Under the pieces are notes generated by a model that saw only the letters and a program-made list of their open reading frames with translations, did not search any database and had not been told where the DNA came from. Below are positions 1-62,909 of a stretch of DNA of 62,909 bases, piece by piece. The first letter of the stretch is position 1. Each line of letters begins with the position of its first letter. Source of the stretch: Phormidesmis priestleyi ULC007 (lineage in GTDB: Bacteria; Cyanobacteriota; Cyanobacteriia; Leptolyngbyales; Leptolyngbyaceae); assembly GCF_001895925.1 (NCBI RefSeq), contig NZ_MPPI01000027.1:1-62909 (forward strand), in the 5' to 3' direction. A program made the translations under genes and the position numbers.

Positions 1-1
1 A

Positions 2-109
2 ATTTCAACGGTGATAGAGACGGCTCCTATTGACAAACACGACAAGCTAAAAAGCCTGATGAGTTGGAAGTTTCAATCCTTCAAAAAAGTCCAGCTCTTA
101 GCCGATTAG
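2..109 (+). CDS. C-terminal end of an unidentified protein, cut by the window edge
   Basis: An open frame enters from the left edge and ends at a TAG at 107-109. It gives 35 residues ending in SWKFQSFKKVQLLAD. I do not recognise the family. Its stop codon coincides with the stop of the truncated DUF2326 ATPase on the other strand, so the two frames converge on the same bases. That is what a rearrangement junction would look like. It could also be a chance open frame, since only 108 bases are visible. Confidence 0.3.
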   Translation: MSTVIETAPIDKHDKLKSLMSWKFQSFKKVQLLAD

Positions 110-420
110 AGTATATTTCCCTGAATTACCACTCTTGAAGGCTCGTCAACTCTCCGAGTAGCAATGACTTCTCGATCTGCTAAAGTCAAGTTCAAACTAA
201 AAGACCATTCTCTCAGAGCTGATGCTGTAAGTCCTGTCCCTTTTCGTGTACGTGCTCCTAAGCAAAAGTGAATGATTTCAATTAGAGTTGATTTCCCAAG
301 CCCATTACGTGAATCTCTAGCAGTGGATGTTTCTGTGCGATCCGCCAGAATTACATTGAAGCCGGATGTAAATTCGACAGCCTTGAATGAAACTTTATTG
401 GCAAAAACAGCATTAATCAT
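106..420 (-). pseudogene. ABC-3C system ATPase (DUF2326 type), truncated to its N-terminal part
   Basis: The 104 residues look like the start of a DUF2326 ATPase, the SMC/RecN-like ABC ATPase of ABC-three-component conflict systems. A Walker A motif (NGLGKST, about residues 39-45) is followed by IIHFCLG, and further on comes a RRVDEPS segment. From family knowledge, intact proteins are several hundred residues long with a Walker B and signature motif after a coiled coil. Here a TAA ends the frame after residue 104, and none of the three frames down to the window edge continues the protein. The start overlaps the stop of the upstream middle-component gene by 4 bases, so it is the last gene of the operon. 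The assignment is fairly sure. Whether the fragment has any function is doubtful. Confidence 0.6.
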
Positions 421-644
421 TGGTGACGCTTACGGAGCAACCCTTCTTCTAGCTCAATTGCTCCAATCATATACAGAAGGTCAAGAACCAAGACAAAGCG
501 TTCAAACGTAGCAACCTCTGAAACTTTAGATAGATCGCCCCAGAGAGAAGTCACGGTACGTGGATAGTTCAGGTGTTCTATAATTGTAGCACCAACACCT
601 AACAACGAATTACGGGTTGAGATATGCTTCGTAGGTAAAATCAT
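417..644 (-). CDS. ABC-three component system middle component 6-like protein
   Basis: A 75-residue protein beginning MILPTKHIS, with the segments LLGVGATII, RTVTSLW, FVLVLDLLYMIGAIEL and a basic tail LLRKRHQ. This pattern matches the small middle component 6 (MC6) family of ABC-3C systems, where it is thought to link the DUF2326 ATPase to a C-terminal-domain partner. The fold is probably a small winged helix. It overlaps both neighbours by 4 bases (641-644 and 417-420), as expected for translational coupling. Length is normal for the family. The family call rests on recalled sequence pattern and on the neighbours. Confidence 0.7.
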   Translation of the reverse strand: MILPTKHISTRNSLLGVGATIIEHLNYPRTVTSLWGDLSKVSEVATFERFVLVLDLLYMIGAIELEEGLLRKRHQ

Positions 645-1285
645 GGCTCAAACACGTCACAAGTTTCAAAAAAGTAGCACAAAACTGCCAGTCCTGCCGC
701 TTGCCGTAAGGGGTCTGGATTATTATGGCTTGAAAATTTATACAGGTGCATAAACAATTCATCTCCTCGCATACCTGACCTTATTAGCTTGATATATTCA
801 GTATTTAGAGAAGCTTTTAGTCTTTCTGGTACATCAGGAAAATTAATCTTCGCATTATTCTCAACAAAATGACGTACCTCTCCGGCCTTTGCTAGACCCA
901 TATCTAAGAAGAATTTAATGTTATGGGTCAAGTCATTCTTGTACATTTTTTCTTCAGGATTAGTAGGCTGAAAATTATCTTGACCGTCTATAGAAATCAT
1001 CCTCTGATTTAAAAGAGCTGTAATTACAAAATTTATATCCTCATAAGTGACGCTTGCCATCGTCAAGGCTAAATTTCTTTGCGTTACCTGTTCCTGCCCA
1101 AAGGAATCTAAATCACCTTGACAGTCACGCATTTGTCCTTTGAGTTCGGAAATCTGAGATTTTAGTCTGCTTTTAGTCGGGGGATCGGTTTCATCAATTA
1201 ATTGTTGCTCGCACTCACCAAGCAATCTTACAACTTTTCCCATTTTCAGTTCAAGGTTAGATCTATGCTCTTCACGCCAAGACAT
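641..1285 (-). CDS. ABC-3C C-terminal-domain protein with an N-terminal helical adaptor module
   Basis: The protein has 214 residues. Residues 1-65 form a charged helical module with the pattern KVVRLLGECEQQLIDETDP followed by KSRLKSQISELKGQ, like the adaptor (effector-associated) modules in cyanobacterial NACHT, TIR and pentapeptide proteins. The rest is mostly helical and ends in LAVLCYFFETCDVFEP, which resembles the hallmark end of the ABC-3C C-terminal domain. That family is thought to recognise a target or carry the effector in ABC-3C systems. It is preceded by a 230-residue gene with a similar N-terminal module (12-base gap) and overlaps the MC6 gene by 4 bases. No catalytic motif is visible. 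Confidence 0.6.
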   Translation of the reverse strand: MSWREEHRSNLELKMGKVVRLLGECEQQLIDETDPPTKSRLKSQISELKGQMRDCQGDLDSFGQEQVTQRNLALTMASVTYEDINFVITALLNQRMISIDGQDNFQPTNPEEKMYKNDLTHNIKFFLDMGLAKAGEVRHFVENNAKINFPDVPERLKASLNTEYIKLIRSGMRGDELFMHLYKFSSHNNPDPLRQAAGLAVLCYFFETCDVFEP

Positions 1286-1297
1286 AAAATAATCTAC

Positions 1298-1990
1298 CTA
1301 ATCTTTTATAAATTTTGATTTCCAGTGTTGCCAAGTCTCTTTAAGATTAATTCCGGTTCCTAATCCTAGCTCTCCTTCGTAAGCAAGGATAAACGGAATA
1401 ATTGGAATTGATATCTTTAGTGCGTGTTTCGCATCGAGTGTTGGAGCATTAATTATTTCAACAACAGCTTCGTTACCTGCTGGCAAAGTAAGGTCGCGCT
1501 CTTTTAATGCTTTCAATAGCTGCCGAGTCTCAGTTAACATTAATTGAATCTCCTCTTCAGAAGCTTGGTCAGTATCTATGGCCTCTAGAAAGGCTTGCAT
1601 CTTTATCAACTCAGGTTCATCTAACTGTTGTGTGAAAGGAAAAAGCAATGCTTGTTCCCCAGGATTAAAATGCAACAATAACGCTTGACTGAGAGCAACC
1701 TGGCTGTCTAAAAGTAACTCAATTTTGTTGTCGATTTCCTGCAACTGGTCAGAAAGAGTCTGAGTTTGAAGCGGATGTTTGTTCGTCAATTGAACTTGCA
1801 ACTCTACAAATTCCTCTTCATACGCGACTTTCTGTTGCTTCAAACTTTCAACACGACGGCGATATTTACTTTTTTTCCCAGAATCGTCCTCATCAATTAA
1901 CTCTGTTTCGTACTCATTCAACAGTTGCAAAACCTTCGCAATATTTTCTTCCAAGTGCTGCAACCTTAAATTTAAGAGCGAGGGAATCAT
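1298..1990 (-). CDS. Hypothetical protein sharing the adaptor module of its ABC-3C neighbour
   Basis: The protein has 230 residues. Residues about 8-65 contain ENIAKVLQLLNEYETELIDE followed by GKKSKYRRRVESLKQQ, which lines up with KVVRLLGECEQQLIDETDP and KSRLKSQISELKGQ in the next gene. The middle (about 65-170) is acidic, Gln-rich and probably coiled coil. The C-terminal part has a hydrophobic patch (ALKISIPIIPFILAYEGELG) and ends WQHWKSKF. I do not recognise the C-terminal domain. As the first gene of the minus-strand operon it may be a sensor or decoy that docks on its neighbour through the shared module. That is inference. Confidence 0.55.
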   Translation of the reverse strand: MIPSLLNLRLQHLEENIAKVLQLLNEYETELIDEDDSGKKSKYRRRVESLKQQKVAYEEEFVELQVQLTNKHPLQTQTLSDQLQEIDNKIELLLDSQVALSQALLLHFNPGEQALLFPFTQQLDEPELIKMQAFLEAIDTDQASEEEIQLMLTETRQLLKALKERDLTLPAGNEAVVEIINAPTLDAKHALKISIPIIPFILAYEGELGLGTGINLKETWQHWKSKFIKD

Positions 1991-2459
1991 AAACTATTTT
2001 CTATCAGTAGAATAAAGATGCAAGCTGCTTGGTTAGATTACTGAGTTGGTTATAGCACGCCAGCGAAAAACTGCCCGTTAATATCACTAATCCGCGACGG
2101 TGAGTTAGAGAGGAAGCAATAATGCATTATGAATAGGCTACTTGGAAAGACGTTGGCAAAAATGAGTGCGACCCGCCACGCACCCTATTAAGAAACTTTT
2201 AGCTACTTGAGGACATATCCTAGAAGCATTCCGGCTGCGTCATCACAGATAACTCGAAGGGCTGACGTTCTGATCGAACCGCTGCAAATAGCCTCTGCCA
2301 CAGCATCAAACAACTGCTGGCTAACGAGGAAGCAGATTTTCTCGTCTAAAGAGCGACGATCGCAAGATGCCTTCTCGCTTAAAAGGAGAATTCGAGTCGA
2401 GACACTGCTGCAATGTCGTGCCGATTCTTAATTTCATTTCTCACACGATTCGCAAACGA
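1991..2459. other. Intergenic stretch, no gene supported
   Basis: About 470 bases between the ABC-3C operon and the DUF697 GTPase. A 74-codon plus-strand frame at 2207-2431 has no recognisable family, a composition unlike a protein, and no ribosome binding site. The operon promoter must lie near 1991-2100, but I cannot place it with confidence. HIP1 octamers appear only to the right of this stretch. Confidence 0.4.
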
Positions 2460-4046
2460 TTAAGAAGCAATAATTTCTTCTGGCATTTCTAGCAAAATTG
2501 GGCTTTGGAACGGTTCATCTTCAAGTTTTGCCCCCATCTGCAAAAGCTGTTCTTGAGGAGCCGGAAGCTCTGCCATAGGTTCGGTTGTCCACGGTTCCAT
2601 TTTGGGAGCCAACGCCGTCGATTTGAGCTTATCGACCGCTTGCTTAACAAACGCCTGCAAGAATGGAATCCGTTGATTTTGTTGGAAGATTTTCTCCATG
2701 ATTTGTTGAAGCAGATCTCGCTTCACCGTCCCGTCTGGGATGTCACCCTCAAAATACTCAATCAGCGTCAACCCAGCTAGTCGAGTCAGATAGGCAGCGC
2801 TGACTCCTTGAAGTAACCCACCCGCCACATAAGTCACGACATTGGTTTTAAGAACGGTCGCGATCGCTTGGGTCGAAATTTCCACAACTCCCAGTTTCAC
2901 CATCAAACTTGCCATCGTAGTCGCAACCGTTTTTGCTTGGGTCAGAGAGAATTTTTGCTGATAGAGCTGACTCAGATCCATGACCATTTGGGCATTAATT
3001 GCCGCCGCTGCCAACAGATCCAGCGCGGGAAACGGGTTTGCAAATGCGGTGGTTGCCACAATCCACTGCGCTTGATCAATCAGGGGAAGTGCCCGATCGC
3101 GCCGCACCGTATTCAATGCCTTTTTCGCCTCAGTTTTAATCTCGTTGACTGCGCCAAATGAGCTAGCTAAAACAAGTTGGTCGCCTTCGTGCAGCAGAAT
3201 CTGGCTCAAGCGATCGGTCAATGCCGAAATCTGCGGCGCGGGGGTTTCCAACCATTCTTTGATCGAGCCATCAGCCTGATGTTGCCGTACTTTTCGGGGT
3301 TTGGGATCGGTCGCGATCGCTATTACATCCTGTGATGTGAGAATTTTTTCTGCCCGTTGGCGAATTTGATTCAGCAATTGTTGCTGTTCGTCTGGCAAAT
3401 AGTGATCTTGTTTGTTTAACAGCAGCACGATGCGTTTGTGCGCGGCTGCTAATTTCTGTATCACTTGAAGCTGGGATGCGGTCAGGTCGCCATTGGTCAA
3501 AAACAGGATCAGATCTGCTGCCCGCGCCAGTTTCCAAGCGTCTCGTTCTGCAACGATTCCGTCTTCGGTGGCGGCAAACAATTCTGGGGTGTCGCTTAAA
3601 CTCAGCTTTTGCGATAATTCTGATGCCCAAGTTGATTGCAGAAGCTGCGTCAGCGACGTTTTGCCGACCGATTTGCCACCCATCACTACGAGGCGAATCT
3701 GATCTCGCTGTAGCTCACGGGTGATTTGATTGATCTGCGATCGCAGCTCCGATAATTGCTGGGCGCTGCCGTTGATCGTTTGATCATTCACCTCAACTGC
3801 CAGTTGATTGATTACCCCTTCGGCATCTGCCAGGGCTGTCTTCACTGCCGTTAAATTAACAGGTGCTGCGTTGGATTTAACGCTGTCACTGGACTGAAAC
3901 CGCAAAAATAACCAGGCAATTCCACTGCCAATGACGATCGCAGGTGCCCACTCGCCAAGACTGTGAGATAAATTTTCAAACAACCAAACAAAAAGTGTGA
4001 GACCAACTCCCCCAAGCACTAGCGATCGGCGCAACTGAACCGTCAT
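2460..4046 (-). CDS. DUF697-type membrane-associated GTPase
   Basis: A 528-residue Era/dynamin-like P-loop GTPase. Two hydrophobic segments near the N-terminus (about 8-25 and 34-49) probably anchor it in a membrane. The G1 motif GGKSVGKTS lies near residue 122, a G3-like DTPE follows, and the G4 motif is NKQD near 211. After about residue 300 comes an Ala/Leu-rich helical region with further hydrophobic stretches (PALDLLAAAAINAQMVMDLS), typical of DUF697 (YcjF-like) domains. Function in cyanobacteria is not established. Roles in envelope or stress homeostasis are guesses. It is transcribed alone, and the start ATG at 4046 fits the hydrophobic N-terminus. Confidence 0.8.
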   Translation of the reverse strand: MTVQLRRSLVLGGVGLTLFVWLFENLSHSLGEWAPAIVIGSGIAWLFLRFQSSDSVKSNAAPVNLTAVKTALADAEGVINQLAVEVNDQTINGSAQQLSELRSQINQITRELQRDQIRLVVMGGKSVGKTSLTQLLQSTWASELSQKLSLSDTPELFAATEDGIVAERDAWKLARAADLILFLTNGDLTASQLQVIQKLAAAHKRIVLLLNKQDHYLPDEQQQLLNQIRQRAEKILTSQDVIAIATDPKPRKVRQHQADGSIKEWLETPAPQISALTDRLSQILLHEGDQLVLASSFGAVNEIKTEAKKALNTVRRDRALPLIDQAQWIVATTAFANPFPALDLLAAAAINAQMVMDLSQLYQQKFSLTQAKTVATTMASLMVKLGVVEISTQAIATVLKTNVVTYVAGGLLQGVSAAYLTRLAGLTLIEYFEGDIPDGTVKRDLLQQIMEKIFQQNQRIPFLQAFVKQAVDKLKSTALAPKMEPWTTEPMAELPAPQEQLLQMGAKLEDEPFQSPILLEMPEEIIAS

Positions 4047-4125
4047 ATCAGATACACTTCCAGACTGTCTTCTCAGGATAGAACAAACTTTCGCGGTTGA
4101 TCCAAAACTGTCTGGGAAGACTCTT

Positions 4126-4156
4126 TGACCAAAACCTCGGAGGTTTGCGTAAGTCC
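4126..4156. repeat. Partial copy of a TGCGTAAGTCCT-ended palindromic repeat
   Basis: The stretch running through AACCTCGGAGGTTTGCGTAA to AGTCCT is the reverse complement of half of the 47-base palindrome at 23747-23793. A shorter copy (GAGGTTTGCGTAAGTCC) lies at 4749-4765, on the other side of the RNA-binding protein gene. Such ends resemble inverted repeats of small cyanobacterial insertion sequences. Confidence 0.6.
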
Positions 4157-4206
4157 TATTTGTATTTGAGATCGCATCCGTCTATTGAAGCGATGATCAC
4201 ACCCAA

Positions 4207-4236
4207 ATAAAAAGGAGTAGACGCTTTGCCTACCCC
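4207..4236 (-). terminator. Intrinsic terminator of the RNA-binding protein gene
   Basis: On the minus strand GGGGTAG, a 9-base loop and CTACTCC form a seven-pair stem (one G-U pair) followed directly by TTTTTATT. It lies about 30 bases after the stop of the RRM gene. Confidence 0.7.
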
Positions 4237-4266
4237 TTCGAGTGATTAGATGGCGATCGTCAGCGC

Positions 4267-4569
4267 TTAATAGCGGCGAGAAGACCGATTGTCGTTTGAC
4301 CAGTTGCCGCCCGAAGACCCTCTCTCTTCGCGAGGTCTGGCTTTGTTGACCTTCAGGTCACGACCCATCCAGGCTGCACCGTCGAGGGCTTCGATCGCCG
4401 CCGTTTCTTCTGCGTCGGTGCCCATTTCAACAAAGGCAAAACCGCGCATCCGACCCGTTTCACGATCGGTAGGCAATTGCACCCGCTTAACGCTTCCGTA
4501 TTCGGCAAATGCTTGGGTTAAATTATCTTCAGTCGCATCGTAGGATAGATTGCCAACATAAATTGACAT
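4267..4569 (-). CDS. rbp: RNA-binding protein with a single RRM (cyanobacterial Rbp type)
   Basis: A 100-residue protein with one RRM: RNP2 is IYVGNL (residues 3-8) and RNP1 is RGFAFVEM (about 42-49). A short Arg/Ser/Gly tail (about 77-100, ending SNDNRSSRRY) follows. Cyanobacterial Rbp proteins bind single-stranded RNA, and several are cold induced or help localise mRNA. Length fits the family. A GGAGAAG ribosome binding site lies just upstream of the ATG. The untranslated stretch to bvdR (4570-4809) is AT-rich and may hold a long leader, as known for cold-regulated rbp genes. It is monocistronic and ends at an intrinsic terminator. Which Rbp paralogue this is cannot be told. Confidence 0.9.
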   Translation of the reverse strand: MSIYVGNLSYDATEDNLTQAFAEYGSVKRVQLPTDRETGRMRGFAFVEMGTDAEETAAIEALDGAAWMGRDLKVNKARPREERGSSGGNWSNDNRSSRRY

Positions 4570-4809
4570 AGAGCTTCTCCAAAATCAAAGAGTGTGAAGA
4601 GCTACATTCGGAGAAACGTCTATTCAACGAATTCAAAACCGAAAATAAATCTCGTTAATAACGCTAACACAGGACGAGAAAATTGACGGAGGTGGCACAG
4701 ATAGCACATCGCTCCATATATTCAGAGAAAGAGCGTGATTGTTTAACTGAGGTTTGCGTAAGTCCCATTTAAGGTAGATTGATCAATAGCTCTTACTTCT
4801 ACAAGCATC

Positions 4810-5802
4810 ATGACTTCTTCTTTTTCGGCGCTCCCCATTCGAGTTGGGTTAGTAGGCACGGGGTATGTAGCCAAAATGCGAGCTGAGACGGTGAATGCAG
4901 ATCCTAGAGCCAAGCTAGTTGGTGTGGCAGGGCATACGCCAGAAACGACTCAGGAGTTTGCACACATTTACCAGACGCGATCGTTTAGCGGCTGGGCTGA
5001 TCTGATTAGCAATGAGCAGATTGATTTAGTGATCGTGTCGGGCATCAATCGAGATCATGGAACGATCGTGCAGGCTGCCCTCTCAGCCAAAAAACATGTG
5101 GTAGTGGAGTATCCTTTAGCGTTAACAGTTGGGGAAGCAGAGGACGCGATCGCGCTGGCAAGATCCCACAATTTGTTACTGCACGTCGAACACATTGAGT
5201 TGTTGGGCGGAGTCCATCAAGCGTTAATACAGGCGTTACCCCAGATTGGAACGCCCTTTTATGCGCGGTATGTCACGATGACTCCTCAAAACCCTGCGCC
5301 GCAAAAGTGGACTTATCAGCCAGACTTATTTGGGTTTCCTTTAATCGGGGCGTTATCGCGTCTGCACCGTTTGACTCATGCCTTTGGCGAAGTGGCAACC
5401 GTCAGTTGTCAAAATCGCGAATGGCAGACGATTCCTAACTCTAAGCATTATGCCGCCTGTCTCTGTGCCGCCCAGCTTCGATTTAAGAGTGGGCTGATTG
5501 CCGAAGTCGTTTATGGCAAGGGTGAAGCGGTTTGGCAACCAGAGCGCAAGTTTGAAGTGCAGGGCAAAAGCGGTGGCTTGATCTTTGACGGAGAAGGCGG
5601 CGTGTTGATCAACGCTGAAGGCGATCGCCCGATCGAAGTCGCAAGTCGTCGCGGCATTTTTGCCAAAGACACCACTGCGGTGCTGGACTGTTTAATTGAT
5701 GGAACGCCCCTCTATGTCAAGCCAGAAGCCAGTTTATATACGCTGAGAGTGGCAGATGCAGCCCGACGATCGGCCGCGATCGGACAGGTTGTGACGGTTT
5801 GA
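4810..5802 (+). CDS. bvdR: Biliverdin reductase (BvdR), Gfo/Idh/MocA fold
   Basis: A 330-residue NAD(P)-dependent oxidoreductase. The Rossmann motif GLVGTGYVA is at about residues 13-21, followed by EYPLAL near 101-106 and the block LLLHVEHIELLGGVHQ. These blocks, together with ARYVTMTPQNPAPQKWTYQP and FGFPLIGALSRL, match the cyanobacterial biliverdin reductase (Synechocystis Slr1784 type) closely as I recall it. That enzyme reduces biliverdin IX-alpha to bilirubin and influences phycobilisome assembly. A generic Gfo/Idh/MocA oxidoreductase is the alternative. Length matches (about 328 in Synechocystis). It is transcribed alone from its own upstream region. Confidence 0.85.
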   Translation: MTSSFSALPIRVGLVGTGYVAKMRAETVNADPRAKLVGVAGHTPETTQEFAHIYQTRSFSGWADLISNEQIDLVIVSGINRDHGTIVQAALSAKKHVVVEYPLALTVGEAEDAIALARSHNLLLHVEHIELLGGVHQALIQALPQIGTPFYARYVTMTPQNPAPQKWTYQPDLFGFPLIGALSRLHRLTHAFGEVATVSCQNREWQTIPNSKHYAACLCAAQLRFKSGLIAEVVYGKGEAVWQPERKFEVQGKSGGLIFDGEGGVLINAEGDRPIEVASRRGIFAKDTTAVLDCLIDGTPLYVKPEASLYTLRVADAARRSAAIGQVVTV

Positions 5803-5840
5803 AGAAATCGTTTAGCGTTTCAGAATCAATGGTCAAATAC

Positions 5841-5912
5841 GCCCCCTAGCCCTAATTCTGGGAGAACTAGATCCGCTTAAAGTCCCCCAATTTTGGGGGA
5901 TTTAGGGGGCTT
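5841..5912. repeat. Nested-palindrome repeat, copy A
   Basis: The stretch runs from GCCCCCTAGCCC to GATTTAGGGGGC, with the inner palindrome TCCCCCAATTTTGGGGGA. It is one of six copies of the same element (others near 16867, 37101, 50371, 52066 and 59202). The left inner palindrome is degenerate here, and I see no clear outer inverted ends. It sits between the converging bvdR and pentapeptide-protein genes and may act as a transcription end. Confidence 0.75.
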
Positions 5913-5966
5913 CCAGAATTGCAATGACTCAACAATTCATACTTGCATTCAGCAACGTCAGCCGTT

Positions 5967-7259
5967 TCACCGTCCCAGTTTATTAGGAATGCCGTCACAC
6001 CCGCCCGGAATCGTGGCTCTCGTCTTGGAGCCGCCCCACGCACAGCAATAGTAACGCTGCTCTGGAGACAGATCTTCAGCATCGGTGAAATCGGCATTTT
6101 CGACCACGGCTCCCGTGTGGGCACCCGTTTTATAGTTAGGTGGCTCAGTGCGGCTGCGAGGTGAAGCGGCTTCTGCACTGCCGTAAAAGAGACGCACTCC
6201 GTTAAAATCTGCGCTTCTCAGACTGGCACTAAATAGAATCGTTCTGGCGAGATTAGACTTGACCAGATCACAGCGATCGAGGTTTGCCCGAATCAAATTT
6301 GCCTCGCTCAAATCTGTCCAGCGCAGGTCGGTGTCTGCCAAGTTAGCAGCCGCTAACATCACCCCGACATCAATGACGCGTGTGCCGTGGCTACGGTCTT
6401 CTGCATAGCCGCCAGAGCCATCGAGAATGGCACGTCCAAGGTGACGATCGCGCTTCAAAGGCGTTAGCAGTTTGGCACGAGACAGAAACCTCAAGATCTT
6501 GGCTTTGCCCGATCCATCCACACTGCTGAGAATCGCGGCAGTGCGACCTTCGGCGATCGCGCGTTCTTGAGGCCAGTCCTCTAACAAGCCTTGTTCATCT
6601 AAAACGAGATCCGAAATGCCTTGAAAGTAGGTGTCGATCGTTTGCTGCTGAGTAATCGTGTTTTGCTGAATCGTCAGATCTTTAGAAATAATATATTGCC
6701 GCCAAGCAATGTAAACCGCCAAAATTGCGATCAAAATTTGCCCCAACGCGCCAAATACTTCACCAAGTGCGCCGATCGCGTTCCAGTCTAATTGTTTGTA
6801 CAAGACAATGAGGATCGTTCCGAATCCGGCAATTTTGAGCAAGCCAATCACTGCCAGCACTAGCCCTGCGGAAGCGATCAAAACGGATTGTTCTCGTCCG
6901 GCACCGAGTTCTGCCAAAATCGGTTGCAGAATAGGGAACAGAACGCGGAACGACAAGAGCAACGCCACGATCGAGCCTGCTAACACGAGCCAAAAACTAT
7001 TGATGAATAGCCCGATGATCACGATGACGATCGCCACTAGCACCATCAGAGAAATCGCAGGGCGAATTGCTGCCAATCGAGACGTGTCACTCGGCGGAAT
7101 GCCCACTCCTGGAAACGCAGAGGCATTTTTTTCTCGCGAAATCTCAGCTTTAGAGGGCGGTTGAGAAATCGGAGAACGATCGGCCTCATTGCTCCCCGTT
7201 CCATTATTGGCATGGGGTGAGTCAGGCGCAGAGGGAGGCGAATTGGGGTCGAGGGTCAT
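5967..7259 (-). CDS. Pentapeptide-repeat membrane protein
   Basis: About 430 residues from the ATG at 7259 (an in-frame TTG at 7280 would add seven). The N-terminal 65 residues are Ser/Pro-rich and probably disordered. Several hydrophobic segments follow (LMVLVAIVIVIIGLFI, LVLAGSIVALLLSF, VLIASAGLVLAVIGLL, ILIAILAVYIAW), then the linker KDLTIQQNTITQQQTIDTYF common in cyanobacterial membrane pentapeptide proteins. The repeat block is short (about 310-370: ANLADTDLRW, ANLIRANLDR, SNLARTILF). The C-terminal 60 residues resemble no repeat. The function of this family is unknown. It ends just past repeat copy A. Confidence 0.75.
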   Translation of the reverse strand: MTLDPNSPPSAPDSPHANNGTGSNEADRSPISQPPSKAEISREKNASAFPGVGIPPSDTSRLAAIRPAISLMVLVAIVIVIIGLFINSFWLVLAGSIVALLLSFRVLFPILQPILAELGAGREQSVLIASAGLVLAVIGLLKIAGFGTILIVLYKQLDWNAIGALGEVFGALGQILIAILAVYIAWRQYIISKDLTIQQNTITQQQTIDTYFQGISDLVLDEQGLLEDWPQERAIAEGRTAAILSSVDGSGKAKILRFLSRAKLLTPLKRDRHLGRAILDGSGGYAEDRSHGTRVIDVGVMLAAANLADTDLRWTDLSEANLIRANLDRCDLVKSNLARTILFSASLRSADFNGVRLFYGSAEAASPRSRTEPPNYKTGAHTGAVVENADFTDAEDLSPEQRYYCCAWGGSKTRATIPGGCDGIPNKLGR

Positions 7260-7807
7260 GCCTAACCTAAAAAACCGCAAACTTCAGGGAGTATATGCCC
7301 TATCGTACCTGCTTCTATCGATTTGCAGAGGCTTTTCTGGGAGCCATGATTCAGTGATAGAGGAATGCTTTCACCGGAAACTTGACAAACCCCGGAGCCG
7401 TGTAGCGCTTTGACAAGTTAATGCCTACAGCCGTTTTTGCGAGGTAGAGGACATAGAGGCTCAGAAAAATTAGCAGCGATCGCTTGGCAAACTGCATACA
7501 GATTCGTCAGCTAACAACGTCTGTGATTCTAAGCCAGCACTTTTACCGATTTGTGAACGGGAAACGTCAAAGCCGTGTCAGTTACACCGATTGGAAAACG
7601 ATCGCCCCCATCAAACGTTCGCGTAGGGACATGGCACGCCGTGTCCTCCACCAATTCGCCCCGTCGAAAAAGAATTTTAGTGCAAACCCAGCAATATAGA
7701 GTTTAATATTCTGTGATTTGCATCATCGAAATCAGTCAGGTCTGGCAAACACATTCATCCGGGGTTGTATCGTTGTTGTTGCGAACTGTGTGTGGGAGTT
7801 TTGGAGT
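7260..7807. other. Intergenic stretch with one dispersed palindrome
   Basis: About 550 bases between divergent genes (pentapeptide protein and CapA-like protein). It holds a short dispersed palindrome at 7622-7650 (GTAGGGACATGGCACGCCGT and on) of the family also seen near 19430, 26540, 34600, 38670, 41600, 43400 and 46430. The 71-codon frame at 7484-7699 has no recognisable family. Promoters for both flanking genes should lie here, but I cannot place them. Confidence 0.5.
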
Positions 7808-9919
7808 ATGAGTCACGCGGGCGAGTCGTATCACCCCTCTGTGTTAGAACTGGCACGATCGGGCAATTTTCGAGCCATTGCCTATTGGCTAAATGTGTTT
7901 CTTTTGCCTCATAATCTCTATGCAAAAGTCGAGGCAGCCCCGCAGTCTGGGTGTTTGCAGGTGCTTGTCGAGTTTCATCCGTCGCCCGATCGCGATCCAA
8001 AATCACCCCAGTTTCGCAGCCGCCTAGTGCGCTTGATTTGTCATCACCTCTGGAAACTCAATTCAGACGTGATTGAAGGCGTGCAGGTGACGGGGCGATT
8101 TGTCGGCAAACCTCAAGTGATTTGGCGGCAATCCGTGCGAGTGTTGTCTCCAGCAAGACGCGCCAAACTTGGGCTTCCGATTAAACAAGTGCCTTCCGTT
8201 CGCAGAGCTAGCCAGATTCAGTCACAAGTGCAAGAAGCTGCTCGTCAAAAAGTGCAATTTCGGGCGCTGCGATCGCTCCTGCTCACAGGCACCACCGCCG
8301 CCGCGTTTATTCTGGGATGCTGGCTGGGCTACAGCGATGCCCCAACTGAGCAAACGACTGCCTCTGCTTCTCCGGCGGCAATTTCACCGATTCGCCCCGA
8401 TACCGTTCTGACTGCTTTGGGCAACGTTTCAGTTGAGAAACCGCCCGTGCAGAATGCCAACGACCCGACCGTGACGCTGATGTTTGGCGGAGATGTCACC
8501 CTCACCGATGCCTACACTGATTTAGTGGGCAGCGATCGTCAGTGGGCTTTCTCAGCCATGGATGAAGTGCGACAGGTCGATGTGGCAATGGTGAATTTAG
8601 AAGCGCCGTTTACCACCACCACTACGCCCTTACCCGACAAGCAGTTTAACTTCAAAGTCGATCCTGAAAATGTGCAGGTGTTGAAGAATGGCGGCATTGA
8701 CCTCGTAACTTTGGCGAATAATCATGCGATGGATTATCAGGCGGCTGGGTTGGAAGACACGATCAAAACGTTGGATCAAGCCGGGATTCATCACATCGGG
8801 GCAGGACGAACGATTGAAGACGCTCGCCGCCCAGAAATTCTCGACGTAAAAGGGCAACGAATTGCATACCTCGGCTACTATGACGGAGAATTTCAGGCGG
8901 CAGGCGCAGGCGTTGCTGGGACGAATTCTCGCCAAAACGATCGGGTCGCTGCCGATATCCAAGCAATCCGCAGTCAGGTCGATTGGGTCGTCGTCAACTA
9001 CCACTGGGGCGAAGAGTTAGCCAAATATCCGAGTGATTATCAATTGGATCTGGCGCGATTTACGATCGATCAGGGTGCCGATCTAGTCGTTGGGCATCAT
9101 CCTCACGTTTTACAGGGGGCAGAAATTTATAAAGGACGACCGATCGTTTACTCGCTGGGTAATTTCATCTTTGGTGGCAAGTCGGTGAGCGACTACGATA
9201 CCGCCGTTCTCAAAGTGGGACTTAAAGATAAACAGATGAAAGTAGAGTTTGTGCCAGTCGAGGTAACAAGATTTCAGCCCAGAGTTGTGAGTGGCGATCG
9301 CGGCACCGAGATTTTGCACCAGATCGAAAACGTCTCAGACATCTTTCACGAACCCCTGAAGTCGCCTGTGGTGTTAGATGCAAAGACAAATACGACGGTG
9401 ATCGCTCCAAGTGCCCCTGCGATCGCGACTCCTGCCGCGCCGACTTCTACCTCACCCGAACCTATTAGCCCCGCTCCTAGCCCCGTCGATTCGCCGACTC
9501 CGCAAGCGCCTGATGCTTCTAGTCCGCCATCTGCCCCCATGTCGCCTGATGCAGGCACGCCAATCACGCAGCCGAGTCCTTCTTCTGATCAACCTGCCCC
9601 CGCACCCTGGAAAAACGACTCGTTTATCTCGACTCCTAGCCCCAGCCCGACTAGCGAAACCTCGCCCATCCCGGTTCCTAGCTCCAGCCCGACTAGCGAG
9701 GCAGCGCCTATCTCGGCTCCTAGCCCTAGCCCCACCGAAGCATCACCCACTCCTTCGATGCCGCCTGATCAGCAAGGAGATGCGGCTTCACCCTCGATCG
9801 AGTCAGATCCAGCGATCGCGCCTAGCCCTGCCAATAGCTTAGAGCCGTTGAAGAAGCGATATGCCCAAACTCCTGCCTCTACGGAGGTTGCTGCGGCAAT
9901 GCTGACACCCCGACAGTAG
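7808..9919 (+). CDS. CapA-family (PGA_cap) metallophosphatase-like protein
   Basis: About 703 residues from the ATG at 7808, preceded by GGAG. A frame from 7718 would add 30 residues with no better start. Residues 1-150 hold a small domain beginning PSVLELARSGNFRAIAYWLN that recurs in cyanobacterial proteins. A transmembrane helix follows near 165-183. The CapA/PGA_cap domain then shows FGGDVTLTD, VNLEAPF, LANNHAMDY, YHWGEEL, GHHPHVLQG and SLGNFIFGG, the metal-binding blocks of this calcineurin-like fold. The last 170 residues are a Pro/Ser/Thr-rich tail. CapA proteins act in poly-gamma-glutamate or other envelope polymer synthesis. The substrate here is unknown. It is likely anchored with the catalytic domain outside. 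Confidence 0.85.
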   Translation: MSHAGESYHPSVLELARSGNFRAIAYWLNVFLLPHNLYAKVEAAPQSGCLQVLVEFHPSPDRDPKSPQFRSRLVRLICHHLWKLNSDVIEGVQVTGRFVGKPQVIWRQSVRVLSPARRAKLGLPIKQVPSVRRASQIQSQVQEAARQKVQFRALRSLLLTGTTAAAFILGCWLGYSDAPTEQTTASASPAAISPIRPDTVLTALGNVSVEKPPVQNANDPTVTLMFGGDVTLTDAYTDLVGSDRQWAFSAMDEVRQVDVAMVNLEAPFTTTTTPLPDKQFNFKVDPENVQVLKNGGIDLVTLANNHAMDYQAAGLEDTIKTLDQAGIHHIGAGRTIEDARRPEILDVKGQRIAYLGYYDGEFQAAGAGVAGTNSRQNDRVAADIQAIRSQVDWVVVNYHWGEELAKYPSDYQLDLARFTIDQGADLVVGHHPHVLQGAEIYKGRPIVYSLGNFIFGGKSVSDYDTAVLKVGLKDKQMKVEFVPVEVTRFQPRVVSGDRGTEILHQIENVSDIFHEPLKSPVVLDAKTNTTVIAPSAPAIATPAAPTSTSPEPISPAPSPVDSPTPQAPDASSPPSAPMSPDAGTPITQPSPSSDQPAPAPWKNDSFISTPSPSPTSETSPIPVPSSSPTSEAAPISAPSPSPTEASPTPSMPPDQQGDAASPSIESDPAIAPSPANSLEPLKKRYAQTPASTEVAAAMLTPRQ

Positions 9920-9980
9920 AGCACAATACTCATTTATGCTCTGGTGACCTGTTACTCTATAGCCTATTGATTCATCTGGG

Positions 9981-10859
9981 ATGATGCCTGTGTTTGCGAT
10001 CGCGTTTCGTCGTCAGCAATATGACACCTATATTCTGAGTGACCAGACTGCACAGTCACGGTTAGAAGTGGTGCCCGATCGAGGTGGCATTATCACGAGC
10101 TGGCAGGTGCAGGGGCGAGAATTGCTCTATATGGACACGGCCCGATTTGCAGATCCGAGCTTATCAGTGCGCGGTGGCATTCCGATTCTGTTTCCAATTT
10201 GCGGCAATTTGCCAGACAACACCTACACGCACAACGGGCAGTCTTACACGCTCAAACAACACGGGTTTGCGCGAGATCTGCCCTGGGAAGTGCTCGATCG
10301 GGTGACGCAAGATCAAGCCAGCCTAAAATTGGGGTTGTCGAGCAATGATCAGACTCGTGCTGTCTATCCGTTTGATTTTCAGCTTGAGTTTACCTACACG
10401 CTGCAAGGACAAACGCTATCACTTCAGCAGCGTTATACCAATTGTTCTAGCGAGGTGATGCCGTTCTCGATCGGGTTTCATCCCTACTTTTTGGTGCTAG
10501 ATAAGCATCAATTGCGATTCGAGATTCCAGCGACCGAAGCGTTAGATCAAAAGTCTCAGATCAGGCAACCATTTTTTAACACGTTTGACTTCGAGCGACC
10601 TGAAATCGATTGGGCATTTCCGCAGTTAAATCGTCAGGTTGCGATCGGCTCTGATCTCAGCCGTCACACCCGCATCACCCTCAGCTACAGCCCTGAGTTT
10701 TCAGCCCTGGTTTTTTGGACGCTAAAAGGCAAAGATTTTTATTGTTTAGAACCTTGGAGCGCTCTTCGGAATGCGTTAAATACGGGCGATCGGCTGTTTG
10801 ACCTCGCTCCCGGAGCCACGCTAGAAACCGAAGTGAGCTTAACAGTAGATTTCAATTGA
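9981..10859 (+). CDS. Aldose 1-epimerase family protein
   Basis: A 292-residue galactose-mutarotase fold. Landmarks are VPDRGGIITSW, GGIPILFPICG, QHGFARDLPW (catalytic His region), FSIGFHPYF and the late acidic residue in FYCLEPWSA. The GGIPILFP and QHGFAR blocks are typical of YeaD-like glucose-6-phosphate 1-epimerases and related cyanobacterial proteins. It probably interconverts sugar anomers in the cytosol. The exact sugar is not predictable. Two adjacent ATG codons (9981, 9984) are both possible starts. It follows the CapA gene by 61 bases in the same direction and could be cotranscribed. Confidence 0.8.
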   Translation: MMPVFAIAFRRQQYDTYILSDQTAQSRLEVVPDRGGIITSWQVQGRELLYMDTARFADPSLSVRGGIPILFPICGNLPDNTYTHNGQSYTLKQHGFARDLPWEVLDRVTQDQASLKLGLSSNDQTRAVYPFDFQLEFTYTLQGQTLSLQQRYTNCSSEVMPFSIGFHPYFLVLDKHQLRFEIPATEALDQKSQIRQPFFNTFDFERPEIDWAFPQLNRQVAIGSDLSRHTRITLSYSPEFSALVFWTLKGKDFYCLEPWSALRNALNTGDRLFDLAPGATLETEVSLTVDFN

Positions 10860-11177
10860 TTAAGAATTAATAAGATAGCAATTAGCTAATTCAGCAAGTC
10901 GATCGCGTTGTGATTGAGATGAAACAACCGTGAACTGCCGTCCGATCGCCTAAAATAGGATGTTGCTCCGATGGGGTGCGACCTCTACCTGATACTAAAG
11001 TGACTCAAGCCTCCTGCTGATAAGGTTTTTGAACGATTTCACAGTAGTCTTTTTGATTATTCATTGATCAATTTTACAGGCACTCAAAACCCTTATGGAG
11101 CAAAAGGTAATCGGTTTTTTCCAATGTATCGGATGGAGGTCGCACCCCTCCGATGAAACTCAATACAATAAAATTTG
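10860..11177. repeat. Intergenic stretch with long imperfect inverted repeat
   Basis: The stretch 10966-11155 begins GATGGGGTGCGACCTC and ends with the inverse GAGGTCGCACCCCTCC. Internal segments also mirror each other (ATAAGGTTTTTGA against the inverse of CAAAACCCTTAT). This looks like a non-coding insertion-sequence derivative, or an IS scar, upstream of arsR. No open frame of note lies inside. The arsR promoter must lie within or right of it. Confidence 0.5.
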
Positions 11178-11507
11178 ATGCAAAAGACAACCTCAATCCC
11201 ATCAACTTTAATCGTTACGGGCTTTCATGCGCTCTCGGAACCTTTGCGGGTTCAAGTCCTCGATTTACTCCGAGAGCAGGAGCTTTGTGTGTGTGACCTC
11301 TGTGGAGCCATGGAAGTAACACAATCGAAACTGTCCTTTCACCTCAAGGTTCTAAAGGAGGCTCAGTTAGTAAAAGCTCGCCAAGAAGGACGCTGGATCT
11401 ACTACAGCCTAAATTTGGCTCAGTTTGTCTTATTGGAGCAGTATCTAGCAGAATTTCGCCGCTTCAGCCCGATTCTCCCGGCTCGTGCTTGTCGAGATGA
11501 TGGTTGA
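11178..11507 (+). CDS. arsR: ArsR-family arsenic-responsive repressor
   Basis: About 109 residues from the ATG at 11178 (a TTG at 11175 is one codon upstream). It is a winged-helix SmtB/ArsR protein. The metalloid-binding motif ELCVCDLC lies in the helix near residues 36-43, and the recognition helix is TQSKLSFHLKVLKEAQLV. Arsenite binding to the Cys residues releases the DNA. It heads a locus with a GAPDH gene, arsJ and several gene remnants, which fits a repressor of that locus. The remnant-laden 500-base gap to the GAPDH gene is unusual and suggests the old operon order has been broken. Confidence 0.9.
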   Translation: MQKTTSIPSTLIVTGFHALSEPLRVQVLDLLREQELCVCDLCGAMEVTQSKLSFHLKVLKEAQLVKARQEGRWIYYSLNLAQFVLLEQYLAEFRRFSPILPARACRDDG

Positions 11508-11570
11508 CCCATCAAGTTTTTTACAATTCGTCACCTCATATGTGTTGCAGCATACTTGAAACAATCAATT

Positions 11571-11819
11571 TTATTTGAAACGATATACATCAACGCTGCG
11601 GCAGCACAGCAGAAACCCGAACTTCAGGAATTTGTCCTCTACTAGGTTCGGAATGCGAAGCGGGTTTCGGAAGGAGTGAACTACATTCCCCTGCCGGATG
11701 AAGGTTATCGCCTCAGCGAACTTCACTTCTATCGGGGCAAAGTTGGAACAGTGTTTGAAGGCGTTCCGCAGCCAGATTTGACGATCGGTGAACTGCTTCG
11801 CAAACAAGCGGTTTTTTAA
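11571..11819 (+). pseudogene. Remnant of a PstS-like phosphate-binding protein gene
   Basis: Reading in frame with the TAA at 11817-11819 gives IYINAAAAQQKPELQEFVLY, a TAG stop at 11643-11645, then GVNYIPLPDEGYRLSELHFY, GKVGTVFEGV and LTIGELLRKQ. These are the C-terminal blocks of PstS/SphX-like periplasmic phosphate-binding proteins. Only about the last 80 of roughly 330 residues remain and one nonsense codon interrupts them. From family knowledge, PstS-like genes are sometimes found beside arsenic genes. Its place between arsR and the GAPDH gene suggests it once belonged to this operon. Confidence 0.75.
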
Positions 11820-11836
11820 TCGGCAGACTGAATGGC

Positions 11837-11874
11837 GTTCACGATCGCTCTATTCTCAAACCGCGATCGTGAAC
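11837..11874. terminator. Strong stem-loop between the PstS remnant and the GAPDH gene
   Basis: GTTCACGATCGC and GCGATCGTGAAC form a perfect 12-pair stem around a 14-base loop. There is no T-run, so it may be a factor-dependent end, an attenuator or a dispersed repeat rather than an intrinsic terminator. Confidence 0.4.
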
Positions 11875-11946
11875 GGTCCATCAAAGTCCACTCAGTTTAA
11901 ACTCAATCAATTTTTTTAAGTTTAATTTTTCTCAAAGATCCTGAAA

Positions 11947-11957
11947 TCAAGTCTTGA
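11947..11957. promoter_or_regulatory. Possible ArsR operator ahead of the GAPDH gene
   Basis: TCAAGTCTTGA is a perfect short dyad (five-base arms, one-base centre) in an AT-rich stretch about 70 bases before the GAPDH start. ArsR-family sites are AT-rich dyads. The match is weak evidence on its own. Confidence 0.25.
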
Positions 11958-12025
11958 AATAAGTAAACTAAAGAAATATACTAAATTAAATTGAAATATA
12001 GAAGCGATTCACCCAGGTGAAATCT

Positions 12026-13036
12026 ATGATTGTGCGAGTTGGAATTAATGGATTTGGTAGAATCGGACGCTTAGATTTACGAGCAGCTTGGGGCGGGTCA
12101 GAGATCGAATTTGTGCATATCAACGAAGTCAAAGGCGGGGCAGCAACGGCGGCACACTTGCTCAAATTTGACTCGGTACATGGACGTTGGGCACCCGAAG
12201 TCGAAGCTGGCGAAAACCGCATTCTGATTGATGGCAAACCGATTAGCTTTAGTGAATTTGCGAAGCCGGGAGAAGTGCCTTGGGAAGATTACGGCGTAGA
12301 TATAGTGTTGGAATGTTCTGGAAAGTTTCGGACCCCAGAAACCCTTGATCCTTATTTCAAACGCGGAGTTAAGAAGGTCATTGTCGCGGCTCCGGTTAAA
12401 CAAGGGGCGCTCAACATTGTGATGGGGATTAATGATGATCTCTACGAGCCAGACCAACACAATCTTTTGACTGCTGCTTCTTGCACCACAAACTGTCTTG
12501 CGCCCGTGGTCAAAGTGATTCATGAAGGGTTGGGCATCAAGCATGGTGTGATTACCACGATTCACGACAACACCAATACTCAAACGATCGTCGATGCCCC
12601 CCACAAAGATTTGCGTCGGGCACGAGCTACGAGCTTGTCGCTGATTCCCACCTCTACCGGATCGGCAACCGCGATCGGACTCATCTATCCAGAACTAAAT
12701 GGCAAGCTCAACGGGTTAGCAGTCAGAGTTCCATTGCTCAACGCCTCGCTTACAGATTGTGTGTTTGAAGTAGCACGATCGACCACAGTTGAGGAAGTCA
12801 ATCAACTTCTAAAAACGGCGGCTGAAGGAACGCTAAACGGCATCTTAGGCTATGAAGAACGCCCGTTAGTGTCGATCGATTACAAAGATGACCCGCGCTC
12901 ATCAATCATTGATGCACTTTCAACAATGGTCGTAGATGGAACTCAAGTGAAGATTCTCGCTTGGTACGACAACGAATGGGGATACTCAAATCGCATGGTA
13001 GAACTTGCGAGAAAAGTTGCGATCGGTCTGAAATAG
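12026..13036 (+). CDS. Arsenic-locus glyceraldehyde-3-phosphate dehydrogenase
   Basis: 336 residues from the ATG at 12026, with AGG spaced nine bases upstream. A GTG at 12017 is less likely. The NAD-binding motif is [12 protein letters not shown] and the catalytic Cys lies in [22 protein letters not shown] is the usual C-terminal block. From known ars biology, a GAPDH next to arsJ uses arsenate in place of phosphate to make 1-arseno-3-phosphoglycerate, which ArsJ exports. The next gene here is arsJ, 56 bases on in the same direction, which supports that role rather than a central-metabolism one. Confidence 0.88.
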
Positions 13037-13092
13037 GTTCGAGTTAGAGCGGTTTTTACTGAAGATTCAGCACACCTACTCCCTCATTTCTC

Positions 13093-14355
13093 ATGACAGC
13101 TTCTACTGCTTCTCGTGCCAATTTTAAGAATTACATTCTGGTAACACTGACCTACTGGGGCTTCACGATTACTGATGGTGCTCTGCGGTTGATCGTGTTG
13201 CTCTACTTTAACAACATTGGCTATACCCCGATTCAGATTGCCTCGCTGTTTCTGTTCTACGAAGTCTTTGGAGTCGTCACGAACTTCTTAGGCGGCTGGA
13301 TTGGTTCTCAATTAGGGTTGAAGGTCACGCTATACACAGGGATTGGACTACAAATCTTTTCTCTAGTTTTGCTGTCCTTCCTCAATCCCGCTTGGGCGCA
13401 GTGGTTGGCTGTCTTGTATGTGATGGTTGCTCAGGCGTTTTCAGGAATTGCCAAAGACTTAACCAAAATGAGTACCAAGAGTGCAATTCGATTGGTCGTG
13501 CCGCAAGATGCTCATTCTGCTTTGTTCAAATGGGTCGCGATTCTGACAGGTTCTAAGAATGCGCTCAAAGGGGTAGGTTTCTTTGTAGGCAGCGCCCTAC
13601 TTGGATTATTTGGCTTTGTTAGTTCCCTATGGATTATGGCAGGAGGCTTGTTCCTGTTGTTGTTTACAGGCTTGTTTTTGCCAAAGGGGATGGGCAAAAT
13701 CAAGGCGAAGGTTAAATTCAATCAACTTTTTTCTAAGAGTCGTGAGATTAACATTCTCTCCGCAGCGCGATTCTTTTTATTCGGCTCTAGAGATGTTTGG
13801 TTTGTGGTTGGATTGCCCGTTTTCTTGAGCAGTGTCTTAGGGTGGTCATTTTCTCAAGTGGGTGGATTTCTCGCTTGTTGGGTGATTGGTTACGGCATTG
13901 TTCAATCCCTAGCGCCAACACTGATTCGGCGGTTTGGGTCGGGTCAGCCTCCTCGATCGAAAACGGTTCAGTTTTGGACATCTTTGCTCGTTGTGGTTCC
14001 GGCTGCGATCGCGACCGCGCTTCAACTCAATGTCCCTGCAAATGTCGCGATCGTGGTTGGACTGATGATCTTTGGCGTTGTCTTTGCGTTTAACTCTGCC
14101 GTTCATTCTTACTTAGTTCTAGCATTTACCGACGACGACAAAGTAGCGTTGAATGTTGGTTTCTACTACATGGCAAATTCTGGGGGGCGGTTAGCAGGAA
14201 CGGTGCTATCTGGATTGGTGTATCAGTTCTATGGTCTAGTCGGCTGCTTGTGGGTGTCAACAGTGTTGGTTTTAGCGGCGGCTGTCATTACCCGCAAGCT
14301 CCCTGATCCTCAACCGAGTAAAGACATTGCTTGGAACGCGGGAGGCGGAGAGTGA
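13093..14355 (+). CDS. arsJ: ArsJ, organoarsenical efflux MFS transporter
   Basis: A 420-residue major facilitator protein with about 11-12 hydrophobic segments (for example ALRLIVLLYFNNIGYTPIQI, GGWIGSQLGLKVTLYTG, SQVGGFLACWVIGYGIVQSL). The conserved N-terminal block YWGFTITDGALRLIVLLYF and the internal TKMSTKSAIRLVVP are those of ArsJ. The family exports 1-arseno-3-phosphoglycerate made by the partner GAPDH. Outside the cell the product falls apart to arsenate, giving net detoxification. It lies right after the GAPDH gene, and its TGA overlaps the ATG of the acr3 remnant. The frame is intact. Confidence 0.9.
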   Translation: MTASTASRANFKNYILVTLTYWGFTITDGALRLIVLLYFNNIGYTPIQIASLFLFYEVFGVVTNFLGGWIGSQLGLKVTLYTGIGLQIFSLVLLSFLNPAWAQWLAVLYVMVAQAFSGIAKDLTKMSTKSAIRLVVPQDAHSALFKWVAILTGSKNALKGVGFFVGSALLGLFGFVSSLWIMAGGLFLLLFTGLFLPKGMGKIKAKVKFNQLFSKSREINILSAARFFLFGSRDVWFVVGLPVFLSSVLGWSFSQVGGFLACWVIGYGIVQSLAPTLIRRFGSGQPPRSKTVQFWTSLLVVVPAAIATALQLNVPANVAIVVGLMIFGVVFAFNSAVHSYLVLAFTDDDKVALNVGFYYMANSGGRLAGTVLSGLVYQFYGLVGCLWVSTVLVLAAAVITRKLPDPQPSKDIAWNAGGGE

Positions 14356-14544
14356 TGAAGAAACCCGCTCTCAAACAATTGTCTTTTCTCGATCGCTACC
14401 TGACGCTATGGATCTTTTTGGCAATGGCAGTGGGCGTTGTTTGCGGCTGTGGTGGATCCATTAGTCGAAGTCCCGGCACTCATCGGTTTGGTCAACGTCT
14501 CGTTTTGGTTTCAGAGACGATTTTTCTCTTCATCCCTGCTATAG
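14355..14544 (+). pseudogene. acr3: Acr3 arsenite efflux gene reduced to its two ends
   Basis: The first 31 residues ([20 protein letters not shown]) are the start of an Acr3-type arsenite permease. About 90 bases in, the sequence jumps, in another frame, to [20 protein letters not shown] followed by FQRRFFSS and a TAG at 14542, which is the Acr3 C-terminus. Roughly 300 codons are missing between, so one internal deletion with frameshift explains it. The start overlaps the arsJ stop (TGATG), showing the old operon coupling. Confidence 0.8.
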
Positions 14545-14554
14545 AAGTTCAACT

Positions 14555-14800
14555 ATGGAGCAACGAGCCATTGAACCGATCGAGAAGAACGTGTGGTGGG
14601 TGATTCCTACCAAGCTTGCAGGCGTTTGTAAGCCTCTGCCAGAGGAACTCATTAACCTACAAGCAGTGGGCATTGGTGCGATCGTGTCTGTCATGGATGA
14701 TTCGTCTAACCTGGATGTCTACCAACAGGCAAATATCCCTCATCTCGGGTTGCCAATTCAAGGTGGTGACGCTGCGAGGATTGGCGGTTACGGTTCTTGA
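14555..14800 (+). pseudogene. Truncated dual-specificity-phosphatase-like gene
   Basis: The first 70 or so residues (WWVIPTKLAGVCKPLPEELI, VGIGAIVSVMDDSSNLDVYQ, QANIPHLGLPIQGGD) look like the N-terminal half of cyanobacterial tyrosine/dual-specificity phosphatases. The frame then turns to nonsense and stops before the catalytic HCxxGxxR loop, which I cannot find in any frame downstream. It follows the acr3 remnant by 10 bases and was probably part of the same operon. Whether it had a role in arsenic handling is not known. Confidence 0.65.
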
Positions 14801-14903
14801 GCGTTGCTTCTAACAGCTTAATCTGATTGCGTCTTACGATCGCTAACCATTCCCAACTGATTAGAGCAAACGTATGAAAATCACCGAGCCAAGATTCTGA
14901 AGT

Positions 14904-15191
14904 TTAGGCTTCCGCGACCTCTTGCTCCCCCTCGTCGCGAGAAGTCTCATTGGCTCTCTCTAGCCAGTTAACGTTCCGTAGCCACTTCCAAACCCCAGTC
15001 GAGCGTCTCACCCCCACATCTTGGCTAGATTCTCGAATCAGTTGTTTGAGTTCTGCGATCGTAAAGCAGTAGCCCAATTGGTTAGAAATTTTGAGAAATT
15101 CTTCGGGTGAGTTGGCAGCGCTAAACTTTTCACGGATGATGTGATCTTGAGCCGCTACCGTTAAAAATCGAGTTGCACTTTCTACAGACAT
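14904..15191 (-). CDS. Orphan Nif11-domain (leader-like) peptide
   Basis: 95 residues from the ATG at 15191, chosen because AGGAG stands about 11 bases upstream. Upstream in-frame codons to 15257 look non-coding. Residues 1-55 fit the Nif11 domain: MSVESATRFLTVAAQDHIIR, then SPEEFLKISNQLGYCFTIAE. This domain is the leader of many cyanobacterial ribosomally made peptide products. The tail (VWKWLRNVNWLER then acidic) has no Gly-Gly cleavage site and no Cys/Ser/Thr-rich core, and no modifying enzyme or peptidase lies nearby. It is therefore more likely a stand-alone Nif11 protein of unknown role than a true precursor. Confidence 0.75.
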   Translation of the reverse strand: MSVESATRFLTVAAQDHIIREKFSAANSPEEFLKISNQLGYCFTIAELKQLIRESSQDVGVRRSTGVWKWLRNVNWLERANETSRDEGEQEVAEA

Positions 15192-15418
15192 ATTCACAGT
15201 CTCCTGATAATTGTAAGTATTTGCGACCTGATGAGTGGGTGCAACGGGTTTTTTCAAACTTGAGGGGGCATTCTACGGGCACTTCATCAAATACGAAACT
15301 TTAGCCTGTGTATAAAGTACTACAGGACACTAGTACTTAGGTAAGATTTAGGGCAAAATTCATCAAAATTTATTAGTTATAAAGTGACTCTACGAAAGAC
15401 GCATTCACAAACCATTCG

Positions 15419-15751
15419 CTACAAGCGGCGAGTTTTGCCGATTTTAGGAGTGCTTGATTGCTGACAGACGTTTTGAGCGCGATCGCCCTGACTCTGAGTC
15501 TGTGGCTCAACTCTCAGCAGCTCGTTTGAATTGCGAACCGGACGATCGAGCCTCTGAATCTCTCGCTCTAACTGCTCTCGCCCTTGCCTAAAAAAATCTT
15601 GCGAACTCGACGGAACCAAATCACGAGAAAATCGCTGTAGCTGAGATGCAGTCAGTCCTCCTATCCCATCCGCTTTGGCAGCAGGAGCCAGCCAACTCAC
15701 CAAAGGCACAGATAGACTGAGGACGATCGCGGCATAATGTCGAATCTTCAT
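15419..15751 (-). CDS. Small exported protein of unknown function
   Basis: 110 residues from the ATG at 15751. A signal peptide is visible: basic MKIRHYA, hydrophobic AIVLSLSVPLVSWLA and a cleavage site near PAAKADG. The mature part is about 85 residues, helical and polar (SQDFFRQGREQLEREIQRLD), with a basic end containing one Cys. I do not recognise a family. Short secreted proteins with an FxxGRxxLExEI pattern occur in cyanobacteria. A start at 15778 is possible but would put extra residues before the signal peptide. Confidence 0.6.
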   Translation of the reverse strand: MKIRHYAAIVLSLSVPLVSWLAPAAKADGIGGLTASQLQRFSRDLVPSSSQDFFRQGREQLEREIQRLDRPVRNSNELLRVEPQTQSQGDRAQNVCQQSSTPKIGKTRRL

Positions 15752-15849
15752 AATCAAATGCTCTTTCAGAGAAGTCACGCATCAGGAACTGCTACTTCCC
15801 AGGCTATCGCGCTGATCTTCAATCCGCCAAGGCTGAGAGTTAAAATTGG

Positions 15850-16713
15850 ATGAAGTTTGGCAATAAACCCCTGGAACCGTCTGTGACCCAAAAGCACCTG
15901 CTGCAAATCCACTTAGAGTTTGACTCGCTCGATCGCACGCCTCAATCTGCCGCATATCTAGAAACCGGACAGGGAACTCCGCTCCTGATGCTGCACGGCT
16001 TTTTGGGCAGCAGCACTAACTGGCTCCCGTTGATGGAGCGGCTGAAGACTCAATTTCGCTGCATTAGCTTGGATCTGTTGGGGTTTGGGGAGTCTGCAAA
16101 ACCCGATATCCGCTACGATGTCGCCAAAGAAGTTGCGTTTGTGCGGCAGGTCGTCGAAGCATTACACCTCGATCCCTGTTACATCGTGGGGCACTCGTTT
16201 GGGGGCTGGGTTGCCTCTGCCTATGCGTTGCAGTATCCCGATGCCGTTAAAGGTCTGTTCCTCGCGGCCCCAGCAGGCATTCGAGATGATAGTTTTGCGG
16301 GTCGGTATGATCACTTGCGTCCATTGCTGTGGCAAACCCCGATCGTTGATTGGGCCCTCGCGATCGCTAAACCTCTAGTTCGATTAGCGGGACAAAGCAA
16401 GGCGTTAGAAACCATCTACTGGGCACGGCGCGAACTAAACGCCCAGCCTGCGGCGCGATCGTTTTTAGTCGATCGCATTCGTCCTGAAGACGCGATCGAC
16501 ACCGTAGAAGCTGACATTCATCGATTGCGAGTGCCGACGTTGGTCATGACTGGCGATCGAGATGAAACGATTCCCCTCTGGCATAGCCAAACTTACGCAA
16601 ACGCGATCGCAAACGCTCAACTTGCCATCCTTGCTAACGCCGATCACGCGCTGCCGCAAAATCACTCGTCTGAGATGGCAGACTTGATCACCCAGTTTTT
16701 GAGAGCCTTGTGA
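15850..16713 (+). CDS. Alpha/beta-fold hydrolase
   Basis: 287 residues. The oxyanion segment is MLHGFLGSSTNW, the nucleophile elbow GHSFGG (Ser near residue 118), the acid probably Asp in VMTGDRDETIP, and the His in NADHALP near 270. This is a complete catalytic triad. A cap domain lies between about residues 140 and 220. The substrate is not predictable. Members of this group include esterases and haloperoxidase-like or C-C hydrolases. It is not one of the recognisable men thioesterases. It is transcribed alone, followed by repeat copy B. Confidence 0.85.
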   Translation: MKFGNKPLEPSVTQKHLLQIHLEFDSLDRTPQSAAYLETGQGTPLLMLHGFLGSSTNWLPLMERLKTQFRCISLDLLGFGESAKPDIRYDVAKEVAFVRQVVEALHLDPCYIVGHSFGGWVASAYALQYPDAVKGLFLAAPAGIRDDSFAGRYDHLRPLLWQTPIVDWALAIAKPLVRLAGQSKALETIYWARRELNAQPAARSFLVDRIRPEDAIDTVEADIHRLRVPTLVMTGDRDETIPLWHSQTYANAIANAQLAILANADHALPQNHSSEMADLITQFLRAL

Positions 16714-16820
16714 TCTGTACTATTCTTTCTGGCAAAAACCTCTGCAAACTCAAAAAATCTTTGCCTCACATCCAAGTTTCTCAAAAAATTGGGCAAACTG
16801 AATCAACTAGTTCTCTAAGC

Positions 16821-16997
16821 AAACGTCAGTTCGATGAGTTCTTTCGCTGCGTTCTTCAGCGCTTCTGCCCCCTAAATCCCCCAATTCTGGGGGACTTCAA
16901 GCCCAGAATTGAGGTTCAAAGTCCCCCAATTTTGGGGGATTTAGGGGGCAGCCCGGATTAGCAACCGTAGTGAAAAGCTTCATCGAATTCACGTTAA
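16821..16997. mobile_element. Nested-palindrome repeat element, copy B (complete, about 177 bp)
   Basis: The outer ends are inverted: AACGTCAGTTCGATGAGTTC on the left against the inverse of CTTCATCGAATTCACGTT on the right. Inside (16867-16949) are two palindromes, ATCCCCCAATTCTGGGGGA and TCCCCCAATTTTGGGGGA, arranged head to head with GCCCCCTAAAT and ATTTAGGGGGC at their outer borders. It has no open frame of its own. It is one of three copies with recognisable outer ends (with 37053-37226 and 50304-50497), so it looks like a MITE-type element. Confidence 0.8.
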
Positions 16998-17134
16998 ACA
17001 AAGGCTCTGATAGCGATCGCTCGTGTTTGTTTCCTGACTGATCACCCCGTTAAAAGCCTTGCGTAAACCAGATTTTAGAATCCCAGATCTCAACTTGGTC
17101 GCGTCTAGAAGCAGAGAGTGCCCAGGAGTTCCCT

Positions 17135-19315
17135 ATGGCAACTGACCCCTCGATCGCCCAACCTGTGACGACGATCCTACAGCCCCTCCAAGAGTCAGAC
17201 TGGCTGCTCCACACCGTCATCGAAAACCTCAATGATGGCATTGTGATCACCGATCGAGAAGATTGCGTTCTGCACGTCAACTCTCGCATGGCAAGGCTGG
17301 TCGGCTGCTCAGTGGCAGAAATGGTCGGCAAACCTGCTGATCAGTTTTTCTCGGCGATCGAAGGCTGGCTTCAGTTTCACACGGGGCAATCTGATCAAGA
17401 CCGCCAAAACTTTTATGGCTGGAAGGAAGGGCAACTCAAACGCAAAGACGGCAGAAAATTTTGGGCAGAAGTCAACGCAACGCTGCTCTGCACAAACCAG
17501 GGAGAACCTGCTGGCAGCCTGATCACCGTCAAAGATATTACTGAACGCAAGTGGCTCGAAGAATATCTGCGACTTTTAGAATCGGTCGTGGTGAATGCCA
17601 ATGAGATTGTGATGATTTCGCAGGCAGAACCGACGGAAGACCCCTTGAGCTTGCGAATCGTGTATGTCAATGATGCTTTTCTGCGAGCCACGGGTCACAC
17701 CTCGGCTGAAGTGATCGGCAAATCTGCTCAGTTGCTGTTAGGCACTCACACCTCAGCCAGCGAACTCGATCGGATTCGCACCAGTCTGCTCAACTTTGAA
17801 GCCGTCAAAGCCGAATTGATTCTCTATCACAAAGACAACACGGGGTTTTGGGTTGACCTCAACACTGTGCCGATTCGCGATGAGCAAGGGCAAGTCACCC
17901 ACTTTGTTTCGGTGATGCGCGAAGTCACCGAGCGCAAGCAAGTAGAAGAACAGCTTCGTCTCAACGCCTTTCACGACTCGCTGACTGGCTTGCCCAATCG
18001 CCTTTTATTTATGGAACGGTTGGCACAGACTGTGACTCGCTCTCGGCAAAGTGCAGATCATCAGTTTGCGGTGCTGTTTTTAGACCTCGATCGCTTCAAG
18101 GTGATCAACGATAGTCTGGGGCACTTGATTGGCGATCAGCTTTTGATCGCGATCGCGCGACGGCTAGAAGCCTGTGTGAGTCGCGAAGATACTGTCTCGC
18201 GGTTAGGCGGCGACGAGTTTACCATTTTGCTAGAGCGCATTCAAAACTTAGAGGACGCGAAGAAAATTGCCGAGCGGGTGCATCAAACTTTATCGACTCC
18301 GTTTAACCTCAACGGGCACGAGGTGTTTACGTCTGCCAGCATCGGCATCACGTTGAGCACGACTGATTATGAGCTACCCGAAGACCTGCTGCGTGGAGCA
18401 GACATCGCGATGTATCGCGCCAAGGCATCGGGCAGAGCCTGTCATGAAGTCTTTGATACAGAGATGCACACGCGAGTAGTCAACTTGCTGCAACTCGAAA
18501 ATGACCTGCGGCGAGCGGTGGAGCATCAAGAATTTTTGCTCTACTATCAGCCGATCGTGGCGCTGGCAACGGGGAAAATGATGGGCTTTGAGGCACTGGT
18601 GCGCTGGCAGCATCCCGAACAGGGGATCGTGTCTCCAGTAAAATTTGTGCCAATGGCAGAAGAGACGGGGCTAATTATTCCGCTTGGGCAGTGGGTTTTG
18701 CGAGAAGCCTGTCGTCAAATGAAGGCTTGGCACACCGCTTTTCCTGATCAGCCGCCGTTGAGCATTAGTGTCAATTTATCGAGTCGTCAATTTTCCCAGC
18801 CGAGCCTGATTAAGCAAATTCGCCAAATTTTAGACGACACTGAGCTAGAGGCTCATCATTTGAAGCTAGAAATCACCGAAAGCGCCATCATGGAAAACCC
18901 TGAAAGCGCCATGGATATGATGTTGCAGCTTAAAGCGATGGGCATTCAGCTATCAGCCGATGATTTTGGCACGGGCTATTCTTCGCTGGGCTACTTATAT
19001 CGCTTTCCGATGGATCTGCTGAAGATCGATCGTTCTTTTATCAGCCGAGTCGATGTCGATGGCGAGAAGTTAGAGCTGGTAAAAACCATCATCACCCTGT
19101 CCTGGAACTTGGGAATGGATGTCGTCGCTGAAGGGGTCGAAACCACTAAGCAACTGGCACAACTCAAAGCCTTGAAGTGTGAATATGCTCAGGGTTATCT
19201 GTTCTCTAAGCCTGTTTGCAGTGCCGATGCTGAAAAGCTGATTCGAGCCGACCATCCCTTTAAAGATATTTCGCGAGCGCTGTTGCCTACCAGTCGGTTG
19301 CTTGAGAATCTCTAG
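17135..19315 (+). CDS. PAS-PAS-GGDEF-EAL cyclic-di-GMP protein
   Basis: 726 residues, cytosolic, with no membrane segments. Two PAS/PAC units lie at about 25-150 (NDGIVITDREDCVLHVNSRM, LITVKDITERK) and 150-275 (VYVNDAFLRATG, VSVMREVTERK). The GGDEF domain (about 275-440) keeps GGDEF in RLGGDEFTILL, but its product-inhibition site is degenerate (SRED where RxxD is usual). The EAL domain (about 450-705) keeps FEALVRW, DDFGTGYSSL, LLKIDRSFI and AEGVET. Both synthesis and hydrolysis of cyclic di-GMP look possible. Net activity cannot be read from sequence. The first PAS domain may bind a cofactor or ligand. It is a single-gene unit. Confidence 0.93.
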   Translation: MATDPSIAQPVTTILQPLQESDWLLHTVIENLNDGIVITDREDCVLHVNSRMARLVGCSVAEMVGKPADQFFSAIEGWLQFHTGQSDQDRQNFYGWKEGQLKRKDGRKFWAEVNATLLCTNQGEPAGSLITVKDITERKWLEEYLRLLESVVVNANEIVMISQAEPTEDPLSLRIVYVNDAFLRATGHTSAEVIGKSAQLLLGTHTSASELDRIRTSLLNFEAVKAELILYHKDNTGFWVDLNTVPIRDEQGQVTHFVSVMREVTERKQVEEQLRLNAFHDSLTGLPNRLLFMERLAQTVTRSRQSADHQFAVLFLDLDRFKVINDSLGHLIGDQLLIAIARRLEACVSREDTVSRLGGDEFTILLERIQNLEDAKKIAERVHQTLSTPFNLNGHEVFTSASIGITLSTTDYELPEDLLRGADIAMYRAKASGRACHEVFDTEMHTRVVNLLQLENDLRRAVEHQEFLLYYQPIVALATGKMMGFEALVRWQHPEQGIVSPVKFVPMAEETGLIIPLGQWVLREACRQMKAWHTAFPDQPPLSISVNLSSRQFSQPSLIKQIRQILDDTELEAHHLKLEITESAIMENPESAMDMMLQLKAMGIQLSADDFGTGYSSLGYLYRFPMDLLKIDRSFISRVDVDGEKLELVKTIITLSWNLGMDVVAEGVETTKQLAQLKALKCEYAQGYLFSKPVCSADAEKLIRADHPFKDISRALLPTSRLLENL

Positions 19316-19393
19316 GCATGAATCGATCGCCTTAGCTCTCAGGGTTTCTGAACTGTCCTGTCGCTGTAATATACTAGATCAGGATCGTGGATT

Positions 19394-19470
19394 AAACCGT
19401 GTCGGTTACTTGCAACGTCAATGGGCACGGCAGTGCCATGCCCGTACGCAAATTTGGGTTTTAATTTAAG
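19394..19470. repeat. Dispersed repeat with GGGCACGGCAGTGCCATGCCC core
   Basis: The stretch with GGTTACTTGCAACGTCAATG, a GGCACGGCAGTGCC palindrome and GGTTTTAATTTAAG is nearly repeated at 41590-41657 (GGCTACTTGCAATACTAATG, then GGCTTTAATTTAAAG). The left part appears inverted at 46424-46470. It lies in the leader region of ycf4. Confidence 0.7.
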
Positions 19471-19540
19471 TCACGAGGGTTGTGGATTGCGGTTTGCGCT
19501 CCCAATCAATTTGTAATCTCTTTTAGGGTCTAGTGATCTC

Positions 19541-20107
19541 ATGACTGCACAGACAGCCTCTACAAATGATCTTGTTCTGCGCCAGCAGATTTTAGGATCG
19601 AGACGGTTTAGCAACTATTGGTGGGCAAGCGTGGTCTCGATCGGGGCGACGGGTTTTTTGCTGGCATCGATTTCTAGTTACACCAAAGTCAATTTATTGC
19701 CGTTTGCCGACCCCACTAAGCTGATATTTTTCCCTCAGGGGTTGGCGATGGGGCTTTATGGCGTGGCAGGGTTGCTGCTCGCTGCTTATCTTTGGCTGAG
19801 TGTCGCGTGGGATTTGGGTGGCGGATATAACGAGTTCAACAAGCAGACGGGTCAGATGGCAATTTTTCGCTGGGGGTTTCCCGGCAAGAATCGCAAAATT
19901 GAGTTGAACTGTCAGTTGAGCGATGTTCAGGCGGTCAAAGCAATTCTCAGAGAAGGCGTGAACCCCCGACGATCGCTCTATCTGCGAGTCAAAGGAATGC
20001 GAGATATTCCGCTCACACGGGTGGGTCAGCCTTTGGGGTTGTCTGAGCTAGAAAATCAGGCAGCAGAACTTGCCAGATTTTTAAGTGTGCCTTTAGAGGG
20101 GTTGTAA
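19541..20107 (+). CDS. ycf4: Photosystem I assembly protein Ycf4
   Basis: A 188-residue thylakoid membrane protein. Two transmembrane helices near residues 25-45 and 65-90 (SVVSIGATGFLLASISSY, LYGVAGLLLAAYLWLSVAW) are followed by a stromal-side domain with WDLGGGYNEFNKQTGQMAIF, FRWGFPGKNR and the conserved VKGMRDIPLTRVGQPL. This is the normal length and layout of Ycf4, which scaffolds assembly of the photosystem I reaction centre. A strong terminator follows (20138-20198). A gene for photosystem I itself, psaD, is about 23 kb away. Confidence 0.95.
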   Translation: MTAQTASTNDLVLRQQILGSRRFSNYWWASVVSIGATGFLLASISSYTKVNLLPFADPTKLIFFPQGLAMGLYGVAGLLLAAYLWLSVAWDLGGGYNEFNKQTGQMAIFRWGFPGKNRKIELNCQLSDVQAVKAILREGVNPRRSLYLRVKGMRDIPLTRVGQPLGLSELENQAAELARFLSVPLEGL

Positions 20108-20137
20108 TGGTCTGAACGAGTTTTAGCCGAATTAACC

Positions 20138-20198
20138 GATGGGACGCATTCTTGAAGTTCGATTAGCGAAACTTAAGATTGCGTCCCATCTTTTTTGC
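20138..20198 (+). terminator. Intrinsic terminator after ycf4
   Basis: GATGGGACGCATTCTTGAAG and its near-perfect inverse CTTAAGATTGCGTCCCATC flank a 14-base loop and are followed by TTTTTT. This is a long-stem terminator reading from ycf4. Confidence 0.85.
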
Positions 20199-20262
20199 CA
20201 CTTGAATTCGGGCATCTGAGCGATAAGATGTTAGATGGCTTTGTTGAAATGGGTAACTAAAA

Positions 20263-21015
20263 ATGCAGACAAAAATCCGAAACTGGCTTTTATCGACATT
20301 GGCTGTCGCCATCTTCGCGATCGTCGGGTGTAATCCTCAAGCAACTTCTGCTCCCACAGATTCCCCGTCTGCATCCCCGTCTGCGACTGCTTCGGTGCCT
20401 GCGGTGGTTCCGAGTTCTCCTCAAGCTAACAATCTGCCTCGTTTAGAAGGCAAAGCAACCGTTGTGATGACGGTGAAAGGTTCGCCGATCACGATCGAAG
20501 TCAACGGCACCGATGCCCCGATCACTTCCGGTAATTTTGTTGATTTAGTCGATAAAAAAGTCTATGACGGTCTGGTGTTTCACCGAGTTGTGCGAGAGCC
20601 ACAGCCGTTTGTAGTGCAGGGTGGCGACCCGCAGGGGAAAAATCCTAACTTTCCGCTAGAGCAACTGGGAACGGGTGGTTTTATTGACCCGACTACGAAT
20701 CAGCCTCGCAACATTCCTTTAGAAATTAAGCCTGACAAAGCAAGTGAGCCGATCGTTTATAGCAAAACTTTAGAGTCTAAAAACCCGAAGCTGAAGCACA
20801 TTCGCGGCGCAGTGGCGATGGCTCGATCGGCGTTTCCCGATTCTGCTTCCTCGCAGTTCTATTTTGTATTGGCTGACCAGCCATTTCTAGATGGCGATTA
20901 TGCGGTGTTTGGCACTGTGACCCAAGGCATGGAAGGGGTCGATAAGATTCAGCAGGGCGATCGCATTGAGTCTGCCAAAGTCACTCAAGGCATCGAAAAC
21001 CTCAAAAGAGGATAA
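20263..21015 (+). CDS. Cyclophilin-type peptidyl-prolyl isomerase, lipoprotein
   Basis: A 250-residue protein. The signal peptide ends in a lipobox (AIFAIVGC, Cys at about residue 23), so it should be lipid-anchored on the periplasmic or lumenal face. A Ser/Pro/Ala-rich linker (about 25-60) precedes the cyclophilin domain: VDKKVYDGLVFHRVV, FVVQGGDPQGKN, GAVAMARS, SSQFYFVLADQPFLDGDYAV, FGTVTQGMEGVDKI. The FHR, QGGDP and SQFYF residues of the isomerase site are present. The protein has the usual longer cyanobacterial insert between GGDP and AMARS. It assists folding of exported proteins. Confidence 0.92.
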   Translation: MQTKIRNWLLSTLAVAIFAIVGCNPQATSAPTDSPSASPSATASVPAVVPSSPQANNLPRLEGKATVVMTVKGSPITIEVNGTDAPITSGNFVDLVDKKVYDGLVFHRVVREPQPFVVQGGDPQGKNPNFPLEQLGTGGFIDPTTNQPRNIPLEIKPDKASEPIVYSKTLESKNPKLKHIRGAVAMARSAFPDSASSQFYFVLADQPFLDGDYAVFGTVTQGMEGVDKIQQGDRIESAKVTQGIENLKRG

Positions 21016-21065
21016 TTCGCATTAGTTTTGAGATTTTAACCGAGAACTCAAAACTTAAACTGGCT

Positions 21066-22205
21066 ATGGATGTCGTGGTGACTGGAATTGGGCTGGCTTC
21101 AGCCTTGGGCAATTTAGAAGCTAGCTGGCATGGGTTGGTAGAGGCACGATCGGGCATTCAACTCTACCAACCCTTTTTAGATCTAGAGCCAAAACCTCTG
21201 GCGTTGATCAGCCCTCAACCTGCGGAATTGGTGCCACTGACTCAACAAATCGTGCTAGAGGCGCTTCAAGATGCGGGGCTGGGGCTGCCTCTGTCAGATT
21301 GCGGAGTGGTGGTTGGCTCAAGTCGAGGAAATCAGGCTGAGTGGGAGAAATTATCTCGACAGCCTTATTTAGAAGATGAGTCGATTCTTTTAAAAAGCTG
21401 GTTGAAGACGTTGCCCAATGCGGCAGCGATCGCCGCCGCTAATCTCCTACAAACCTGCGCTCCGGTGCTCTCACCAATGGCGGCTTGTGCAACCGGAATT
21501 TGGGCGATCGCTCAAGGCTATGAACTAATCCGATCGGGGCAGTGTCAGCGCGTCATTGCGGGAGCCATCGAAGCGGCAATTACGCCACTAACGCTGATTG
21601 GATTTGATCGGATGGGCGCTTTAGCAAAGACGGGCTGTTATCCGTTTGATGTTGATCGTGAGGGATTAGTGCTTGGCGAAGGGGGAGCTATCTTGGTACT
21701 CGAATCCGCAGCGATCGCAAAAGATCGAGGCGCTAAAACTTACGGTCAAATTTTAGGATTTGGGTTGACCGCAGATGGTCATCATGTCAGTGCGCCTGAG
21801 CCAGAGAGTAAAGCCGCGATCGCTGCCGTTTGGCAATGCCTCCAGCGCAGCAATCTTTCGCCTCAAGACATCGACTATATTCACGCGCATGGAACATCGA
21901 CGCAGCTCAACGATCGCAACGAAGCTCACTTAATTCAGCAGTTGTTTCCATCCGGGGTGCCTGTGAGTTCGACGAAGGGGGCAACCGGGCACACGATCGG
22001 GGCATCCGGTGCGCTGGGGGCTGCTTTTTGTCTGATGGCGTTACGGCACAAAACTTTGCCGCCTTGTGTGGGGCTAAAATCTCCTGAATTTGACTTAGAT
22101 TTTGTCAGGACTGCGCGATCTACGGCGGCTGGAAACGCCCTTTGCTTTAGTTTTGGATTTGGGGGACAGAATGCAGCGATCGCTTTAGGGCTTGACTCTG
22201 CTTAA
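21066..22205 (+). CDS. Beta-ketoacyl-ACP synthase (KAS II/FabF-like), short form
   Basis: A 379-residue thiolase-fold enzyme. The active-site Cys is in MAACATGIWAI (near 140), the two His in YIHAHGTSTQLNDRNE and STKGATGHTIGASGA, so the Cys-His-His triad is complete. It condenses malonyl-ACP with an acyl-ACP in fatty-acid or related acyl-chain synthesis. At 379 residues it is about 35 shorter than typical FabF, mainly at the N-terminus and inter-block loops. It may be a second KAS with narrow substrate use rather than the housekeeping FabF. It follows the cyclophilin gene by 50 bases in the same direction. Confidence 0.88.
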   Translation: MDVVVTGIGLASALGNLEASWHGLVEARSGIQLYQPFLDLEPKPLALISPQPAELVPLTQQIVLEALQDAGLGLPLSDCGVVVGSSRGNQAEWEKLSRQPYLEDESILLKSWLKTLPNAAAIAAANLLQTCAPVLSPMAACATGIWAIAQGYELIRSGQCQRVIAGAIEAAITPLTLIGFDRMGALAKTGCYPFDVDREGLVLGEGGAILVLESAAIAKDRGAKTYGQILGFGLTADGHHVSAPEPESKAAIAAVWQCLQRSNLSPQDIDYIHAHGTSTQLNDRNEAHLIQQLFPSGVPVSSTKGATGHTIGASGALGAAFCLMALRHKTLPPCVGLKSPEFDLDFVRTARSTAAGNALCFSFGFGGQNAAIALGLDSA

Positions 22206-22338
22206 GATCGTAAATTACATAAAATCGCACATAGTTCGGTCTACGTTTTAGCCTTTTGCCCTCATCCCCTAGCAATAGAGGCATCGACTCTAATCAACTA
22301 ATAGAAGTTGTAACTGCGATCGCTAGTCTAGATTCCTC

Positions 22339-23235
22339 CTATCGCTGTAGGTGAATTGTCAATGTGCGGCGCTGACGTTCTTTGGGTTGCAGTTGAGCAG
22401 CCGTTCCATTTTGACAAGCCACATCTAAATCATAGGGAATGGTGGTGCAAGGCTCCATCACCAGCACATAATAATCACGCCAGCCGCCATAGATTTGAAA
22501 GACCCAAACATAAGGAAAATCAGCCTGATCAAAGGTCATCATCAAAGCAGTGCCCGATCGCTGATTGCGAATTCCACACTCTCCTTTAGCCAGATCTGAA
22601 CTGTAAAAGAATTCTTGTGAGTGGGACGATCGCGGCAAAGCTTTTCGTAAATCAACTTCTTGACCGTCGGCGGCAAACGCTTTCGGGAAATGAGTTTTTT
22701 GAGCGCGTCCAATAATTTTGCTAAAGCCCAAGGCGACTGGCTCAATTAGGCAGTCGGGCAGCAGAATTTCGTCTCCAGCTTCGATGGCGATCGCAGCGTG
22801 GTGTTTAAACAAAAACGGAATCGTTTCATCAGATTTGTTGTGAAACTGAAACTCAATTCGAGCCTGAGTTTCCTCTAATCGAATGGTTTTTTCGACGCTG
22901 ACAGGCACCGTTTCACAAAATCGCGCCATCTTAATGCTAGAAGGTGTAGTCTCTACGACATCCCACGCCTGCGACCACAGTTCCCCATGATCGACCAGAT
23001 GCCGATTTTGAGACAACCCTTCTCCGTCATTGGGAAACATCTCATCCCAACCACCTGACCAATGGTCGTCAAATGAGGCACCCACCGGGAGCGATCGCGT
23101 TTGACTTGCATCATAATCAGGTGGATGCCAGAGCCACTCATGCCCGGTTTTTTGGTCTATGAGTTGATCAATTCGTCCTCCTAAGTCAGGGCGAATCGTC
23201 AATTTGAGTTCAGAGTTTTCCAATATAGTAATCAT
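22339..23235 (-). CDS. Galactose-mutarotase-like sugar-binding protein
   Basis: 298 residues with a mutarotase-like beta fold: ELKLTIRPDLGGRIDQLIDQ, HWSGGWDEMFPNDGEG, LFKHHAAIAIEAGDEI, YGGWRDYYVLVMEPCTTIPY. The late Glu in MEPCT and the His pair in FKHHAAI sit where mutarotases have catalytic acid/base residues. It is distinct from the YeaD-like protein near 10 kb. The substrate is unknown. It lies convergent to the KAS gene and about 100 bases upstream of nirD on the same strand, so it might share transcripts with its neighbours, but nothing shows this. Confidence 0.7.
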   Translation of the reverse strand: MITILENSELKLTIRPDLGGRIDQLIDQKTGHEWLWHPPDYDASQTRSLPVGASFDDHWSGGWDEMFPNDGEGLSQNRHLVDHGELWSQAWDVVETTPSSIKMARFCETVPVSVEKTIRLEETQARIEFQFHNKSDETIPFLFKHHAAIAIEAGDEILLPDCLIEPVALGFSKIIGRAQKTHFPKAFAADGQEVDLRKALPRSSHSQEFFYSSDLAKGECGIRNQRSGTALMMTFDQADFPYVWVFQIYGGWRDYYVLVMEPCTTIPYDLDVACQNGTAAQLQPKERQRRTLTIHLQR

Positions 23236-23340
23236 CGGCGTTCCCGCTTTCAGAAATTGAGTATAAATCTTTTTTCATACTCTTTATTCTTAACGCTATC
23301 GGTGACACCTCGATCGCGATATATGTCGCGAGAAGGAAAT

Positions 23341-23697
23341 TTAAACGCTGACTTGCACTTGCATTTCGATCACCCTCACGGCAAAGGTTGGAATCCTGAC
23401 GGTTTCGTCGTCAAGGCACTGCCCCGTTTGCAGATTGAAATTTTGTTTGTAGATCGGAGATGCCACTTTAGGGATGCCGTTACGATCGCCAATAATGCCC
23501 CGTGACAGCACAAAGGCTTTGCTAAACGGGTCGTAGTTGCTGAGAGCATAAATCTCGGTGCCATCTCCAACCCGAAAAACTGCAACTTGCTGACCTTCGA
23601 CCAGGGCACAGACTCCCGTGTTGGGCAAGATTTGCTCGATCGGGCAAATCGTCACCCATTGATTAATTAACGATTGAGTAGGCAAAGCTTGAATCAT
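23341..23697 (-). CDS. nirD: Nitrite reductase small subunit NirD
   Basis: A 118-residue Rieske-fold protein: WVTICPIEQILPNTGVCALV, VGDGTEIYALSNYDPFSKAF, LSRGIIGDRNGIPKVASPIY, FNLQTGQCLDD. The Rieske Cys-His iron ligands are absent, as is normal for NirD. It partners with NirB in NAD(P)H-dependent reduction of nitrite to ammonium in the cytosol. NirB lies immediately upstream on the same strand, separated by about 100 bases that include a 47-base palindrome. Confidence 0.92.
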   Translation of the reverse strand: MIQALPTQSLINQWVTICPIEQILPNTGVCALVEGQQVAVFRVGDGTEIYALSNYDPFSKAFVLSRGIIGDRNGIPKVASPIYKQNFNLQTGQCLDDETVRIPTFAVRVIEMQVQVSV

Positions 23698-23746
23698 AAG
23701 TAATAGGAATTTTTAGAACTTTTTCGAGAACGGTCTTGCAATGATT

Positions 23747-23793
23747 AGGACTTACGCAAACCTCGGAGGTTTTGGTCAAAATGCGTAAGTCCT
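23747..23793. repeat. 47-base palindromic element AGGACTTACGCA...TGCGTAAGTCCT
   Basis: AGGACTTACGCA and TGCGTAAGTCCT are perfect 12-base inverted ends around a core with AACCTCGGAGGTT. Half copies occur at 4126-4156 and 4749-4765. It lies between nirB and nirD and may form a hairpin in their shared transcript. It is probably a minimal MITE from an insertion sequence with the same ends. Confidence 0.75.
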
Positions 23794-23798
23794 GAGGA

Positions 23799-26342
23799 TT
23801 ACGATCGTTCGCCCGTGATCACCAATTCTTTTTCATCGTCAAACGCCGGACGTTTTTGTCCGCGTTCTTCGACGTGTACCAAACTGGGATCAGGTTGATC
23901 AACGTTGACAAAATGGCGGAAGCGCATCAGCTTGGTTGGATCGTCGATCGTCGTTTTCCATTCACAAGCGTAAGTCTCAACTTGATGCGCCATTTCTGCC
24001 TCTAACTCGTCACAGATGCCCAGCGAATCGTGGATTACCACTTGCTTAAGATAATCGATGCCGCCTTCAAGTTTGTTGAGCCAGGTTGCTGTGCGTTCTA
24101 GGCGATTAGCGGTGCGAATGTAGAACATTAAGAAGCGATCGATGTATTTAATCAGCGTCTCTTTGTCGATGTCTTCAGCAATCAGTTGAGCGTGTTGAGG
24201 TCTAATGCCACCATTGCCACACACATAGAGATTCCAGCCGTTTTCGGTGGCGATAATGCCAAAGTCTTTGCTTTGCGCTTCGGCACATTCACGAGTGCAG
24301 CCAGACACCGCAGACTTAAGCTTGTGAGGGGCGCGTAAGCCTCGATAGCGCAGCTCAACCTCGATCGCGAGTGAAGTTGAGTCTTGCACTCCAAATCGGC
24401 ACCAAGTGCTGCCCACGCAGGATTTCACAGTTCTCAAGGCTTTACCGTAGGCGTGACCTGACTCAAATCCAGCATCGATCAATCGTTTCCAAATCAGGGG
24501 AAGCTGATCGACTCGTGCGCCTAATAAATCGATGCGCTGTCCGCCTGTGATTTTGGTGTAGAGTCCGAATTCTTTGGCGACTTCACCTAACACGATTAGG
24601 CGATCGGGCGTGATTTCTCCGCCAGGAATGCGAGGAATAACGGAGTAAGTGCCATCTTTTTGAATGTTAGCGAGGAAGGCATCGTTCGTATCTTGCAGCC
24701 CAACATGCGGCGGATTCAGCACATAATCATTCCAAGCAGAGGCGAGAATTGAGCCAACGGCAGGCTTACAAATTTCGCAACCTTTGCCCTGTCCATGACC
24801 CGCCAGCAACTGATCAAAAGTCTCAATTTTTTGAGTCCGAATCAGGTGATAGAGTTCTTGACGAGAATAAGCGAAGTGTTCGCAGAGATGATTTTTGACC
24901 TCGACTCCGGCTTTCTTTAACTGATCTTTTAACAGATCGGTGACGAGTGGAACGCAGCCTCCACATCCGGTTCCCGCTTGCGTACATTTCTTGACGCTGG
25001 CGATATCTGTCAATCCCTGTTCTTGAATCGCGCTGCAAATCTGTCCTTTAGTAACGTTGTTGCAAGAGCAAATCTGTGCCGTGTCGGGCAGACTTTCCAC
25101 ACCCATTGCAAAGCTCGATTGACCTTCACGAGGCGGCAACAACAAATCTTCGGGGTGAGGCGGCAGCACAATTTGGTTTTGCATCAGTTGCAGCAAATTG
25201 CCGTAGGCAGACGCATCGCCGACTAGGATGCCGCCAAGGAGCCGATCGCCCGATTCATCCACCACAATCTTTTTATAAATGCCCTGAATCGAGTCGATAA
25301 TGGCAAACTCTTTTGCACCAGAAGTTTTGCTAAACGCATCACCAAAACTAGCGACATCTACGCCCAGCAATTTCAGCTTGGTAGACATATCTGCACCCGT
25401 AAAAGCATTGCTGCCGCGATCGCAAAGATTATCAGCCACAACTGTTGCCATTGTGTAGCCAGGAGCCACTAGCCCATAGATCCGATTATCGTAAAGGGCA
25501 CATTCTCCGATCGCATAGATATCAGGATCAGAAGTCTGACAGTGATCATTAATCACAATGCCCCCGCGATCGCCCACGGCTAATCCGCAATCTCTCGCAA
25601 TCTCATCACGAGGACGAATGCCCGCAGAAAACACAATCATATCGGTCTGAAGCTCGTCACCATCCGCAAACTGCATTTTGGTAACTCTGCCATTTTCGCT
25701 GACGATCGCAGTGGTCGATTTGCTGGCGTGAACGGCGACTCCTAGAGCCTCAATTTTGTTTTTAAGAACGGTGCCGCCTGCGTCGTCTACTTGTACGGGC
25801 ATTAAGCGAGGGGCAAACTCAACAACATGGGTTTCTAATCCCATATGCTTTAAGGCGTTGGCGCATTCTAACCCCAACAATCCGCCACCAATCACGACCC
25901 CGACTTTAGCGCTTTTGGCATGAGCCGCCATCGCTTCTAAATCGTCGATCGTGCGATAAACAAATGTTCCTTGCGTGTCTTTTCCAGGAATCGGTGGCAC
26001 AAATGGATAGGAGCCAGTTGCAATCACAACGTTGTCATAACCAATCGTGATGCCGTTAGCAGAAGTCACCGTTTTGTGATCGCGATCGATGCGAATTGCT
26101 TTATCACCCACGTAGATCTGAATGTTGTGATCTTGATAAAGTCCGGGTTCGACGAGGGTCAAGTCAGCAGCCGTTTTGCCTGAAAAGAAGCCGCTTAAGT
26201 TGACCCGATCGTAAGCAACGCGAGGTTCTTCACAGAAGGTAACGAGATGCCAATCGTCGATCGCTTTTTTGGCGATCATCTGTTCTAAAAACTTGTGACC
26301 GACCATGCCGTTGCCGATGACAACCAACGTCTTCTTAGTCAT
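23799..26342 (-). CDS. nirB: NAD(P)H-dependent nitrite reductase large subunit NirB
   Basis: 847 residues from the ATG at 26342. The frame runs open to 26411, but the family starts at MTKKTLVVIGNGMVGHKF. Domains in order: a two-part FAD/NAD oxidoreductase (GNGMVG, then GGGLLGLECA near 155); two BFD-like [2Fe-2S] regions (CSCNNVTKGQI with CTQAGTGCGGC near 430-470, and GKGCEICKPA near 520); a ferredoxin-like half domain; and the sirohaem/[4Fe-4S] site with CVGSTWCRFG and CTRECAEAQ near 645-690. All cluster Cys residues are present. It reduces nitrite to ammonium using NAD(P)H. Most cyanobacteria use ferredoxin-dependent NirA instead. HIP1 sites within it argue that it is not a very recent arrival. 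Confidence 0.93.
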   Translation of the reverse strand: MTKKTLVVIGNGMVGHKFLEQMIAKKAIDDWHLVTFCEEPRVAYDRVNLSGFFSGKTAADLTLVEPGLYQDHNIQIYVGDKAIRIDRDHKTVTSANGITIGYDNVVIATGSYPFVPPIPGKDTQGTFVYRTIDDLEAMAAHAKSAKVGVVIGGGLLGLECANALKHMGLETHVVEFAPRLMPVQVDDAGGTVLKNKIEALGVAVHASKSTTAIVSENGRVTKMQFADGDELQTDMIVFSAGIRPRDEIARDCGLAVGDRGGIVINDHCQTSDPDIYAIGECALYDNRIYGLVAPGYTMATVVADNLCDRGSNAFTGADMSTKLKLLGVDVASFGDAFSKTSGAKEFAIIDSIQGIYKKIVVDESGDRLLGGILVGDASAYGNLLQLMQNQIVLPPHPEDLLLPPREGQSSFAMGVESLPDTAQICSCNNVTKGQICSAIQEQGLTDIASVKKCTQAGTGCGGCVPLVTDLLKDQLKKAGVEVKNHLCEHFAYSRQELYHLIRTQKIETFDQLLAGHGQGKGCEICKPAVGSILASAWNDYVLNPPHVGLQDTNDAFLANIQKDGTYSVIPRIPGGEITPDRLIVLGEVAKEFGLYTKITGGQRIDLLGARVDQLPLIWKRLIDAGFESGHAYGKALRTVKSCVGSTWCRFGVQDSTSLAIEVELRYRGLRAPHKLKSAVSGCTRECAEAQSKDFGIIATENGWNLYVCGNGGIRPQHAQLIAEDIDKETLIKYIDRFLMFYIRTANRLERTATWLNKLEGGIDYLKQVVIHDSLGICDELEAEMAHQVETYACEWKTTIDDPTKLMRFRHFVNVDQPDPSLVHVEERGQKRPAFDDEKELVITGERS

Positions 26343-26529
26343 TATCAAAGATTCTCTGTAGCGCCATTCCTTAGCTAGACTACGCGCAATTTTTAGATGT
26401 GACCAGTGCAAGACTGTAATTTAGGCTACGAAAATCGCTAGAATGATGCGTTTTTTGTATAATTTCAATTCTGGTTTTGCATTGAACGCCAAAATTTAAT
26501 ATCCATATTAATAAATAACCCCAATATGC

Positions 26530-26557
26530 GTAGGGGCAAGGTACACCATGCCCCTAC
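26530..26557. repeat. Dispersed palindrome GTAGGGGCAAGGTACACCATGCCCCTAC
   Basis: An imperfect palindrome with GTAGGGGCA and TGCCCCTAC ends, lying between the repeat-protein gene's stop and nirB. It belongs to a dispersed family with similar copies near 34575, 38661 and 43346. Confidence 0.7.
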
Positions 26558-26564
26558 ATTGCGA

Positions 26565-29500
26565 TTAGAATCGCAACCCATTTACTCCACCGACCGCTAA
26601 AGCACCCGCGATCGCCGAGGCTGCTAGCGAAGTCAATGCCGTGCCAAATAACCACCAAGCGGCTGTGGCTGCGGCTTTTTGCGTTTCGAGGGCTTGCTTT
26701 TTAGCTTGATGTTGCAGGGATTTGATCCGTCGCTGGGTTTCGTGCTGGATATAGTCTGCCTGATGCAATACCCCATCTCGCGCTGTTTCAATCTGGCTGA
26801 TGATGCGATCGGCATCAGTCTCAGACAAGTTAGGAATCGAGCCGAGAACGGCAGTCAGGGTGTTGCGATCGAACTGCCCCAATCGATTCCGCAGGGCATC
26901 GGCTCCCGCTTGGGGATCGTCAAACAGCTTGCTGAAATCTTGCTTGATGCCTTCGTAATTTAACTCAGGGCGATTTAACGAATTGAGATAGTGGCTAAGA
27001 TTCTCAGTCGTGCGGTCAATCACTGACTGAAAGCGCTGCTGAAGTTTCTCAAATTGCGCTGCAAACGCGTCTCGCACAGACAGAACTTGATCAATGATTT
27101 GATTGGCTTCTTCTTCAGTGATGTCTTTGCGTTGAGAGAGCAATGCCACCAGCGTGTCTCGATTGACGTGAGAGAGCCGATCGCCCACGCTGCTCACACC
27201 CGCCCGCGGATCACTCAGCAGTAGGCTTAAATCGCGCTTGATGCCTTCGGGGTTGAGTTCTTCTTTTTGGGTATTTTTCAGATAGGTTTCCAGGCTAGAC
27301 TCAAACGTCAGCGCTTGCTGTTGGGCACGACTGACGAGGCGACGCGGCGCTCTCACAAAATCGCGGATGGTGTCTTGAACCTGGTCGATCGCGCGATTGA
27401 CTTGCGCTTCGCTCAAATCTTGGCGCTGGCTAAGAAGTTTAACCAGCGTGTCTCGATCGACGTTAGCAAGCCGCGATCTCAAGGCATTGCCGCCTGCTTT
27501 TGGGTCGTTAAGCAGTGTAGTCAAGTCTCTGCGAATGCCTTCAGGATTGAGTTCTTCGAGATCAGTGCTTCTCAGATAGTCAGCAATCGCGGTCAAAGTC
27601 TGATCATATTGCGCTTTAGCGGTGTCGGCAAGTTGGCGCGGCGCTTGCAGAATGCGGTCGCGAACTGACTCAACGCGATCGAGAATCTGGTTAACCTGTT
27701 CTTGACTGAGGTCTTGACGCTGGCTCAACAGAGACACCAGCGTCTCGCGATCGAACTGAGCCAAGCGCGACCGCAGTGCCATCAATCCGGCTTGAGGGTC
27801 TTCAAACACCAGTTTTAACTCGCGCTCGATCGCATCGGGATTCAGTTCTTCTTTTTGGGTGTTGCGAAGATAATCTTCGACTCGTTGCCGCACCTCAGAT
27901 GCCTTTGCAGTTGCCTGATTGCGTAGTTCTTGAGCCGAATTAAGAATTCGATCGCGAATGGTTTCAAATTGATTCACAATCTGATTGGCTTCGTCTTGAC
28001 TAAGATCTTGACGCTGTTGCAACAAATTAACTAAATCATCTCGATTGAATTGACCAAATCGCGCCTGTAGCGTTTCCAATTCTGCTTCTGGATCTTCAAG
28101 TAGCTGTTGTAATTCTTGTTGAATTTTTGCTTCATTAAATTGCGCTTTATCGGTCGAGCGCAGATAGTTTTCGACACGGGTTTGCAGGTTGTTCGCCTGC
28201 TCTTGTGCATCGGCTTGCTCAACGATCGCCAAAACTTGCTGACGCACCTCTTCCATTAGGGTTGCACTCTCTTGAATTCGACCAGGGCTGAGGTCTTCTC
28301 GGCGGGTGAGTAAGTCTTCAAAATACGATCGGTTGAGTGCTTCGAGTTGACGACAAACTTCCCGCGAGTCTGCCTGAGGATCGTAAATGATGTCTCTAAA
28401 CTCATCTTGAATCGTCAGCCGATTTAAGTGCCAGGGCAGCGATCCTGACAGATAGTTTTCGACATCTGCCTTGATAATATTGCGAGGCAAAGCAGGTTGA
28501 TCAGCCACCTGTTCTTGAAGTTGATCGCCGACTTTTTCTGCTTGATCTTTGATTTGCTCACCTACTTTTGTGGCTTGTTGAGTGGTGCGATCGACGATTT
28601 TTTGCAGTTGTCCGCTCACTTTCTCAACATCGACATCTGACAAATCGACTCGACCCTGCACCGCCGACAATAGAGAACTCACGCCATATCTCAACGCCTG
28701 ATTTGTGAGGGATGCGCTTGCTTTGTGAGGATGATTTGCAGCCCGAATAAGTGATTCTAATTGCTCATAAACTTGACTGGATTGCAGGTCTTCTGGAGTC
28801 GCTGATTTGAAAGTTTGCAGCAGTTGATCGGGCAACTCTGCGGGAGTCTTACGAACGTTTTTCCAGACACTTTCTAGCGAGTCAGCGATGCGATCGAGGT
28901 CTTCTTGCGATAAATTAGTACGATCGCGGATTAAGGTTAGAAATTGTTGACGATCGAAGTTCCGAAACAAATCGGTGTCGGCAAGCTCTTGCAAATCTGC
29001 GGTGTTCAAAATCTTCTCAAACTGTCCGCGAATTTCATCCAGGTTTAAATGGGGAATCGGCAAACTCGCTAGAGAACTTTGCAGCGTTTCTCGAACAGCA
29101 TCGGGGTTAATGCCCGACGTAATCTCACGACGCACCGCCGCCGCAATATCTTCAGCCGTTGAAACTGCTTGATTTTTGGCAACATTTGCCCCGATCGCTG
29201 AAGTTGCCATTCCTAGCAGATCTTGTAGACCAGAAGTAGCCGTTTTGGCGATCGAGCCGACTAGCGAACCGATCGTGGTTGAGCCAAACCACATCAAAAT
29301 CGAGAAGTAAGTAGACCAGACGACGACCCCGACGATCGCGCCCAGAGTGACACTATTAATCAAGCTAAGTTTAACGGCTAAAAAGCACGCAGCAAACAAT
29401 GCAAGACTCACCGTTGCTAATGCCCAGATTCCAACTTTTGCTTCAATTTTACGAATGCTGCTTCCTAAGCTGCTGCTATCGTCTAAGTCATCAGTTGCGA

Positions 29501-29720
29501 CATCAGTGCCGCCAGGTGAAACTAAATAGGCAATTGATAAATTTGTTAACAGCAATTGAAAGCCAAATGCCATCATCACTCCGGCGAGTAAGGCAACTAA
29601 AAATTGTGACCCAGAAAAAACTAGCGCGGCTTCTTTAGAAGTGATGGGATCAACAACTACTTGAGCAAAACTGGTCTGCATTTTAAGCAGAAACAGTGCG
29701 GCTTCTGAAGTGTTTAACAT
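26565..29720 (-). CDS. Large membrane protein with about seven helical repeats
   Basis: 1051 residues. N-terminal hydrophobic segments (about 33-70, 100-145: LVALLAGVMMAFGFQLLLTN, WALATVSLALFAACFLAV, VTLGAIVGVVVWSTYFSILM) anchor it. A long soluble region follows with about seven units of 75-85 residues, each with a core like DRETLVSLLSQRQDLSQEQV plus NQILDRVESVRDRIL, and a preceding ELNPDAIERELK, FEDPQAG, LRSRLAQF pattern. Units become less alike toward the N-terminus. The end has a basic helix and one last hydrophobic segment (AWWLFGTALTSLAASAIAGA). I know no function. The layout suggests an elongated helical rod tethered at both ends to a membrane. Confidence 0.8.
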   Translation of the reverse strand: MLNTSEAALFLLKMQTSFAQVVVDPITSKEAALVFSGSQFLVALLAGVMMAFGFQLLLTNLSIAYLVSPGGTDVATDDLDDSSSLGSSIRKIEAKVGIWALATVSLALFAACFLAVKLSLINSVTLGAIVGVVVWSTYFSILMWFGSTTIGSLVGSIAKTATSGLQDLLGMATSAIGANVAKNQAVSTAEDIAAAVRREITSGINPDAVRETLQSSLASLPIPHLNLDEIRGQFEKILNTADLQELADTDLFRNFDRQQFLTLIRDRTNLSQEDLDRIADSLESVWKNVRKTPAELPDQLLQTFKSATPEDLQSSQVYEQLESLIRAANHPHKASASLTNQALRYGVSSLLSAVQGRVDLSDVDVEKVSGQLQKIVDRTTQQATKVGEQIKDQAEKVGDQLQEQVADQPALPRNIIKADVENYLSGSLPWHLNRLTIQDEFRDIIYDPQADSREVCRQLEALNRSYFEDLLTRREDLSPGRIQESATLMEEVRQQVLAIVEQADAQEQANNLQTRVENYLRSTDKAQFNEAKIQQELQQLLEDPEAELETLQARFGQFNRDDLVNLLQQRQDLSQDEANQIVNQFETIRDRILNSAQELRNQATAKASEVRQRVEDYLRNTQKEELNPDAIERELKLVFEDPQAGLMALRSRLAQFDRETLVSLLSQRQDLSQEQVNQILDRVESVRDRILQAPRQLADTAKAQYDQTLTAIADYLRSTDLEELNPEGIRRDLTTLLNDPKAGGNALRSRLANVDRDTLVKLLSQRQDLSEAQVNRAIDQVQDTIRDFVRAPRRLVSRAQQQALTFESSLETYLKNTQKEELNPEGIKRDLSLLLSDPRAGVSSVGDRLSHVNRDTLVALLSQRKDITEEEANQIIDQVLSVRDAFAAQFEKLQQRFQSVIDRTTENLSHYLNSLNRPELNYEGIKQDFSKLFDDPQAGADALRNRLGQFDRNTLTAVLGSIPNLSETDADRIISQIETARDGVLHQADYIQHETQRRIKSLQHQAKKQALETQKAAATAAWWLFGTALTSLAASAIAGALAVGGVNGLRF

Positions 29721-30043
29721 GGTTATTTTCCTTTTTTAAACATAAATCTAGACAGCATTCTGACGGTTAGTCAGGTGCCAGATCTCAACGCTAACAACCT
29801 GAATCTGGAGCGTTCCCTGTCGGAAGTGAGAAATCTTATTTTGATGTGACAAAAAATATTAAGTTAGAAAAATTCCGTTGGTGTTGACTGCAAATGATGT
29901 TTTCGATTTAGCGCAACCTTGCATTGATTCTTGTTCTCGTTGCTTGCACTTGGCGAAGCTTAATCTGCTCATGCCCCAGAACATTCAGCGTATGCCCAGC
30001 GCAAATTTACCTTGAGAAATGGATAGGCGGTTGAAACTGCTCG
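29721..30043. other. Intergenic region between divergent genes
   Basis: About 320 bases between the repeat protein and the radical SAM gene, AT-rich near 29840-29880. No gene, tRNA or repeat is recognised. It should hold promoters for both genes, which I cannot place. Confidence 0.4.
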
Positions 30044-30044
30044 T

Positions 30045-31118
30045 GTGCATTTTCCATCCCGCTCTCTAGGAAACGGGCTATCAACCCCACCGCGCTTTTC
30101 TGGTATTGTAAAGCTGAATGAGGAGACTTTACTGGCACAAAATATGGCTCCACTGGTCGCAAATTATTATCTAACCTATCGCTGCAACGCTCGTTGTCAT
30201 TTTTGTGACATCTGGGCACTCGAACCCAAGCAGGAAGCCTCTTTTGAAACGATTCAAAAAAATCTGGCTGATTTGCGTCGTCTAGGCGTTAGGTATGTAG
30301 ACTTTACGGGTGGCGAACCTTTGCTGAGATCCGATGTGGCTGAGGTTTTTGCTGAAGCAAAACGGCAAGGCTTCACTACCAGCATGACCACCAACACGAT
30401 TCTCTACCCCAAGCGCGCCAAAGAAATGCAGGGCTTGGTAGACTTCCTCAATTTCTCGTTAGACGGGGGCGATGCCGAAACCCACGATCAGTCGAGAGGC
30501 GTAAAGATTTTTGACACGCTCGTAGAGTCGGTTAAAATTGCTCAGTCGCTGGGAGAATATCCAGTCCTCAATCACACGGTCACCGCGCAAAACTACGGAC
30601 GCATTGGCGAGGTTGCCGAACTAGGTGAGCAACTACAAGCCCGCATTTGGCTCAATCCTGCGTTCACGGCCCACAGCAACTACAACTCTAAAAAGAATCC
30701 CACACCTGATATGGTGAAGGCGATCGAGGTTGCTGCTAAGAAATATAACAATCTTGGTTACAATAAGGCGGCGCTGGCATTCATTGAGGCGGGCGGCAAC
30801 GACACCGAAAAACCTCGCTGTAAGGCGGTCGAAGCGGTGATTGCCATCGGCCCTCACGATGAGCTTCTGTTGCCCTGCTATCACTTTGCTCAAAAAGGGT
30901 TGCCGATCGCGGGTCGCCTCTATGAGCTTTATAAGCAGTCAGAAGAAGTCGAAGAATTTCGGCAATCGCAGGGCAAGCTGTCGGTCTGTGAAGGCTGCAC
31001 CGTTTGGTGTTACCTCATTCCCAGCTTTTTTAAGGGTGTAGACAAATATTGGCTGTTAAACCAAGTAACCTATGTCGGAGAATTCTTGGCCAGAAAGCGA
31101 TTCTTACAACGAGCTTGA
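30045..31118 (+). CDS. Radical SAM protein with a Cys-rich C-terminal region
   Basis: Up to 357 residues. The radical SAM cluster motif CxxxCxxC is CNARCHFC, preceded by YLTYR, and the SAM contacts DFTGGEPLLR and LDGGDAETHD follow. The C-terminal part has further Cys residues (PRCKAVEAV, LPCYHF, VCEGCTVWCYLIPSF), a SPASM-like or twitch auxiliary cluster region. The best start may be the ATG at 30144 (MAPLVANYYLTYRCN), since residues before it look poorly conserved and a GAGGAG stands at 30119, though at a long spacing. The 3' end overlaps the mgdA start by 47 bases, so the pair is probably translationally coupled. Substrate unknown. Resemblance is to HpnH/PqqE-like proteins. Confidence 0.8.
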   Translation: MHFPSRSLGNGLSTPPRFSGIVKLNEETLLAQNMAPLVANYYLTYRCNARCHFCDIWALEPKQEASFETIQKNLADLRRLGVRYVDFTGGEPLLRSDVAEVFAEAKRQGFTTSMTTNTILYPKRAKEMQGLVDFLNFSLDGGDAETHDQSRGVKIFDTLVESVKIAQSLGEYPVLNHTVTAQNYGRIGEVAELGEQLQARIWLNPAFTAHSNYNSKKNPTPDMVKAIEVAAKKYNNLGYNKAALAFIEAGGNDTEKPRCKAVEAVIAIGPHDELLLPCYHFAQKGLPIAGRLYELYKQSEEVEEFRQSQGKLSVCEGCTVWCYLIPSFFKGVDKYWLLNQVTYVGEFLARKRFLQRA

Positions 31119-32565
31119 GTCGCTTCCAGAAGAAGCCTGTGCAGCACTTGCGGCACTCGTGGGAGATTTGCCCGAAGCGTCGGAGTTTGATCCGATAGAT
31201 GACTCGCCCTATCCGGGCTTTAAAGGGCGCAGGCGAAAAGCGGCTACGGTTTTGGTGGTGATTTGGGGCGGCACGATCGCGCTGCATCTAGTGACTTGGG
31301 GCTATTGGTTTGTGTTGGGTTTGACCACGTTGATGGGGCTACACGCCGTCAGATTCTTGATGGCGCGTCCGTCTGATCTGCCAGAACCGATATCGGATGA
31401 GTCACGAGAAACTTATCCTTATGTGTCGCTAATGATTGCGGCAAAAAATGAGGAGGCGGTGATCGGCACTCTCGCCGATCGTTTGTGTCGGTTAGATTAC
31501 CCCAGCGATCGCTACGAGGTTTGGGTGATAGACGACAACAGCACCGACAAAACGCCAATTTTGCTAGATGAACTGGCAGCCCAATATCCCCAGCTCAAGG
31601 TTTTTCATCGCCCTGTTGACTCAGTAGGCGGCAAATCTGGGGCGTTAAACCAGGTGTTGCCGTTCACGCAGGGAGACATTATTGTGGTCTTCGACGCGGA
31701 TGCTCAAGTCGAGCCAGACTTTTTGCGGCGAGTGGTGCCCTTGTTCGATCGCGAGCAGGTAGGTGCTGTGCAAGTTCGCAAAGCGATCGTGCAAGCCGAG
31801 CCTCAGTTTCAGTCTAAAGATGCCAATAATTTTTGGATTCGTGGACAAATGGCAGAGATGGCGCTCGATGCCTTTATTCATCAGCAGCGAGTCGCGATCG
31901 GCGGCATGGGCGAACTGCGTGGCAATGGTCAGTTTGTAAGGCGCAAAGCCCTAGAGCAAGTCGGCGGCTGGAACGAAGAAACTATTACCGACGATTTAGA
32001 TCTGACGATTCGACTCCACGTTCATCGCTGGGATATTGATGTAGTGACCGTTCCGGCGGTCTATGAAGAAGGGGTGACGAGCGCGATCGGGCTATGGCAT
32101 CAGCGCAATCGCTGGGCAGAAGGGGGCTATCAGCGCTATCTCGACTATTGGCGACTGATTGCCAGAAACCGCATGGGAACGCGCAAAACCCTCGATCTGC
32201 TGATGTTTTGGATTATTCAATACGTCATGCCGACTGCCGCCTTGCCCGACTTTTTGATGGCGATCGCGCGCAACCGTCCTTTATTGCTCAGTCCGATCTC
32301 AGGGCTGACGGTGACGCTATTTTTGTTTGGCATGGTCGGGGGGCTACGGCGCGTTCAGCGATCGAGCGGCGTTGAAGCTCAACTCAAACAATCTTCGCCT
32401 AAAGGGTTTGACTTCTCTCTGTTTGTGGCACTCCTACAATCGCTGCGCGGCACGTTATATATGATGCACTGGCTGCCGATCGTGGGCAGCGCTACGGTGC
32501 GGATGTCATTCCGTCCCAAACGGTTGAAGTGGATCAAAACGGTGCATCGTGGCACCGAAGATTAG
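31072..32565 (+). CDS. mgdA: GT2 glycosyltransferase, probable monoglucosyldiacylglycerol synthase
   Basis: 497 residues. An acidic N-terminal 45 residues are followed by a helical pair (about 60-95: TVLVVIWGGTIALHLVTWGY, VLGLTTLMGLHAVRF). The GT2 domain has MIAAKNEEAVIGTL, VIDDNSTDKT, the metal-binding FDADAQVE, acceptor-site DDLDLTIRLH and the membrane-synthase motif QRNRWAEGGYQRYLDY (Q/RxxRW). Two or more hydrophobic helices close it. Sequence blocks and length agree with cyanobacterial UDP-glucose:diacylglycerol glucosyltransferase (Sll1377/MgdA), the first step of galactolipid synthesis in thylakoids. It overlaps the radical SAM gene. A generic cellulose-synthase-like GT2 is the alternative. 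Confidence 0.78.
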   Translation: MSENSWPESDSYNELESLPEEACAALAALVGDLPEASEFDPIDDSPYPGFKGRRRKAATVLVVIWGGTIALHLVTWGYWFVLGLTTLMGLHAVRFLMARPSDLPEPISDESRETYPYVSLMIAAKNEEAVIGTLADRLCRLDYPSDRYEVWVIDDNSTDKTPILLDELAAQYPQLKVFHRPVDSVGGKSGALNQVLPFTQGDIIVVFDADAQVEPDFLRRVVPLFDREQVGAVQVRKAIVQAEPQFQSKDANNFWIRGQMAEMALDAFIHQQRVAIGGMGELRGNGQFVRRKALEQVGGWNEETITDDLDLTIRLHVHRWDIDVVTVPAVYEEGVTSAIGLWHQRNRWAEGGYQRYLDYWRLIARNRMGTRKTLDLLMFWIIQYVMPTAALPDFLMAIARNRPLLLSPISGLTVTLFLFGMVGGLRRVQRSSGVEAQLKQSSPKGFDFSLFVALLQSLRGTLYMMHWLPIVGSATVRMSFRPKRLKWIKTVHRGTED

Positions 32566-32567
32566 AC

Positions 32568-34445
32568 CTAAAAATCAACATCCTCTTCATCGTCCTCTTC
32601 AGGTTCCTCCTGTGGCTCAAACGTTTCTGCCACAGGGGGAATGATTGCGATCGACTCAGAATCGATTGGCACATCCAGTTCATCATCTAAATTTACAACG
32701 TCACCATTAAAGGCGTAAGCAAGACTCTTAGCAGCTTTGGTGACTTCATCATCTTCCCAACCTCTAGCTTGAGCGAGATCAGGATTCTCGGCTGCTTCTG
32801 GTTGGGCAAGAGGAGTTGGTTCACTTGACTCGCTGGCTTGTAGCACGATCGCCGGAGCCGGAACTTCTGGCGGTTGCGGACTCGACTCGATCGGGCGACT
32901 GGCTGAAGGATTGGGCTGCTCCATTGACCAAGCAGAATTAGATGCAATAACCTCTGACACTTGCAGCGTGACTTTAACGGCTCTCTTTAACGCTCTAGCA
33001 GATGCCCTACCAAGCAGCGGCACCGTTCGTTGAATCATTTTCACCATCGATTCTCCCCGAACGCCTACGATCACTTCGTTACCGTTAACCGCTAACAGGT
33101 GACAGTTGGCACTGACGATTCCTTTAGTCGATGGGATGTCAACATAACTGAGAATCTGCTGCCAGGTCTGGGCTAACTCATCGTTAGCATCGCTGGGCTG
33201 AGGAGCGGCTACAACGTCTTCAATAACTTGAGGCGCGATCGCAGGTTCAGAAAGGGGCTGAGGGGTTGAAGTGACTTCCTTGACAGCGGGCTTAAAGACG
33301 GGAACTTCTGGAGCTGTAGGTGCGATCGTAGGCTGAGACAAGATGGGTTGACCAATTGCAGTCGGCAATAGCCCCAACAGCGTCAACTCCAACCACAATC
33401 GCGGCTGAGTCGTGTTTTTAAGTTGCAGTTCGCTGCTGCGTAAATGCTGCTGCCCTGCCAAAATGGTGCCTAAATCTTGCGTTTGAGCGAAATTGCAGAG
33501 GTTTTTCCAGGTGGGGGGCGTGATTGCGACTAAATCGCTGCGAGTGGGTGCGGTTTTGGCGATCAGCAAATCGCGGTAAAAGCTGGCAAGGTTTTGCAGC
33601 ACGATCAGTGGTTCTCGTCCCCGATCCATTAATCGCCGCGTGTGGTCAAGCACGGCTTCGGGGTTGCTGGTGGCGATCGCTTCGACCAACCCCATTAAAT
33701 CCTGTTCTGGAACTGCTCCAACTAAATCCCACACGCGATCGACGGTGACTTCACCCGCTAATAAACTCAGTTGATCGAGCAAACTTTCAGCATCACGCAA
33801 CCCACCTTGAGAAATCTGAGCGATCAAATGCAGAGCATCTTTAGCAATAGAAATGCTCTCTTTTTCGGCAATCATTCCTAGATGCTGAACCATCGGCTCT
33901 AACGGAATCCGGCGATAATCAAAGCGCTGACAGCGAGAAATAATCGTCGGCAACACTCGCTGGGGGTCAGTGGTTGCCAAGATAAAAACAACGCGATCGG
34001 GCGGCTCTTCTAAAGTCTTCAACAGCGCGTTAAATGCTGCATTTGAAAGCATATGAACTTCGTCGATCACATACACTTTGTATCGACACTGTACGGGTGC
34101 AAACTGAGCGCGTTCAATTAGCTCACGAATGTTGTCTACTCCTGTATTGCTTGCCGCGTCAATCTCGATCACATCCAGCGCAGAGCCGTTGGTGATGGCT
34201 CGACAGGTTTCACACACGCCACACGGGGCATCGGTCGGCGCGTTTACCGCAATGCAGTTTAGCGATTTGGCAAAAATGCGGGCGCTCGACGTTTTGCCAG
34301 TGCCTCGTGCGCCTGTGAACAAATAGGCAGGAGCAATGCGCTGTTGACAAAGGGCATTTGAGAGCGTGGTGGCGATCGCTTCTTGCCCCACTAGCTGTGC
34401 GAAGGTTTGCGGACGATATTTGTGGTGAAGTGGCTGGTAGGACAT
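32568..34445 (-). CDS. dnaX: DNA polymerase III gamma/tau subunit
   Basis: 625 residues. The AAA+ clamp-loader ATPase is at the N-terminus: YRPQTFAQLVGQEAI, Walker A GARGTGKTSSARIF (about 45-58), four zinc-binding Cys (CIAVNAPTDAPCGVCETC), DEVHML and the sensor TTDPQRV. Domain III ends near 370. The remainder is a Pro/Ala-rich linker and a tau-like end with acidic tail EEPEEDDEEDVDF. No intein interrupts the Walker A region, unlike dnaX genes of some cyanobacteria. It loads the beta clamp at replication forks. It lies convergent with mgdA, two bases apart. Confidence 0.95.
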   Translation of the reverse strand: MSYQPLHHKYRPQTFAQLVGQEAIATTLSNALCQQRIAPAYLFTGARGTGKTSSARIFAKSLNCIAVNAPTDAPCGVCETCRAITNGSALDVIEIDAASNTGVDNIRELIERAQFAPVQCRYKVYVIDEVHMLSNAAFNALLKTLEEPPDRVVFILATTDPQRVLPTIISRCQRFDYRRIPLEPMVQHLGMIAEKESISIAKDALHLIAQISQGGLRDAESLLDQLSLLAGEVTVDRVWDLVGAVPEQDLMGLVEAIATSNPEAVLDHTRRLMDRGREPLIVLQNLASFYRDLLIAKTAPTRSDLVAITPPTWKNLCNFAQTQDLGTILAGQQHLRSSELQLKNTTQPRLWLELTLLGLLPTAIGQPILSQPTIAPTAPEVPVFKPAVKEVTSTPQPLSEPAIAPQVIEDVVAAPQPSDANDELAQTWQQILSYVDIPSTKGIVSANCHLLAVNGNEVIVGVRGESMVKMIQRTVPLLGRASARALKRAVKVTLQVSEVIASNSAWSMEQPNPSASRPIESSPQPPEVPAPAIVLQASESSEPTPLAQPEAAENPDLAQARGWEDDEVTKAAKSLAYAFNGDVVNLDDELDVPIDSESIAIIPPVAETFEPQEEPEEDDEEDVDF

Positions 34446-34765
34446 AAATACTAAAAAGTTCCCTATCTTATAGGGTAATCGATTATCTTCTCACCCCTGG
34501 TTCAATCCTTCAAGGCTGAAAGCGAGTGTGTCATACCAATTTCGGAAGCAATTGTGACGGATCGTTCGATCTGACGGGGCACGGCATGCCCCTACGCTTT
34601 TTGTACGGGCATGGCACTGCCCTCACGCGGATCTGTCGCATTCACAAATCAAATGGGTATCACTCCGAAGAAGTTCCTATCTAGATGCAGACAGACGCTT
34701 CTCAGAGACTCACTACAATAAAGTCATCTATAAATGCTGGGTCATCTCTGACCGATCGAGTCTTT
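34446..34765. repeat. Intergenic stretch with two dispersed palindromes
   Basis: Between dnaX and the next plus-strand gene. 34575-34594 is GGGGCACGGCATGCCCCTAC and 34603-34625 is GTACGGGCATGGCACTGCCC, members of the dispersed GGCA-TGCC palindrome family, placed in tandem. An in-frame extension of the following gene starts at 34685. No other gene is seen. Confidence 0.6.
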
Positions 34766-35497
34766 ATGCACACTGACATCCTTACGCTTCAAGCCTTTTT
34801 GCTGGCGCTCGCTCAAATAGATGGCATCTTGCCCACCGAGTTGCATCAGCAAATTCATGCTCTCGGCACCGCGATCGCCCATGACGAACCAGACGTTGCA
34901 GAGAGAATTCGGCATTTAGTAACGCAGCACGATCGCCTTCATCAACTCTATCAAGATGCCTACGATCGTCTACAGCGCCAATCTCCCAATCAAGAACGCG
35001 CTCAAGCTCTGTTTACAACCTCTAGAACTCCATTACTCACCTGGAAAGAGATTGCCGTTCCGGTGCTGACTGCTGATGACTTTCGATCGGCAGCCAGACA
35101 CCTGCTCAAACGAATGACTAGGCAGAGATCGAGCGCGTCGGGAGCAGAACGGGTGTTTCTCGTGTCATTGCAGCAAGCCGTTTCTGAACTGGATGCTCAC
35201 TCGATCGCTGTGTTGCAAGCCTTAGAAAAACGTCCGCTCACCGTCAAAGGATTGGGTTATGTGACGGGGCATTCACAAGAACAAGCCCAACAGTTAATGC
35301 AAGAACTCTGTCAAGCCGGATATATCGATCGCACCACCAGCAATATTTTGCACAAAGTCTTTCCGGCTTTGGGGAGAAACTTGCAGCAGACCTGCGAAAA
35401 CTTCGATCTCGATACTTACTTTACGCTGACCGCCAGAGGTCATTTTTTGCTGCATCCCGTAATCACCTTTGGACAGCAAATCGGTGGCATCTTGTGA
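34766..35497 (+). CDS. Hypothetical protein with a winged-helix-like segment
   Basis: 243 residues from the ATG at 34766. An in-frame ATG at 34685 adds 27 residues of low-complexity sequence. I do not recognise the family. The N-terminal half is helical (LTLQAFLLALAQIDGILPTE), and the C-terminal part includes KRPLTVKGLGYVTGHSQEQA followed by QQLMQELCQAGYIDR, which reads like a DNA-binding or protein-binding winged helix. No membrane segment. The stop overlaps the GTG start of the next gene (GTGA), so the two are translationally coupled and probably act together. Confidence 0.65.
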   Translation: MHTDILTLQAFLLALAQIDGILPTELHQQIHALGTAIAHDEPDVAERIRHLVTQHDRLHQLYQDAYDRLQRQSPNQERAQALFTTSRTPLLTWKEIAVPVLTADDFRSAARHLLKRMTRQRSSASGAERVFLVSLQQAVSELDAHSIAVLQALEKRPLTVKGLGYVTGHSQEQAQQLMQELCQAGYIDRTTSNILHKVFPALGRNLQQTCENFDLDTYFTLTARGHFLLHPVITFGQQIGGIL

Positions 35498-36225
35498 ACG
35501 AATCATTAGATTGGGAACTGATCACGATCGCCGCCCTGATCGCAGGACTGTTTAACCTTCCGGTGGCGTTTCAAAAGCTAAGACAAACCTGCAAAGGCTT
35601 GCTGTTTTTTGAGCCTTTGAAAAGCCCCGGATTTTGGCTGTGGATTCTGGCTCAGTTGCTATTTCCCTCGATCGTATTTCTGGCGTGGATCACGAATTTT
35701 TTCTCAGTCAAACCAGTTGTAGACGCGATGCTGTTTTTGCGAGCGATCGCTGCTGGGTTTGGCTTCACTGCCTTCTTAAACTCGCGCACCGAAACCGGAT
35801 TTTTGACTCTCGATATTAAAAGTCTCTATGATGGCGTTGTGCGGGTGGGCTTTGCGCTGATTGCCTCTCAAGAAACGCGTCGCACCAAAACTTTTCTGCG
35901 TGCCCTCGAGAAAGAATTGCATCAACCGAGTGCTGATATGTCCGAAGGGTTAAGAAGTCTTCGGGCTTATTTTAGTGCTGACATTGCCCTGACTTTAGAA
36001 GAACGGCAAAAATTTTTGGGCAGCATCAGTCAAGCTTTGTCAGAAATCCAAATCGACAAACAGATCGAAGTCGTTGAAAATCTTTTGCCAGAAGTGCGGC
36101 AGCGAGATCTCGTCGATGCGCTAGAGGGCTTTAAGTGCAGCCCCCAGTTTTTGCAAACCTATCTACCAAGACGATTTGCGCGATCGATCACGTCCGCTGC
36201 CAGCAATCAAGCCCTCCGACTTTAA
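35494..36225 (+). CDS. Hypothetical membrane protein coupled to its upstream neighbour
   Basis: 243 residues starting at a GTG that overlaps the upstream stop by 4 bases. Three hydrophobic segments near 10-30, 47-67 and 78-97 (LITIAALIAGLFNLPVAF, FWLWILAQLLFPSIVFLAWI, AMLFLRAIAAGFGFTAFL) precede a soluble helical C-terminal half (about 110-243) with RTKTFLRALEKELHQ and SQALSEIQIDKQIEVVENLL. No known domain. Cyanobacteria have related proteins of this plan, but no function is established to my knowledge. A sensor or partner role for the upstream winged-helix protein is a guess. Confidence 0.65.
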   Translation: MNESLDWELITIAALIAGLFNLPVAFQKLRQTCKGLLFFEPLKSPGFWLWILAQLLFPSIVFLAWITNFFSVKPVVDAMLFLRAIAAGFGFTAFLNSRTETGFLTLDIKSLYDGVVRVGFALIASQETRRTKTFLRALEKELHQPSADMSEGLRSLRAYFSADIALTLEERQKFLGSISQALSEIQIDKQIEVVENLLPEVRQRDLVDALEGFKCSPQFLQTYLPRRFARSITSAASNQALRL

Positions 36226-36275
36226 TCGGCATCACTCGTGTGCTATCTTAAATTGCTCTTCTAGACCTGGGATGT

Positions 36276-37055
36276 ATGAACTACTCCGCTAAAGTCGATC
36301 GTATCTACACCGATGGAGCCTGTTCGGGCAATCCAGGGCCCGGTGGGTGGGGCACCGTCGCCTATTATGTCAACGGTGCAGTACACGAGATGGGAGGAGG
36401 CGACGCGCAAACTACTAACAACCGCATGGAAATGCAAGCCGCGATCGCTGCCCTTAAGTTTTTGCAAGACTTTGATCAGCAAGACCCGATCGCCCTTTAC
36501 ACTGACAGCGAATATGTCAAAAACGGCATCACTAAATGGATCAAAGGCTGGAAGCAAAAAGGCTGGAAAACTTCGACAGGGAAGCCCGTTCTCAATCAAG
36601 ATTTGTGGGAAATTCTCGACGAACTCAACTCAAAACAAGTCGAGTGGCGCTATGTGCGTGGGCACACTGGAGACATTGGCAACGAACGCTGTGATACGAT
36701 CGCCCGTGCCTTTTCTCTCGGCAAAACCCCTACGTTAAAGACATTCACCGATCAAGTCCAAGAACCTGAGGTTATCATGACGGATGCATCACTGCCCGCG
36801 CCCGTTGATTTGTCAGACTTGCCCCGTGAAGGTCGCGTCGAAAGCCTGCGGCACCTGGTAGAAACGCTGCAAATGGCAGATGAGATTGCCAGCAAAGCTT
36901 ATTTGATCACCAGTTCAGAACTCGCTGACCTGATAGATGTCAACGCCAGTGCCGTCACCAGCCGCGGTGATAACTGGGTTTGGCGCAACTGGGTTGTCTC
37001 ACGGGTGCGACGAGAAGGCAATCAAATTTTGTGGCAGTTAGAAAGAGTGGATTAA
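36276..37055 (+). CDS. rnhA: Ribonuclease HI with a cyanobacterial C-terminal extension
   Basis: 259 residues. The RNase HI domain (about 5-150) has the catalytic Asp in YTDGACSGNPGPGGWG, Glu in NNRMEMQAAIAAL, Asp in YTDSEYV, and the HTGDIGNERCD block with the active-site His and final Asp. It cleaves RNA in RNA:DNA hybrids. Residues about 160-259 are an extra domain (VESLRHLVETLQMADEIASK, VNASAVTSRGDNWVWRNWVV) not found in bacterial RNase HI of about 155 residues. It reads like a helical DNA-binding module. The stop codon lies at the very left end of repeat copy C. Confidence 0.92.
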   Translation: MNYSAKVDRIYTDGACSGNPGPGGWGTVAYYVNGAVHEMGGGDAQTTNNRMEMQAAIAALKFLQDFDQQDPIALYTDSEYVKNGITKWIKGWKQKGWKTSTGKPVLNQDLWEILDELNSKQVEWRYVRGHTGDIGNERCDTIARAFSLGKTPTLKTFTDQVQEPEVIMTDASLPAPVDLSDLPREGRVESLRHLVETLQMADEIASKAYLITSSELADLIDVNASAVTSRGDNWVWRNWVVSRVRREGNQILWQLERVD

Positions 37056-37226
37056 CGTCAGTTCGACAGAAGTGGTTCGTTCCGATTATGGATTCGGGAA
37101 GCCCCCTAAATCCCCCAATTTGAGGGACTTTGAACCAGAAATTTGGCTTGAAGTCCCCCAAATTGGGGGATTTAGGGGGCAGAAGCCGCTGACAACGAAG
37201 CGAAAAAACTCATCGAACTGACGTTT
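37053..37226. mobile_element. Nested-palindrome repeat element, copy C (complete, about 174 bp)
   Basis: Outer ends: TAACGTCAGTTCGACAGAAG on the left and CTCATCGAACTGACGTTT on the right, mutually inverted. The inner part 37101-37180 runs from GCCCCCTAAATCCCCC to GGGGGATTTAGGGGGC with two inner palindromes. The left end overlaps the stop codon of rnhA, so the element supplies or abuts the end of that gene. Confidence 0.85.
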
Positions 37227-37294
37227 GGATTAAGATCGAAAATTAAATGAGCACTGCCGTGCTATGCCCGTAGACAATGAAGGCTTTTTAACCG

Positions 37295-37600
37295 TCATGA
37301 CCCGACACATCGGACTACATTCATTTGCGTTGCATCTGACACAAAGCATACGCCTCCAAACTTGTTTAAGATTGGGTTCAAATTCTCAATCACTGTGTCA
37401 ATCTGCTCAGTAGAGCAAAAGGCAATCACGTAGACATTATCCAAGCTTGAGAAATCATCGGACACAGTGCCACGCACACTTCTTCCAGCCACATTCCGAA
37501 TCACGGTGTATCCCGGAACGCCTGATTTCTCTAGCGCTTTCAGAATTTTATTGAGTTCGACCGAACTCGCCATAATCTCGATGCGTTTAACGACTTCCAT
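37295..37600 (-). CDS. sbtB: SbtB, PII-like regulator of bicarbonate uptake
   Basis: 101 residues with a PII-like ferredoxin fold: VKRIEIMASSVELNKILKAL, GVPGYTVIRNVAGRSVRGT (ligand-binding loop), VYVIAFCSTEQIDTVIENLN, KFGGVCFVSDATQM. SbtB trimers bind adenine nucleotides, including cAMP, and regulate SbtA. The C-terminus here ends NVVRCVGS, without the Cys-x-x-x-x-Cys R-loop reported for the Synechocystis protein. The gene follows sbtA by two bases in the same operon. Confidence 0.9.
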   Translation of the reverse strand: MEVVKRIEIMASSVELNKILKALEKSGVPGYTVIRNVAGRSVRGTVSDDFSSLDNVYVIAFCSTEQIDTVIENLNPILNKFGGVCFVSDATQMNVVRCVGS

Positions 37601-37602
37601 TG

Positions 37603-38574
37603 TTAACTCCAGAACAGATTGATTCCATACAAATAGAGCGGAATTCCCACCAGGATATTAAAGGGGAATGTGACCGCGAGAGCGGTTGAAATATATAAGC
37701 TGGGATTGGCTTCAGGAACCGTCAGCCGCAGCGCCGCAGGAACGGCAATATAAGACGCGCTTGCACAGAGAACGGCAAACAGTAGCGCGTTTCCTTGAGG
37801 CATTTGAATGAGTTTGGCGATCGCAATCCCAACCCCAGCATTGAAGATTGGGATCAGAATCGCAAATGCAATCAAAAACACTCCCGCTTTCTGCAAATCT
37901 TGAATTCTCTGAGCAGCAACCAATCCCATATCTAACAAAAAAAAGGTCAGCGCCCCATAAAACAAACCTTGTGTGAAAGGTTTTAAGACTTCCTCGCCGT
38001 GTTCTCCGGTCAAAATGCCGATGATGATGCTGCCAACCAGCAAAAACACCGAACCGTTAAAAAACGACTCTCGCAAGATTTCTCCCCAGTCAAATTCTTG
38101 TCCGTCTTGATTGTCAGCAAACACTTTTACCAATATTAAACCGACCACGATCGCAGGTGACTCCATCAATGCTAACGCTGCCACCATATATCCGTCAGAG
38201 GCAATGCCAACTTGATCGAGAAACGAGCCAGCCGTGATAAACGTGACGGCACTGATTGAGCCATAAGTTGCGGCGATCGCGGCTGCATTGTAGGGATCTA
38301 ATTTGATTCTTAAAATAAAAAATGTGTAGAGCGGCACGACACACGCCATGAGAATTGCAGCCCCGATCATTAAAAAGACATCTTGAGTAATGCCGCTCTT
38401 AACCAGTTCTGAACCGCCCCTAAACCCGATCGCGATTAGCAAATATAACGAAAATAGCTTGGGAATCGGAGAGGGAATTTCGAGATCAGATTTGACAAAA
38501 ACCGCCAACATTCCTAAAAAGAAGAATAAAACAGGCGGATTCAAAAGGTTAGATACAACTAGGCTGACATCCAT
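37603..38574 (-). CDS. sbtA: SbtA, sodium-dependent bicarbonate transporter
   Basis: 323 residues with about ten hydrophobic segments. Recognisable blocks are LLNPPVLFFFLGMLAVFVKS at the N-terminus, LYLLIAIGFRGGSEL, AAIAATYGSISAVTFITA, YMVAALALMESPAIVVGLIL and CASASYIAVPAALRLTVPEANP near the end, the two inverted-repeat core signatures of SbtA. It imports bicarbonate with sodium across the plasma membrane for the CO2-concentrating mechanism. It is about 50 residues shorter than the Synechocystis protein, mostly in the central cytosolic loop. It heads the sbtA-sbtB operon. Low-CO2 induction is known for the family but not visible here. Confidence 0.93.
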   Translation of the reverse strand: MDVSLVVSNLLNPPVLFFFLGMLAVFVKSDLEIPSPIPKLFSLYLLIAIGFRGGSELVKSGITQDVFLMIGAAILMACVVPLYTFFILRIKLDPYNAAAIAATYGSISAVTFITAGSFLDQVGIASDGYMVAALALMESPAIVVGLILVKVFADNQDGQEFDWGEILRESFFNGSVFLLVGSIIIGILTGEHGEEVLKPFTQGLFYGALTFFLLDMGLVAAQRIQDLQKAGVFLIAFAILIPIFNAGVGIAIAKLIQMPQGNALLFAVLCASASYIAVPAALRLTVPEANPSLYISTALAVTFPFNILVGIPLYLYGINLFWS

Positions 38575-38660
38575 TTGCGGCTCCCGATTCGTTTGCTCAG
38601 GTCACAAATTTTTAGATTACATCACAGCGGCACTCATATTGAGATCTGAGAACGATCAAG

Positions 38661-38688
38661 TAGAGACACGACATGTCATGTCTCTACA
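38661..38688. repeat. Dispersed palindrome GTAGAGACACGACATGTCATGTCTCTAC
   Basis: A near-perfect 28-base palindrome in the gap between sbtA and the split tRNA gene, a member of the dispersed palindrome family. Confidence 0.65.
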
Positions 38689-38773
38689 TCGCGTAAATCA
38701 AACTGGTATAAGTTTTTAAGGATAGCGATCGCTCCCCTTATTTCTGCTTGGCTGCTATAATGCGCTTAACTTT

Positions 38774-39100
38774 GGGGCTGTAGCTCAGATGGATAGAGCG
38801 ACCGCCTCCTGAACAACCGGGCACCTTAGAGGAAACTCTATCGGTGAATGTGATCAAAGTCGGTGAACCCTAAAGAGTCAGCAAACCGTGATTAAATGCC
38901 CAGTTTGCACTTCATGGCAATACCGAGCCAAGCCTAAATTTAGTTGCAGACCAAGGCAGGCATTGATTTAGGAAGGTGTAGAGACTAGACGGTCACCACC
39001 TACAGGCTGCATTGCCCAGGGTGAAGGTATAGTCCAGAGAGTGGGGAAACTCACACAAATCTGAAGCGGTAGGTCGAGGGTTCGAGTCCCGCCAGTCCCG
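38774..39100 (+). tRNA. trnR-CCU: tRNA-Arg(CCU), interrupted by a group I intron
   Basis: Exon 1 is 38774-38810 and exon 2 is 39064-39100. The acceptor stem GGGGCTG pairs with CAGTCCC and the discriminator base is G. The D arm contains TAGCTCAGATGGATAGAGC and the T arm GAGGGTTCGAGTCCC. The anticodon stem ACCGC/GCGGT closes the loop CTCCTAA after intron removal, giving anticodon CCU. The 3' CCA is not encoded. The intron sits between U36 and A37, the usual anticodon-loop site for tRNA group I introns. Confidence 0.93.
38811..39063 (+). ncRNA. Group I intron, 253 nt, in tRNA-Arg(CCU)
   Basis: The intron begins GAACAACCGG after U36 and ends in a G (AATCTG). The conserved R element appears as GAGACTAGACGGTCACC and the S element as GAAGGTATAGTCC, the core of self-splicing group I introns of the tRNA type. 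P- and Q-like segments lie earlier near 38845-38890. There is no endonuclease frame, so it is a minimal intron. Group I introns in tRNA-Leu(UAA), tRNA-fMet and tRNA-Arg(CCU) are known in cyanobacteria, this last one being patchily distributed. Confidence 0.88.
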
Positions 39101-39217
39101 TTGAACTTCTAGACTTCCTGAAAGCCGAAAGGTCTTCAGGAATTTTTTCGGCTAAATCACTGCGAAACGTCTCTAAGGTAGTGTGGAGACAGCGTAATAT
39201 CAAGAATTCAAGACACC

Positions 39218-40024
39218 GTGAATAATAAGAGTTTCGACTGGCGCGCTTCATTAGCGTTAACTCTAGTGAGTATCATTGCTTTGGTTGGCATTAATGCGAT
39301 CGTGATCATCACCCCCGGCGAGGCAGCCGTCCTGAGTGTGTTGGGTAAAGCTCAAGATGGTGTGTTGCTAGAAGGTGTTCACCTCAAGCCGCCGCTCATT
39401 TCAACGGTTGATTTTTATGATTTGACCGTGCAAAAGTTTGAAGTTCCGGCACAGAGTTCGACCAAAGATTTGCAGCAATTGACCGCGAGTTTTGCAATCA
39501 ACTTTCGGCTTGATGCCAGTCAAGTGGTGGTGATTCGTCGCACTCAAGGCTCGTTGCAGAATATTGTCTCGAAGATTATTGCTCCGCAAACTCAAGAGTC
39601 GTTTAAGATCGCTGCGGCTCGACGCACTGTAGAGGAAGCGATCACTAAGCGAGACGAACTTAAACATGATTTTGACATCGCCTTGAGCGAACGTTTGGCA
39701 AAATACGGAATTATTATTCTCGATACCAGCGTTGTCGATCTGACCTTTTCGACTGAGTTTTCAAAAGCGGTTGAAGAAAAACAAATTGCCGAGCAGCGAG
39801 CGCAACGAGCCGTCTACATCGCTCAAGAAGCCGAACAAGAAGCCGAAGCAAATGTGAATCGGGCAAAAGGACAAGCAGAAGCGCAACGATTGCTGCGAGA
39901 GACATTGACTACAGAGTTATTGCAAAAGCAAGCGATCGACAAGTGGGACGGCAAATTTCCACAGGTCATGGGCGGTGATGGCGCACTGCCCTTCATTAAC
40001 CTAGATTTGTCAAAGACGAAATAG
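39218..40024 (+). CDS. Prohibitin/SPFH-domain membrane protein
   Basis: 268 residues starting at GTG 39218. One N-terminal transmembrane helix (SLALTLVSIIALVGINAIVI, about 12-32) precedes a prohibitin-type SPFH domain: TPGEAAVLSVLGKAQDGVLL, EGVHLKPPL, TVQKFEVPAQSSTKDLQQL, IIILDTSVVDLTFS. A C-terminal coiled coil follows (QIAEQRAQRAVYIAQEAEQE, with AKGQAEAQRLL) and a short tail. Prohibitins form ring complexes that scaffold membrane proteins and proteases. In cyanobacteria they are linked to thylakoid maintenance, but none is essential. It is transcribed alone. Confidence 0.9.
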   Translation: MNNKSFDWRASLALTLVSIIALVGINAIVIITPGEAAVLSVLGKAQDGVLLEGVHLKPPLISTVDFYDLTVQKFEVPAQSSTKDLQQLTASFAINFRLDASQVVVIRRTQGSLQNIVSKIIAPQTQESFKIAAARRTVEEAITKRDELKHDFDIALSERLAKYGIIILDTSVVDLTFSTEFSKAVEEKQIAEQRAQRAVYIAQEAEQEAEANVNRAKGQAEAQRLLRETLTTELLQKQAIDKWDGKFPQVMGGDGALPFINLDLSKTK

Positions 40025-40399
40025 CGGCTGCGATCGTCTGCTTTATGGATTAAATAAAGCCGGAATTTTTGTCAGGACACATTAACCCGGCAATGTTTGA
40101 TCTGACATTCCAAATCGTTTCTCTCAAAGCTGAAGAACCGCAGTTTCTAGAGCAATTTACCATTCCGGGAAAGGCGGCTGGGTCTGCCGTTAACCAGGCT
40201 AGCAAATGAAGTATCTCGTGGATCAATGCTTCCTCAATCCTGTGAAAATTCGAGTCGGGCAAGATAACCTCAACACTCATGTCCCAGCGACACTTTACCG
40301 GAACGGAGGGTTCGGGAACCGTTAAAGCCCTGCTCGTTTACGACGGGGATGAAGAATCGGGTTCCCGCGTGGCTGCTTACTCAGTCCCCTTCTTACCTA
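40025..40399. other. Intergenic stretch, no firm gene
   Basis: Two small frames oppose each other: a 38-codon plus-strand frame at about 40094-40210 (MFDLTFQIVSLKAEEPQFLE) and a 76-codon minus-strand frame at 40050-40280. Neither matches a family I know. One of them may be the eroded end of a lost gene. Confidence 0.35.
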
Positions 40400-40961
40400 G
40401 TCCCCTTCTTACTCAGTTGCCTGCGACGGGAAACCCGTCTTCAGCACTGAGCGCTACAGCGGGAACCCCGCTTTCAGGGCTAGGCGCTACGGAGGGAAAC
40501 CCTCCTTCAGGTCTGAGCGCTGCTTCAGCCACAGAGTCATCATTTCAGTCGTCGTTTTAGAGATCGAATGAGTTCTCTTAAAACATCAGTTTGATTTCTT
40601 GCCGATTGTTCGCAGTATTGTTTTAGCAAATCTTTCTCTTCTTGGGTAACACGAAACGTCACGAATATTTCTGGCTTTGACACAACCAATCTACCTCAAT
40701 ATGCGGTATTTTGATTGTAGTGGAGAAGGTAATCAACCACTTAAAAAACCTTGTCGTCGAAAGACACGCTGCACCTTCTTACTCAGTCCCCTACGGAGGG
40801 AAACCCTCCTACAGGGCTGAGCGCTTGACAATTAAATCTATGCGGTTCTACTGCATTGTTCTAGTTTCCACCTCGCAGTAGGTAAAAGATTTAGAGGAGC
40901 TAGACGAGCGCTCAGTGCGCCAGGGCGGGTTTCCCGTCGCAGGCAACTCAGTAAGAATCAG
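40400..40961. repeat. Cluster of GGGAAACCC repeats in direct and inverted orientation
   Basis: A unit with CTCAGTTGCCTGCGACGGGA, AACCCGTC and GCACTGAGCGCT starts near 40405. Variant units follow to about 40530 (CGGGAACCCCGCTTTCAGGG, GAGGGAAACCCTCCTTCAGG). Another unit is at 40790-40827, and an inverted copy with GCGGGTTTCCCGTCGCAGGC is at 40908-40961. Each has a small palindrome of the form GGGxxACCC. The outer copies are inverted to each other and bracket the small RHH gene. The 93-codon plus frame at 40279-40560 is mostly this repeat translated. Confidence 0.7.
40540..40683 (-). CDS. 47-residue ribbon-helix-helix-like protein
   Basis: A short minus-strand gene with a GTG start at 40683 and a GAGG ribosome binding site nine bases upstream. 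The protein begins with a beta strand (EIFVTFRVTQEEK), then two helices (LLKQYCEQSARNQ, TDVLRELIRSL), and ends in basic residues KRRLK. This is the layout of a MetJ/Arc/CopG DNA-binding subunit, as in antitoxins or plasmid-type repressors. No partner toxin is visible next to it. It lies inside a repeat cluster and beside an IS630 remnant, which fits a mobile origin. Confidence 0.6.
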   Translation of the reverse strand: MSKPEIFVTFRVTQEEKDLLKQYCEQSARNQTDVLRELIRSLKRRLK

Positions 40962-41125
40962 TTTTTTTGAGGCATACGCTTCAGAACTAAACAGGACTTG
41001 CGATGGCGCAAATAGGGTAGGGCATACCCAAATTAACGCTTGGGGAGAATCCCACCTCTGGGTTAGAGACTGCAAGGAATCTAATTTAAGTGGTTTCGTT
41101 GAGCCAAGAATCCTCGTACCTTTAG

Positions 41126-41413
41126 GTCGAGGAGTGTCAAAAAGCCTTCCCCGCACCAGAAGCTCGTCGAATTCTCAATCAATTAGAGTTTCACTACACG
41201 CCCCAGCATGGCAGTTGGTTGGATATGGCAGAAATTGAACTCAGCGTCCTATCACGTCAATGTTTAGACCGGCGCATTCCAGACAAGCTCACCTTGAAGC
41301 AAGAGATTGCGGCTTGGGAGCAAAAGCGCAATGCCCAAGGTCATGCAGTGGAGTGGCGCTTCACCACCCAAGATGCTCGGATTAAACTCAAGCGGCTTTA
41401 TCCCTCAATCTAA
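41126..41413 (+). pseudogene. C-terminal remnant of an IS630-family transposase
   Basis: The frame ending at 41413 reads QKAFPAPEARRILNQLEFHY, TPQHGSWLDMAEIELSVLSR, then RRIPDKLTLKQEIAAWEQKR and WRFTTQDARIKLKRLYPSI. These are the last 95 or so residues of IS630 transposases, with the WLDMAEIE block carrying the final catalytic acidic residue. The upstream frame is blocked by a stop at 41123-41125, and the first two thirds are missing. It is a dead fragment. Confidence 0.85.
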
Positions 41414-41827
41414 TCTTGACAGACTACTAGATTAAGTAGTGTGGAATAGCCGTCTGGGATGTTTAAGTCAGGCAAAATGCTTGACCTACAAAATTCTCGG
41501 ATTTATTTAATTCACGATCCTAAGTGTTCCATCCAACCAAACACTCAAGCCCTTTCAATCCTTAGAATCGTGAATTTAAATAATATCGGCTACTTGCAAT
41601 ACTAATGGACACGTCCGTGCCATGCCCTTACTCCGACCCCGGCTTTAATTTAAAGTATTCCACCTCAAATTGAGTAATTATTTCTTTCTGAGACAGATTC
41701 AGGATTTGTAAAACTCTCCTGATCCTCTATACAAACCCTGTAAAAACAAAAGGATGAGCATTTAATAGAGCCTTGAGAAAGTCGGGTAGCATCCAGGCAC
41801 TCCAGTCATGGAAAACGTTTGACTAAC
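41414..41827. other. Intergenic stretch with a stem-loop and a dispersed repeat
   Basis: 41509-41576 has outer arms AATTCACGAT and ATCGTGAATT with the adjoining CTAAG/CTTAG pair, around a loop of about 36 bases. 41590-41657 is a second copy of the 19394-19470 repeat (TACTTGCAATACTAATGGAC, then GTGCCATGCCC). No gene is seen. The promoter of the proline-rich protein must lie in the right part. Confidence 0.55.
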
Positions 41828-43321
41828 ATGGATTTGACCACCAAAAGATTAATCGGTTCGGTCTGGCACCCTCGCCATCTCACCCGACCCCCCCTAAAAC
41901 AGCGGAGAGCATCACTGGTTGCCCAGGATGATCGCGACAGACTCAGGAGCTTGCAAACGATGACTGAGTTTCATCAAAAGAAAGAGCAAGGGCGCAGCGT
42001 TGATCCGCCAGTGAATTCTGTTCAGGAAACGCTGGGTGGCAATGCGGAAAATAATATTAGAAAAGCCATTCCACCCGCTAAAGAGTCTTCTCCTGCAAAC
42101 GCTGAGATGAACGCAGAAGCCGTCTCATCGCAGGTAGAAGAGGTTCCCTATGAAAGATTACAGCAGGGCCCAATTACTTATTTCCGCTACTATTTCGAGG
42201 GCGCAGAACAGCCTACCTATCTCGATTCCCCATCGACCGAACTGCCTACTAATAAAAGAAATCTGCTGCCGCTTTACCTAGCAGGCGGTGGGGTTTTAGG
42301 TGCAACGCTGATTTCTGGGTTTGTGATCGCTGGTTTAGCCAATAATTCTAAAGCACCTGAGCAAAAGGGCACGAGTGGCTCTAAAGTCAAACAAACCCCT
42401 ACACCAAAGCTGTCTCAGCCGCAAGTGGCTTATCCAGAAGTCGTGCCACCGTCACGATCGACTCCGACCAAGCCACCTCAGACCCCAAAGAAAGCACCGA
42501 CTAAAAAGCTGCCTTTGCCGACTGTGCGATCGTCTTCAGATCCACAGCTACAGCAAGCACTCATGGTGCCTAAGCCTCTGCCCGTACCTGCTCTCCCGAT
42601 CGTCTCGGTGCCGATTGCACAAGCTTTTTCAAAGCCGCTGCCTGCTCCTGCGATTCAGCCTCCGACTCCTCCAGCGATCGCGCCAGCATCGGAAGTTTCA
42701 ACTGCACTGCCCTCCGTTAAGCCTGCATTGCCTGTGTTAGTCGCAGATTCATCACCTAGACCCCCAGATGTCTCCCCTTCGCCAGCGGCTCAAAAACCTG
42801 CCCCGTCGCAGCCCACGATCGCCGATGCCCGTTGCTTGAGTTCTGCGGCGGCTCCTGGAGAATCTTTGTTGGCACAAAACCAGCAGCCGATCGCAGCTCA
42901 GTCAGCAATGTTGGTCTCTCCGCCAGAAAGTGTAGGAATGCTCTCAGCAAATCGCCAGTCTCAAGCAGAAAAACCTGCTGTGAATTCAGGAACCGCGATT
43001 AGCACCACAACTGCCGAAGGTGGCGCGATTCAAGACGCAGAGAAAGACCTGCAAGAGCTTTTAGAGCTTCCGCAACGCTTCCCCACTAGTGCTGGCATTG
43101 CTGTCATGCCGTTGCCCTGTCAGTTAGCCCAAACCGCGACTACTAAACAGCGGGTGGCCGATTTTAACGTCATTCGCCTCAGCCCTCAAGACTATCAAAA
43201 CCGCTGGAAACTCAGCAGCAAAAACCCTCAGGCACTGATCCCAATCTACGGATTTGTGGATTATAAGCAGCAATCAGTCGTGCTGTTAAGCGCCAGACCA
43301 GAACAAACGTCTAAGCTTTAG
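41828..43321 (+). CDS. Proline-rich single-span membrane protein
   Basis: 497 residues from the ATG at 41828 (a TTG at 41819 is in frame). Residues 1-145 are polar with the block QQGPITYFRYYFEG. One transmembrane helix is near 150-172 (LPLYLAGGGVLGATLISGFV). A long Pro/Ala/Ser-rich stretch (about 180-330) should extend away from the membrane. The last 150 residues are ordered-looking (LQELLELPQRFPTSAGIAVM, RVADFNVIRLSPQDYQNRWK, YGFVDYKQQSVVLLSA). This plan, a cytosolic end, one span, a Pro-rich spacer and a small terminal domain, resembles envelope-spanning proteins, but I do not recognise a family. Confidence 0.65.
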   Translation: MDLTTKRLIGSVWHPRHLTRPPLKQRRASLVAQDDRDRLRSLQTMTEFHQKKEQGRSVDPPVNSVQETLGGNAENNIRKAIPPAKESSPANAEMNAEAVSSQVEEVPYERLQQGPITYFRYYFEGAEQPTYLDSPSTELPTNKRNLLPLYLAGGGVLGATLISGFVIAGLANNSKAPEQKGTSGSKVKQTPTPKLSQPQVAYPEVVPPSRSTPTKPPQTPKKAPTKKLPLPTVRSSSDPQLQQALMVPKPLPVPALPIVSVPIAQAFSKPLPAPAIQPPTPPAIAPASEVSTALPSVKPALPVLVADSSPRPPDVSPSPAAQKPAPSQPTIADARCLSSAAAPGESLLAQNQQPIAAQSAMLVSPPESVGMLSANRQSQAEKPAVNSGTAISTTTAEGGAIQDAEKDLQELLELPQRFPTSAGIAVMPLPCQLAQTATTKQRVADFNVIRLSPQDYQNRWKLSSKNPQALIPIYGFVDYKQQSVVLLSARPEQTSKL

Positions 43322-43345
43322 AATTGTGAACGCGACAGATTCGCG

Positions 43346-43432
43346 AAAGGGCACGGCAGCCATGGCCATACCGAAAGAGCAAGTAGGGGCATGCCGTGCC
43401 CTTTCGCGATCGTTCGACATGCCATGCTTTCT
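43346..43432. repeat. Tandem dispersed palindromes upstream of psaD
   Basis: GGGCACGGCAGCCATGGCCA, GTAGGGGCATGCCGTGCCC and TTTCGCGATCGTTCGACATG occur in close succession, the last part nearly twice. They belong to the GGCA-TGCC palindrome family and lie 130-220 bases ahead of psaD. Confidence 0.6.
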
Positions 43433-43564
43433 CGCGATCGTTCGATGCGATCGCAATTGTTTTTGAAACGGATATGACTCTCAATTGCGAACAACTGTAA
43501 CAGTTCCGTCAACGAGGTAAACCCTCAGTGATAGGATGCCTAAAAATGTTTAGAACGAGACACT

Positions 43565-43990
43565 ATGTCAGACACTCTTACTGGACAAGCTCCTCTGTTC
43601 GGTGGCAGTACAGGTGGACTGTTGACCAAAGCCCTAGTAGAAGAGAAGTATGCAATCACCTGGACTAGTCCAAAAGAACAGGTGTTTGAGATGCCCACTG
43701 GGGGCGCTGCAACGATGCGCCAAGGCGACAACCTCCTATACCTTGCCCGCAAGGAACAGGCGATCGCCCTAGGCGGTCAACAGCTTCGCGCAAAGTTCAA
43801 AATCACCAACTACAAGATCTACCGAATCTTCCCTAACGGTGAGATTCAGTATCTTCACCCCGCCGATGGCGTGTTCCCCGAAAAGGTCAACCCTGGTCGG
43901 GTGGCAGTCAATAGCGTTCCGCGCAATATTGGCTCCAACACAGAACCCGCCAAAATTAAGTTCAGCAGCCGCAAATCCTTCGATCCCTAA
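43565..43990 (+). CDS. psaD: Photosystem I reaction centre subunit II (PsaD)
   Basis: 141 residues. The sequence carries the family blocks [74 protein letters not shown] and PEKVNPGRV. PsaD sits on the cytosolic side of photosystem I and forms the ferredoxin docking site with PsaC and PsaE. The basic residues around [11 protein letters not shown] and the tail [12 protein letters not shown] fit that role. Length is standard. It is followed by a strong terminator and then trpE in the same direction, a neighbour pair also known from Synechocystis. Confidence 0.97.
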
Positions 43991-44026
43991 ATTGAGGATT
44001 GCGCGCGCTTCTTAATTTTTACGATC

Positions 44027-44082
44027 GTTCAGGAGTCAAGTTTCAGTCATTCGTGCCTGGAGCTTGACTCCTGAACTTTTTT
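44027..44082 (+). terminator. Intrinsic terminator after psaD
   Basis: GTTCAGGAGTCAAG and CTTGACTCCTGAAC form a perfect 14-pair stem, followed by TTTTTTG. A second partial copy of CAAGTTTnAGnnnCAGGTTTCAG lies just after, before trpE. It should insulate trpE from the very strong psaD promoter. Confidence 0.9.
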
Positions 44083-44144
44083 GAGGAATCAAGTTTTAGG
44101 TGCCAGGTTTCAGATTCTGAACTGACCCCTGTACAATTAAGAGC

Positions 44145-45680
44145 ATGATTTTCCCAGACTTTTCGCAATTTTTAGAACTTGCCCAGCAGGGTAACTTCAT
44201 CCCCGTATATCAGGAATGGGTCGCCGATTTAGACACACCCGTCTCTGCCTGGTATCGAGTTTGTGCAGGGCAACCCTACAGTTTTTTGTTGGAGTCGGTA
44301 GAAGGGGGTGAAACGCTTGCCCGCTATAGCTTTCTGGGCTGTGACCCGCTCTGGACTTTAGAAGCAAGAGGCGGCCGAACCACCAAAACTCATCGAGATG
44401 GCTCTCAAGAAGTCTTTGAGGGCGATCCGTTTGAAATCATATCTGAATGTCTCTCGCCCTTTCACCCGGTGAAGTTGCCGCAGCTACCGCCCGGAATTGG
44501 CGGATTGTTTGGCTTTTGGGGCTATGAATTAATTAACTGGATCGAGCCGCGCGTTACCATTCATCCAGCAACCGAGACAGACTTACCCGATGGTTTGTGG
44601 ATGCAGGTCGATCAGGTGCTGATCTTTGACCAGGTAAAACGCAAAATCTGGGCAGTCGCTTATGCCGATTTGCGAGATCCTAACGTCGATCGGGCTGAAG
44701 CCTATCAGCAAGCCTGCGATCGCGTGACTCAACTCGTCCACAAACTACAGTCTCCCCTTTCTGATCAAGCCACGCTCCTATCGTGGAGGTCGCCAGAATC
44801 TGGGAACCGCGATCAAATTCGATCGCTAACCAGCAACACGACTAAAGAAGAATTTTGCGCCAGCGTCGAGAAGGCAAAAGCTCACATCAAAGCTGGAGAC
44901 ATCTTTCAGGTCGTGATTTCTCAGCGGCTCTCAGCAGACTATGACGGAGAACCCTTTGGGCTGTATCGATCGCTGCGTCTGATCAATCCGTCGCCCTATA
45001 TGGCATATTTTCACTTTGGCAACTGGCAAATTATTGGCTCTAGCCCTGAAGTCATGGTCAAGGCAGAACGGCTCGATCCGGGGGCACCTAAAATTGCGAC
45101 TGTGCGCCCGATCGCCGGAACTCGTCGCCGGGGCAAAACGCTCCAAGAAGATGACGCGCTGGCACACGATTTGCTGCAAGACCCCAAAGAAGTTGCCGAA
45201 CACGTCATGCTCGTAGACCTGGGGCGCAATGACCTCGGACGGGTGTGCGTCAATGGCAGCGTCAAAGTAGACGAACTGATGGTGATTGAGCGCTACTCGC
45301 ACGTCATGCACATTGTCAGCAACGTCGTCGGCGAACTTGCACCCGACAAAACTGCATGGGATTTGCTAAAAGCCGCCTTTCCTGCCGGGACGGTGAGCGG
45401 GGCACCCAAGATTCGGGCGATGGAAATCATTCATGACCTGGAGTCTTGCCGCCGAGGGGTTTACTCTGGGGCGTATGGCTACTATGACTTTGAGGGGCAG
45501 TTGAATACGGCGATCGCCATTCGCACGATGGTAGTTCGCTCTCATGCTGATGGCAAACACACCGTCAGCGTTCAAGCCGGGGCCGGACTGGTTGCCGATT
45601 CTGAGCCTGAGAAAGAGTATGAAGAAACGCTGAATAAAGCGAGAGGCTTACTAGAAGCGATCCGCTGCTTGGGTGAGTAG
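44145..45680 (+). CDS. trpE: Anthranilate synthase component I
   Basis: 511 residues. The N-terminal domain has the tryptophan-feedback region LLESVEGGETLARYSFLG. The chorismate-binding domain has KAHIKAGDIFQVVISQRLSA, GSSPEVMV, RPIAGTRRRGKT, DLGRNDLGRV, AGTVSGAPKIRAMEII and QAGAGLVADSEPEKEYEET. It converts chorismate to anthranilate with the TrpG amidotransferase, committing to tryptophan. The LLES motif near residue 48 suggests it is feedback sensitive. The start ATG at 44145 gives the family's usual N-terminus. A converging terminator with the rhomboid gene follows. Confidence 0.96.
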   Translation: MIFPDFSQFLELAQQGNFIPVYQEWVADLDTPVSAWYRVCAGQPYSFLLESVEGGETLARYSFLGCDPLWTLEARGGRTTKTHRDGSQEVFEGDPFEIISECLSPFHPVKLPQLPPGIGGLFGFWGYELINWIEPRVTIHPATETDLPDGLWMQVDQVLIFDQVKRKIWAVAYADLRDPNVDRAEAYQQACDRVTQLVHKLQSPLSDQATLLSWRSPESGNRDQIRSLTSNTTKEEFCASVEKAKAHIKAGDIFQVVISQRLSADYDGEPFGLYRSLRLINPSPYMAYFHFGNWQIIGSSPEVMVKAERLDPGAPKIATVRPIAGTRRRGKTLQEDDALAHDLLQDPKEVAEHVMLVDLGRNDLGRVCVNGSVKVDELMVIERYSHVMHIVSNVVGELAPDKTAWDLLKAAFPAGTVSGAPKIRAMEIIHDLESCRRGVYSGAYGYYDFEGQLNTAIAIRTMVVRSHADGKHTVSVQAGAGLVADSEPEKEYEETLNKARGLLEAIRCLGE

Positions 45681-45685
45681 AGGTT

Positions 45686-45710
45686 CTCCGACTCTTTAGA
45701 GAAGTCGGAG
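45686..45710. terminator. Shared hairpin between converging trpE and rhomboid genes
   Basis: CTCCGACT and AGTCGGAG form an eight-pair stem with a nine-base loop, located between the two stop codons. T-runs are weak on both sides, so termination strength is uncertain. Confidence 0.6.
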
Positions 45711-45729
45711 GTCTTTAGTTCGTATGCTC

Positions 45730-46344
45730 TTAGCGTCTTTTTGATAGCCACCTTGCAGCCACGATGCCGCCTACAAATCCGAAGAGGTGCCCTTCCCAGG
45801 AGATGCCGATGCGCGTGGGCAGCACTCCCCAGATCAGTCCGCCGTAAAGCAGGGCAACCGCTAGAGAAAGGGCAACCGCTAAGGCACTGCGTTCAAAATA
45901 AGCTCTTGACAGCAGAAAGCCGAAGTAGCCAAAAATCACGCCACTCGCGCCGAGATGAATGCCAGCAGACCCAAATAGCCAGACTCCAACGCCACTGGCG
46001 ATCGCCACGATCGCCGAAACCAGAAAAAAGTCGCTCGTTTCCCGCAGCATGACAAACCAGCCTAGCGTAATAAAGGGAATGGTGTTGCTAATTAAATGTG
46101 CAAAGTTGCTGTGTAAAAACGGCGCAAACAAAATTCCCCGCAACCCAATGCTAGTGCGAGGAATGATGCCATAAAAGTTGAGTCTACCGCCTAAGAAGAC
46201 ATCAATAATTTCGATTAACCATAGCAGTCCTACAATTCCTCCCAAGATGCCAACATGAGTTTTGATTTCACGACTGATCGAGCTGGGATCATTTGGATCG
46301 GTGCGGCGCATGGGAGAACTACTCCAGAGATAGAGAGATGTCAT
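45730..46344 (-). CDS. Rhomboid-family intramembrane serine protease
   Basis: 204 residues with about six hydrophobic segments. The catalytic Ser is in the GASGVIFGYFGFLLSRAYF segment (GxSG motif) and the catalytic His in WEGHLFGFVGGIVAA near 190. The conserved HSNFAHLISNTIPFITLGW block matches the rhomboid H-N region (HxxxN). The dyad is complete, so it should cut transmembrane segments of substrate proteins. Substrates are unknown. The first 20 residues are polar. A second ATG 11 codons in (46311) is possible. Confidence 0.9.
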   Translation of the reverse strand: MTSLYLWSSSPMRRTDPNDPSSISREIKTHVGILGGIVGLLWLIEIIDVFLGGRLNFYGIIPRTSIGLRGILFAPFLHSNFAHLISNTIPFITLGWFVMLRETSDFFLVSAIVAIASGVGVWLFGSAGIHLGASGVIFGYFGFLLSRAYFERSALAVALSLAVALLYGGLIWGVLPTRIGISWEGHLFGFVGGIVAARWLSKRR

Positions 46345-46490
46345 TCCTTTCTAGCACAACCCCTCTGACCTCTTGAGGCTCGTTGATTTTGCCAAACGAT
46401 TTATAGATGAAGATCCAAGCTTATGTACGGGCATGGCACTGCCGTACCCATTGACCTTGCAAGGAACCAACAATGTTTGATTCACGATCG

Positions 46491-47366
46491 CTAAACAGCC
46501 ACCGGAGCCTGCTGCTGCGCCATTTCTAACAAGCGACGAATTCGTTCTTCAGTGGGTGGATGAGTGCGAAAGAGAGACTGCAATCCTTGAGCAGACAACG
46601 GATTGATGATTAGTAAAGGTGACATCGCCGGGTTGCCATTCATCGGAATCTGATGTCCAACCGTTTCTAATTTTTGCAACGCACTCGCTAACGCCTGCGG
46701 ATTGTGAGTGATTTGCGCCGAACCCTGATCAGCCGAATATTCACGGGTTCGAGAAATGGCAAGCTGAATGATGGCGGCTGAGAGCGGCGCGAGAACGATC
46801 AAAAACAGCAGACCAAACGGATTGGTGTTTCGACGATCGTCCCGATAAACCGGGCCATACAACGCTCCAAAAGTCAGCATTCGTCCTAGAAAAGTGATAG
46901 CGCCTGCGATCGTGCCTACAACTGCCTGAGTCAGGGTATCGCGATTTTTAACGTGGGTCAGTTCGTGCGCCAACACCCCTTCTAATTCTTCAGGGGTCAA
47001 CAAATCTATAATTCCCTGAGTAACTGCGATCGCGGCGTGATTGGGATCGCGTCCGGTGGCAAAAGCGTTGGGCGACTGCGTAGGCACAAAAAACAGCTTT
47101 GGCATCGGGATGTCTGCCCGATCGCTGAGTTTTGCCACCATATCAAACAGTTCGGGAGCTTCATCTCGCTCGATCGGTTGGGCAGCATAGGCAGCGAGAG
47201 CAGCTTTGTCAGAGTAGTACCAGGAGCCGATGCTCGTCATAGCAGCAAATGCCAAGCCCAAATAAAGCCCTTGCTCATCCCCGACTAGATAATATCCGCC
47301 TAGCACTAGCAAGCCACTCAGCAACCCTAGCAGTGCGACTGTTTTGATTTCGTTGATCCCAAGCAT
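46491..47366 (-). CDS. htpX: HtpX-type zinc metalloprotease
   Basis: About 291 residues from the ATG at 47366 (a TTG at 47378 would add four). M48 family: the zinc motif HELTH in GVLAHELTHVKNRDTL (near 138), and the third ligand Glu in SRTREYSADQGSAQ. Two hydrophobic segments near the N-terminus and two after the zinc motif place it in the membrane. A conserved FFVPTQSPNAFATGRDPNHA block precedes the active site. HtpX degrades damaged membrane proteins. Its operator or promoter is not recognised. Confidence 0.93.
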   Translation of the reverse strand: MLGINEIKTVALLGLLSGLLVLGGYYLVGDEQGLYLGLAFAAMTSIGSWYYSDKAALAAYAAQPIERDEAPELFDMVAKLSDRADIPMPKLFFVPTQSPNAFATGRDPNHAAIAVTQGIIDLLTPEELEGVLAHELTHVKNRDTLTQAVVGTIAGAITFLGRMLTFGALYGPVYRDDRRNTNPFGLLFLIVLAPLSAAIIQLAISRTREYSADQGSAQITHNPQALASALQKLETVGHQIPMNGNPAMSPLLIINPLSAQGLQSLFRTHPPTEERIRRLLEMAQQQAPVAV

Positions 47367-47378
47367 GGTTTTTCCCAA

Positions 47379-47697
47379 GACGCTTTGATTACTTTCTCAA
47401 GGTCTCAGATTTAGGACAACTTAAAATCTATCGGATGAATGAAATGAGGCACTACCGAACGGACTGCATGACGCTCGTGCAGCATTATTTTTATCATCTA
47501 CTGATTTTGCTTTCAGTCCCGTAGACCTCAACAAAAGCAATGTCCGGTTCACTCGCACAATCACGATCGCTAAGATTTATCCACCATAGGGGCAGGCAGT
47601 GGAAACACTTCACCTTGCAGACAAGCATCAAATTGTTCTTCAAATCGAGTCCAACTCGTGGCGATCGATCGTATCAAGCGCACTTTATTTAAGCCGA
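47379..47697. other. Intergenic stretch, possible tail of the glycosyltransferase
   Basis: Apart from the htpX promoter region near 47379-47450, the right part (47570-47695) can be read on the minus strand in a frame shifted from the GT11 gene as SPLIGLNKVRLIRSIATSWT, RFEEQFDACLQGEVFPLPAP, MVDKS. The composition looks protein-like, so it may be the former end of that gene after a frameshift. No other gene is seen. Confidence 0.3.
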
Positions 47698-48930
47698 TTA
47701 GCGGCGATCGTTGAGCAACATGAACACGCTGCGCCAGCCTGAGACTTGATAACTCAGGTAGGCCCGCACAAGCCACTGTCTAGTCAAACTGATGGGCACT
47801 TGAATGCAAAGGCATCTCAGAAGTCCGATCGGGCCTTGAGTTGCAAGAGCCACTGCTGCAACCTCATTGATGTGCTTCAAGATCTTGGGCTGTCCATCGC
47901 CCATATAAAGGAGTGGCAAACTATTCCAGGGGTCAAACTGAACAAACTTGATTGAGAAGTCCCAGCAAGGACGGAAAAATTGTTGTCCCCGCTCATTTAA
48001 CAAACAAGCTGCAAAGCTGAAAATACTGTTGCTGATGCCAACAACATCACACTGACTCAGCATAAAGAAGTCAATATAAAAGTCAGCATTAATGGCTTGC
48101 AGTCGCTCTGGGAATGCAATGGACAAATCATTGCAGGTGATTGGCTTAAACTTGGCAAAGGCAGGTAAAACACGCTCTAACTCATCACTACACAGAAACA
48201 GCACGGGCTGGTCAAGCTGATGCCACGTGCGATCGAGCCAGTCACACCACCATTCCAGCGGCACCACCAAGGTAAATCCCGCTAGAGGCAAGCGGACGAA
48301 ATCGCCACGTCGAATGTGTAGCCCAATAATCGTTTTGCCTTGCGATCGCAACTGGGCAAGCCCGACTTCTAAAGCGTCTCTAAGATCAGGAACAGGTTGA
48401 AACAGCGATCGAAAAAAGATTTGATGGGGCTGCAAAAATCGAGTGTGAACTTGAAAAAAGCCCCACAGATCTACGTTGATTAGCCCTGGCTCTAGCGCCT
48501 CAACTCCGACTCGAACACTTGGCGCTCCTGCCATTTTTTCAATGTATGGAATAAACTCTGGGAACGCATCGAACAAAGTCTCACCCTGGTTGGATTGTTC
48601 GATCGCGGGAGTTAAACGCTGAGAGATCGGCGGTTCAGTATGCCCAAACAGCGATTGACCAATCCAGCTTGGACACTCAATCTGTGCGCCCGATCGCAGC
48701 GCACAAATCCGTAAGAACGCATATTGAAAAAGCTGATTACCAAACCGCCCCAGTTTGCCCAGCGATGACATCGTTAGTAGGGATTGCTCAGACGTTGAGA
48801 GTGTGTCAGCCGCAACTAGGGTTTCTGCTGTCTGACCAAGAGAATCTAGAGCGCGAAAAACTCGATCGGTTTCACTACGCTTGGAATACTTTGAATCTTG
48901 ATCCAAAACTGACCTCCAGTTTAGAAACAC
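47698..48930 (-). CDS. GT11-like alpha-1,2-fucosyltransferase family protein
   Basis: 410 residues. GRFGNQLFQYAFLRICAL (about 58-75) is the N-terminal signature of GT11 enzymes, and GLHIRRGDFVRLPLAGF carries the HxRRGD donor-binding motif near 205. DFYIDFFMLSQCDVVGISNS is the third family block. These enzymes move fucose, or a like sugar, from a GDP-sugar onto glycans. About 50 residues precede the first conserved motif, so the true start may be the ATG of MSSLGKLG. It stands alone, not in a polysaccharide cluster. A possible frameshift at its 3' end is noted separately. Confidence 0.78.
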   Translation of the reverse strand: MFLNWRSVLDQDSKYSKRSETDRVFRALDSLGQTAETLVAADTLSTSEQSLLTMSSLGKLGRFGNQLFQYAFLRICALRSGAQIECPSWIGQSLFGHTEPPISQRLTPAIEQSNQGETLFDAFPEFIPYIEKMAGAPSVRVGVEALEPGLINVDLWGFFQVHTRFLQPHQIFFRSLFQPVPDLRDALEVGLAQLRSQGKTIIGLHIRRGDFVRLPLAGFTLVVPLEWWCDWLDRTWHQLDQPVLFLCSDELERVLPAFAKFKPITCNDLSIAFPERLQAINADFYIDFFMLSQCDVVGISNSIFSFAACLLNERGQQFFRPCWDFSIKFVQFDPWNSLPLLYMGDGQPKILKHINEVAAVALATQGPIGLLRCLCIQVPISLTRQWLVRAYLSYQVSGWRSVFMLLNDRR

Positions 48931-48943
48931 CCGATTCTAATGC

Positions 48944-49255
48944 CTAAATTAGTCCGTATACAAGGCGGATAATTGTAGGTTGGGACACGCACTTCACAGT
49001 GATTTCTGTGTTGCAGTCTGCTTTACCGTTGGCGATGTAGGGAAGCCCGGACTAGACATCGACATGGGTGCCGAACTTGAGGGCAACTTCGCTGACCTCG
49101 GCGATCGCTCTATTCCTAAAAGCGTTCAAGGTGTGAGTAGTGTAGTTGCGAATTGTGGTTTCGATCGAGTGAAACCTCTGAGCCATTCGCCTCTGAGAAT
49201 TGATGACAATGCCTCGTTTCAGTTCACCAACGTCTGTGGATTCAGGTACAACACC
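48944..49255 (-). pseudogene. Trypco1 (CU044_2847-family)-like gene with a nonsense codon
   Basis: On the minus strand one frame reads QRFHSIETTIRNYTTHTLNA, FRNRAIAEVSEVALKFGTHV, DV, a TAG at 49052-49054, then SGLPYIANGKADCNTEITVK and CVSQPTIIR. This resembles the C-terminal two thirds of the CU044_2847/Trypco1 family, in which a GKAGIPYI-like loop follows the EFGV strand. The upstream part is out of frame or lost. The family is found beside trypsin-like proteases and other modules in predicted bacterial conflict or signalling systems. No such partner lies next to it. Confidence 0.6.
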
Positions 49256-49409
49256 TTAGAAAACCAGTCCACTTCAGCGCTCCAACGGTCGCTGCTGCAT
49301 TGGACACCGTGCGAAGAACTAGGCTTAGAGTAATTCTAGACGAAGATTGTCAGCATAAATTATCTAAACAGTTTTGTCAGCATGGCAGTTCCGTGACCGT
49401 ACCAATCTA

Positions 49410-49491
49410 TGCGGATGAAAGGACTTGAACCTTCACTTCTTGCGAAACCAGAACCTAAATCTGGCGCGTCTACCAATTCCGCCACATCCGC
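49410..49491 (-). tRNA. trnL-UAG: tRNA-Leu(UAG)
   Basis: 82 nt without encoded CCA. The acceptor stem GCGGATG pairs with CATCCGC. The anticodon stem CCAGA/TCTGG holds the loop TTTAGGT, anticodon UAG. A long variable arm (TTCGCAAGAAGTGAA region) is typical of class II leucine tRNAs. The T loop is GGTTCAAGTCC. Confidence 0.95.
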
Positions 49492-49586
49492 GTTTTTGTG
49501 CCTCACTATAATAGCAAAGCTTTGAGCAGTTTAGAGGTTTGAATTTTGAGTCCAATGTTTTCACGTCAAAACCCAAACCTCTGATC

Positions 49587-49919
49587 TCATGACAAACTGC
49601 CCACGCTGAGAGGAATTAAATTGCCTTCAGTGGTAAACCCAAGCATCATTGCGTCGCCCGATCGAATCACCTTTCCCGTTAAGGCGCAGTGTTCTTCTTG
49701 TTGAGCGGTGGCCGCGATCGTGGCTCGAAAATCAGACGCAGCGATGGTCGGCGTATAGTCACCCGATTTTTGCTGGACATAGTTCCACAAAATATCTCGA
49801 ATCAATGCCTGATAGCCCTGATTGCCAGACAGTGATTTTAACTGTTCCTTTAACTCTCGTTCCAGCCGGATGCTGGTGACTTCCATGTCGGTGGTGGTGG
49901 TGCGAGTTAAGGTATGCAT
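49587..49919 (-). CDS. CopG/RHH-like small protein
   Basis: 110 residues with GGAGG six bases before the ATG at 49919. Residues 12-60 look like a ribbon-helix-helix unit (VTSIRLERELKEQLKSLSG, QALIRDILWNYVQQ). The C-terminal half (about 70-110) has a CALTGKVIRSGDAMMLGFTT segment that recurs in cyanobacterial homologues. It may be a DNA-binding regulator. No toxin or target gene is adjacent. It is transcribed alone, divergent from an apparently gene-free stretch. Confidence 0.7.
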   Translation of the reverse strand: MHTLTRTTTTDMEVTSIRLERELKEQLKSLSGNQGYQALIRDILWNYVQQKSGDYTPTIAASDFRATIAATAQQEEHCALTGKVIRSGDAMMLGFTTEGNLIPLSVGSLS

Positions 49920-50222
49920 GGTCTTCCTCCAAAGTAGCTGGACACTTTTATATTACAAGTGTAGTATGTTAACTGTAGACTGCAAGTAAGTCCTCTAAAT
50001 CTTCTGCAATGAAATCTCTACGGCTCTCATTTACATCGTTTTGGCTAGGAAATCGCATCGGCGATCATCCTTGTGAGGCGGGCAGAGTCGTAGTTTTGCC
50101 GTTTATGAGCACGTTATCAATCAATCGCTCCCCAAGTATTCAGCACCCATTACTCCGAAGCGGGTGGGTCAGGCGCGTTCCTGTCCCGGTCTAGCCAGAA
50201 AACACTCAAGTAGTTTTTCTAG
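49920..50222. other. Gene-free stretch ending at an orphan terminator
   Basis: About 300 bases with only a 61-codon plus-strand frame (50009-50194) that has no family resemblance and no ribosome binding site. It is followed by a strong plus-strand terminator. A small non-coding RNA is possible. Confidence 0.3.
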
Positions 50223-50257
50223 CCTCCGCTTCACACTTACCAGAAGCGGAGGTTTTT
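50223..50257 (+). terminator. Intrinsic terminator with no clear gene upstream
   Basis: CCTCCGCTTC and GAAGCGGAGG form a perfect ten-pair stem with a ten-base loop, followed by TTTTTAATT. Confidence 0.85.
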
Positions 50258-50303
50258 AATTGACAACAAACGGAAAACGCAGCAGTTGCGATGAAGCTGA
50301 TCT

Positions 50304-50497
50304 AGCGTCAGTTCGACAGAAGTGGTTCACTCCGAACAGCTTTGCTGAGAAGGCAGTGTGAATTCGGGAGAGCTACCTAAATCCCCCAAATTGGGGAACT
50401 TCAAGCCAAAAATTCCGGTTCAAAGTCCCCCAGAATGGGGGATTTAGGGGGCCGAACCCGTTGACACGAAGCGAAAAAACTCGTCGAACTGACGTTA
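50304..50497. mobile_element. Nested-palindrome repeat element, copy D (complete, about 194 bp)
   Basis: Left end AGCGTCAGTTCGACAGAAGT and right end CTCGTCGAACTGACGTT are inverted copies. The inner part 50371-50452 shows ATCCCCCAAATTGGGGAA and TCCCCCAGAATGGGGGA. A 20-base insert in its left arm (AACAGCTTTGCTGAGAAGGC) distinguishes it from copies B and C. Confidence 0.85.
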
Positions 50498-50574
50498 ATC
50501 AAGCGATCGCCTGCCCATTTTGAAACTGCAAACCCTTGAAATGTGTAAACCCTGGAACATAGGAGCCACCAGGA

Positions 50575-50985
50575 ATGTTGAAGTTTACCTATACCGAAAC
50601 GGGGATCACTATTGAGCGCGTCAACCAATCGCTCGAAGAGTTGGTAATGCTGCGGGTCGTGTTGGCGATGCGAGTCGGGCAACGGCTGATTGTCGAACCG
50701 GGCACTGCGACCTTTTTGCTGTCTGCAACTTTGCAGGCTTGGAAACTGCTGGATGCGGTGGTGCAACGATCGCTCAATGACACGATCGCGCTCTGCCAAT
50801 GCGATGCAGAATTCATCGAGGTCAGCCTGCGAGGAACCTGGATCGCGCAAACCACCAGCAGCGAGGAAGGCATCTTTTTAGCCGAATTGGGCGACTCGCT
50901 CCCCGGAACGCTGTGTGAGCGGGCGGAGTTTATTCTGTTTAAGCTTTGGCAAGAGTCGTCGGCGTGCCCGTCTTCGCTGCGATAA
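50575..50985 (+). CDS. Conserved cyanobacterial hypothetical protein
   Basis: 136 residues, starting MLKFTYTETGITIERVNQSL, with the later block NDTIALCQCDAEFIEVSLRG TWIA read across residues 80-103. This pattern recurs in cyanobacteria-specific hypothetical proteins. I know no function. There is no signal peptide or transmembrane helix, although the middle (VMLRVVLAMRVGQRLIV) is hydrophobic. Its last 47 bases overlap the end of menE on the opposite strand, so the two genes share coding DNA in antiparallel. A ribosome binding site AGGAG lies 12 bases upstream. Confidence 0.7.
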   Translation: MLKFTYTETGITIERVNQSLEELVMLRVVLAMRVGQRLIVEPGTATFLLSATLQAWKLLDAVVQRSLNDTIALCQCDAEFIEVSLRGTWIAQTTSSEEGIFLAELGDSLPGTLCERAEFILFKLWQESSACPSSLR

Positions 50986-52450
50986 TTTGCCTGAGTTGTA
51001 GGTAGTTGATCTTTCCTTGAGGATTTCGAGGCAATTTTTCGAGTGATATCCAATATTTGGGGCGCTTGAATTTGCTGAGAGTTTCATCAAGGGAAGTGAT
51101 CAATGCTTGATTAGAAACGTCTGAATTTTGAGGCACATAAACGGCAGTGATGGCTTGCCCCCAAATGCGATCGCTGATGCCTAACACGCAGACATCTTTG
51201 ACGAGTTTGGTTGCTATAATTGCCGCCTCAACTTCTGCCGGAAAGACGTTTTCGCCCCCGGTAATAATCTTGTTGCTGTCGCGTCCGACAATCTGCAAAC
51301 AGCCTTGCGAATCAAAAAATCCTAAATCGTCGGGTTGATAAACGGTTTGCTTTAAAAAGTTGGGATAGTAACCCAACATCAATGAGTCGGTTTGAATGGT
51401 GATTTTTCCGGTTTCACCCATTTTTAACGGTTCGCCCGTTTCGCTTTGAATGGTGATCTGAGTGTGGGGTAAGGCTTGACCAGAACCGAATTTGCCCTTT
51501 AAGAAATCTTCTGGTTTGAGGGTGACAATCTGTGAGGCAGTTTCGGTCATGCCATAAGTGGGCGCGATCGGCAGATGATACGATCGTGCTTGATCTAACA
51601 AGTCTGACCACGCAGGCGCACCGCCTAACAAAATTGTTTCAAATTGGGAAAGCCAAGAAATGGTTTGAGGTTGATATAAAAGTTTTTGGAGTTGAGTGGG
51701 AACGAGGGAGAGAAAAAAGTTTTGAGGGCTGATAGACTGTGCTTCTCCGGCTTCTAGAGCTTTCCAGGGAAGAATCACTAACTGTCCGTCTGAGAGGAAC
51801 GATCGCATAAATTGCATTAAACCGCTGACATGATAGAGCGGCAACACGCAAAACGAATGGACGCGATCGACTCCAAAATATTGCTGAAATCCTTGAACCG
51901 AAGCCGTCAACGTCTCCCAGGTGTGCATCGCAAATCGAATCTTGCCCGAAGTGCCCCCCGTCGGAATCATGATCAGAGGCGAATCGGGAAGCGTAAAGCG
52001 TGATTTTGTAGGATGAACGTCTTTAGAAAAACGTAAATTTGACGGCTTCGTTACGAGTCCGTCCTGCCCCCTAAATCCCCCAAGTTTGGGGGACTTTGAA
52101 CTCCGGCTCCCCCAAACTTGGGGGTTGGGGGGCGGTTCGTCAGAGTGCGTTGAACTCACGTTAAAAAATGGCAGGGATTCTCCCCAGATTAAATCGGGTT
52201 CTACGAGGTCAAAAACCTGTTGCCATTCGGCTTCAACCCAGTCGGGGTTACACAAAAATATTGAGCAATTTGCAGAACAGGCGGCAAGAAACCCCGCGAG
52301 AAACTCGATCGGGTTCCGTTCGGCTAACAAAATGGTCGGAGGAGTTGAATATCGTTTGAGTGCCTGATATCGCTGGTCTGCTAAGTCGTTGAGTTCTCGA
52401 TTGCTGTAGCCGAGCCAATTTTCTCGGTGGTGAATTAGAGACTTTGCCAT
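50939..52450 (-). CDS. menE: 2-succinylbenzoate-CoA ligase (MenE) carrying an in-frame repeat
   Basis: 503 residues, an ANL-family adenylating enzyme. Motifs are MIPTGGTSGKIRFAMHTWE (P-loop-like), PTYGMTETAS, QPDDLGFFD, GRDSNKIITGGENVFPAEVE and the C-terminal Lys in RNPQGKINYLQLR. It activates o-succinylbenzoate with ATP and CoA in phylloquinone synthesis. Residues about 100-150 (including SSKSPKLGGFRGQDG) are encoded by the nested-palindrome repeat, and they lengthen the protein by roughly 50 residues over what the family needs. The core motifs are intact. The start overlaps the menC stop by 16 bases, the last gene of menA-menC-menE. Confidence 0.93.
   Translation of the reverse strand: MAKSLIHHRENWLGYSNRELNDLADQRYQALKRYSTPPTILLAERNPIEFLAGFLAACSANCSIFLCNPDWVEAEWQQVFDLVEPDLIWGESLPFFNVSSTHSDEPPPNPQVWGSRSSKSPKLGGFRGQDGLVTKPSNLRFSKDVHPTKSRFTLPDSPLIMIPTGGTSGKIRFAMHTWETLTASVQGFQQYFGVDRVHSFCVLPLYHVSGLMQFMRSFLSDGQLVILPWKALEAGEAQSISPQNFFLSLVPTQLQKLLYQPQTISWLSQFETILLGGAPAWSDLLDQARSYHLPIAPTYGMTETASQIVTLKPEDFLKGKFGSGQALPHTQITIQSETGEPLKMGETGKITIQTDSLMLGYYPNFLKQTVYQPDDLGFFDSQGCLQIVGRDSNKIITGGENVFPAEVEAAIIATKLVKDVCVLGISDRIWGQAITAVYVPQNSDVSNQALITSLDETLSKFKRPKYWISLEKLPRNPQGKINYLQLRQIIAAKTGTPTTLAKA
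52066..52133. mobile_element. Nested-palindrome repeat, copy E, inside menE
   Basis: GCCCCCTAAATCCCCCAAGT starts the left palindrome and CTCCCCCAAACTTGGGGG the right one. A degenerate outer end (GCGTTGAACTCACGTTAAA) lies at 52148-52166. The whole is read through on the minus strand without a stop and codes residues about 95-150 of MenE. Confidence 0.8.
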
Positions 52451-53388
52451 AGTCGATCGCCCTCCTCCATCAATTCATCAAACCAATGAGAGGTTCCAAA
52501 TCCGACGGCGCGATTTTTGAGCGATAGTTCTGCGGCTAATCGCAGCCCAGCTTGTTGTCCGATCGCGGTTTCAAACACCGATGAAAAGACGGTATCGATC
52601 GCGTTCTCTCGACAAAATTTTCGTAATTGAGATGGAGAACCGACGATCGCAGGTTTGATCACAAAAATTCCTCGCCAGCCCTTTTGATAGCATTCGCGCA
52701 ACTGATCCAAAGTGGCGACGGATTCGTCGAGCGCTAACGGCGTTGAGTATTTTCGGCTCAGTTCCTGTATGAGACCAAATTGACTGACTGTGAGCGGTTG
52801 TTCTAAAAATTCCAGAGTCGGGTCTGTTTTGCCTAACGAATCGCAGCGTTGAAGCCACATTTCAGCCTGTGAGAATGTCAGTCCTGCGTTGGCATCTAAT
52901 CTCAACAACGCTTTAGCCGGGAGTTCATCAACAAGTTGTTCAAACAGTTGAATCTCATCTTCAATGTCAGCAACGCCAATCTTCCATTTAAAGGTGCGAT
53001 CGCCTTGACTCCACAAATCTTGCCAGCGATCAAGGGCAGCGAATCCAGTTGGCAAAAGAGCGCTGTAGGTCAACTTCGACGGGATCGTCGGATCAGTCGT
53101 TAACATTTCCTGAGCAGATTCAAACCCAAATTGACACGCCGATAAATGAGCCGGAATCGTCGCGATCGTGTCAAAACTAATCACTTCAGGCAACTGCTGA
53201 CAAAACTCGATCGCGTCTTCAAACCGTTCTGAACCAAACCAAGAAAGCGGTGCAATCTCACCAAAACCAACACGCCCGACATCATCAGTGAGACGTAAAA
53301 TAATGCCTTCTCGAACCGTCCATAAACCATGACTCGTCTGCAACGGTTGCCGAAACGATCGACGATAAGGACGATACTCAAATCGCAT
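52435..53388 (-). CDS. menC: o-Succinylbenzoate synthase (MenC)
   Basis: About 317 residues from the ATG at 53388 (MRFEYRPYRRSFRQPLQTSH). The enolase-superfamily blocks are FKWKIGV (catalytic Lys), LLRLDANAGLT (metal Asp), EFLEQPL (metal Glu), LALDES (Asp/Glu) and IFVIKPAIVGS (second Lys). It dehydrates SHCHC to o-succinylbenzoate. The open frame extends 18 codons upstream into menA sequence and is not likely to be used. It lies two bases after menA and overlaps menE, so the three form one operon. Confidence 0.93.
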   Translation of the reverse strand: MRFEYRPYRRSFRQPLQTSHGLWTVREGIILRLTDDVGRVGFGEIAPLSWFGSERFEDAIEFCQQLPEVISFDTIATIPAHLSACQFGFESAQEMLTTDPTIPSKLTYSALLPTGFAALDRWQDLWSQGDRTFKWKIGVADIEDEIQLFEQLVDELPAKALLRLDANAGLTFSQAEMWLQRCDSLGKTDPTLEFLEQPLTVSQFGLIQELSRKYSTPLALDESVATLDQLRECYQKGWRGIFVIKPAIVGSPSQLRKFCRENAIDTVFSSVFETAIGQQAGLRLAAELSLKNRAVGFGTSHWFDELMEEGDRLWQSL

Positions 53389-53390
53389 TT

Positions 53391-54299
53391 TTAAACCAGT
53401 TGCGTCAACATAAAGCCCAGCCCTAAAAGCAGCCCGCTCCAAAAATGGAGTTCGACCGCGATCAAACGACAGAAGGTAAGTTTTTGAGGTTGATCATGCT
53501 GCGAACCGATAAATTTGCAGAGTTTACGAGCGACGGGCAAGCTGAGAAAGATCAGCAGCGTCCAAACGGGGAAAACTTTGAGAATCACAAATAGAGTGGT
53601 CAGCGCATAGAGACTGCCGCAAATCCAGGGCAAAAGCTGTGCCGATCGCTTCGTCCCCAACCGCACTACCGGGGATCTTTTGCCGATCGCGGCATCATCT
53701 TTCACCTGATTAAAGTGAGAGCAAAACAAAATTAGGCTGGTGGCAATGCCCACGACGATCGACGCTGCCAAACTCGTATTTGACCAGGCTTTTGTCTGAC
53801 TGTAATAAGTCGCCGCAAACGCCAATGGGCCAAACGCAAAGAAACAGAGAATTTCTCCAAGCCCTTTATAGCTGAGACGAAACGGCGGACCCTGGTAGAT
53901 ATAGCCAATGCCACAGCACAGCAGAATTAGCCCAATCACTGTGAAATCTTGCTGCCGAGCGGCGATCGTGCTGATGCCCAACAATCCTGCTGCGAGACAA
54001 AGATTACTAATCCAAAAAATCAGGGACTTATTGCCCGTCATATTCACCAGAGAATTTTTCTTATTGACATCGGCTCCGGTTTCAGAGTCAAACACGTCAT
54101 TGCTAAAATTTTCCCAGGCCAAAATCAAAATGGCGGAGATCAAAAACGTGAAGAAGATTGAAGCGTTGAATTGATGTGTTTCAGCAAAGGCAACGGCTGA
54201 ACCGACCCAAATCGGCATGATTGCCACGCTATACATCGGTGGCTTAATGGCGGCAAACCAGAGTTTTTTACTCGTCCGCTCGATCGTCCTGGTCGTCAT
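53391..54299 (-). CDS. menA: 1,4-dihydroxy-2-naphthoate phytyltransferase (MenA)
   Basis: About 302 residues from the ATG at 54299, with AGGAG eight bases upstream. UbiA-type prenyltransferase with eight or so membrane helices. The first Asp-rich motif is in NFSNDVFDSETGADVNKKNS and the second in VKDDAAIGKRSPVVRLG. AIKPPMYSVAIMPIWVGSAV is the usual N-terminal block. It attaches the phytyl tail to DHNA in phylloquinone synthesis, probably at the thylakoid or plasma membrane. It heads the minus-strand operon, back to back with the cytochrome P450 gene, so the gap 54300-54474 holds both promoters. Confidence 0.93.
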   Translation of the reverse strand: MTTRTIERTSKKLWFAAIKPPMYSVAIMPIWVGSAVAFAETHQFNASIFFTFLISAILILAWENFSNDVFDSETGADVNKKNSLVNMTGNKSLIFWISNLCLAAGLLGISTIAARQQDFTVIGLILLCCGIGYIYQGPPFRLSYKGLGEILCFFAFGPLAFAATYYSQTKAWSNTSLAASIVVGIATSLILFCSHFNQVKDDAAIGKRSPVVRLGTKRSAQLLPWICGSLYALTTLFVILKVFPVWTLLIFLSLPVARKLCKFIGSQHDQPQKLTFCRLIAVELHFWSGLLLGLGFMLTQLV

Positions 54300-54474
54300 T
54301 AACAAAACTCCTGTAGCTGCCAGAAGACTCTAATAATGCTGTGCTTCTCAGTCTCCCATCTGGTTTGAGGCATTGGAGGGGTGTTATAGAAACGTTACAT
54401 CGTCGGAGGATTATTCCTCATCCCTTCCTCCTTTGCTTCTAGACTAGATCGCAGACGCTCGTAGAAATGCCTTG

Positions 54475-55860
54475 ATGAAATTGCCTGATGGATCTCGGTT
54501 GCCTTCGCTGCTGCAAACCCTTGCGATCGTGGCTCAACCGATTAACTTTCTTGAAAGCTGTGCCCAACAATATGGAGACACCTTTACGCTGCGGGTATTG
54601 GGTGTCAACTCTCCGCCTGTCGTCTTTTTTAGCAATCCTGAATCGATTCAGGCAATCTTTACGACGCTGGCAGACTCGTTTGAGTTTGGCAAAGTGACTC
54701 ACATTTTTCGTCCGTTGGTGGGCGATCAGTCGGTGATCATGCAAGAAAGGCAACGCCATCAGCGACAGCGACAGTTGTTGATGCCTGCGCTGCATCGAGA
54801 ACAGCTTTATGGTCAGGGGCGCGTCATTTGTGATCTGGCGAGACAGCAGATGTCAGATTGGCAGATTGGACGATCGCTAACTATTCGCGAAGAGATGTCA
54901 GAAATCTCGCTTCAGGTGATTTTGCAGGTCGTGTTTGGCATGGTGCCCGGAGCGCGTTACGAACGACTCAAACAGTTGCTGAGTCATTTACTCGAAGCCA
55001 TTACCTCGCCGCTTTACTCGACGCAGTTTTTCTTTCCCATGCTTCAGCAAAATTTGGGGCGCTGGAGTCCTTGGGGCGGTTTTTTGGCTCAACAGCAGGA
55101 GATTGACGCGCTAATTTATGCTGAGATTGGCGATCGTCGCTCCCAATCCCTAAACGGTCGAACTGACATTCTCTCAGTGCTGATGACGGCACACGATGAT
55201 CAAGGCGAATCGATGAGCGATGTGGAACTGCGCGACCAGTTGATGACCTTGTTGCTACTCGGACACGAAACCACCGCATCGGGTTTAGCGTGGGCATTTT
55301 ACTGGATTCATCGTCATTCAGACTGTCTCGATCGCCTGCTGACAGAACTTCAAACCCTGGGCGAAAATCCCGATCCGACGGCGCTATCTCAGTTGCCCTA
55401 TCTGACCGCCGTTTGCAAAGAAGCTTTGCGCGTCTATCCGATCGCCCTGATCTCTCAACCTCGCAAAGTTAAACGAACCGTTCACATTGAGGGTTATGAA
55501 TTTGAGCCAGGCGCAATTTTGGTGCCCTGCATTTATTTGGCGCATCATCGAGCCGACACTTACCCAGAGCCAGAGCGATTTAATCCCGATCGCTTCATCG
55601 CTCAGAAGTTCTCGCCGTCTGAGTTTTTGCCGTTTGGCGGCGGCAGTCGCAGTTGTGTCGGCATGGCGCTCTCGCTGTTTGAAATGAAGCTGGTTTTGGC
55701 GACAGTTTTATCGAGCTATGAGTTTCAAACGAACTACGATCGTCCGGTGCGTCCGGTGCGGCGCGGCATCACGTTTGTGCCGCCTGACGATTTTCGGTTA
55801 AAGGTGACCGGGCAACGCTCGATCGAGAACCTGATCCTTCAGCCATTAGAATCAGCTTAA
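54475..55860 (+). CDS. Cytochrome P450, CYP110-like, at the head of the men genes
   Basis: 461 residues from the ATG at 54475. P450 signatures are complete: I-helix LLLLGHETTASGLAWAFYW, K-helix EALRVYP (ExxR), PERFNPDRF, and haem loop FLPFGGGSRSCVGMALSLFE with the axial Cys. The N-terminus (KLPDGSRLPSLLQTLAIV) has no membrane anchor. The closest group I recall is cyanobacterial CYP110, known for fatty-acid or alkane/terpene hydroxylation. It lies 24 bases before menF on the same strand and divergent from menA, so it is likely cotranscribed with menF. A role on the phylloquinone tail is a hypothesis from context. Confidence 0.93.
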   Translation: MKLPDGSRLPSLLQTLAIVAQPINFLESCAQQYGDTFTLRVLGVNSPPVVFFSNPESIQAIFTTLADSFEFGKVTHIFRPLVGDQSVIMQERQRHQRQRQLLMPALHREQLYGQGRVICDLARQQMSDWQIGRSLTIREEMSEISLQVILQVVFGMVPGARYERLKQLLSHLLEAITSPLYSTQFFFPMLQQNLGRWSPWGGFLAQQQEIDALIYAEIGDRRSQSLNGRTDILSVLMTAHDDQGESMSDVELRDQLMTLLLLGHETTASGLAWAFYWIHRHSDCLDRLLTELQTLGENPDPTALSQLPYLTAVCKEALRVYPIALISQPRKVKRTVHIEGYEFEPGAILVPCIYLAHHRADTYPEPERFNPDRFIAQKFSPSEFLPFGGGSRSCVGMALSLFEMKLVLATVLSSYEFQTNYDRPVRPVRRGITFVPPDDFRLKVTGQRSIENLILQPLESA

Positions 55861-55884
55861 CGAGATGGTTTTATTGATACCCGC

Positions 55885-57297
55885 ATGACTATCACCCCTT
55901 GTCGGCTCGATCGTGCTCAAAATCAAACTGCGATCGCTCAATTCCTAGCGACTTGCAAAAGAGCGAACCTTCGCAAATCTTCGCAAATTGTCAGCATTTC
56001 GTTAGAGATAGAACCCATCGATCCTCTAGCAGTTCTTCAGGCAATTGTTCGACCCGATCAGCGCCACTTTTATTTTGAGAAAAGCGGTCAGCAAGAAGCA
56101 ATTTTGGCGATCGATACTACGATCGAGCTTAAAACTGAGGGCAAGAATCGATTCGTTGAGGCAAAAGAATTTATCCGCAGCGCTTCAACCAATGCGATTC
56201 AATTTGGAGATTCAGAAACTCCTTTTTCGGGAACACATTTTTTCTGTAGTTTCTCATTTTTTGATCAGCCCCTGCAAGAGAATTTGTCTTTTCCATCTGC
56301 GTCGGTTTTTCTCCCTCGTTGGCAGGTGTCTCGTCAAGCGGATCGCTGCACGATCGTCGCCAATGTCGTAATCGATCAAACTCTAGACCCGGAGCGATCA
56401 TCTGCTCAAATATGGCAAAAGTTTCAGACGATTAGAGCCGTAAAACATCAAGCGATTGATTTGGCGATCGGACTCAACAAACTCGCCAGAAAAGATTTTT
56501 CCCATACTAATCATTTTAAAAAGTCAGTCTTATCTGTTCTGGAATCAATTCAAAAAAAGCACCTTCATAAAATCGTTTTAGCTCATGCGTTAGACGTGAC
56601 ATTACCGATTCCATTTAACTTAGTCAACTCTCTTAATAATCTCCGCAGACTTTACTCAAATTGTTATATTTTTTCAACCAATAACAGTCAGGGACAAACC
56701 TTTATTGGGGCAAGTCCAGAACGTTTAGTTAAGATTCACAATCAGCATTTAGAAACAGATGCTTTAGCAGGGTCAGCCCCTCGTGGCAAAACCGCGATCG
56801 AAGACATTCAACTGGCCGATCGCTTGCTGTCAAGTCAAAAAGAAACACATGAACATCAAGTCGTGATTGATTTCATCACGCGCCATTTAGAAGAATTGGG
56901 GCTGAATACGCAGCGATCGTCGGCTCGTCTGCTGCAACTTCCCAATATTCAACACTTACATACTCCAATTCGGGCCACCGTTCCATCGAGGGTTCACCTG
57001 CTGGATGTAGTCGCCAAACTGCACCCAACCCCGGCAGTGGCAGGCGCTCCGAGAGAGCTTGCCTGTGAGCAAATTCGTCACTATGAGCAGTTTGAGCGAT
57101 CGCTGTATGCGGCTCCGATCGGCTGGGTCGATCAGCAAGGTAACGGCGAATTTGCGGTCGGAATTCGTTCTGCGGTGCTGAATGGATGTCACGCTCGATT
57201 ATTTGCCGGAGCGGGAATCGTGGCAGGTTCCAATCCCGATAAAGAATTAACCGAAGTCCAGCTCAAGCTACAAGCGCTTTTAGCCGCGTTGGTCTAG
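55885..57297 (+). CDS. menF: Isochorismate synthase (MenF)
   Basis: 470 residues of the chorismate-binding family. Motifs are KKHLHKIVLAHALDV, QTFIGASPERLVKI, DALAGSAPRGKT, HLHTPIRATVP, LHPTPAVAGAPRELACE and GAGIVAGSNPDKELTEV. The Lys in KIVLA and the AGSAPRG block are those of isochorismate rather than anthranilate synthases, and there is no tryptophan-feedback motif. It makes isochorismate from chorismate, the entry step to phylloquinone. The first 200 residues are divergent, as is common in cyanobacterial MenF. It lies between the P450 and Uma2 genes in a same-strand run leading to menD and menB. Confidence 0.92.
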   Translation: MTITPCRLDRAQNQTAIAQFLATCKRANLRKSSQIVSISLEIEPIDPLAVLQAIVRPDQRHFYFEKSGQQEAILAIDTTIELKTEGKNRFVEAKEFIRSASTNAIQFGDSETPFSGTHFFCSFSFFDQPLQENLSFPSASVFLPRWQVSRQADRCTIVANVVIDQTLDPERSSAQIWQKFQTIRAVKHQAIDLAIGLNKLARKDFSHTNHFKKSVLSVLESIQKKHLHKIVLAHALDVTLPIPFNLVNSLNNLRRLYSNCYIFSTNNSQGQTFIGASPERLVKIHNQHLETDALAGSAPRGKTAIEDIQLADRLLSSQKETHEHQVVIDFITRHLEELGLNTQRSSARLLQLPNIQHLHTPIRATVPSRVHLLDVVAKLHPTPAVAGAPRELACEQIRHYEQFERSLYAAPIGWVDQQGNGEFAVGIRSAVLNGCHARLFAGAGIVAGSNPDKELTEVQLKLQALLAALV

Positions 57298-57339
57298 TCA
57301 AGCGACTACACTGATAAAGAGAGACGCGAGTGCTGTGCT

Positions 57340-58122
57340 ATGACCTCATTTGCAGATTTACCGACCTTCACAAAACTGCCTGACCACACGCAGCTTCCCG
57401 AATCAGATGGCACGTTTGTGAAAAACTTTCTAGAACACCCTCAGAGTGTTTTGTTGACTGACTCGATCGAGCCGATTTTGCAGCAGCGTCATGCAGACGG
57501 GCAATATTGCATCGGTCAAGATAGCGGCATCTATTGGCGGATGACTGACCCCCCCCAAAGAGGCGCAGAGGCACCTGATTGGTTTTATGTGGCGAATGTG
57601 CCCCCCACGATTAATGGGGAGTCTCGCCGTTCTTACGTGCTTTGGCAAGAACTGATCGCGCCGCTGATCGTGCTGGAGTTTGTCTCAGGCGACGGCTCAC
57701 AAGAGCGAGACACCACACCCTGGACGGGCAAATTTTGGATTTATGAACAGGTGATTCGTCCCGCTTTTTATGGAATTTATGAAGTCACCAAAGCCAGCGT
57801 TGAGGTCTATCACCTGATCGAAAATCAATATCTACCCGTGCCCACCAACGATCGGGGACACTACCCCATTTCTCAACTAGGCGTTGAGCTAGGAATCTGG
57901 CAAGGTCAATATCAAAATCTCGACATTCCCTGGCTGCGCTGGTGGGACAATCAGGGAACCTTGCTCTTAACCGGACACGAAACCGCCGCGCAGACTCAGC
58001 GCCAACTTACTCAAGCCGAATCTCAACTTGAGCAAGCCGAGTCTCAACTTGAGCGAGAACGTCAGCGTACAGAGCGTCTTGTTGCCCAACTCCGGGCGCA
58101 AGGAATTGATCCAGAAGCTTAA
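57340..58122 (+). CDS. Uma2-family (DUF820) PD-(D/E)XK nuclease-like protein
   Basis: 260 residues. The Uma2 domain has LTDSIEPILQQRHADGQYCI, YWRMTDPPQRGAEAPDWFYV (with the PD/PDW block), LIAPLIVLEFVSGDGSQERD (ExVS) and KFWIYEQVIRPAFYGIYE. A C-terminal coiled coil holds three near repeats of QAESQLEQ. Uma2 proteins are abundant in cyanobacteria, often in dozens of copies, and their target is not known. It lies 42 bases after menF and 8 bases before menD, so it is embedded in the men operon. A role in the pathway is unlikely; insertion of a mobile gene between men genes is the simplest reading. Confidence 0.88.
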   Translation: MTSFADLPTFTKLPDHTQLPESDGTFVKNFLEHPQSVLLTDSIEPILQQRHADGQYCIGQDSGIYWRMTDPPQRGAEAPDWFYVANVPPTINGESRRSYVLWQELIAPLIVLEFVSGDGSQERDTTPWTGKFWIYEQVIRPAFYGIYEVTKASVEVYHLIENQYLPVPTNDRGHYPISQLGVELGIWQGQYQNLDIPWLRWWDNQGTLLLTGHETAAQTQRQLTQAESQLEQAESQLERERQRTERLVAQLRAQGIDPEA

Positions 58123-58130
58123 TTTTCCGA

Positions 58131-59984
58131 ATGTCGATCGATTTCCGCAACACCAATACTGTCTGGGCTTCCGTCCTGGCAGAAACCCTTCAGCGTCTCG
58201 GCTTGACCACGGCTGTGATCTGCCCCGGTTCTCGATCGGCACCTTTGGCGATCGCGTTTGCTCAACATCCCAAAATTGAGGCAATTCCGGTTTTAGATGA
58301 GCGATCAGCGGCGTTTTTTGCCCTGGGTCTGGCGCGCCGCACTCACCAACCTGTGGCATTAATCTGCACGTCTGGCACGGCTGGCGCAAATTTCTATCCA
58401 GCGATTATCGAGGCGAGTGAAAGCTGCGTTCCTCTGTTAGTTCTGACAGCCGATCGTCCGCCAGAACTGCGGGACTGCAACGCCGGACAAACGATCGACC
58501 AGCACAAACTCTTTGGCTCCTATCCCAAAGCTTACGCAGAGTTGGCATTGCCCTCGATCGAGTTGCCCATGCTGGCATATTTACGCCAAACGTTGATCCA
58601 ATTGTGGCAGCGATCACTAGGCTCAAGTCCTGGAGTCGTCCACCTCAATCTTCCGTTCCGCGATCCGCTCGTCCCGCTTCCCCAGTCAGATGCTCAAGCA
58701 CTAGAAGCCACCTTTGAGGCTGAAACCTTTTTTGGTCACGTTCATCCGCTCGTTGCCGTCTCTCTGTCTGCTGCTGTCTGCCCATTTCCTCTAAATGCTC
58801 ACGGCATCATCATCGCTGGATGTGCCCAACCCGAATCACCAGAGCGTTATTGTCGGGCGATCGCCCATCTCTCAAAATCACTAGGAATGCCCGTCTTAGC
58901 TGAAGGATTGTCTCCCCTCCGCAACTATGCAAGTCTCAATCCTTATCTAATTTCAACTTATGATTTGATTTTGAGAAACCACAATTTAGCTCAAAAGCTG
59001 GCTCCCGATGTGGTAATTCGGGTGGGAGAGATGCCCACTAGTCGAGAATTACGGCAGTGGTTAGCAGAAACTCAGCCGAGGCAATGGGTGATCGATCCGA
59101 GCGATCGCAATCTTGATCCACTTCACGGCAGAACGACTCATCTCCAAACATCTGCCGAATCGTTTGCAGAAACGCTAGGCTTCCTGCACGAATCATCGGA
59201 AGCCCCCCTAGCCCCCCAAGCTTGGGAACCAGAATCAAAGTCCCCCAGAATTGGGGGATTTAGGGGGATTTCCCGGATTCATGCAAAAGGTCTACTGTCC
59301 GCCGAAACACATCCGTCTAGCCCTTATTTAGAACTTTGGCAGACCGCCGACTCAAAAATAAGACACGCGATCGACCAAACTATGACGATCGAAGAGACCT
59401 TATTTGAAGGCAAAACTGCCTGGTTGCTGTCTCAGTCTTTGCCTAATGGAACTCCTCTTTTTATCTCTAACAGTATGCCCGTGCGAGATGTCGAGTTTTT
59501 CTGGAAACCCGGAGATTCTGCCATCCAGCCCTTTTTTAATCGTGGTACAAACGGCATTGACGGCACACTTTCAACCGCCTTAGGAGTCGCTCACCACAAC
59601 CAAAGCAGCGTTTTATTGACTGGAGATCTCGCACTCCTGCACGACACCAACGGCTTCCTACTTCGTAATCATTTTGTTGGGCATCTGACGATCGTGCTGA
59701 TCAACAACAACGGCGGCGGAATTTTTGGAATGTTGCCGATCGCTCAATTCAATCCCCCGTTTGAAGAATTCTTTGCCACGCCACAAAACATTAATTTCGC
59801 CAACCTTTGCAAAACCTACGATTTAGAGTATGAGCAGATTCACACCTGGAGTCAGCTTGTCAAACGTCTAAATCCTCTCCCTGCTCAGGGCATCCGCGTA
59901 TTAGAATTGCAGACCGATCGCGCTGCCGATGCCCGATGGCGGCACCATCATTTAGGCATTTTTGCCCGATCGATTAATCCTTAA
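58131..59984 (+). CDS. menD: SEPHCHC synthase (MenD) carrying an in-frame repeat
   Basis: 617 residues, a thiamine-diphosphate enzyme. Motifs are VICPGSRSAPLAIAF, DERSAAFFALGLA (the catalytic Glu), LICTSGTAGANFYPAI, and in the ThDP-binding half GDLALLHDTNG and NNNGGGIFGMLPIAQF. It adds 2-oxoglutarate-derived succinyl to isochorismate. Residues about 358-380 (PLAPQAWEPESKSPRIGGFR and on) are coded by the repeat copy at 59202-59268 and lie in the loop between the central and C-terminal domains. It makes the protein longer than the usual 550-580. The active-site motifs are untouched. Twelve bases separate it from menB. Confidence 0.93.
   Translation: MSIDFRNTNTVWASVLAETLQRLGLTTAVICPGSRSAPLAIAFAQHPKIEAIPVLDERSAAFFALGLARRTHQPVALICTSGTAGANFYPAIIEASESCVPLLVLTADRPPELRDCNAGQTIDQHKLFGSYPKAYAELALPSIELPMLAYLRQTLIQLWQRSLGSSPGVVHLNLPFRDPLVPLPQSDAQALEATFEAETFFGHVHPLVAVSLSAAVCPFPLNAHGIIIAGCAQPESPERYCRAIAHLSKSLGMPVLAEGLSPLRNYASLNPYLISTYDLILRNHNLAQKLAPDVVIRVGEMPTSRELRQWLAETQPRQWVIDPSDRNLDPLHGRTTHLQTSAESFAETLGFLHESSEAPLAPQAWEPESKSPRIGGFRGISRIHAKGLLSAETHPSSPYLELWQTADSKIRHAIDQTMTIEETLFEGKTAWLLSQSLPNGTPLFISNSMPVRDVEFFWKPGDSAIQPFFNRGTNGIDGTLSTALGVAHHNQSSVLLTGDLALLHDTNGFLLRNHFVGHLTIVLINNNGGGIFGMLPIAQFNPPFEEFFATPQNINFANLCKTYDLEYEQIHTWSQLVKRLNPLPAQGIRVLELQTDRAADARWRHHHLGIFARSINP
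59202..59268. mobile_element. Nested-palindrome repeat, copy F, inside menD
   Basis: GCCCCCCTAGCCCCCCAAGC begins it and TCCCCCAGAATTGGGGGA with TTTAGGGGG ends it. The flanking CCCGGATT matches the right flank of copy B. It is read in frame as SSEAPLAPQAWEPESKSPRI, GGFRGIS. No outer end is clear. Confidence 0.85.
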
Positions 59985-59996
59985 CCCCCAGTTTTT

Positions 59997-60830
59997 ATGA
60001 CCGTCGAATGGCACCTCGTCAAACCCTACGAAGACATCCTCTATCACAAGACTGACGGTATCGCTAAAATCACCATCAACCGTCCCCATAAGCGCAACGC
60101 CTTCCGCCCTAAAACAGTCGTCGAACTCTATGATGCGTTCAGCAACGCTCGTGAAGATAGCCGGATTGGGGTCATTTTCTTGACTGGAGCGGGCCCTCAC
60201 ACCGATGGCAAATATGCATTTTGTGCAGGGGGCGATCAAAGCGTGCGGGGTCACGGTGGCTATATGGATGAAGAAGGTACGCCGCGATTAAACGTTTTAG
60301 ATTTACAGCGTCTGATCCGATCGCTGCCCAAAGTCGTGATCGCCTTAGTTGCCGGATATGCGATCGGTGGTGGGCACGTTCTGCACATGCTGTGTGATTT
60401 GACGATCGCCGCCGACAACGCCATTTTTGGGCAAACCGGGCCCAAAGTCGGCAGCTTTGACGGGGGATTTGGAGCGAGTTATATGGCGCGAATCGTTGGA
60501 CAGAAAAAAGCGCGAGAAATTTGGTATCTCTGCCGCCAATACACCGCAGAGCAAGCCTTAGAAATGGGTTTGGTCAATTGTGTAGTTGCGATCGAGCAAC
60601 TCGAAGCCGAGGGCATTCAGTGGGCAGGAGAAATTTTAGAGAAAAGCCCGATCGCGATTCGCTGCCTCAAGGCTGCCTTTAACGCCGACTGCGACGGTCA
60701 AGCAGGGCTGCAAGAACTTGCCGGAAACGCCACCCTTCTCTACTACATGACTGAAGAAGGGTCTGAAGGCAAACAGGCATTCCTAGAAAAACGCAGCCCT
60801 GATTTCCGTAAATATCCCTGGTTGCCTTAG
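59997..60830 (+). CDS. menB: 1,4-dihydroxy-2-naphthoyl-CoA synthase (MenB)
   Basis: 277 residues, crotonase fold. Blocks are [40 protein letters not shown] (oxyanion loop with the SVRG signature), [40 protein letters not shown] and [20 protein letters not shown]. It closes the second ring from o-succinylbenzoyl-CoA. Bicarbonate-dependent MenB forms keep a Gly where others have Asp. [13 protein letters not shown] here fits that type. It is the last gene of the plus-strand run, followed by the terminator at 60848. Confidence 0.96.
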
Positions 60831-60847
60831 TGCGGAGCATTACAAAA

Positions 60848-60871
60848 ATCGCACCTGGCTAGAGGTGCGAT
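60848..60871. terminator. Shared hairpin between converging menB and Cys-rich protein genes
   Basis: ATCGCACCT and AGGTGCGAT form a nine-pair stem with a six-base loop. On the minus strand it is followed by TTTTG, so it looks best as the end of the minus-strand gene, with menB also ending just before it. Confidence 0.65.
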
Positions 60872-60913
60872 CGGGCTAGAAGCATTCAGAAACTGTAAGG
60901 TGCTTCAGAAAAT

Positions 60914-61222
60914 CTATGCCGTCTTTTCTATAGGAGCGGCATAGTCTTCTAAACTGCTCACCGCAAACTCTGTGCAAGGTTTGTGACACAAGTCACCGTG
61001 CTTAGAAATAGGGGTTGGAAGCTTTTCTACTGGCTCACTCTGCAAAGCCATCATTCGTTCAAATTGCCAGTTGGGTGCAAACGCAGGCAATGCTAAAGAG
61101 CAAGCTTTCCAACTCCCCTGAACGAGAACATTTAGCTGACCACAATTTCCCCCACGTCTTCCTTCATGCACATAATGTCTGCAATGCCGACAGGCTGAAG
61201 CTAAGGGATCGGAGCGTTTCAT
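60914..61222 (-). CDS. Cys-rich conserved cyanobacterial protein
   Basis: 102 residues. CRHCRHYVHEGRRGGNCGQL followed by VLVQGSWKACSLALPAFAP forms a cluster of Cys residues (CxxC, then single Cys at intervals), and a second pair appears in DLCHKPCTEF. This CRHC...GGNCGQL pattern recurs as a small cyanobacterial protein of unknown function. It may bind zinc or an iron-sulfur cluster. It is transcribed alone and ends at the hairpin near 60860. Confidence 0.75.
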   Translation of the reverse strand: MKRSDPLASACRHCRHYVHEGRRGGNCGQLNVLVQGSWKACSLALPAFAPNWQFERMMALQSEPVEKLPTPISKHGDLCHKPCTEFAVSSLEDYAAPIEKTA

Positions 61223-61882
61223 AATGATTAGGCTTTCAGAAAAAGTTTGTGTGGTTAAGGACTTCGCACGGATTTTTGAAAAAGAAACTTGTCACTGAAA
61301 TCTGAGATTTACTAAGACTGATTGCAAAATTTAATTGATTGCAATAACTCTCATGTTCAGAAGCTAGTTTTACAGCAACGTGATCTGCCGTATCTCTATT
61401 GTGGTCTAAATATTTTGGGGATCAGTAGCGTAAAAAAGTTGAATTCTTGATGCCGTCAAGGTTTTAAGACTTTTGTGGTGAAACTTGGGTTTAGATTTTC
61501 TTTAGATTTGACCTAAGAAATGAACAAAACTAATTGTCGAGTTTTGAATTTATAGAGAAAACCCCTCGGTATTCACTGAAACCTAGCGGGGATCAACTAA
61601 AAATCAAGAAATCAAGCAATACTAATTAACTCGAAAATCAGTTAGTAAATAGAGAATAAAGTCAATCTTAAGAAATAATCTTCTTTCTCAAGATGTAGTA
61701 ATAAGCATAAAGAATGTAAACGCAACCAAAAACTTGAAGACTATAAAAGACTTATGTCTCAAAGTAGAGCTGCATCTATTACTTAAGTAGATGACAAAAA
61801 AGCAGAAATAGTATAAGAGTTTCGGCAACCTTGAAGGTCAAGATTTTCTCTGTAGTTATTAAGGTTTGTAAAGCTTTCTAAG
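61223..61882. other. Long AT-rich intergenic stretch
   Basis: About 660 bases with no coding frame worth noting. A weak hairpin with GGTATT and ACC around 61562-61591, between CCCC and GGGG, is followed by T's on the minus strand and might end the dciA transcript. The stretch lacks HIP1 sites. Nothing else is recognised. Confidence 0.4.
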
Positions 61883-62431
61883 TTACCAGCGTTTTGTGAC
61901 ACACACAGCACACACAGACCATCGCTGAAGCTCTCCGATCGGAGTTGGGCACTCGCACTGAGGGCACAGAGGCAAATGCTGGCTGCGTGACTGCATCACC
62001 GTTGTCCAATAGTCAAACGCGGCTTTGGGGTCTGCCGGGTTCAGATTTGCTTTGGGGATTGGCACATCTTCAACTCGACTAGGATGCTCTAGCCACAGCC
62101 CCGATCGCTCTGCATCATCTAGCGCTTGGCGATTGTCTGGGCTGTGCCAGTGAGTGGTCGAAAACCGAATATCTAAGAGCGGCATGGTCAGCAGAGCATT
62201 AAGCTTCTCTAAAATGCGTCGTCGCTCAAAGACCAAGTTCTGTGCCCATCCTGCATTCGCCGTAGCCACCTTTAACACCCCGCGCTGAACTGTCACCGGG
62301 CGAGTTTGCGCTGCCACAGCTACCCCAACCACATCAGACCAATATCTTAAAACCTGCTGCAATTGCGTTTCTTCAGGCGGTCGATATTGGGGTAGAGAGC
62401 CTAAAACTCCTCGCAGGCGTTGAAAAGTCAT
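61883..62431 (-). CDS. DciA-like (DUF721) protein with a C-terminal zinc ribbon
   Basis: About 182 residues from the ATG at 62431 (a GTG at 62440 adds three). The DUF721/KH-like domain spans about 10-85: LQQVLRYWSDVVGVAVAAQT, RPVTVQRGVLKVATANAGWA, QNLVFERRRIL. The tail has two CxxC pairs (CPQC and CAVC) in CPQCECPTPIGELQRWSVCA, a zinc ribbon seen in cyanobacterial members. DciA loads the replicative helicase DnaB in bacteria that lack DnaC. It is a single gene. Confidence 0.82.
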   Translation of the reverse strand: MTFQRLRGVLGSLPQYRPPEETQLQQVLRYWSDVVGVAVAAQTRPVTVQRGVLKVATANAGWAQNLVFERRRILEKLNALLTMPLLDIRFSTTHWHSPDNRQALDDAERSGLWLEHPSRVEDVPIPKANLNPADPKAAFDYWTTVMQSRSQHLPLCPQCECPTPIGELQRWSVCAVCVTKRW

Positions 62432-62642
62432 AGGAGTCACTCACACTACATCTCTGGGAAGGAGCAAAAAAATGCCAAATTTCGATCGAGGTTTTTGATT
62501 CACTTTGAGCCGTGTGAATTACACTGAGAGCGCAGATTCTCAAAGTCGTCTCTATTTAGATTAACGCTTGTGGGAAACTCCAGGATTCTAGCAAGTTCGG
62601 CAAGCGATCTAATCGTCGGTTTCAAACGGTAGGAGTCAAAAA

Positions 62643-62909
62643 ATGCGTCACAGTCCGTCGGTTGAGTCTTCCACTCATGCTTCTCTTCCCTCGCTTCACC
62701 CAAAGCTACAACGTGCTCTAGGGTGCCTCGACACTCGGCTTGATGAAGAGTTGGCGCGATATCGACGGCAAAAGGCCGGGCGCTCTGTGCCCCCGATCGA
62801 TGGGCTGAGACGCAAGCAAGCCCCCAAAGTCGATTTAATGTCGTTTTCGGCTGCGGACGCTGCTAGTGCAAATCAGGTTTCTGGAGACGATCGTGCCCAC
62901 CCAGTCCCG
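62643..62909 (+). CDS. N-terminal part of an unidentified protein, cut by the window edge
   Basis: 89 codons are open to the right edge from the ATG at 62643, with AGGAG eight bases upstream. The protein begins with a Ser-rich stretch, then PKLQRALGCLDTRLDEELAR and YRRQKAGR, a helical pattern common at the start of cyanobacterial proteins with long low-complexity regions. It lies divergent from the dciA-like gene. The family cannot be named from this part. Confidence 0.65.
   Translation, partial: MRHSPSVESSTHASLPSLHPKLQRALGCLDTRLDEELARYRRQKAGRSVPPIDGLRRKQAPKVDLMSFSAADAASANQVSGDDRAHPVP

Follow-up and report, generated by a model that had tools for sequence, protein, structure and literature searches.

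A mobile repeat with a palindromic core lies in frame inside both menE and menD, which encode vitamin-K-pathway enzymes of Phormidesmis priestleyi ULC007. In each enzyme it occupies the most length-variable segment of the protein, it is absent from the corresponding protein of a same-genus relative (G001), and in-frame copies recur in other relatives. These are very probably near-neutral insertions filtered for reading frame and for disordered linkers, in a process that works like that of the palindromic elements of Rickettsia, with elements of the commonest type (type A) being moved by an IS982 transposase; the enlarged enzymes would have remained active.

Copies of the repeat and their host genes

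The repeat occurs at six places in the window, the whole 62,909-nt stretch of DNA analyzed. Four lie outside genes, namely a core-only copy with one degraded arm (about 5830..5909) and three type-A copies of 174 bp (16822..16995), 172 bp (37054..37225), and 193 bp (50304..50496), the first two of these three assigned from terminal repeats plus core. The other two lie in the open frames of menE and menD, and all six places named in an earlier sequence-only reading were thereby located. That reading had described a mobile palindromic repeat; its mobility is borne out, while the palindrome forms only the center of a longer unit bounded by terminal inverted repeats. The repeat is abundant beyond chance, since the exact 16-mer CCCCCTAAATCCCCCA occurs 199 + 228 times in the 5.68-Mb genome against 3 + 2 for a reversed control; with one mismatch allowed the control becomes uninformative (209 + 231 for the reversed sequence against 262 + 273), because the 16-mer reads almost alike backwards.

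The menE gene (50939..52450, minus strand) encodes an o-succinylbenzoate-CoA ligase of 503 aa with AMP-binding and AMP-binding_C domains, the closest solved relatives of which are 2-succinylbenzoate-CoA ligases. Its element is a 131-bp type-A MITE with terminal repeats and core (52031..52161, minus strand), 83% identical over 121 bases to the copy on C30 described below. It is flanked by TAGAAAA (52024..52030) and TAAAAAA (52162..52168), a target duplication agreeing at six of seven bases, and element plus one duplication amount to 138 bp, or 46 codons. The G001 homolog aligns solely over residues 5-91 and 150-503 and lacks the element. The insert falls in the linker ahead of the ATP-binding motif, the segment of the protein that varies most in length (7-84 aa among 54 sequences); the fold model has a low-confidence mean pLDDT of 50.7 and is usable solely for its lowest-confidence segment.

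The menD gene (58131..59984, plus strand) encodes a SEPHCHC synthase of 617 aa with TPP_enzyme_N and TPP_enzyme_M_2 domains, and its solved relatives are MenD. It carries a 119-bp type-C element (59176..59294, plus strand) with no clear target duplication at its borders and with ends resembling TAGACCTCCTGCACGAATCC, the type-C ends seen on copies of C27, C28, and C30. G001 MenD, which lacks the element, aligns over residues 1-349 and 389-617, and the segment here is 40 residues longer as counted in the alignment. The site is the linker between domains II and III, again the most length-variable part of the protein (17-82 aa among 126 sequences), and residues 355-393 of the structure model fall below pLDDT 50. 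A 29-sequence alignment has no invariant column between H337 and L400, which flank the insert, in keeping with the earlier claim that catalytic motifs are undamaged. The comparison with homologs that had been proposed as a check gave absence of the inserted residues in G001, and alignments with other relatives break at the insert sites or pass through different linker sequence. Both peptides previously reported, SPKLGGFRG and SPRIGGFRG, are read from the translations, and their likeness follows from a core common to the two elements in which not all frames are open. Because the elements differ in outer type, they most likely represent two separate insertions.

A third in-frame copy, on C30, lies in the gene for a PMT_2-domain protein and adds 138 bp (46 codons) relative to G001. 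Its 7-bp duplication is exact, with TGGTTTA present on both flanks here and once in G001, which provides an exact empty site. These three were the copies found in long genes among 72 sampled (73 sites, less one of unrelated sequence at C30:277969), the remaining 69 lying outside recognized genes. The suggested count of in-frame against out-of-frame copies therefore gave three of three in frame, a small number, and no gene was split by any of the 72 copies according to the test used. Seven more copies lie in open frames of 84-138 aa that were assumed to have arisen by chance, and a copy at C105 in a 475-aa frame was dropped as an in-frame case, lying upstream of the likely start.

Type-A elements and a candidate IS982 parent

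Among the sampled copies, 39 have type-A ends at both termini; they measure 133-197 bp from AACGT and mostly 171-175 bp. Like MITEs, they are short, have terminal inverted repeats, and contain no transposase. Target duplications of 7 bp are exact in 21 of these 39 full-length copies and have at most one mismatch in 30 (control, 0/39), a fixed length that is established for type A and not for types B and C. A reading of the duplications as 5 bp was replaced by 7 bp once the insertion sequence ends were known. The same genome contains a 1,031-bp IS982-family insertion sequence (L392), in which inverted ends resembling those of type A enclose a transposase frame (NF033520, 180.5 bits, cut-off 130). 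Ends in common with an insertion sequence were found for type A only; at the left end, the IS982 element and the MITE disagree at up to two bases. The two have unlike interiors, and the MITE contains no transposase gene. A stop interrupts the transposase frame of this IS982 copy, the only one with both ends, which has no evident target duplication of its own and is a candidate parent of putative autonomy. Types B and C, the latter including the MenD element, were tied to no insertion sequence. L396 was rejected as a second insertion sequence end, its sequence being that of a fragmentary MITE with a transposase match downstream, as was an IS1380-type origin, for which all PF13701 profile matches fell under the cut-off.

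Most likely, an IS982-family transposase acts in trans on type-A ends (ACGTSARTTCGA), leaving the 7-bp duplications. Insertions would fall in many places and those breaking genes would be purged by selection, with survival inside a gene requiring that element plus duplication be a multiple of three, that one frame be open throughout, and that the site be a disordered linker, a loop, or a protein end. An open frame and a suitable length are combined in six of the 39 full-length type-A copies, and these six include both type-A copies that lie in genes. The MenD II/III linker and the MenE linker preceding the ATP-binding motif would be tolerant sites of this kind, so that the enzymes could gain about 40 and 46 residues, respectively.

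Copies in relatives and alternative explanations

In-frame copies also occur in MenD, MenE, and other proteins of relatives, apparently independently of those described here and in two reading frames (SKSPKLGGFRG and GPLNPPILGDFE...GGLGG); hosts include CobN, CbiD, CbiG-CobJ, TPR-CHAT, DinB-FGE, PglX, and others. Across ten relatives, 19 of 69 loci lie in frames of at least 120 aa, and 15 are left after removal of doubtful loci, either short or preceding the first Met (L320, L323, and L375, which have no Pfam match, and L383, which was outside that scan). L311, kept among the 15, likewise has no Pfam match; it lies near the N terminus, as do L313, L316, and L331, where the start codon is uncertain, whereas L312 and L321 fall in C-terminal tails, L312 also being at a contig edge. 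In G010, 9 of 27 loci are in frames of at least 120 aa; in G029, MenD and MenE make up two of six element loci, and in G021 a single arm is visible in each of the two enzymes.

Distant cyanobacteria carry other repeats in the same MenD linkers. Among ten MenD control segments, the repeat test gave 4/76 for 240-275 and 1/76 for 280-315. For the MenE linker, repeats in its own neighborhood were found at none of seven named loci, so the idea of a repeat sink in distant cyanobacteria rests on MenD. A broader proposal would make the MenD I/II and II/III linkers, the MenE linker, and the CbiG-CobJ, DinB-FGE, and TPR-CHAT junctions standing landing zones for unrelated mobile or tandem repeats across cyanobacteria, where selfish DNA would supply most new linker sequence and certain inserts would now serve as functional spacers or translational pause sites; we regard this as speculative and rather unlikely.

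The presence of copies in two enzymes of a single pathway, both here and in G029, invites the suggestion that the inserted peptide or mRNA hairpin has been selected in MenD and MenE as a translational pause, a regulatory structure, or a binding surface. Random placement over the genome gives expectations of 0.003 in G029 and 0.16 in the present genome; the chance of at least two is 3e-6 and 0.011, respectively, in a calculation that ignores the insertion tolerance of the linkers. The mRNA of both inserts folds strongly (z of -6.8 and -4.6), but this is expected of any palindromic repeat. The use of two different reading frames in relatives, the absence of both inserts from G001, the single visible arm per enzyme in G021, and the occupation of the same MenD linkers by other repeats further speak against selection, and make a selected function improbable. 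Movement as REP/REPIN elements by a RAYT transposase is more doubtful still: each copy has two inverted hairpin units, and the hundreds of copies are mostly outside genes, but the core carries no GTAG tag (by eye), and type-A copies end in terminal repeats flanked by 7-bp duplications. Six genome matches to PF01797 (Y1_Tnp) were found, five above the cut-off, but two adjoin TnpB-like frames as in IS200/IS605 and none of the six fetched loci contains the core repeat; a RAYT origin was rejected for want of an adjoining core. Least credible, and very improbable, is that the insertions are assembly errors or mark genes being lost. The genome is a repeat-rich draft in 118 contigs, yet both insertions lie within a long contig with the frame kept, similar cases occur in other genomes, and the window genes are the sole full MenD and MenE among the matches listed in this genome. 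Their dN/dS against G001 is low, at ~0.12 for MenD and ~0.16 for MenE, values that span both branches since the split rather than the time since insertion.

Comparison with known repeat families

Rickettsia provides the best-known examples of palindromic repeats within coding sequence. The elements there are described in a review as about 150 bp long, with "nearly half" coding in R. conorii (PMC10969869). By that description the present repeat is alike in entering unrelated genes in frame, with products that are apparently working. The resemblance claimed in the sequence-only reading thus holds for how the insertions work; it does not extend to the proportion coding (3/72 here and 19/69 loci in ten relatives, rather than about half) or to the nature of the element, an IS-type MITE rather than a bare palindrome. 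The hosts here, moreover, are free-living cyanobacteria, and the elements show terminal repeats and target duplications, alongside a candidate parent of the IS982 family. One free-living case offers a target duplication, an exact empty site, and a candidate transposase family of origin, and whether such peptides are tolerated or used becomes directly testable. For annotators, repeat-derived residues in cyanobacterial proteins are not necessarily errors, and the inserts flag insertion-tolerant linkers.

No publication on the family was found in a literature search covering few subscription journals. The GTAG and CGTC REPs are likewise palindromic repeats within coding genes, reported in many species, where they add 20 to 30 residues or more; they are tagged units, and those with GTAG often have a RAYT gene nearby (PMC3733652), whereas type A has 7-bp duplications and IS982-like ends, with no adjoining RAYT found. 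Nezha, together with MITEb and MITEe from Anabaena PCC 7120, is among the cyanobacterial elements that are likewise short, non-autonomous, and bounded by terminal repeats (PMC10969869; for Nezha also PMC3733652), and open frames are reported for MITEb and MITEe (PMC10969869). To these accounts, as given in those sources, the present family adds recurrent in-frame entry into the same enzyme linkers in several genera.

Insertion sites in menE and menD

The nested palindrome was reported in the sequence-only reading from four intergenic spots and from within two genes, and all six copies are present in the window: four outside genes, one in menE (50939..52450, minus strand; element at 52031-52161) and one in menD (58131..59984, plus strand; element at 59176-59294). 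Across the 5.68-Mb draft genome, of which the window is contig C36, the exact 16-mer of this palindrome, the core of a larger element, occurs 199+228 times (reversed control, 3+2), or 262+273 times at up to one mismatch; since most copies carry both arms (the halves of the core), this would correspond to roughly 270 core copies. The window also holds two other dispersed inverted repeat pairs, at 4124-4158/23746-23780 (35 nt, 97%) and 19383-19468/46404-46489 (86 nt, 81%), and a four-copy direct repeat with regular 294-nt spacing (26905-27837), perhaps a repeated protein domain.

MenD and MenE homologues were sought in 58 genomes, including that of the window. In a genome of the same genus (G001), MenD aligns only at 1-349 and 389-617 (open frame of 579 aa, against 624 aa here) and MenE only at 5-91 and 150-503 (463 against 511 aa), and DNA alignment also reveals the gaps at both places, as the proposed insertions lead one to expect. 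The nearest named MenD homologue found, from Phormidesmis priestleyi BC1401 (88% identity in alignment), has linker DNA identical to that of G001 over the part visible for both. Alignments of many further relatives are interrupted at the same places; MenD of G043, G007, and G039 and MenE of G033, G006, G013, G029, G022, G030, and G046 align through, with their own different linker sequence.

Length variation is greatest precisely at these sites, between L338 and Y399 in 126 MenD sequences (17-82 aa) and between P85 and I160 in 54 MenE sequences (7-84 aa). The variable MenD segment lies between stretches aligned to 2x7j, ending at residue 367 and resuming at residue 373, and the AlphaFold model of MenD (mean pLDDT 75.7) falls below 50 at 355-393 and 208-216, and also at 116-121 and 528-552; the MenE fold model is of poor quality. 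Relative to G001, dN and dS are 0.064 and 0.52 for MenD and 0.093 and 0.59 for MenE.

Other repeats occupy the same linkers. A different palindrome, with the peptide VPPLxKGGLGG, is seen in the second MenD linker (domains II/III) of Microcoleus, Tychonema, and Lyngbya loci, by eye in up to two or three copies. Named loci were compared if they spanned at least 9 kb and their linker had 20 aa or more: DNA of the second MenD linker recurred elsewhere in its own locus in 13/62 cases and that of the first (domains I/II) in 8/76, against 5/760 tests in ten MenD control segments; the MenE linker gave 0/7. These counts are not independent events, given related loci and many tandem-type repeats.

The mobile unit and a candidate source

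Several types of terminal repeat flank the core, and 12 sampled copies failed to fit any of four end patterns. Type-A ends (AACGTSARTTCGA), counted with a looser pattern, lie on both sides of 39 copies. When the element end is read as ACGT, 21/39 have an exact 7-bp target duplication and 30/39 have one with at most a single mismatch (control, 0/39). The menE copy is a 131-bp type-A unit flanked by TAGAAAA and TAAAAAA, so that unit and duplication together (131+7 = 138 bp) make 46 codons. The same 131-bp type lies in a 621-aa frame with a PMT_2 domain on contig C30, with TGGTTTA on both sides; G001 has a single TGGTTTA, an exact empty site, and each of the nine further genomes matched in the search shows a broken alignment across this region. 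The menD copy is a 119-bp type-C unit with no clear target duplication.

One of 24 DDE_Tnp_1 matches (L392) is bounded by inverted type-A-like ends, 1,031 bp from end to end; its left part is duplicated at L410 and its right end at L398. The L392 frame also matches PF13612 and scores above cut-off with NF033520, the model for IS982 transposases. These ends and this match make it most likely that type A is IS982-derived, L392 being a candidate source only, as a premature stop interrupts its transposase frame. At several further transposase loci a single end-like site is present, in some with two mismatches and maybe due to chance. An association with RAYT as mover was looked for and none was found.

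Reading frame in this genome and in relatives

Sampling of contigs C10-C33 (those with listed places) and of the window gave 73 sites, of which 72 were retained. Long open frames hold three, all in frame; the remaining 69 were placed outside coding frames by a simple codon-based score, some with the neighboring gene unrecognized on one or both sides, and seven of them within open frames of 84-138 aa taken as chance frames. No split gene was seen among the 72, judged by same-strand frames of at least 80 aa entering and leaving the copy; in relatives 1/64 was positive (L333), which reads as two adjoining genes. Six of the 39 full-length type-A copies are open and of fitting length, both genic ones among them (Fisher p 0.02), as expected if a frame is required. 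Among 150 of 328 candidates scored in a genome-wide peptide search, only one apart from the three genes lay in a frame exceeding 127 aa (L264; contig C105, 5334-5438); it was rejected as an in-gene case, since the 475-aa open frame to which it belongs probably starts downstream of it, leaving the copy in frame but within the 5' leader. The in-frame against out-of-frame count proposed in the sequence-only reading favors it in that 3/3 sampled genic copies are in frame, although three is a small number. The scarcity of in-frame copies, with zero disrupted genes seen, argues for frame filtering rather than frame seeking.

The exact arm is present in 26/58 genomes and abundant in a few. The core is translated in frame, as a predicted peptide, in MenE of G029, G021, and G010, in the first MenD linker of G029 and G021, and in the second of G007, in two reading frames; because G029 and G021 share a genus, their copies may represent one event in each gene. 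Reading covered 69 exact-arm loci across ten relatives, with the loci listed used for G010, G013, G008, G009, G024, G029, G040, and G053, and partial reading of G007 (2/3 arms) and G031 (6/14 arms). Frames of at least 120 aa hold 19/69, or 15 after removal of doubtful ones; none of the loci read in G008, G009, G031, G040, and G053 lay in such frames. G029 has six element loci, three in frame (MenD, MenE, and a DinB-FGE protein). Many insert positions are junctions (CbiG_N/TP_methylase, DinB/FGE, TPR/CHAT). Targeted loci outside the 69 comprise CobN and CbiD in G021, where the family match on either side of the insert remains almost complete, and a 1,024-aa frame matching BREX-1 PglX in G001 (L341), with an in-frame copy near residue 306. 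In G010, the element lies within ThyX and DnaB inteins (L317, L328) before the C-terminal splicing block, a position usually occupied by a homing endonuclease. Five G010 loci (L313, L315, L321, L328, L330) have in common an extended left flank with sequences resembling GCAATGGCTGGCCCCC at its end; genes that have the element at their 5' end might accordingly receive a start codon from it.

Comparison with known systems

We interpret the repeat as a MITE family, partly linked to IS982, that disordered linkers tolerate when it inserts in frame, with MenD and MenE favored for having long linkers that can vary freely; the likeness of their two peptides follows from a shared core and an open frame. 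The kind of phenomenon is known, as PMC3733652 describes in-frame REPs in many species. As far as the literature was searched, three points are new: the link to IS982, the empty site matched exactly, and the repeated occupation of these linkers in different genera. The resemblance to Rickettsia palindromic elements suggested from the sequence is borne out as a likeness in mode of action.
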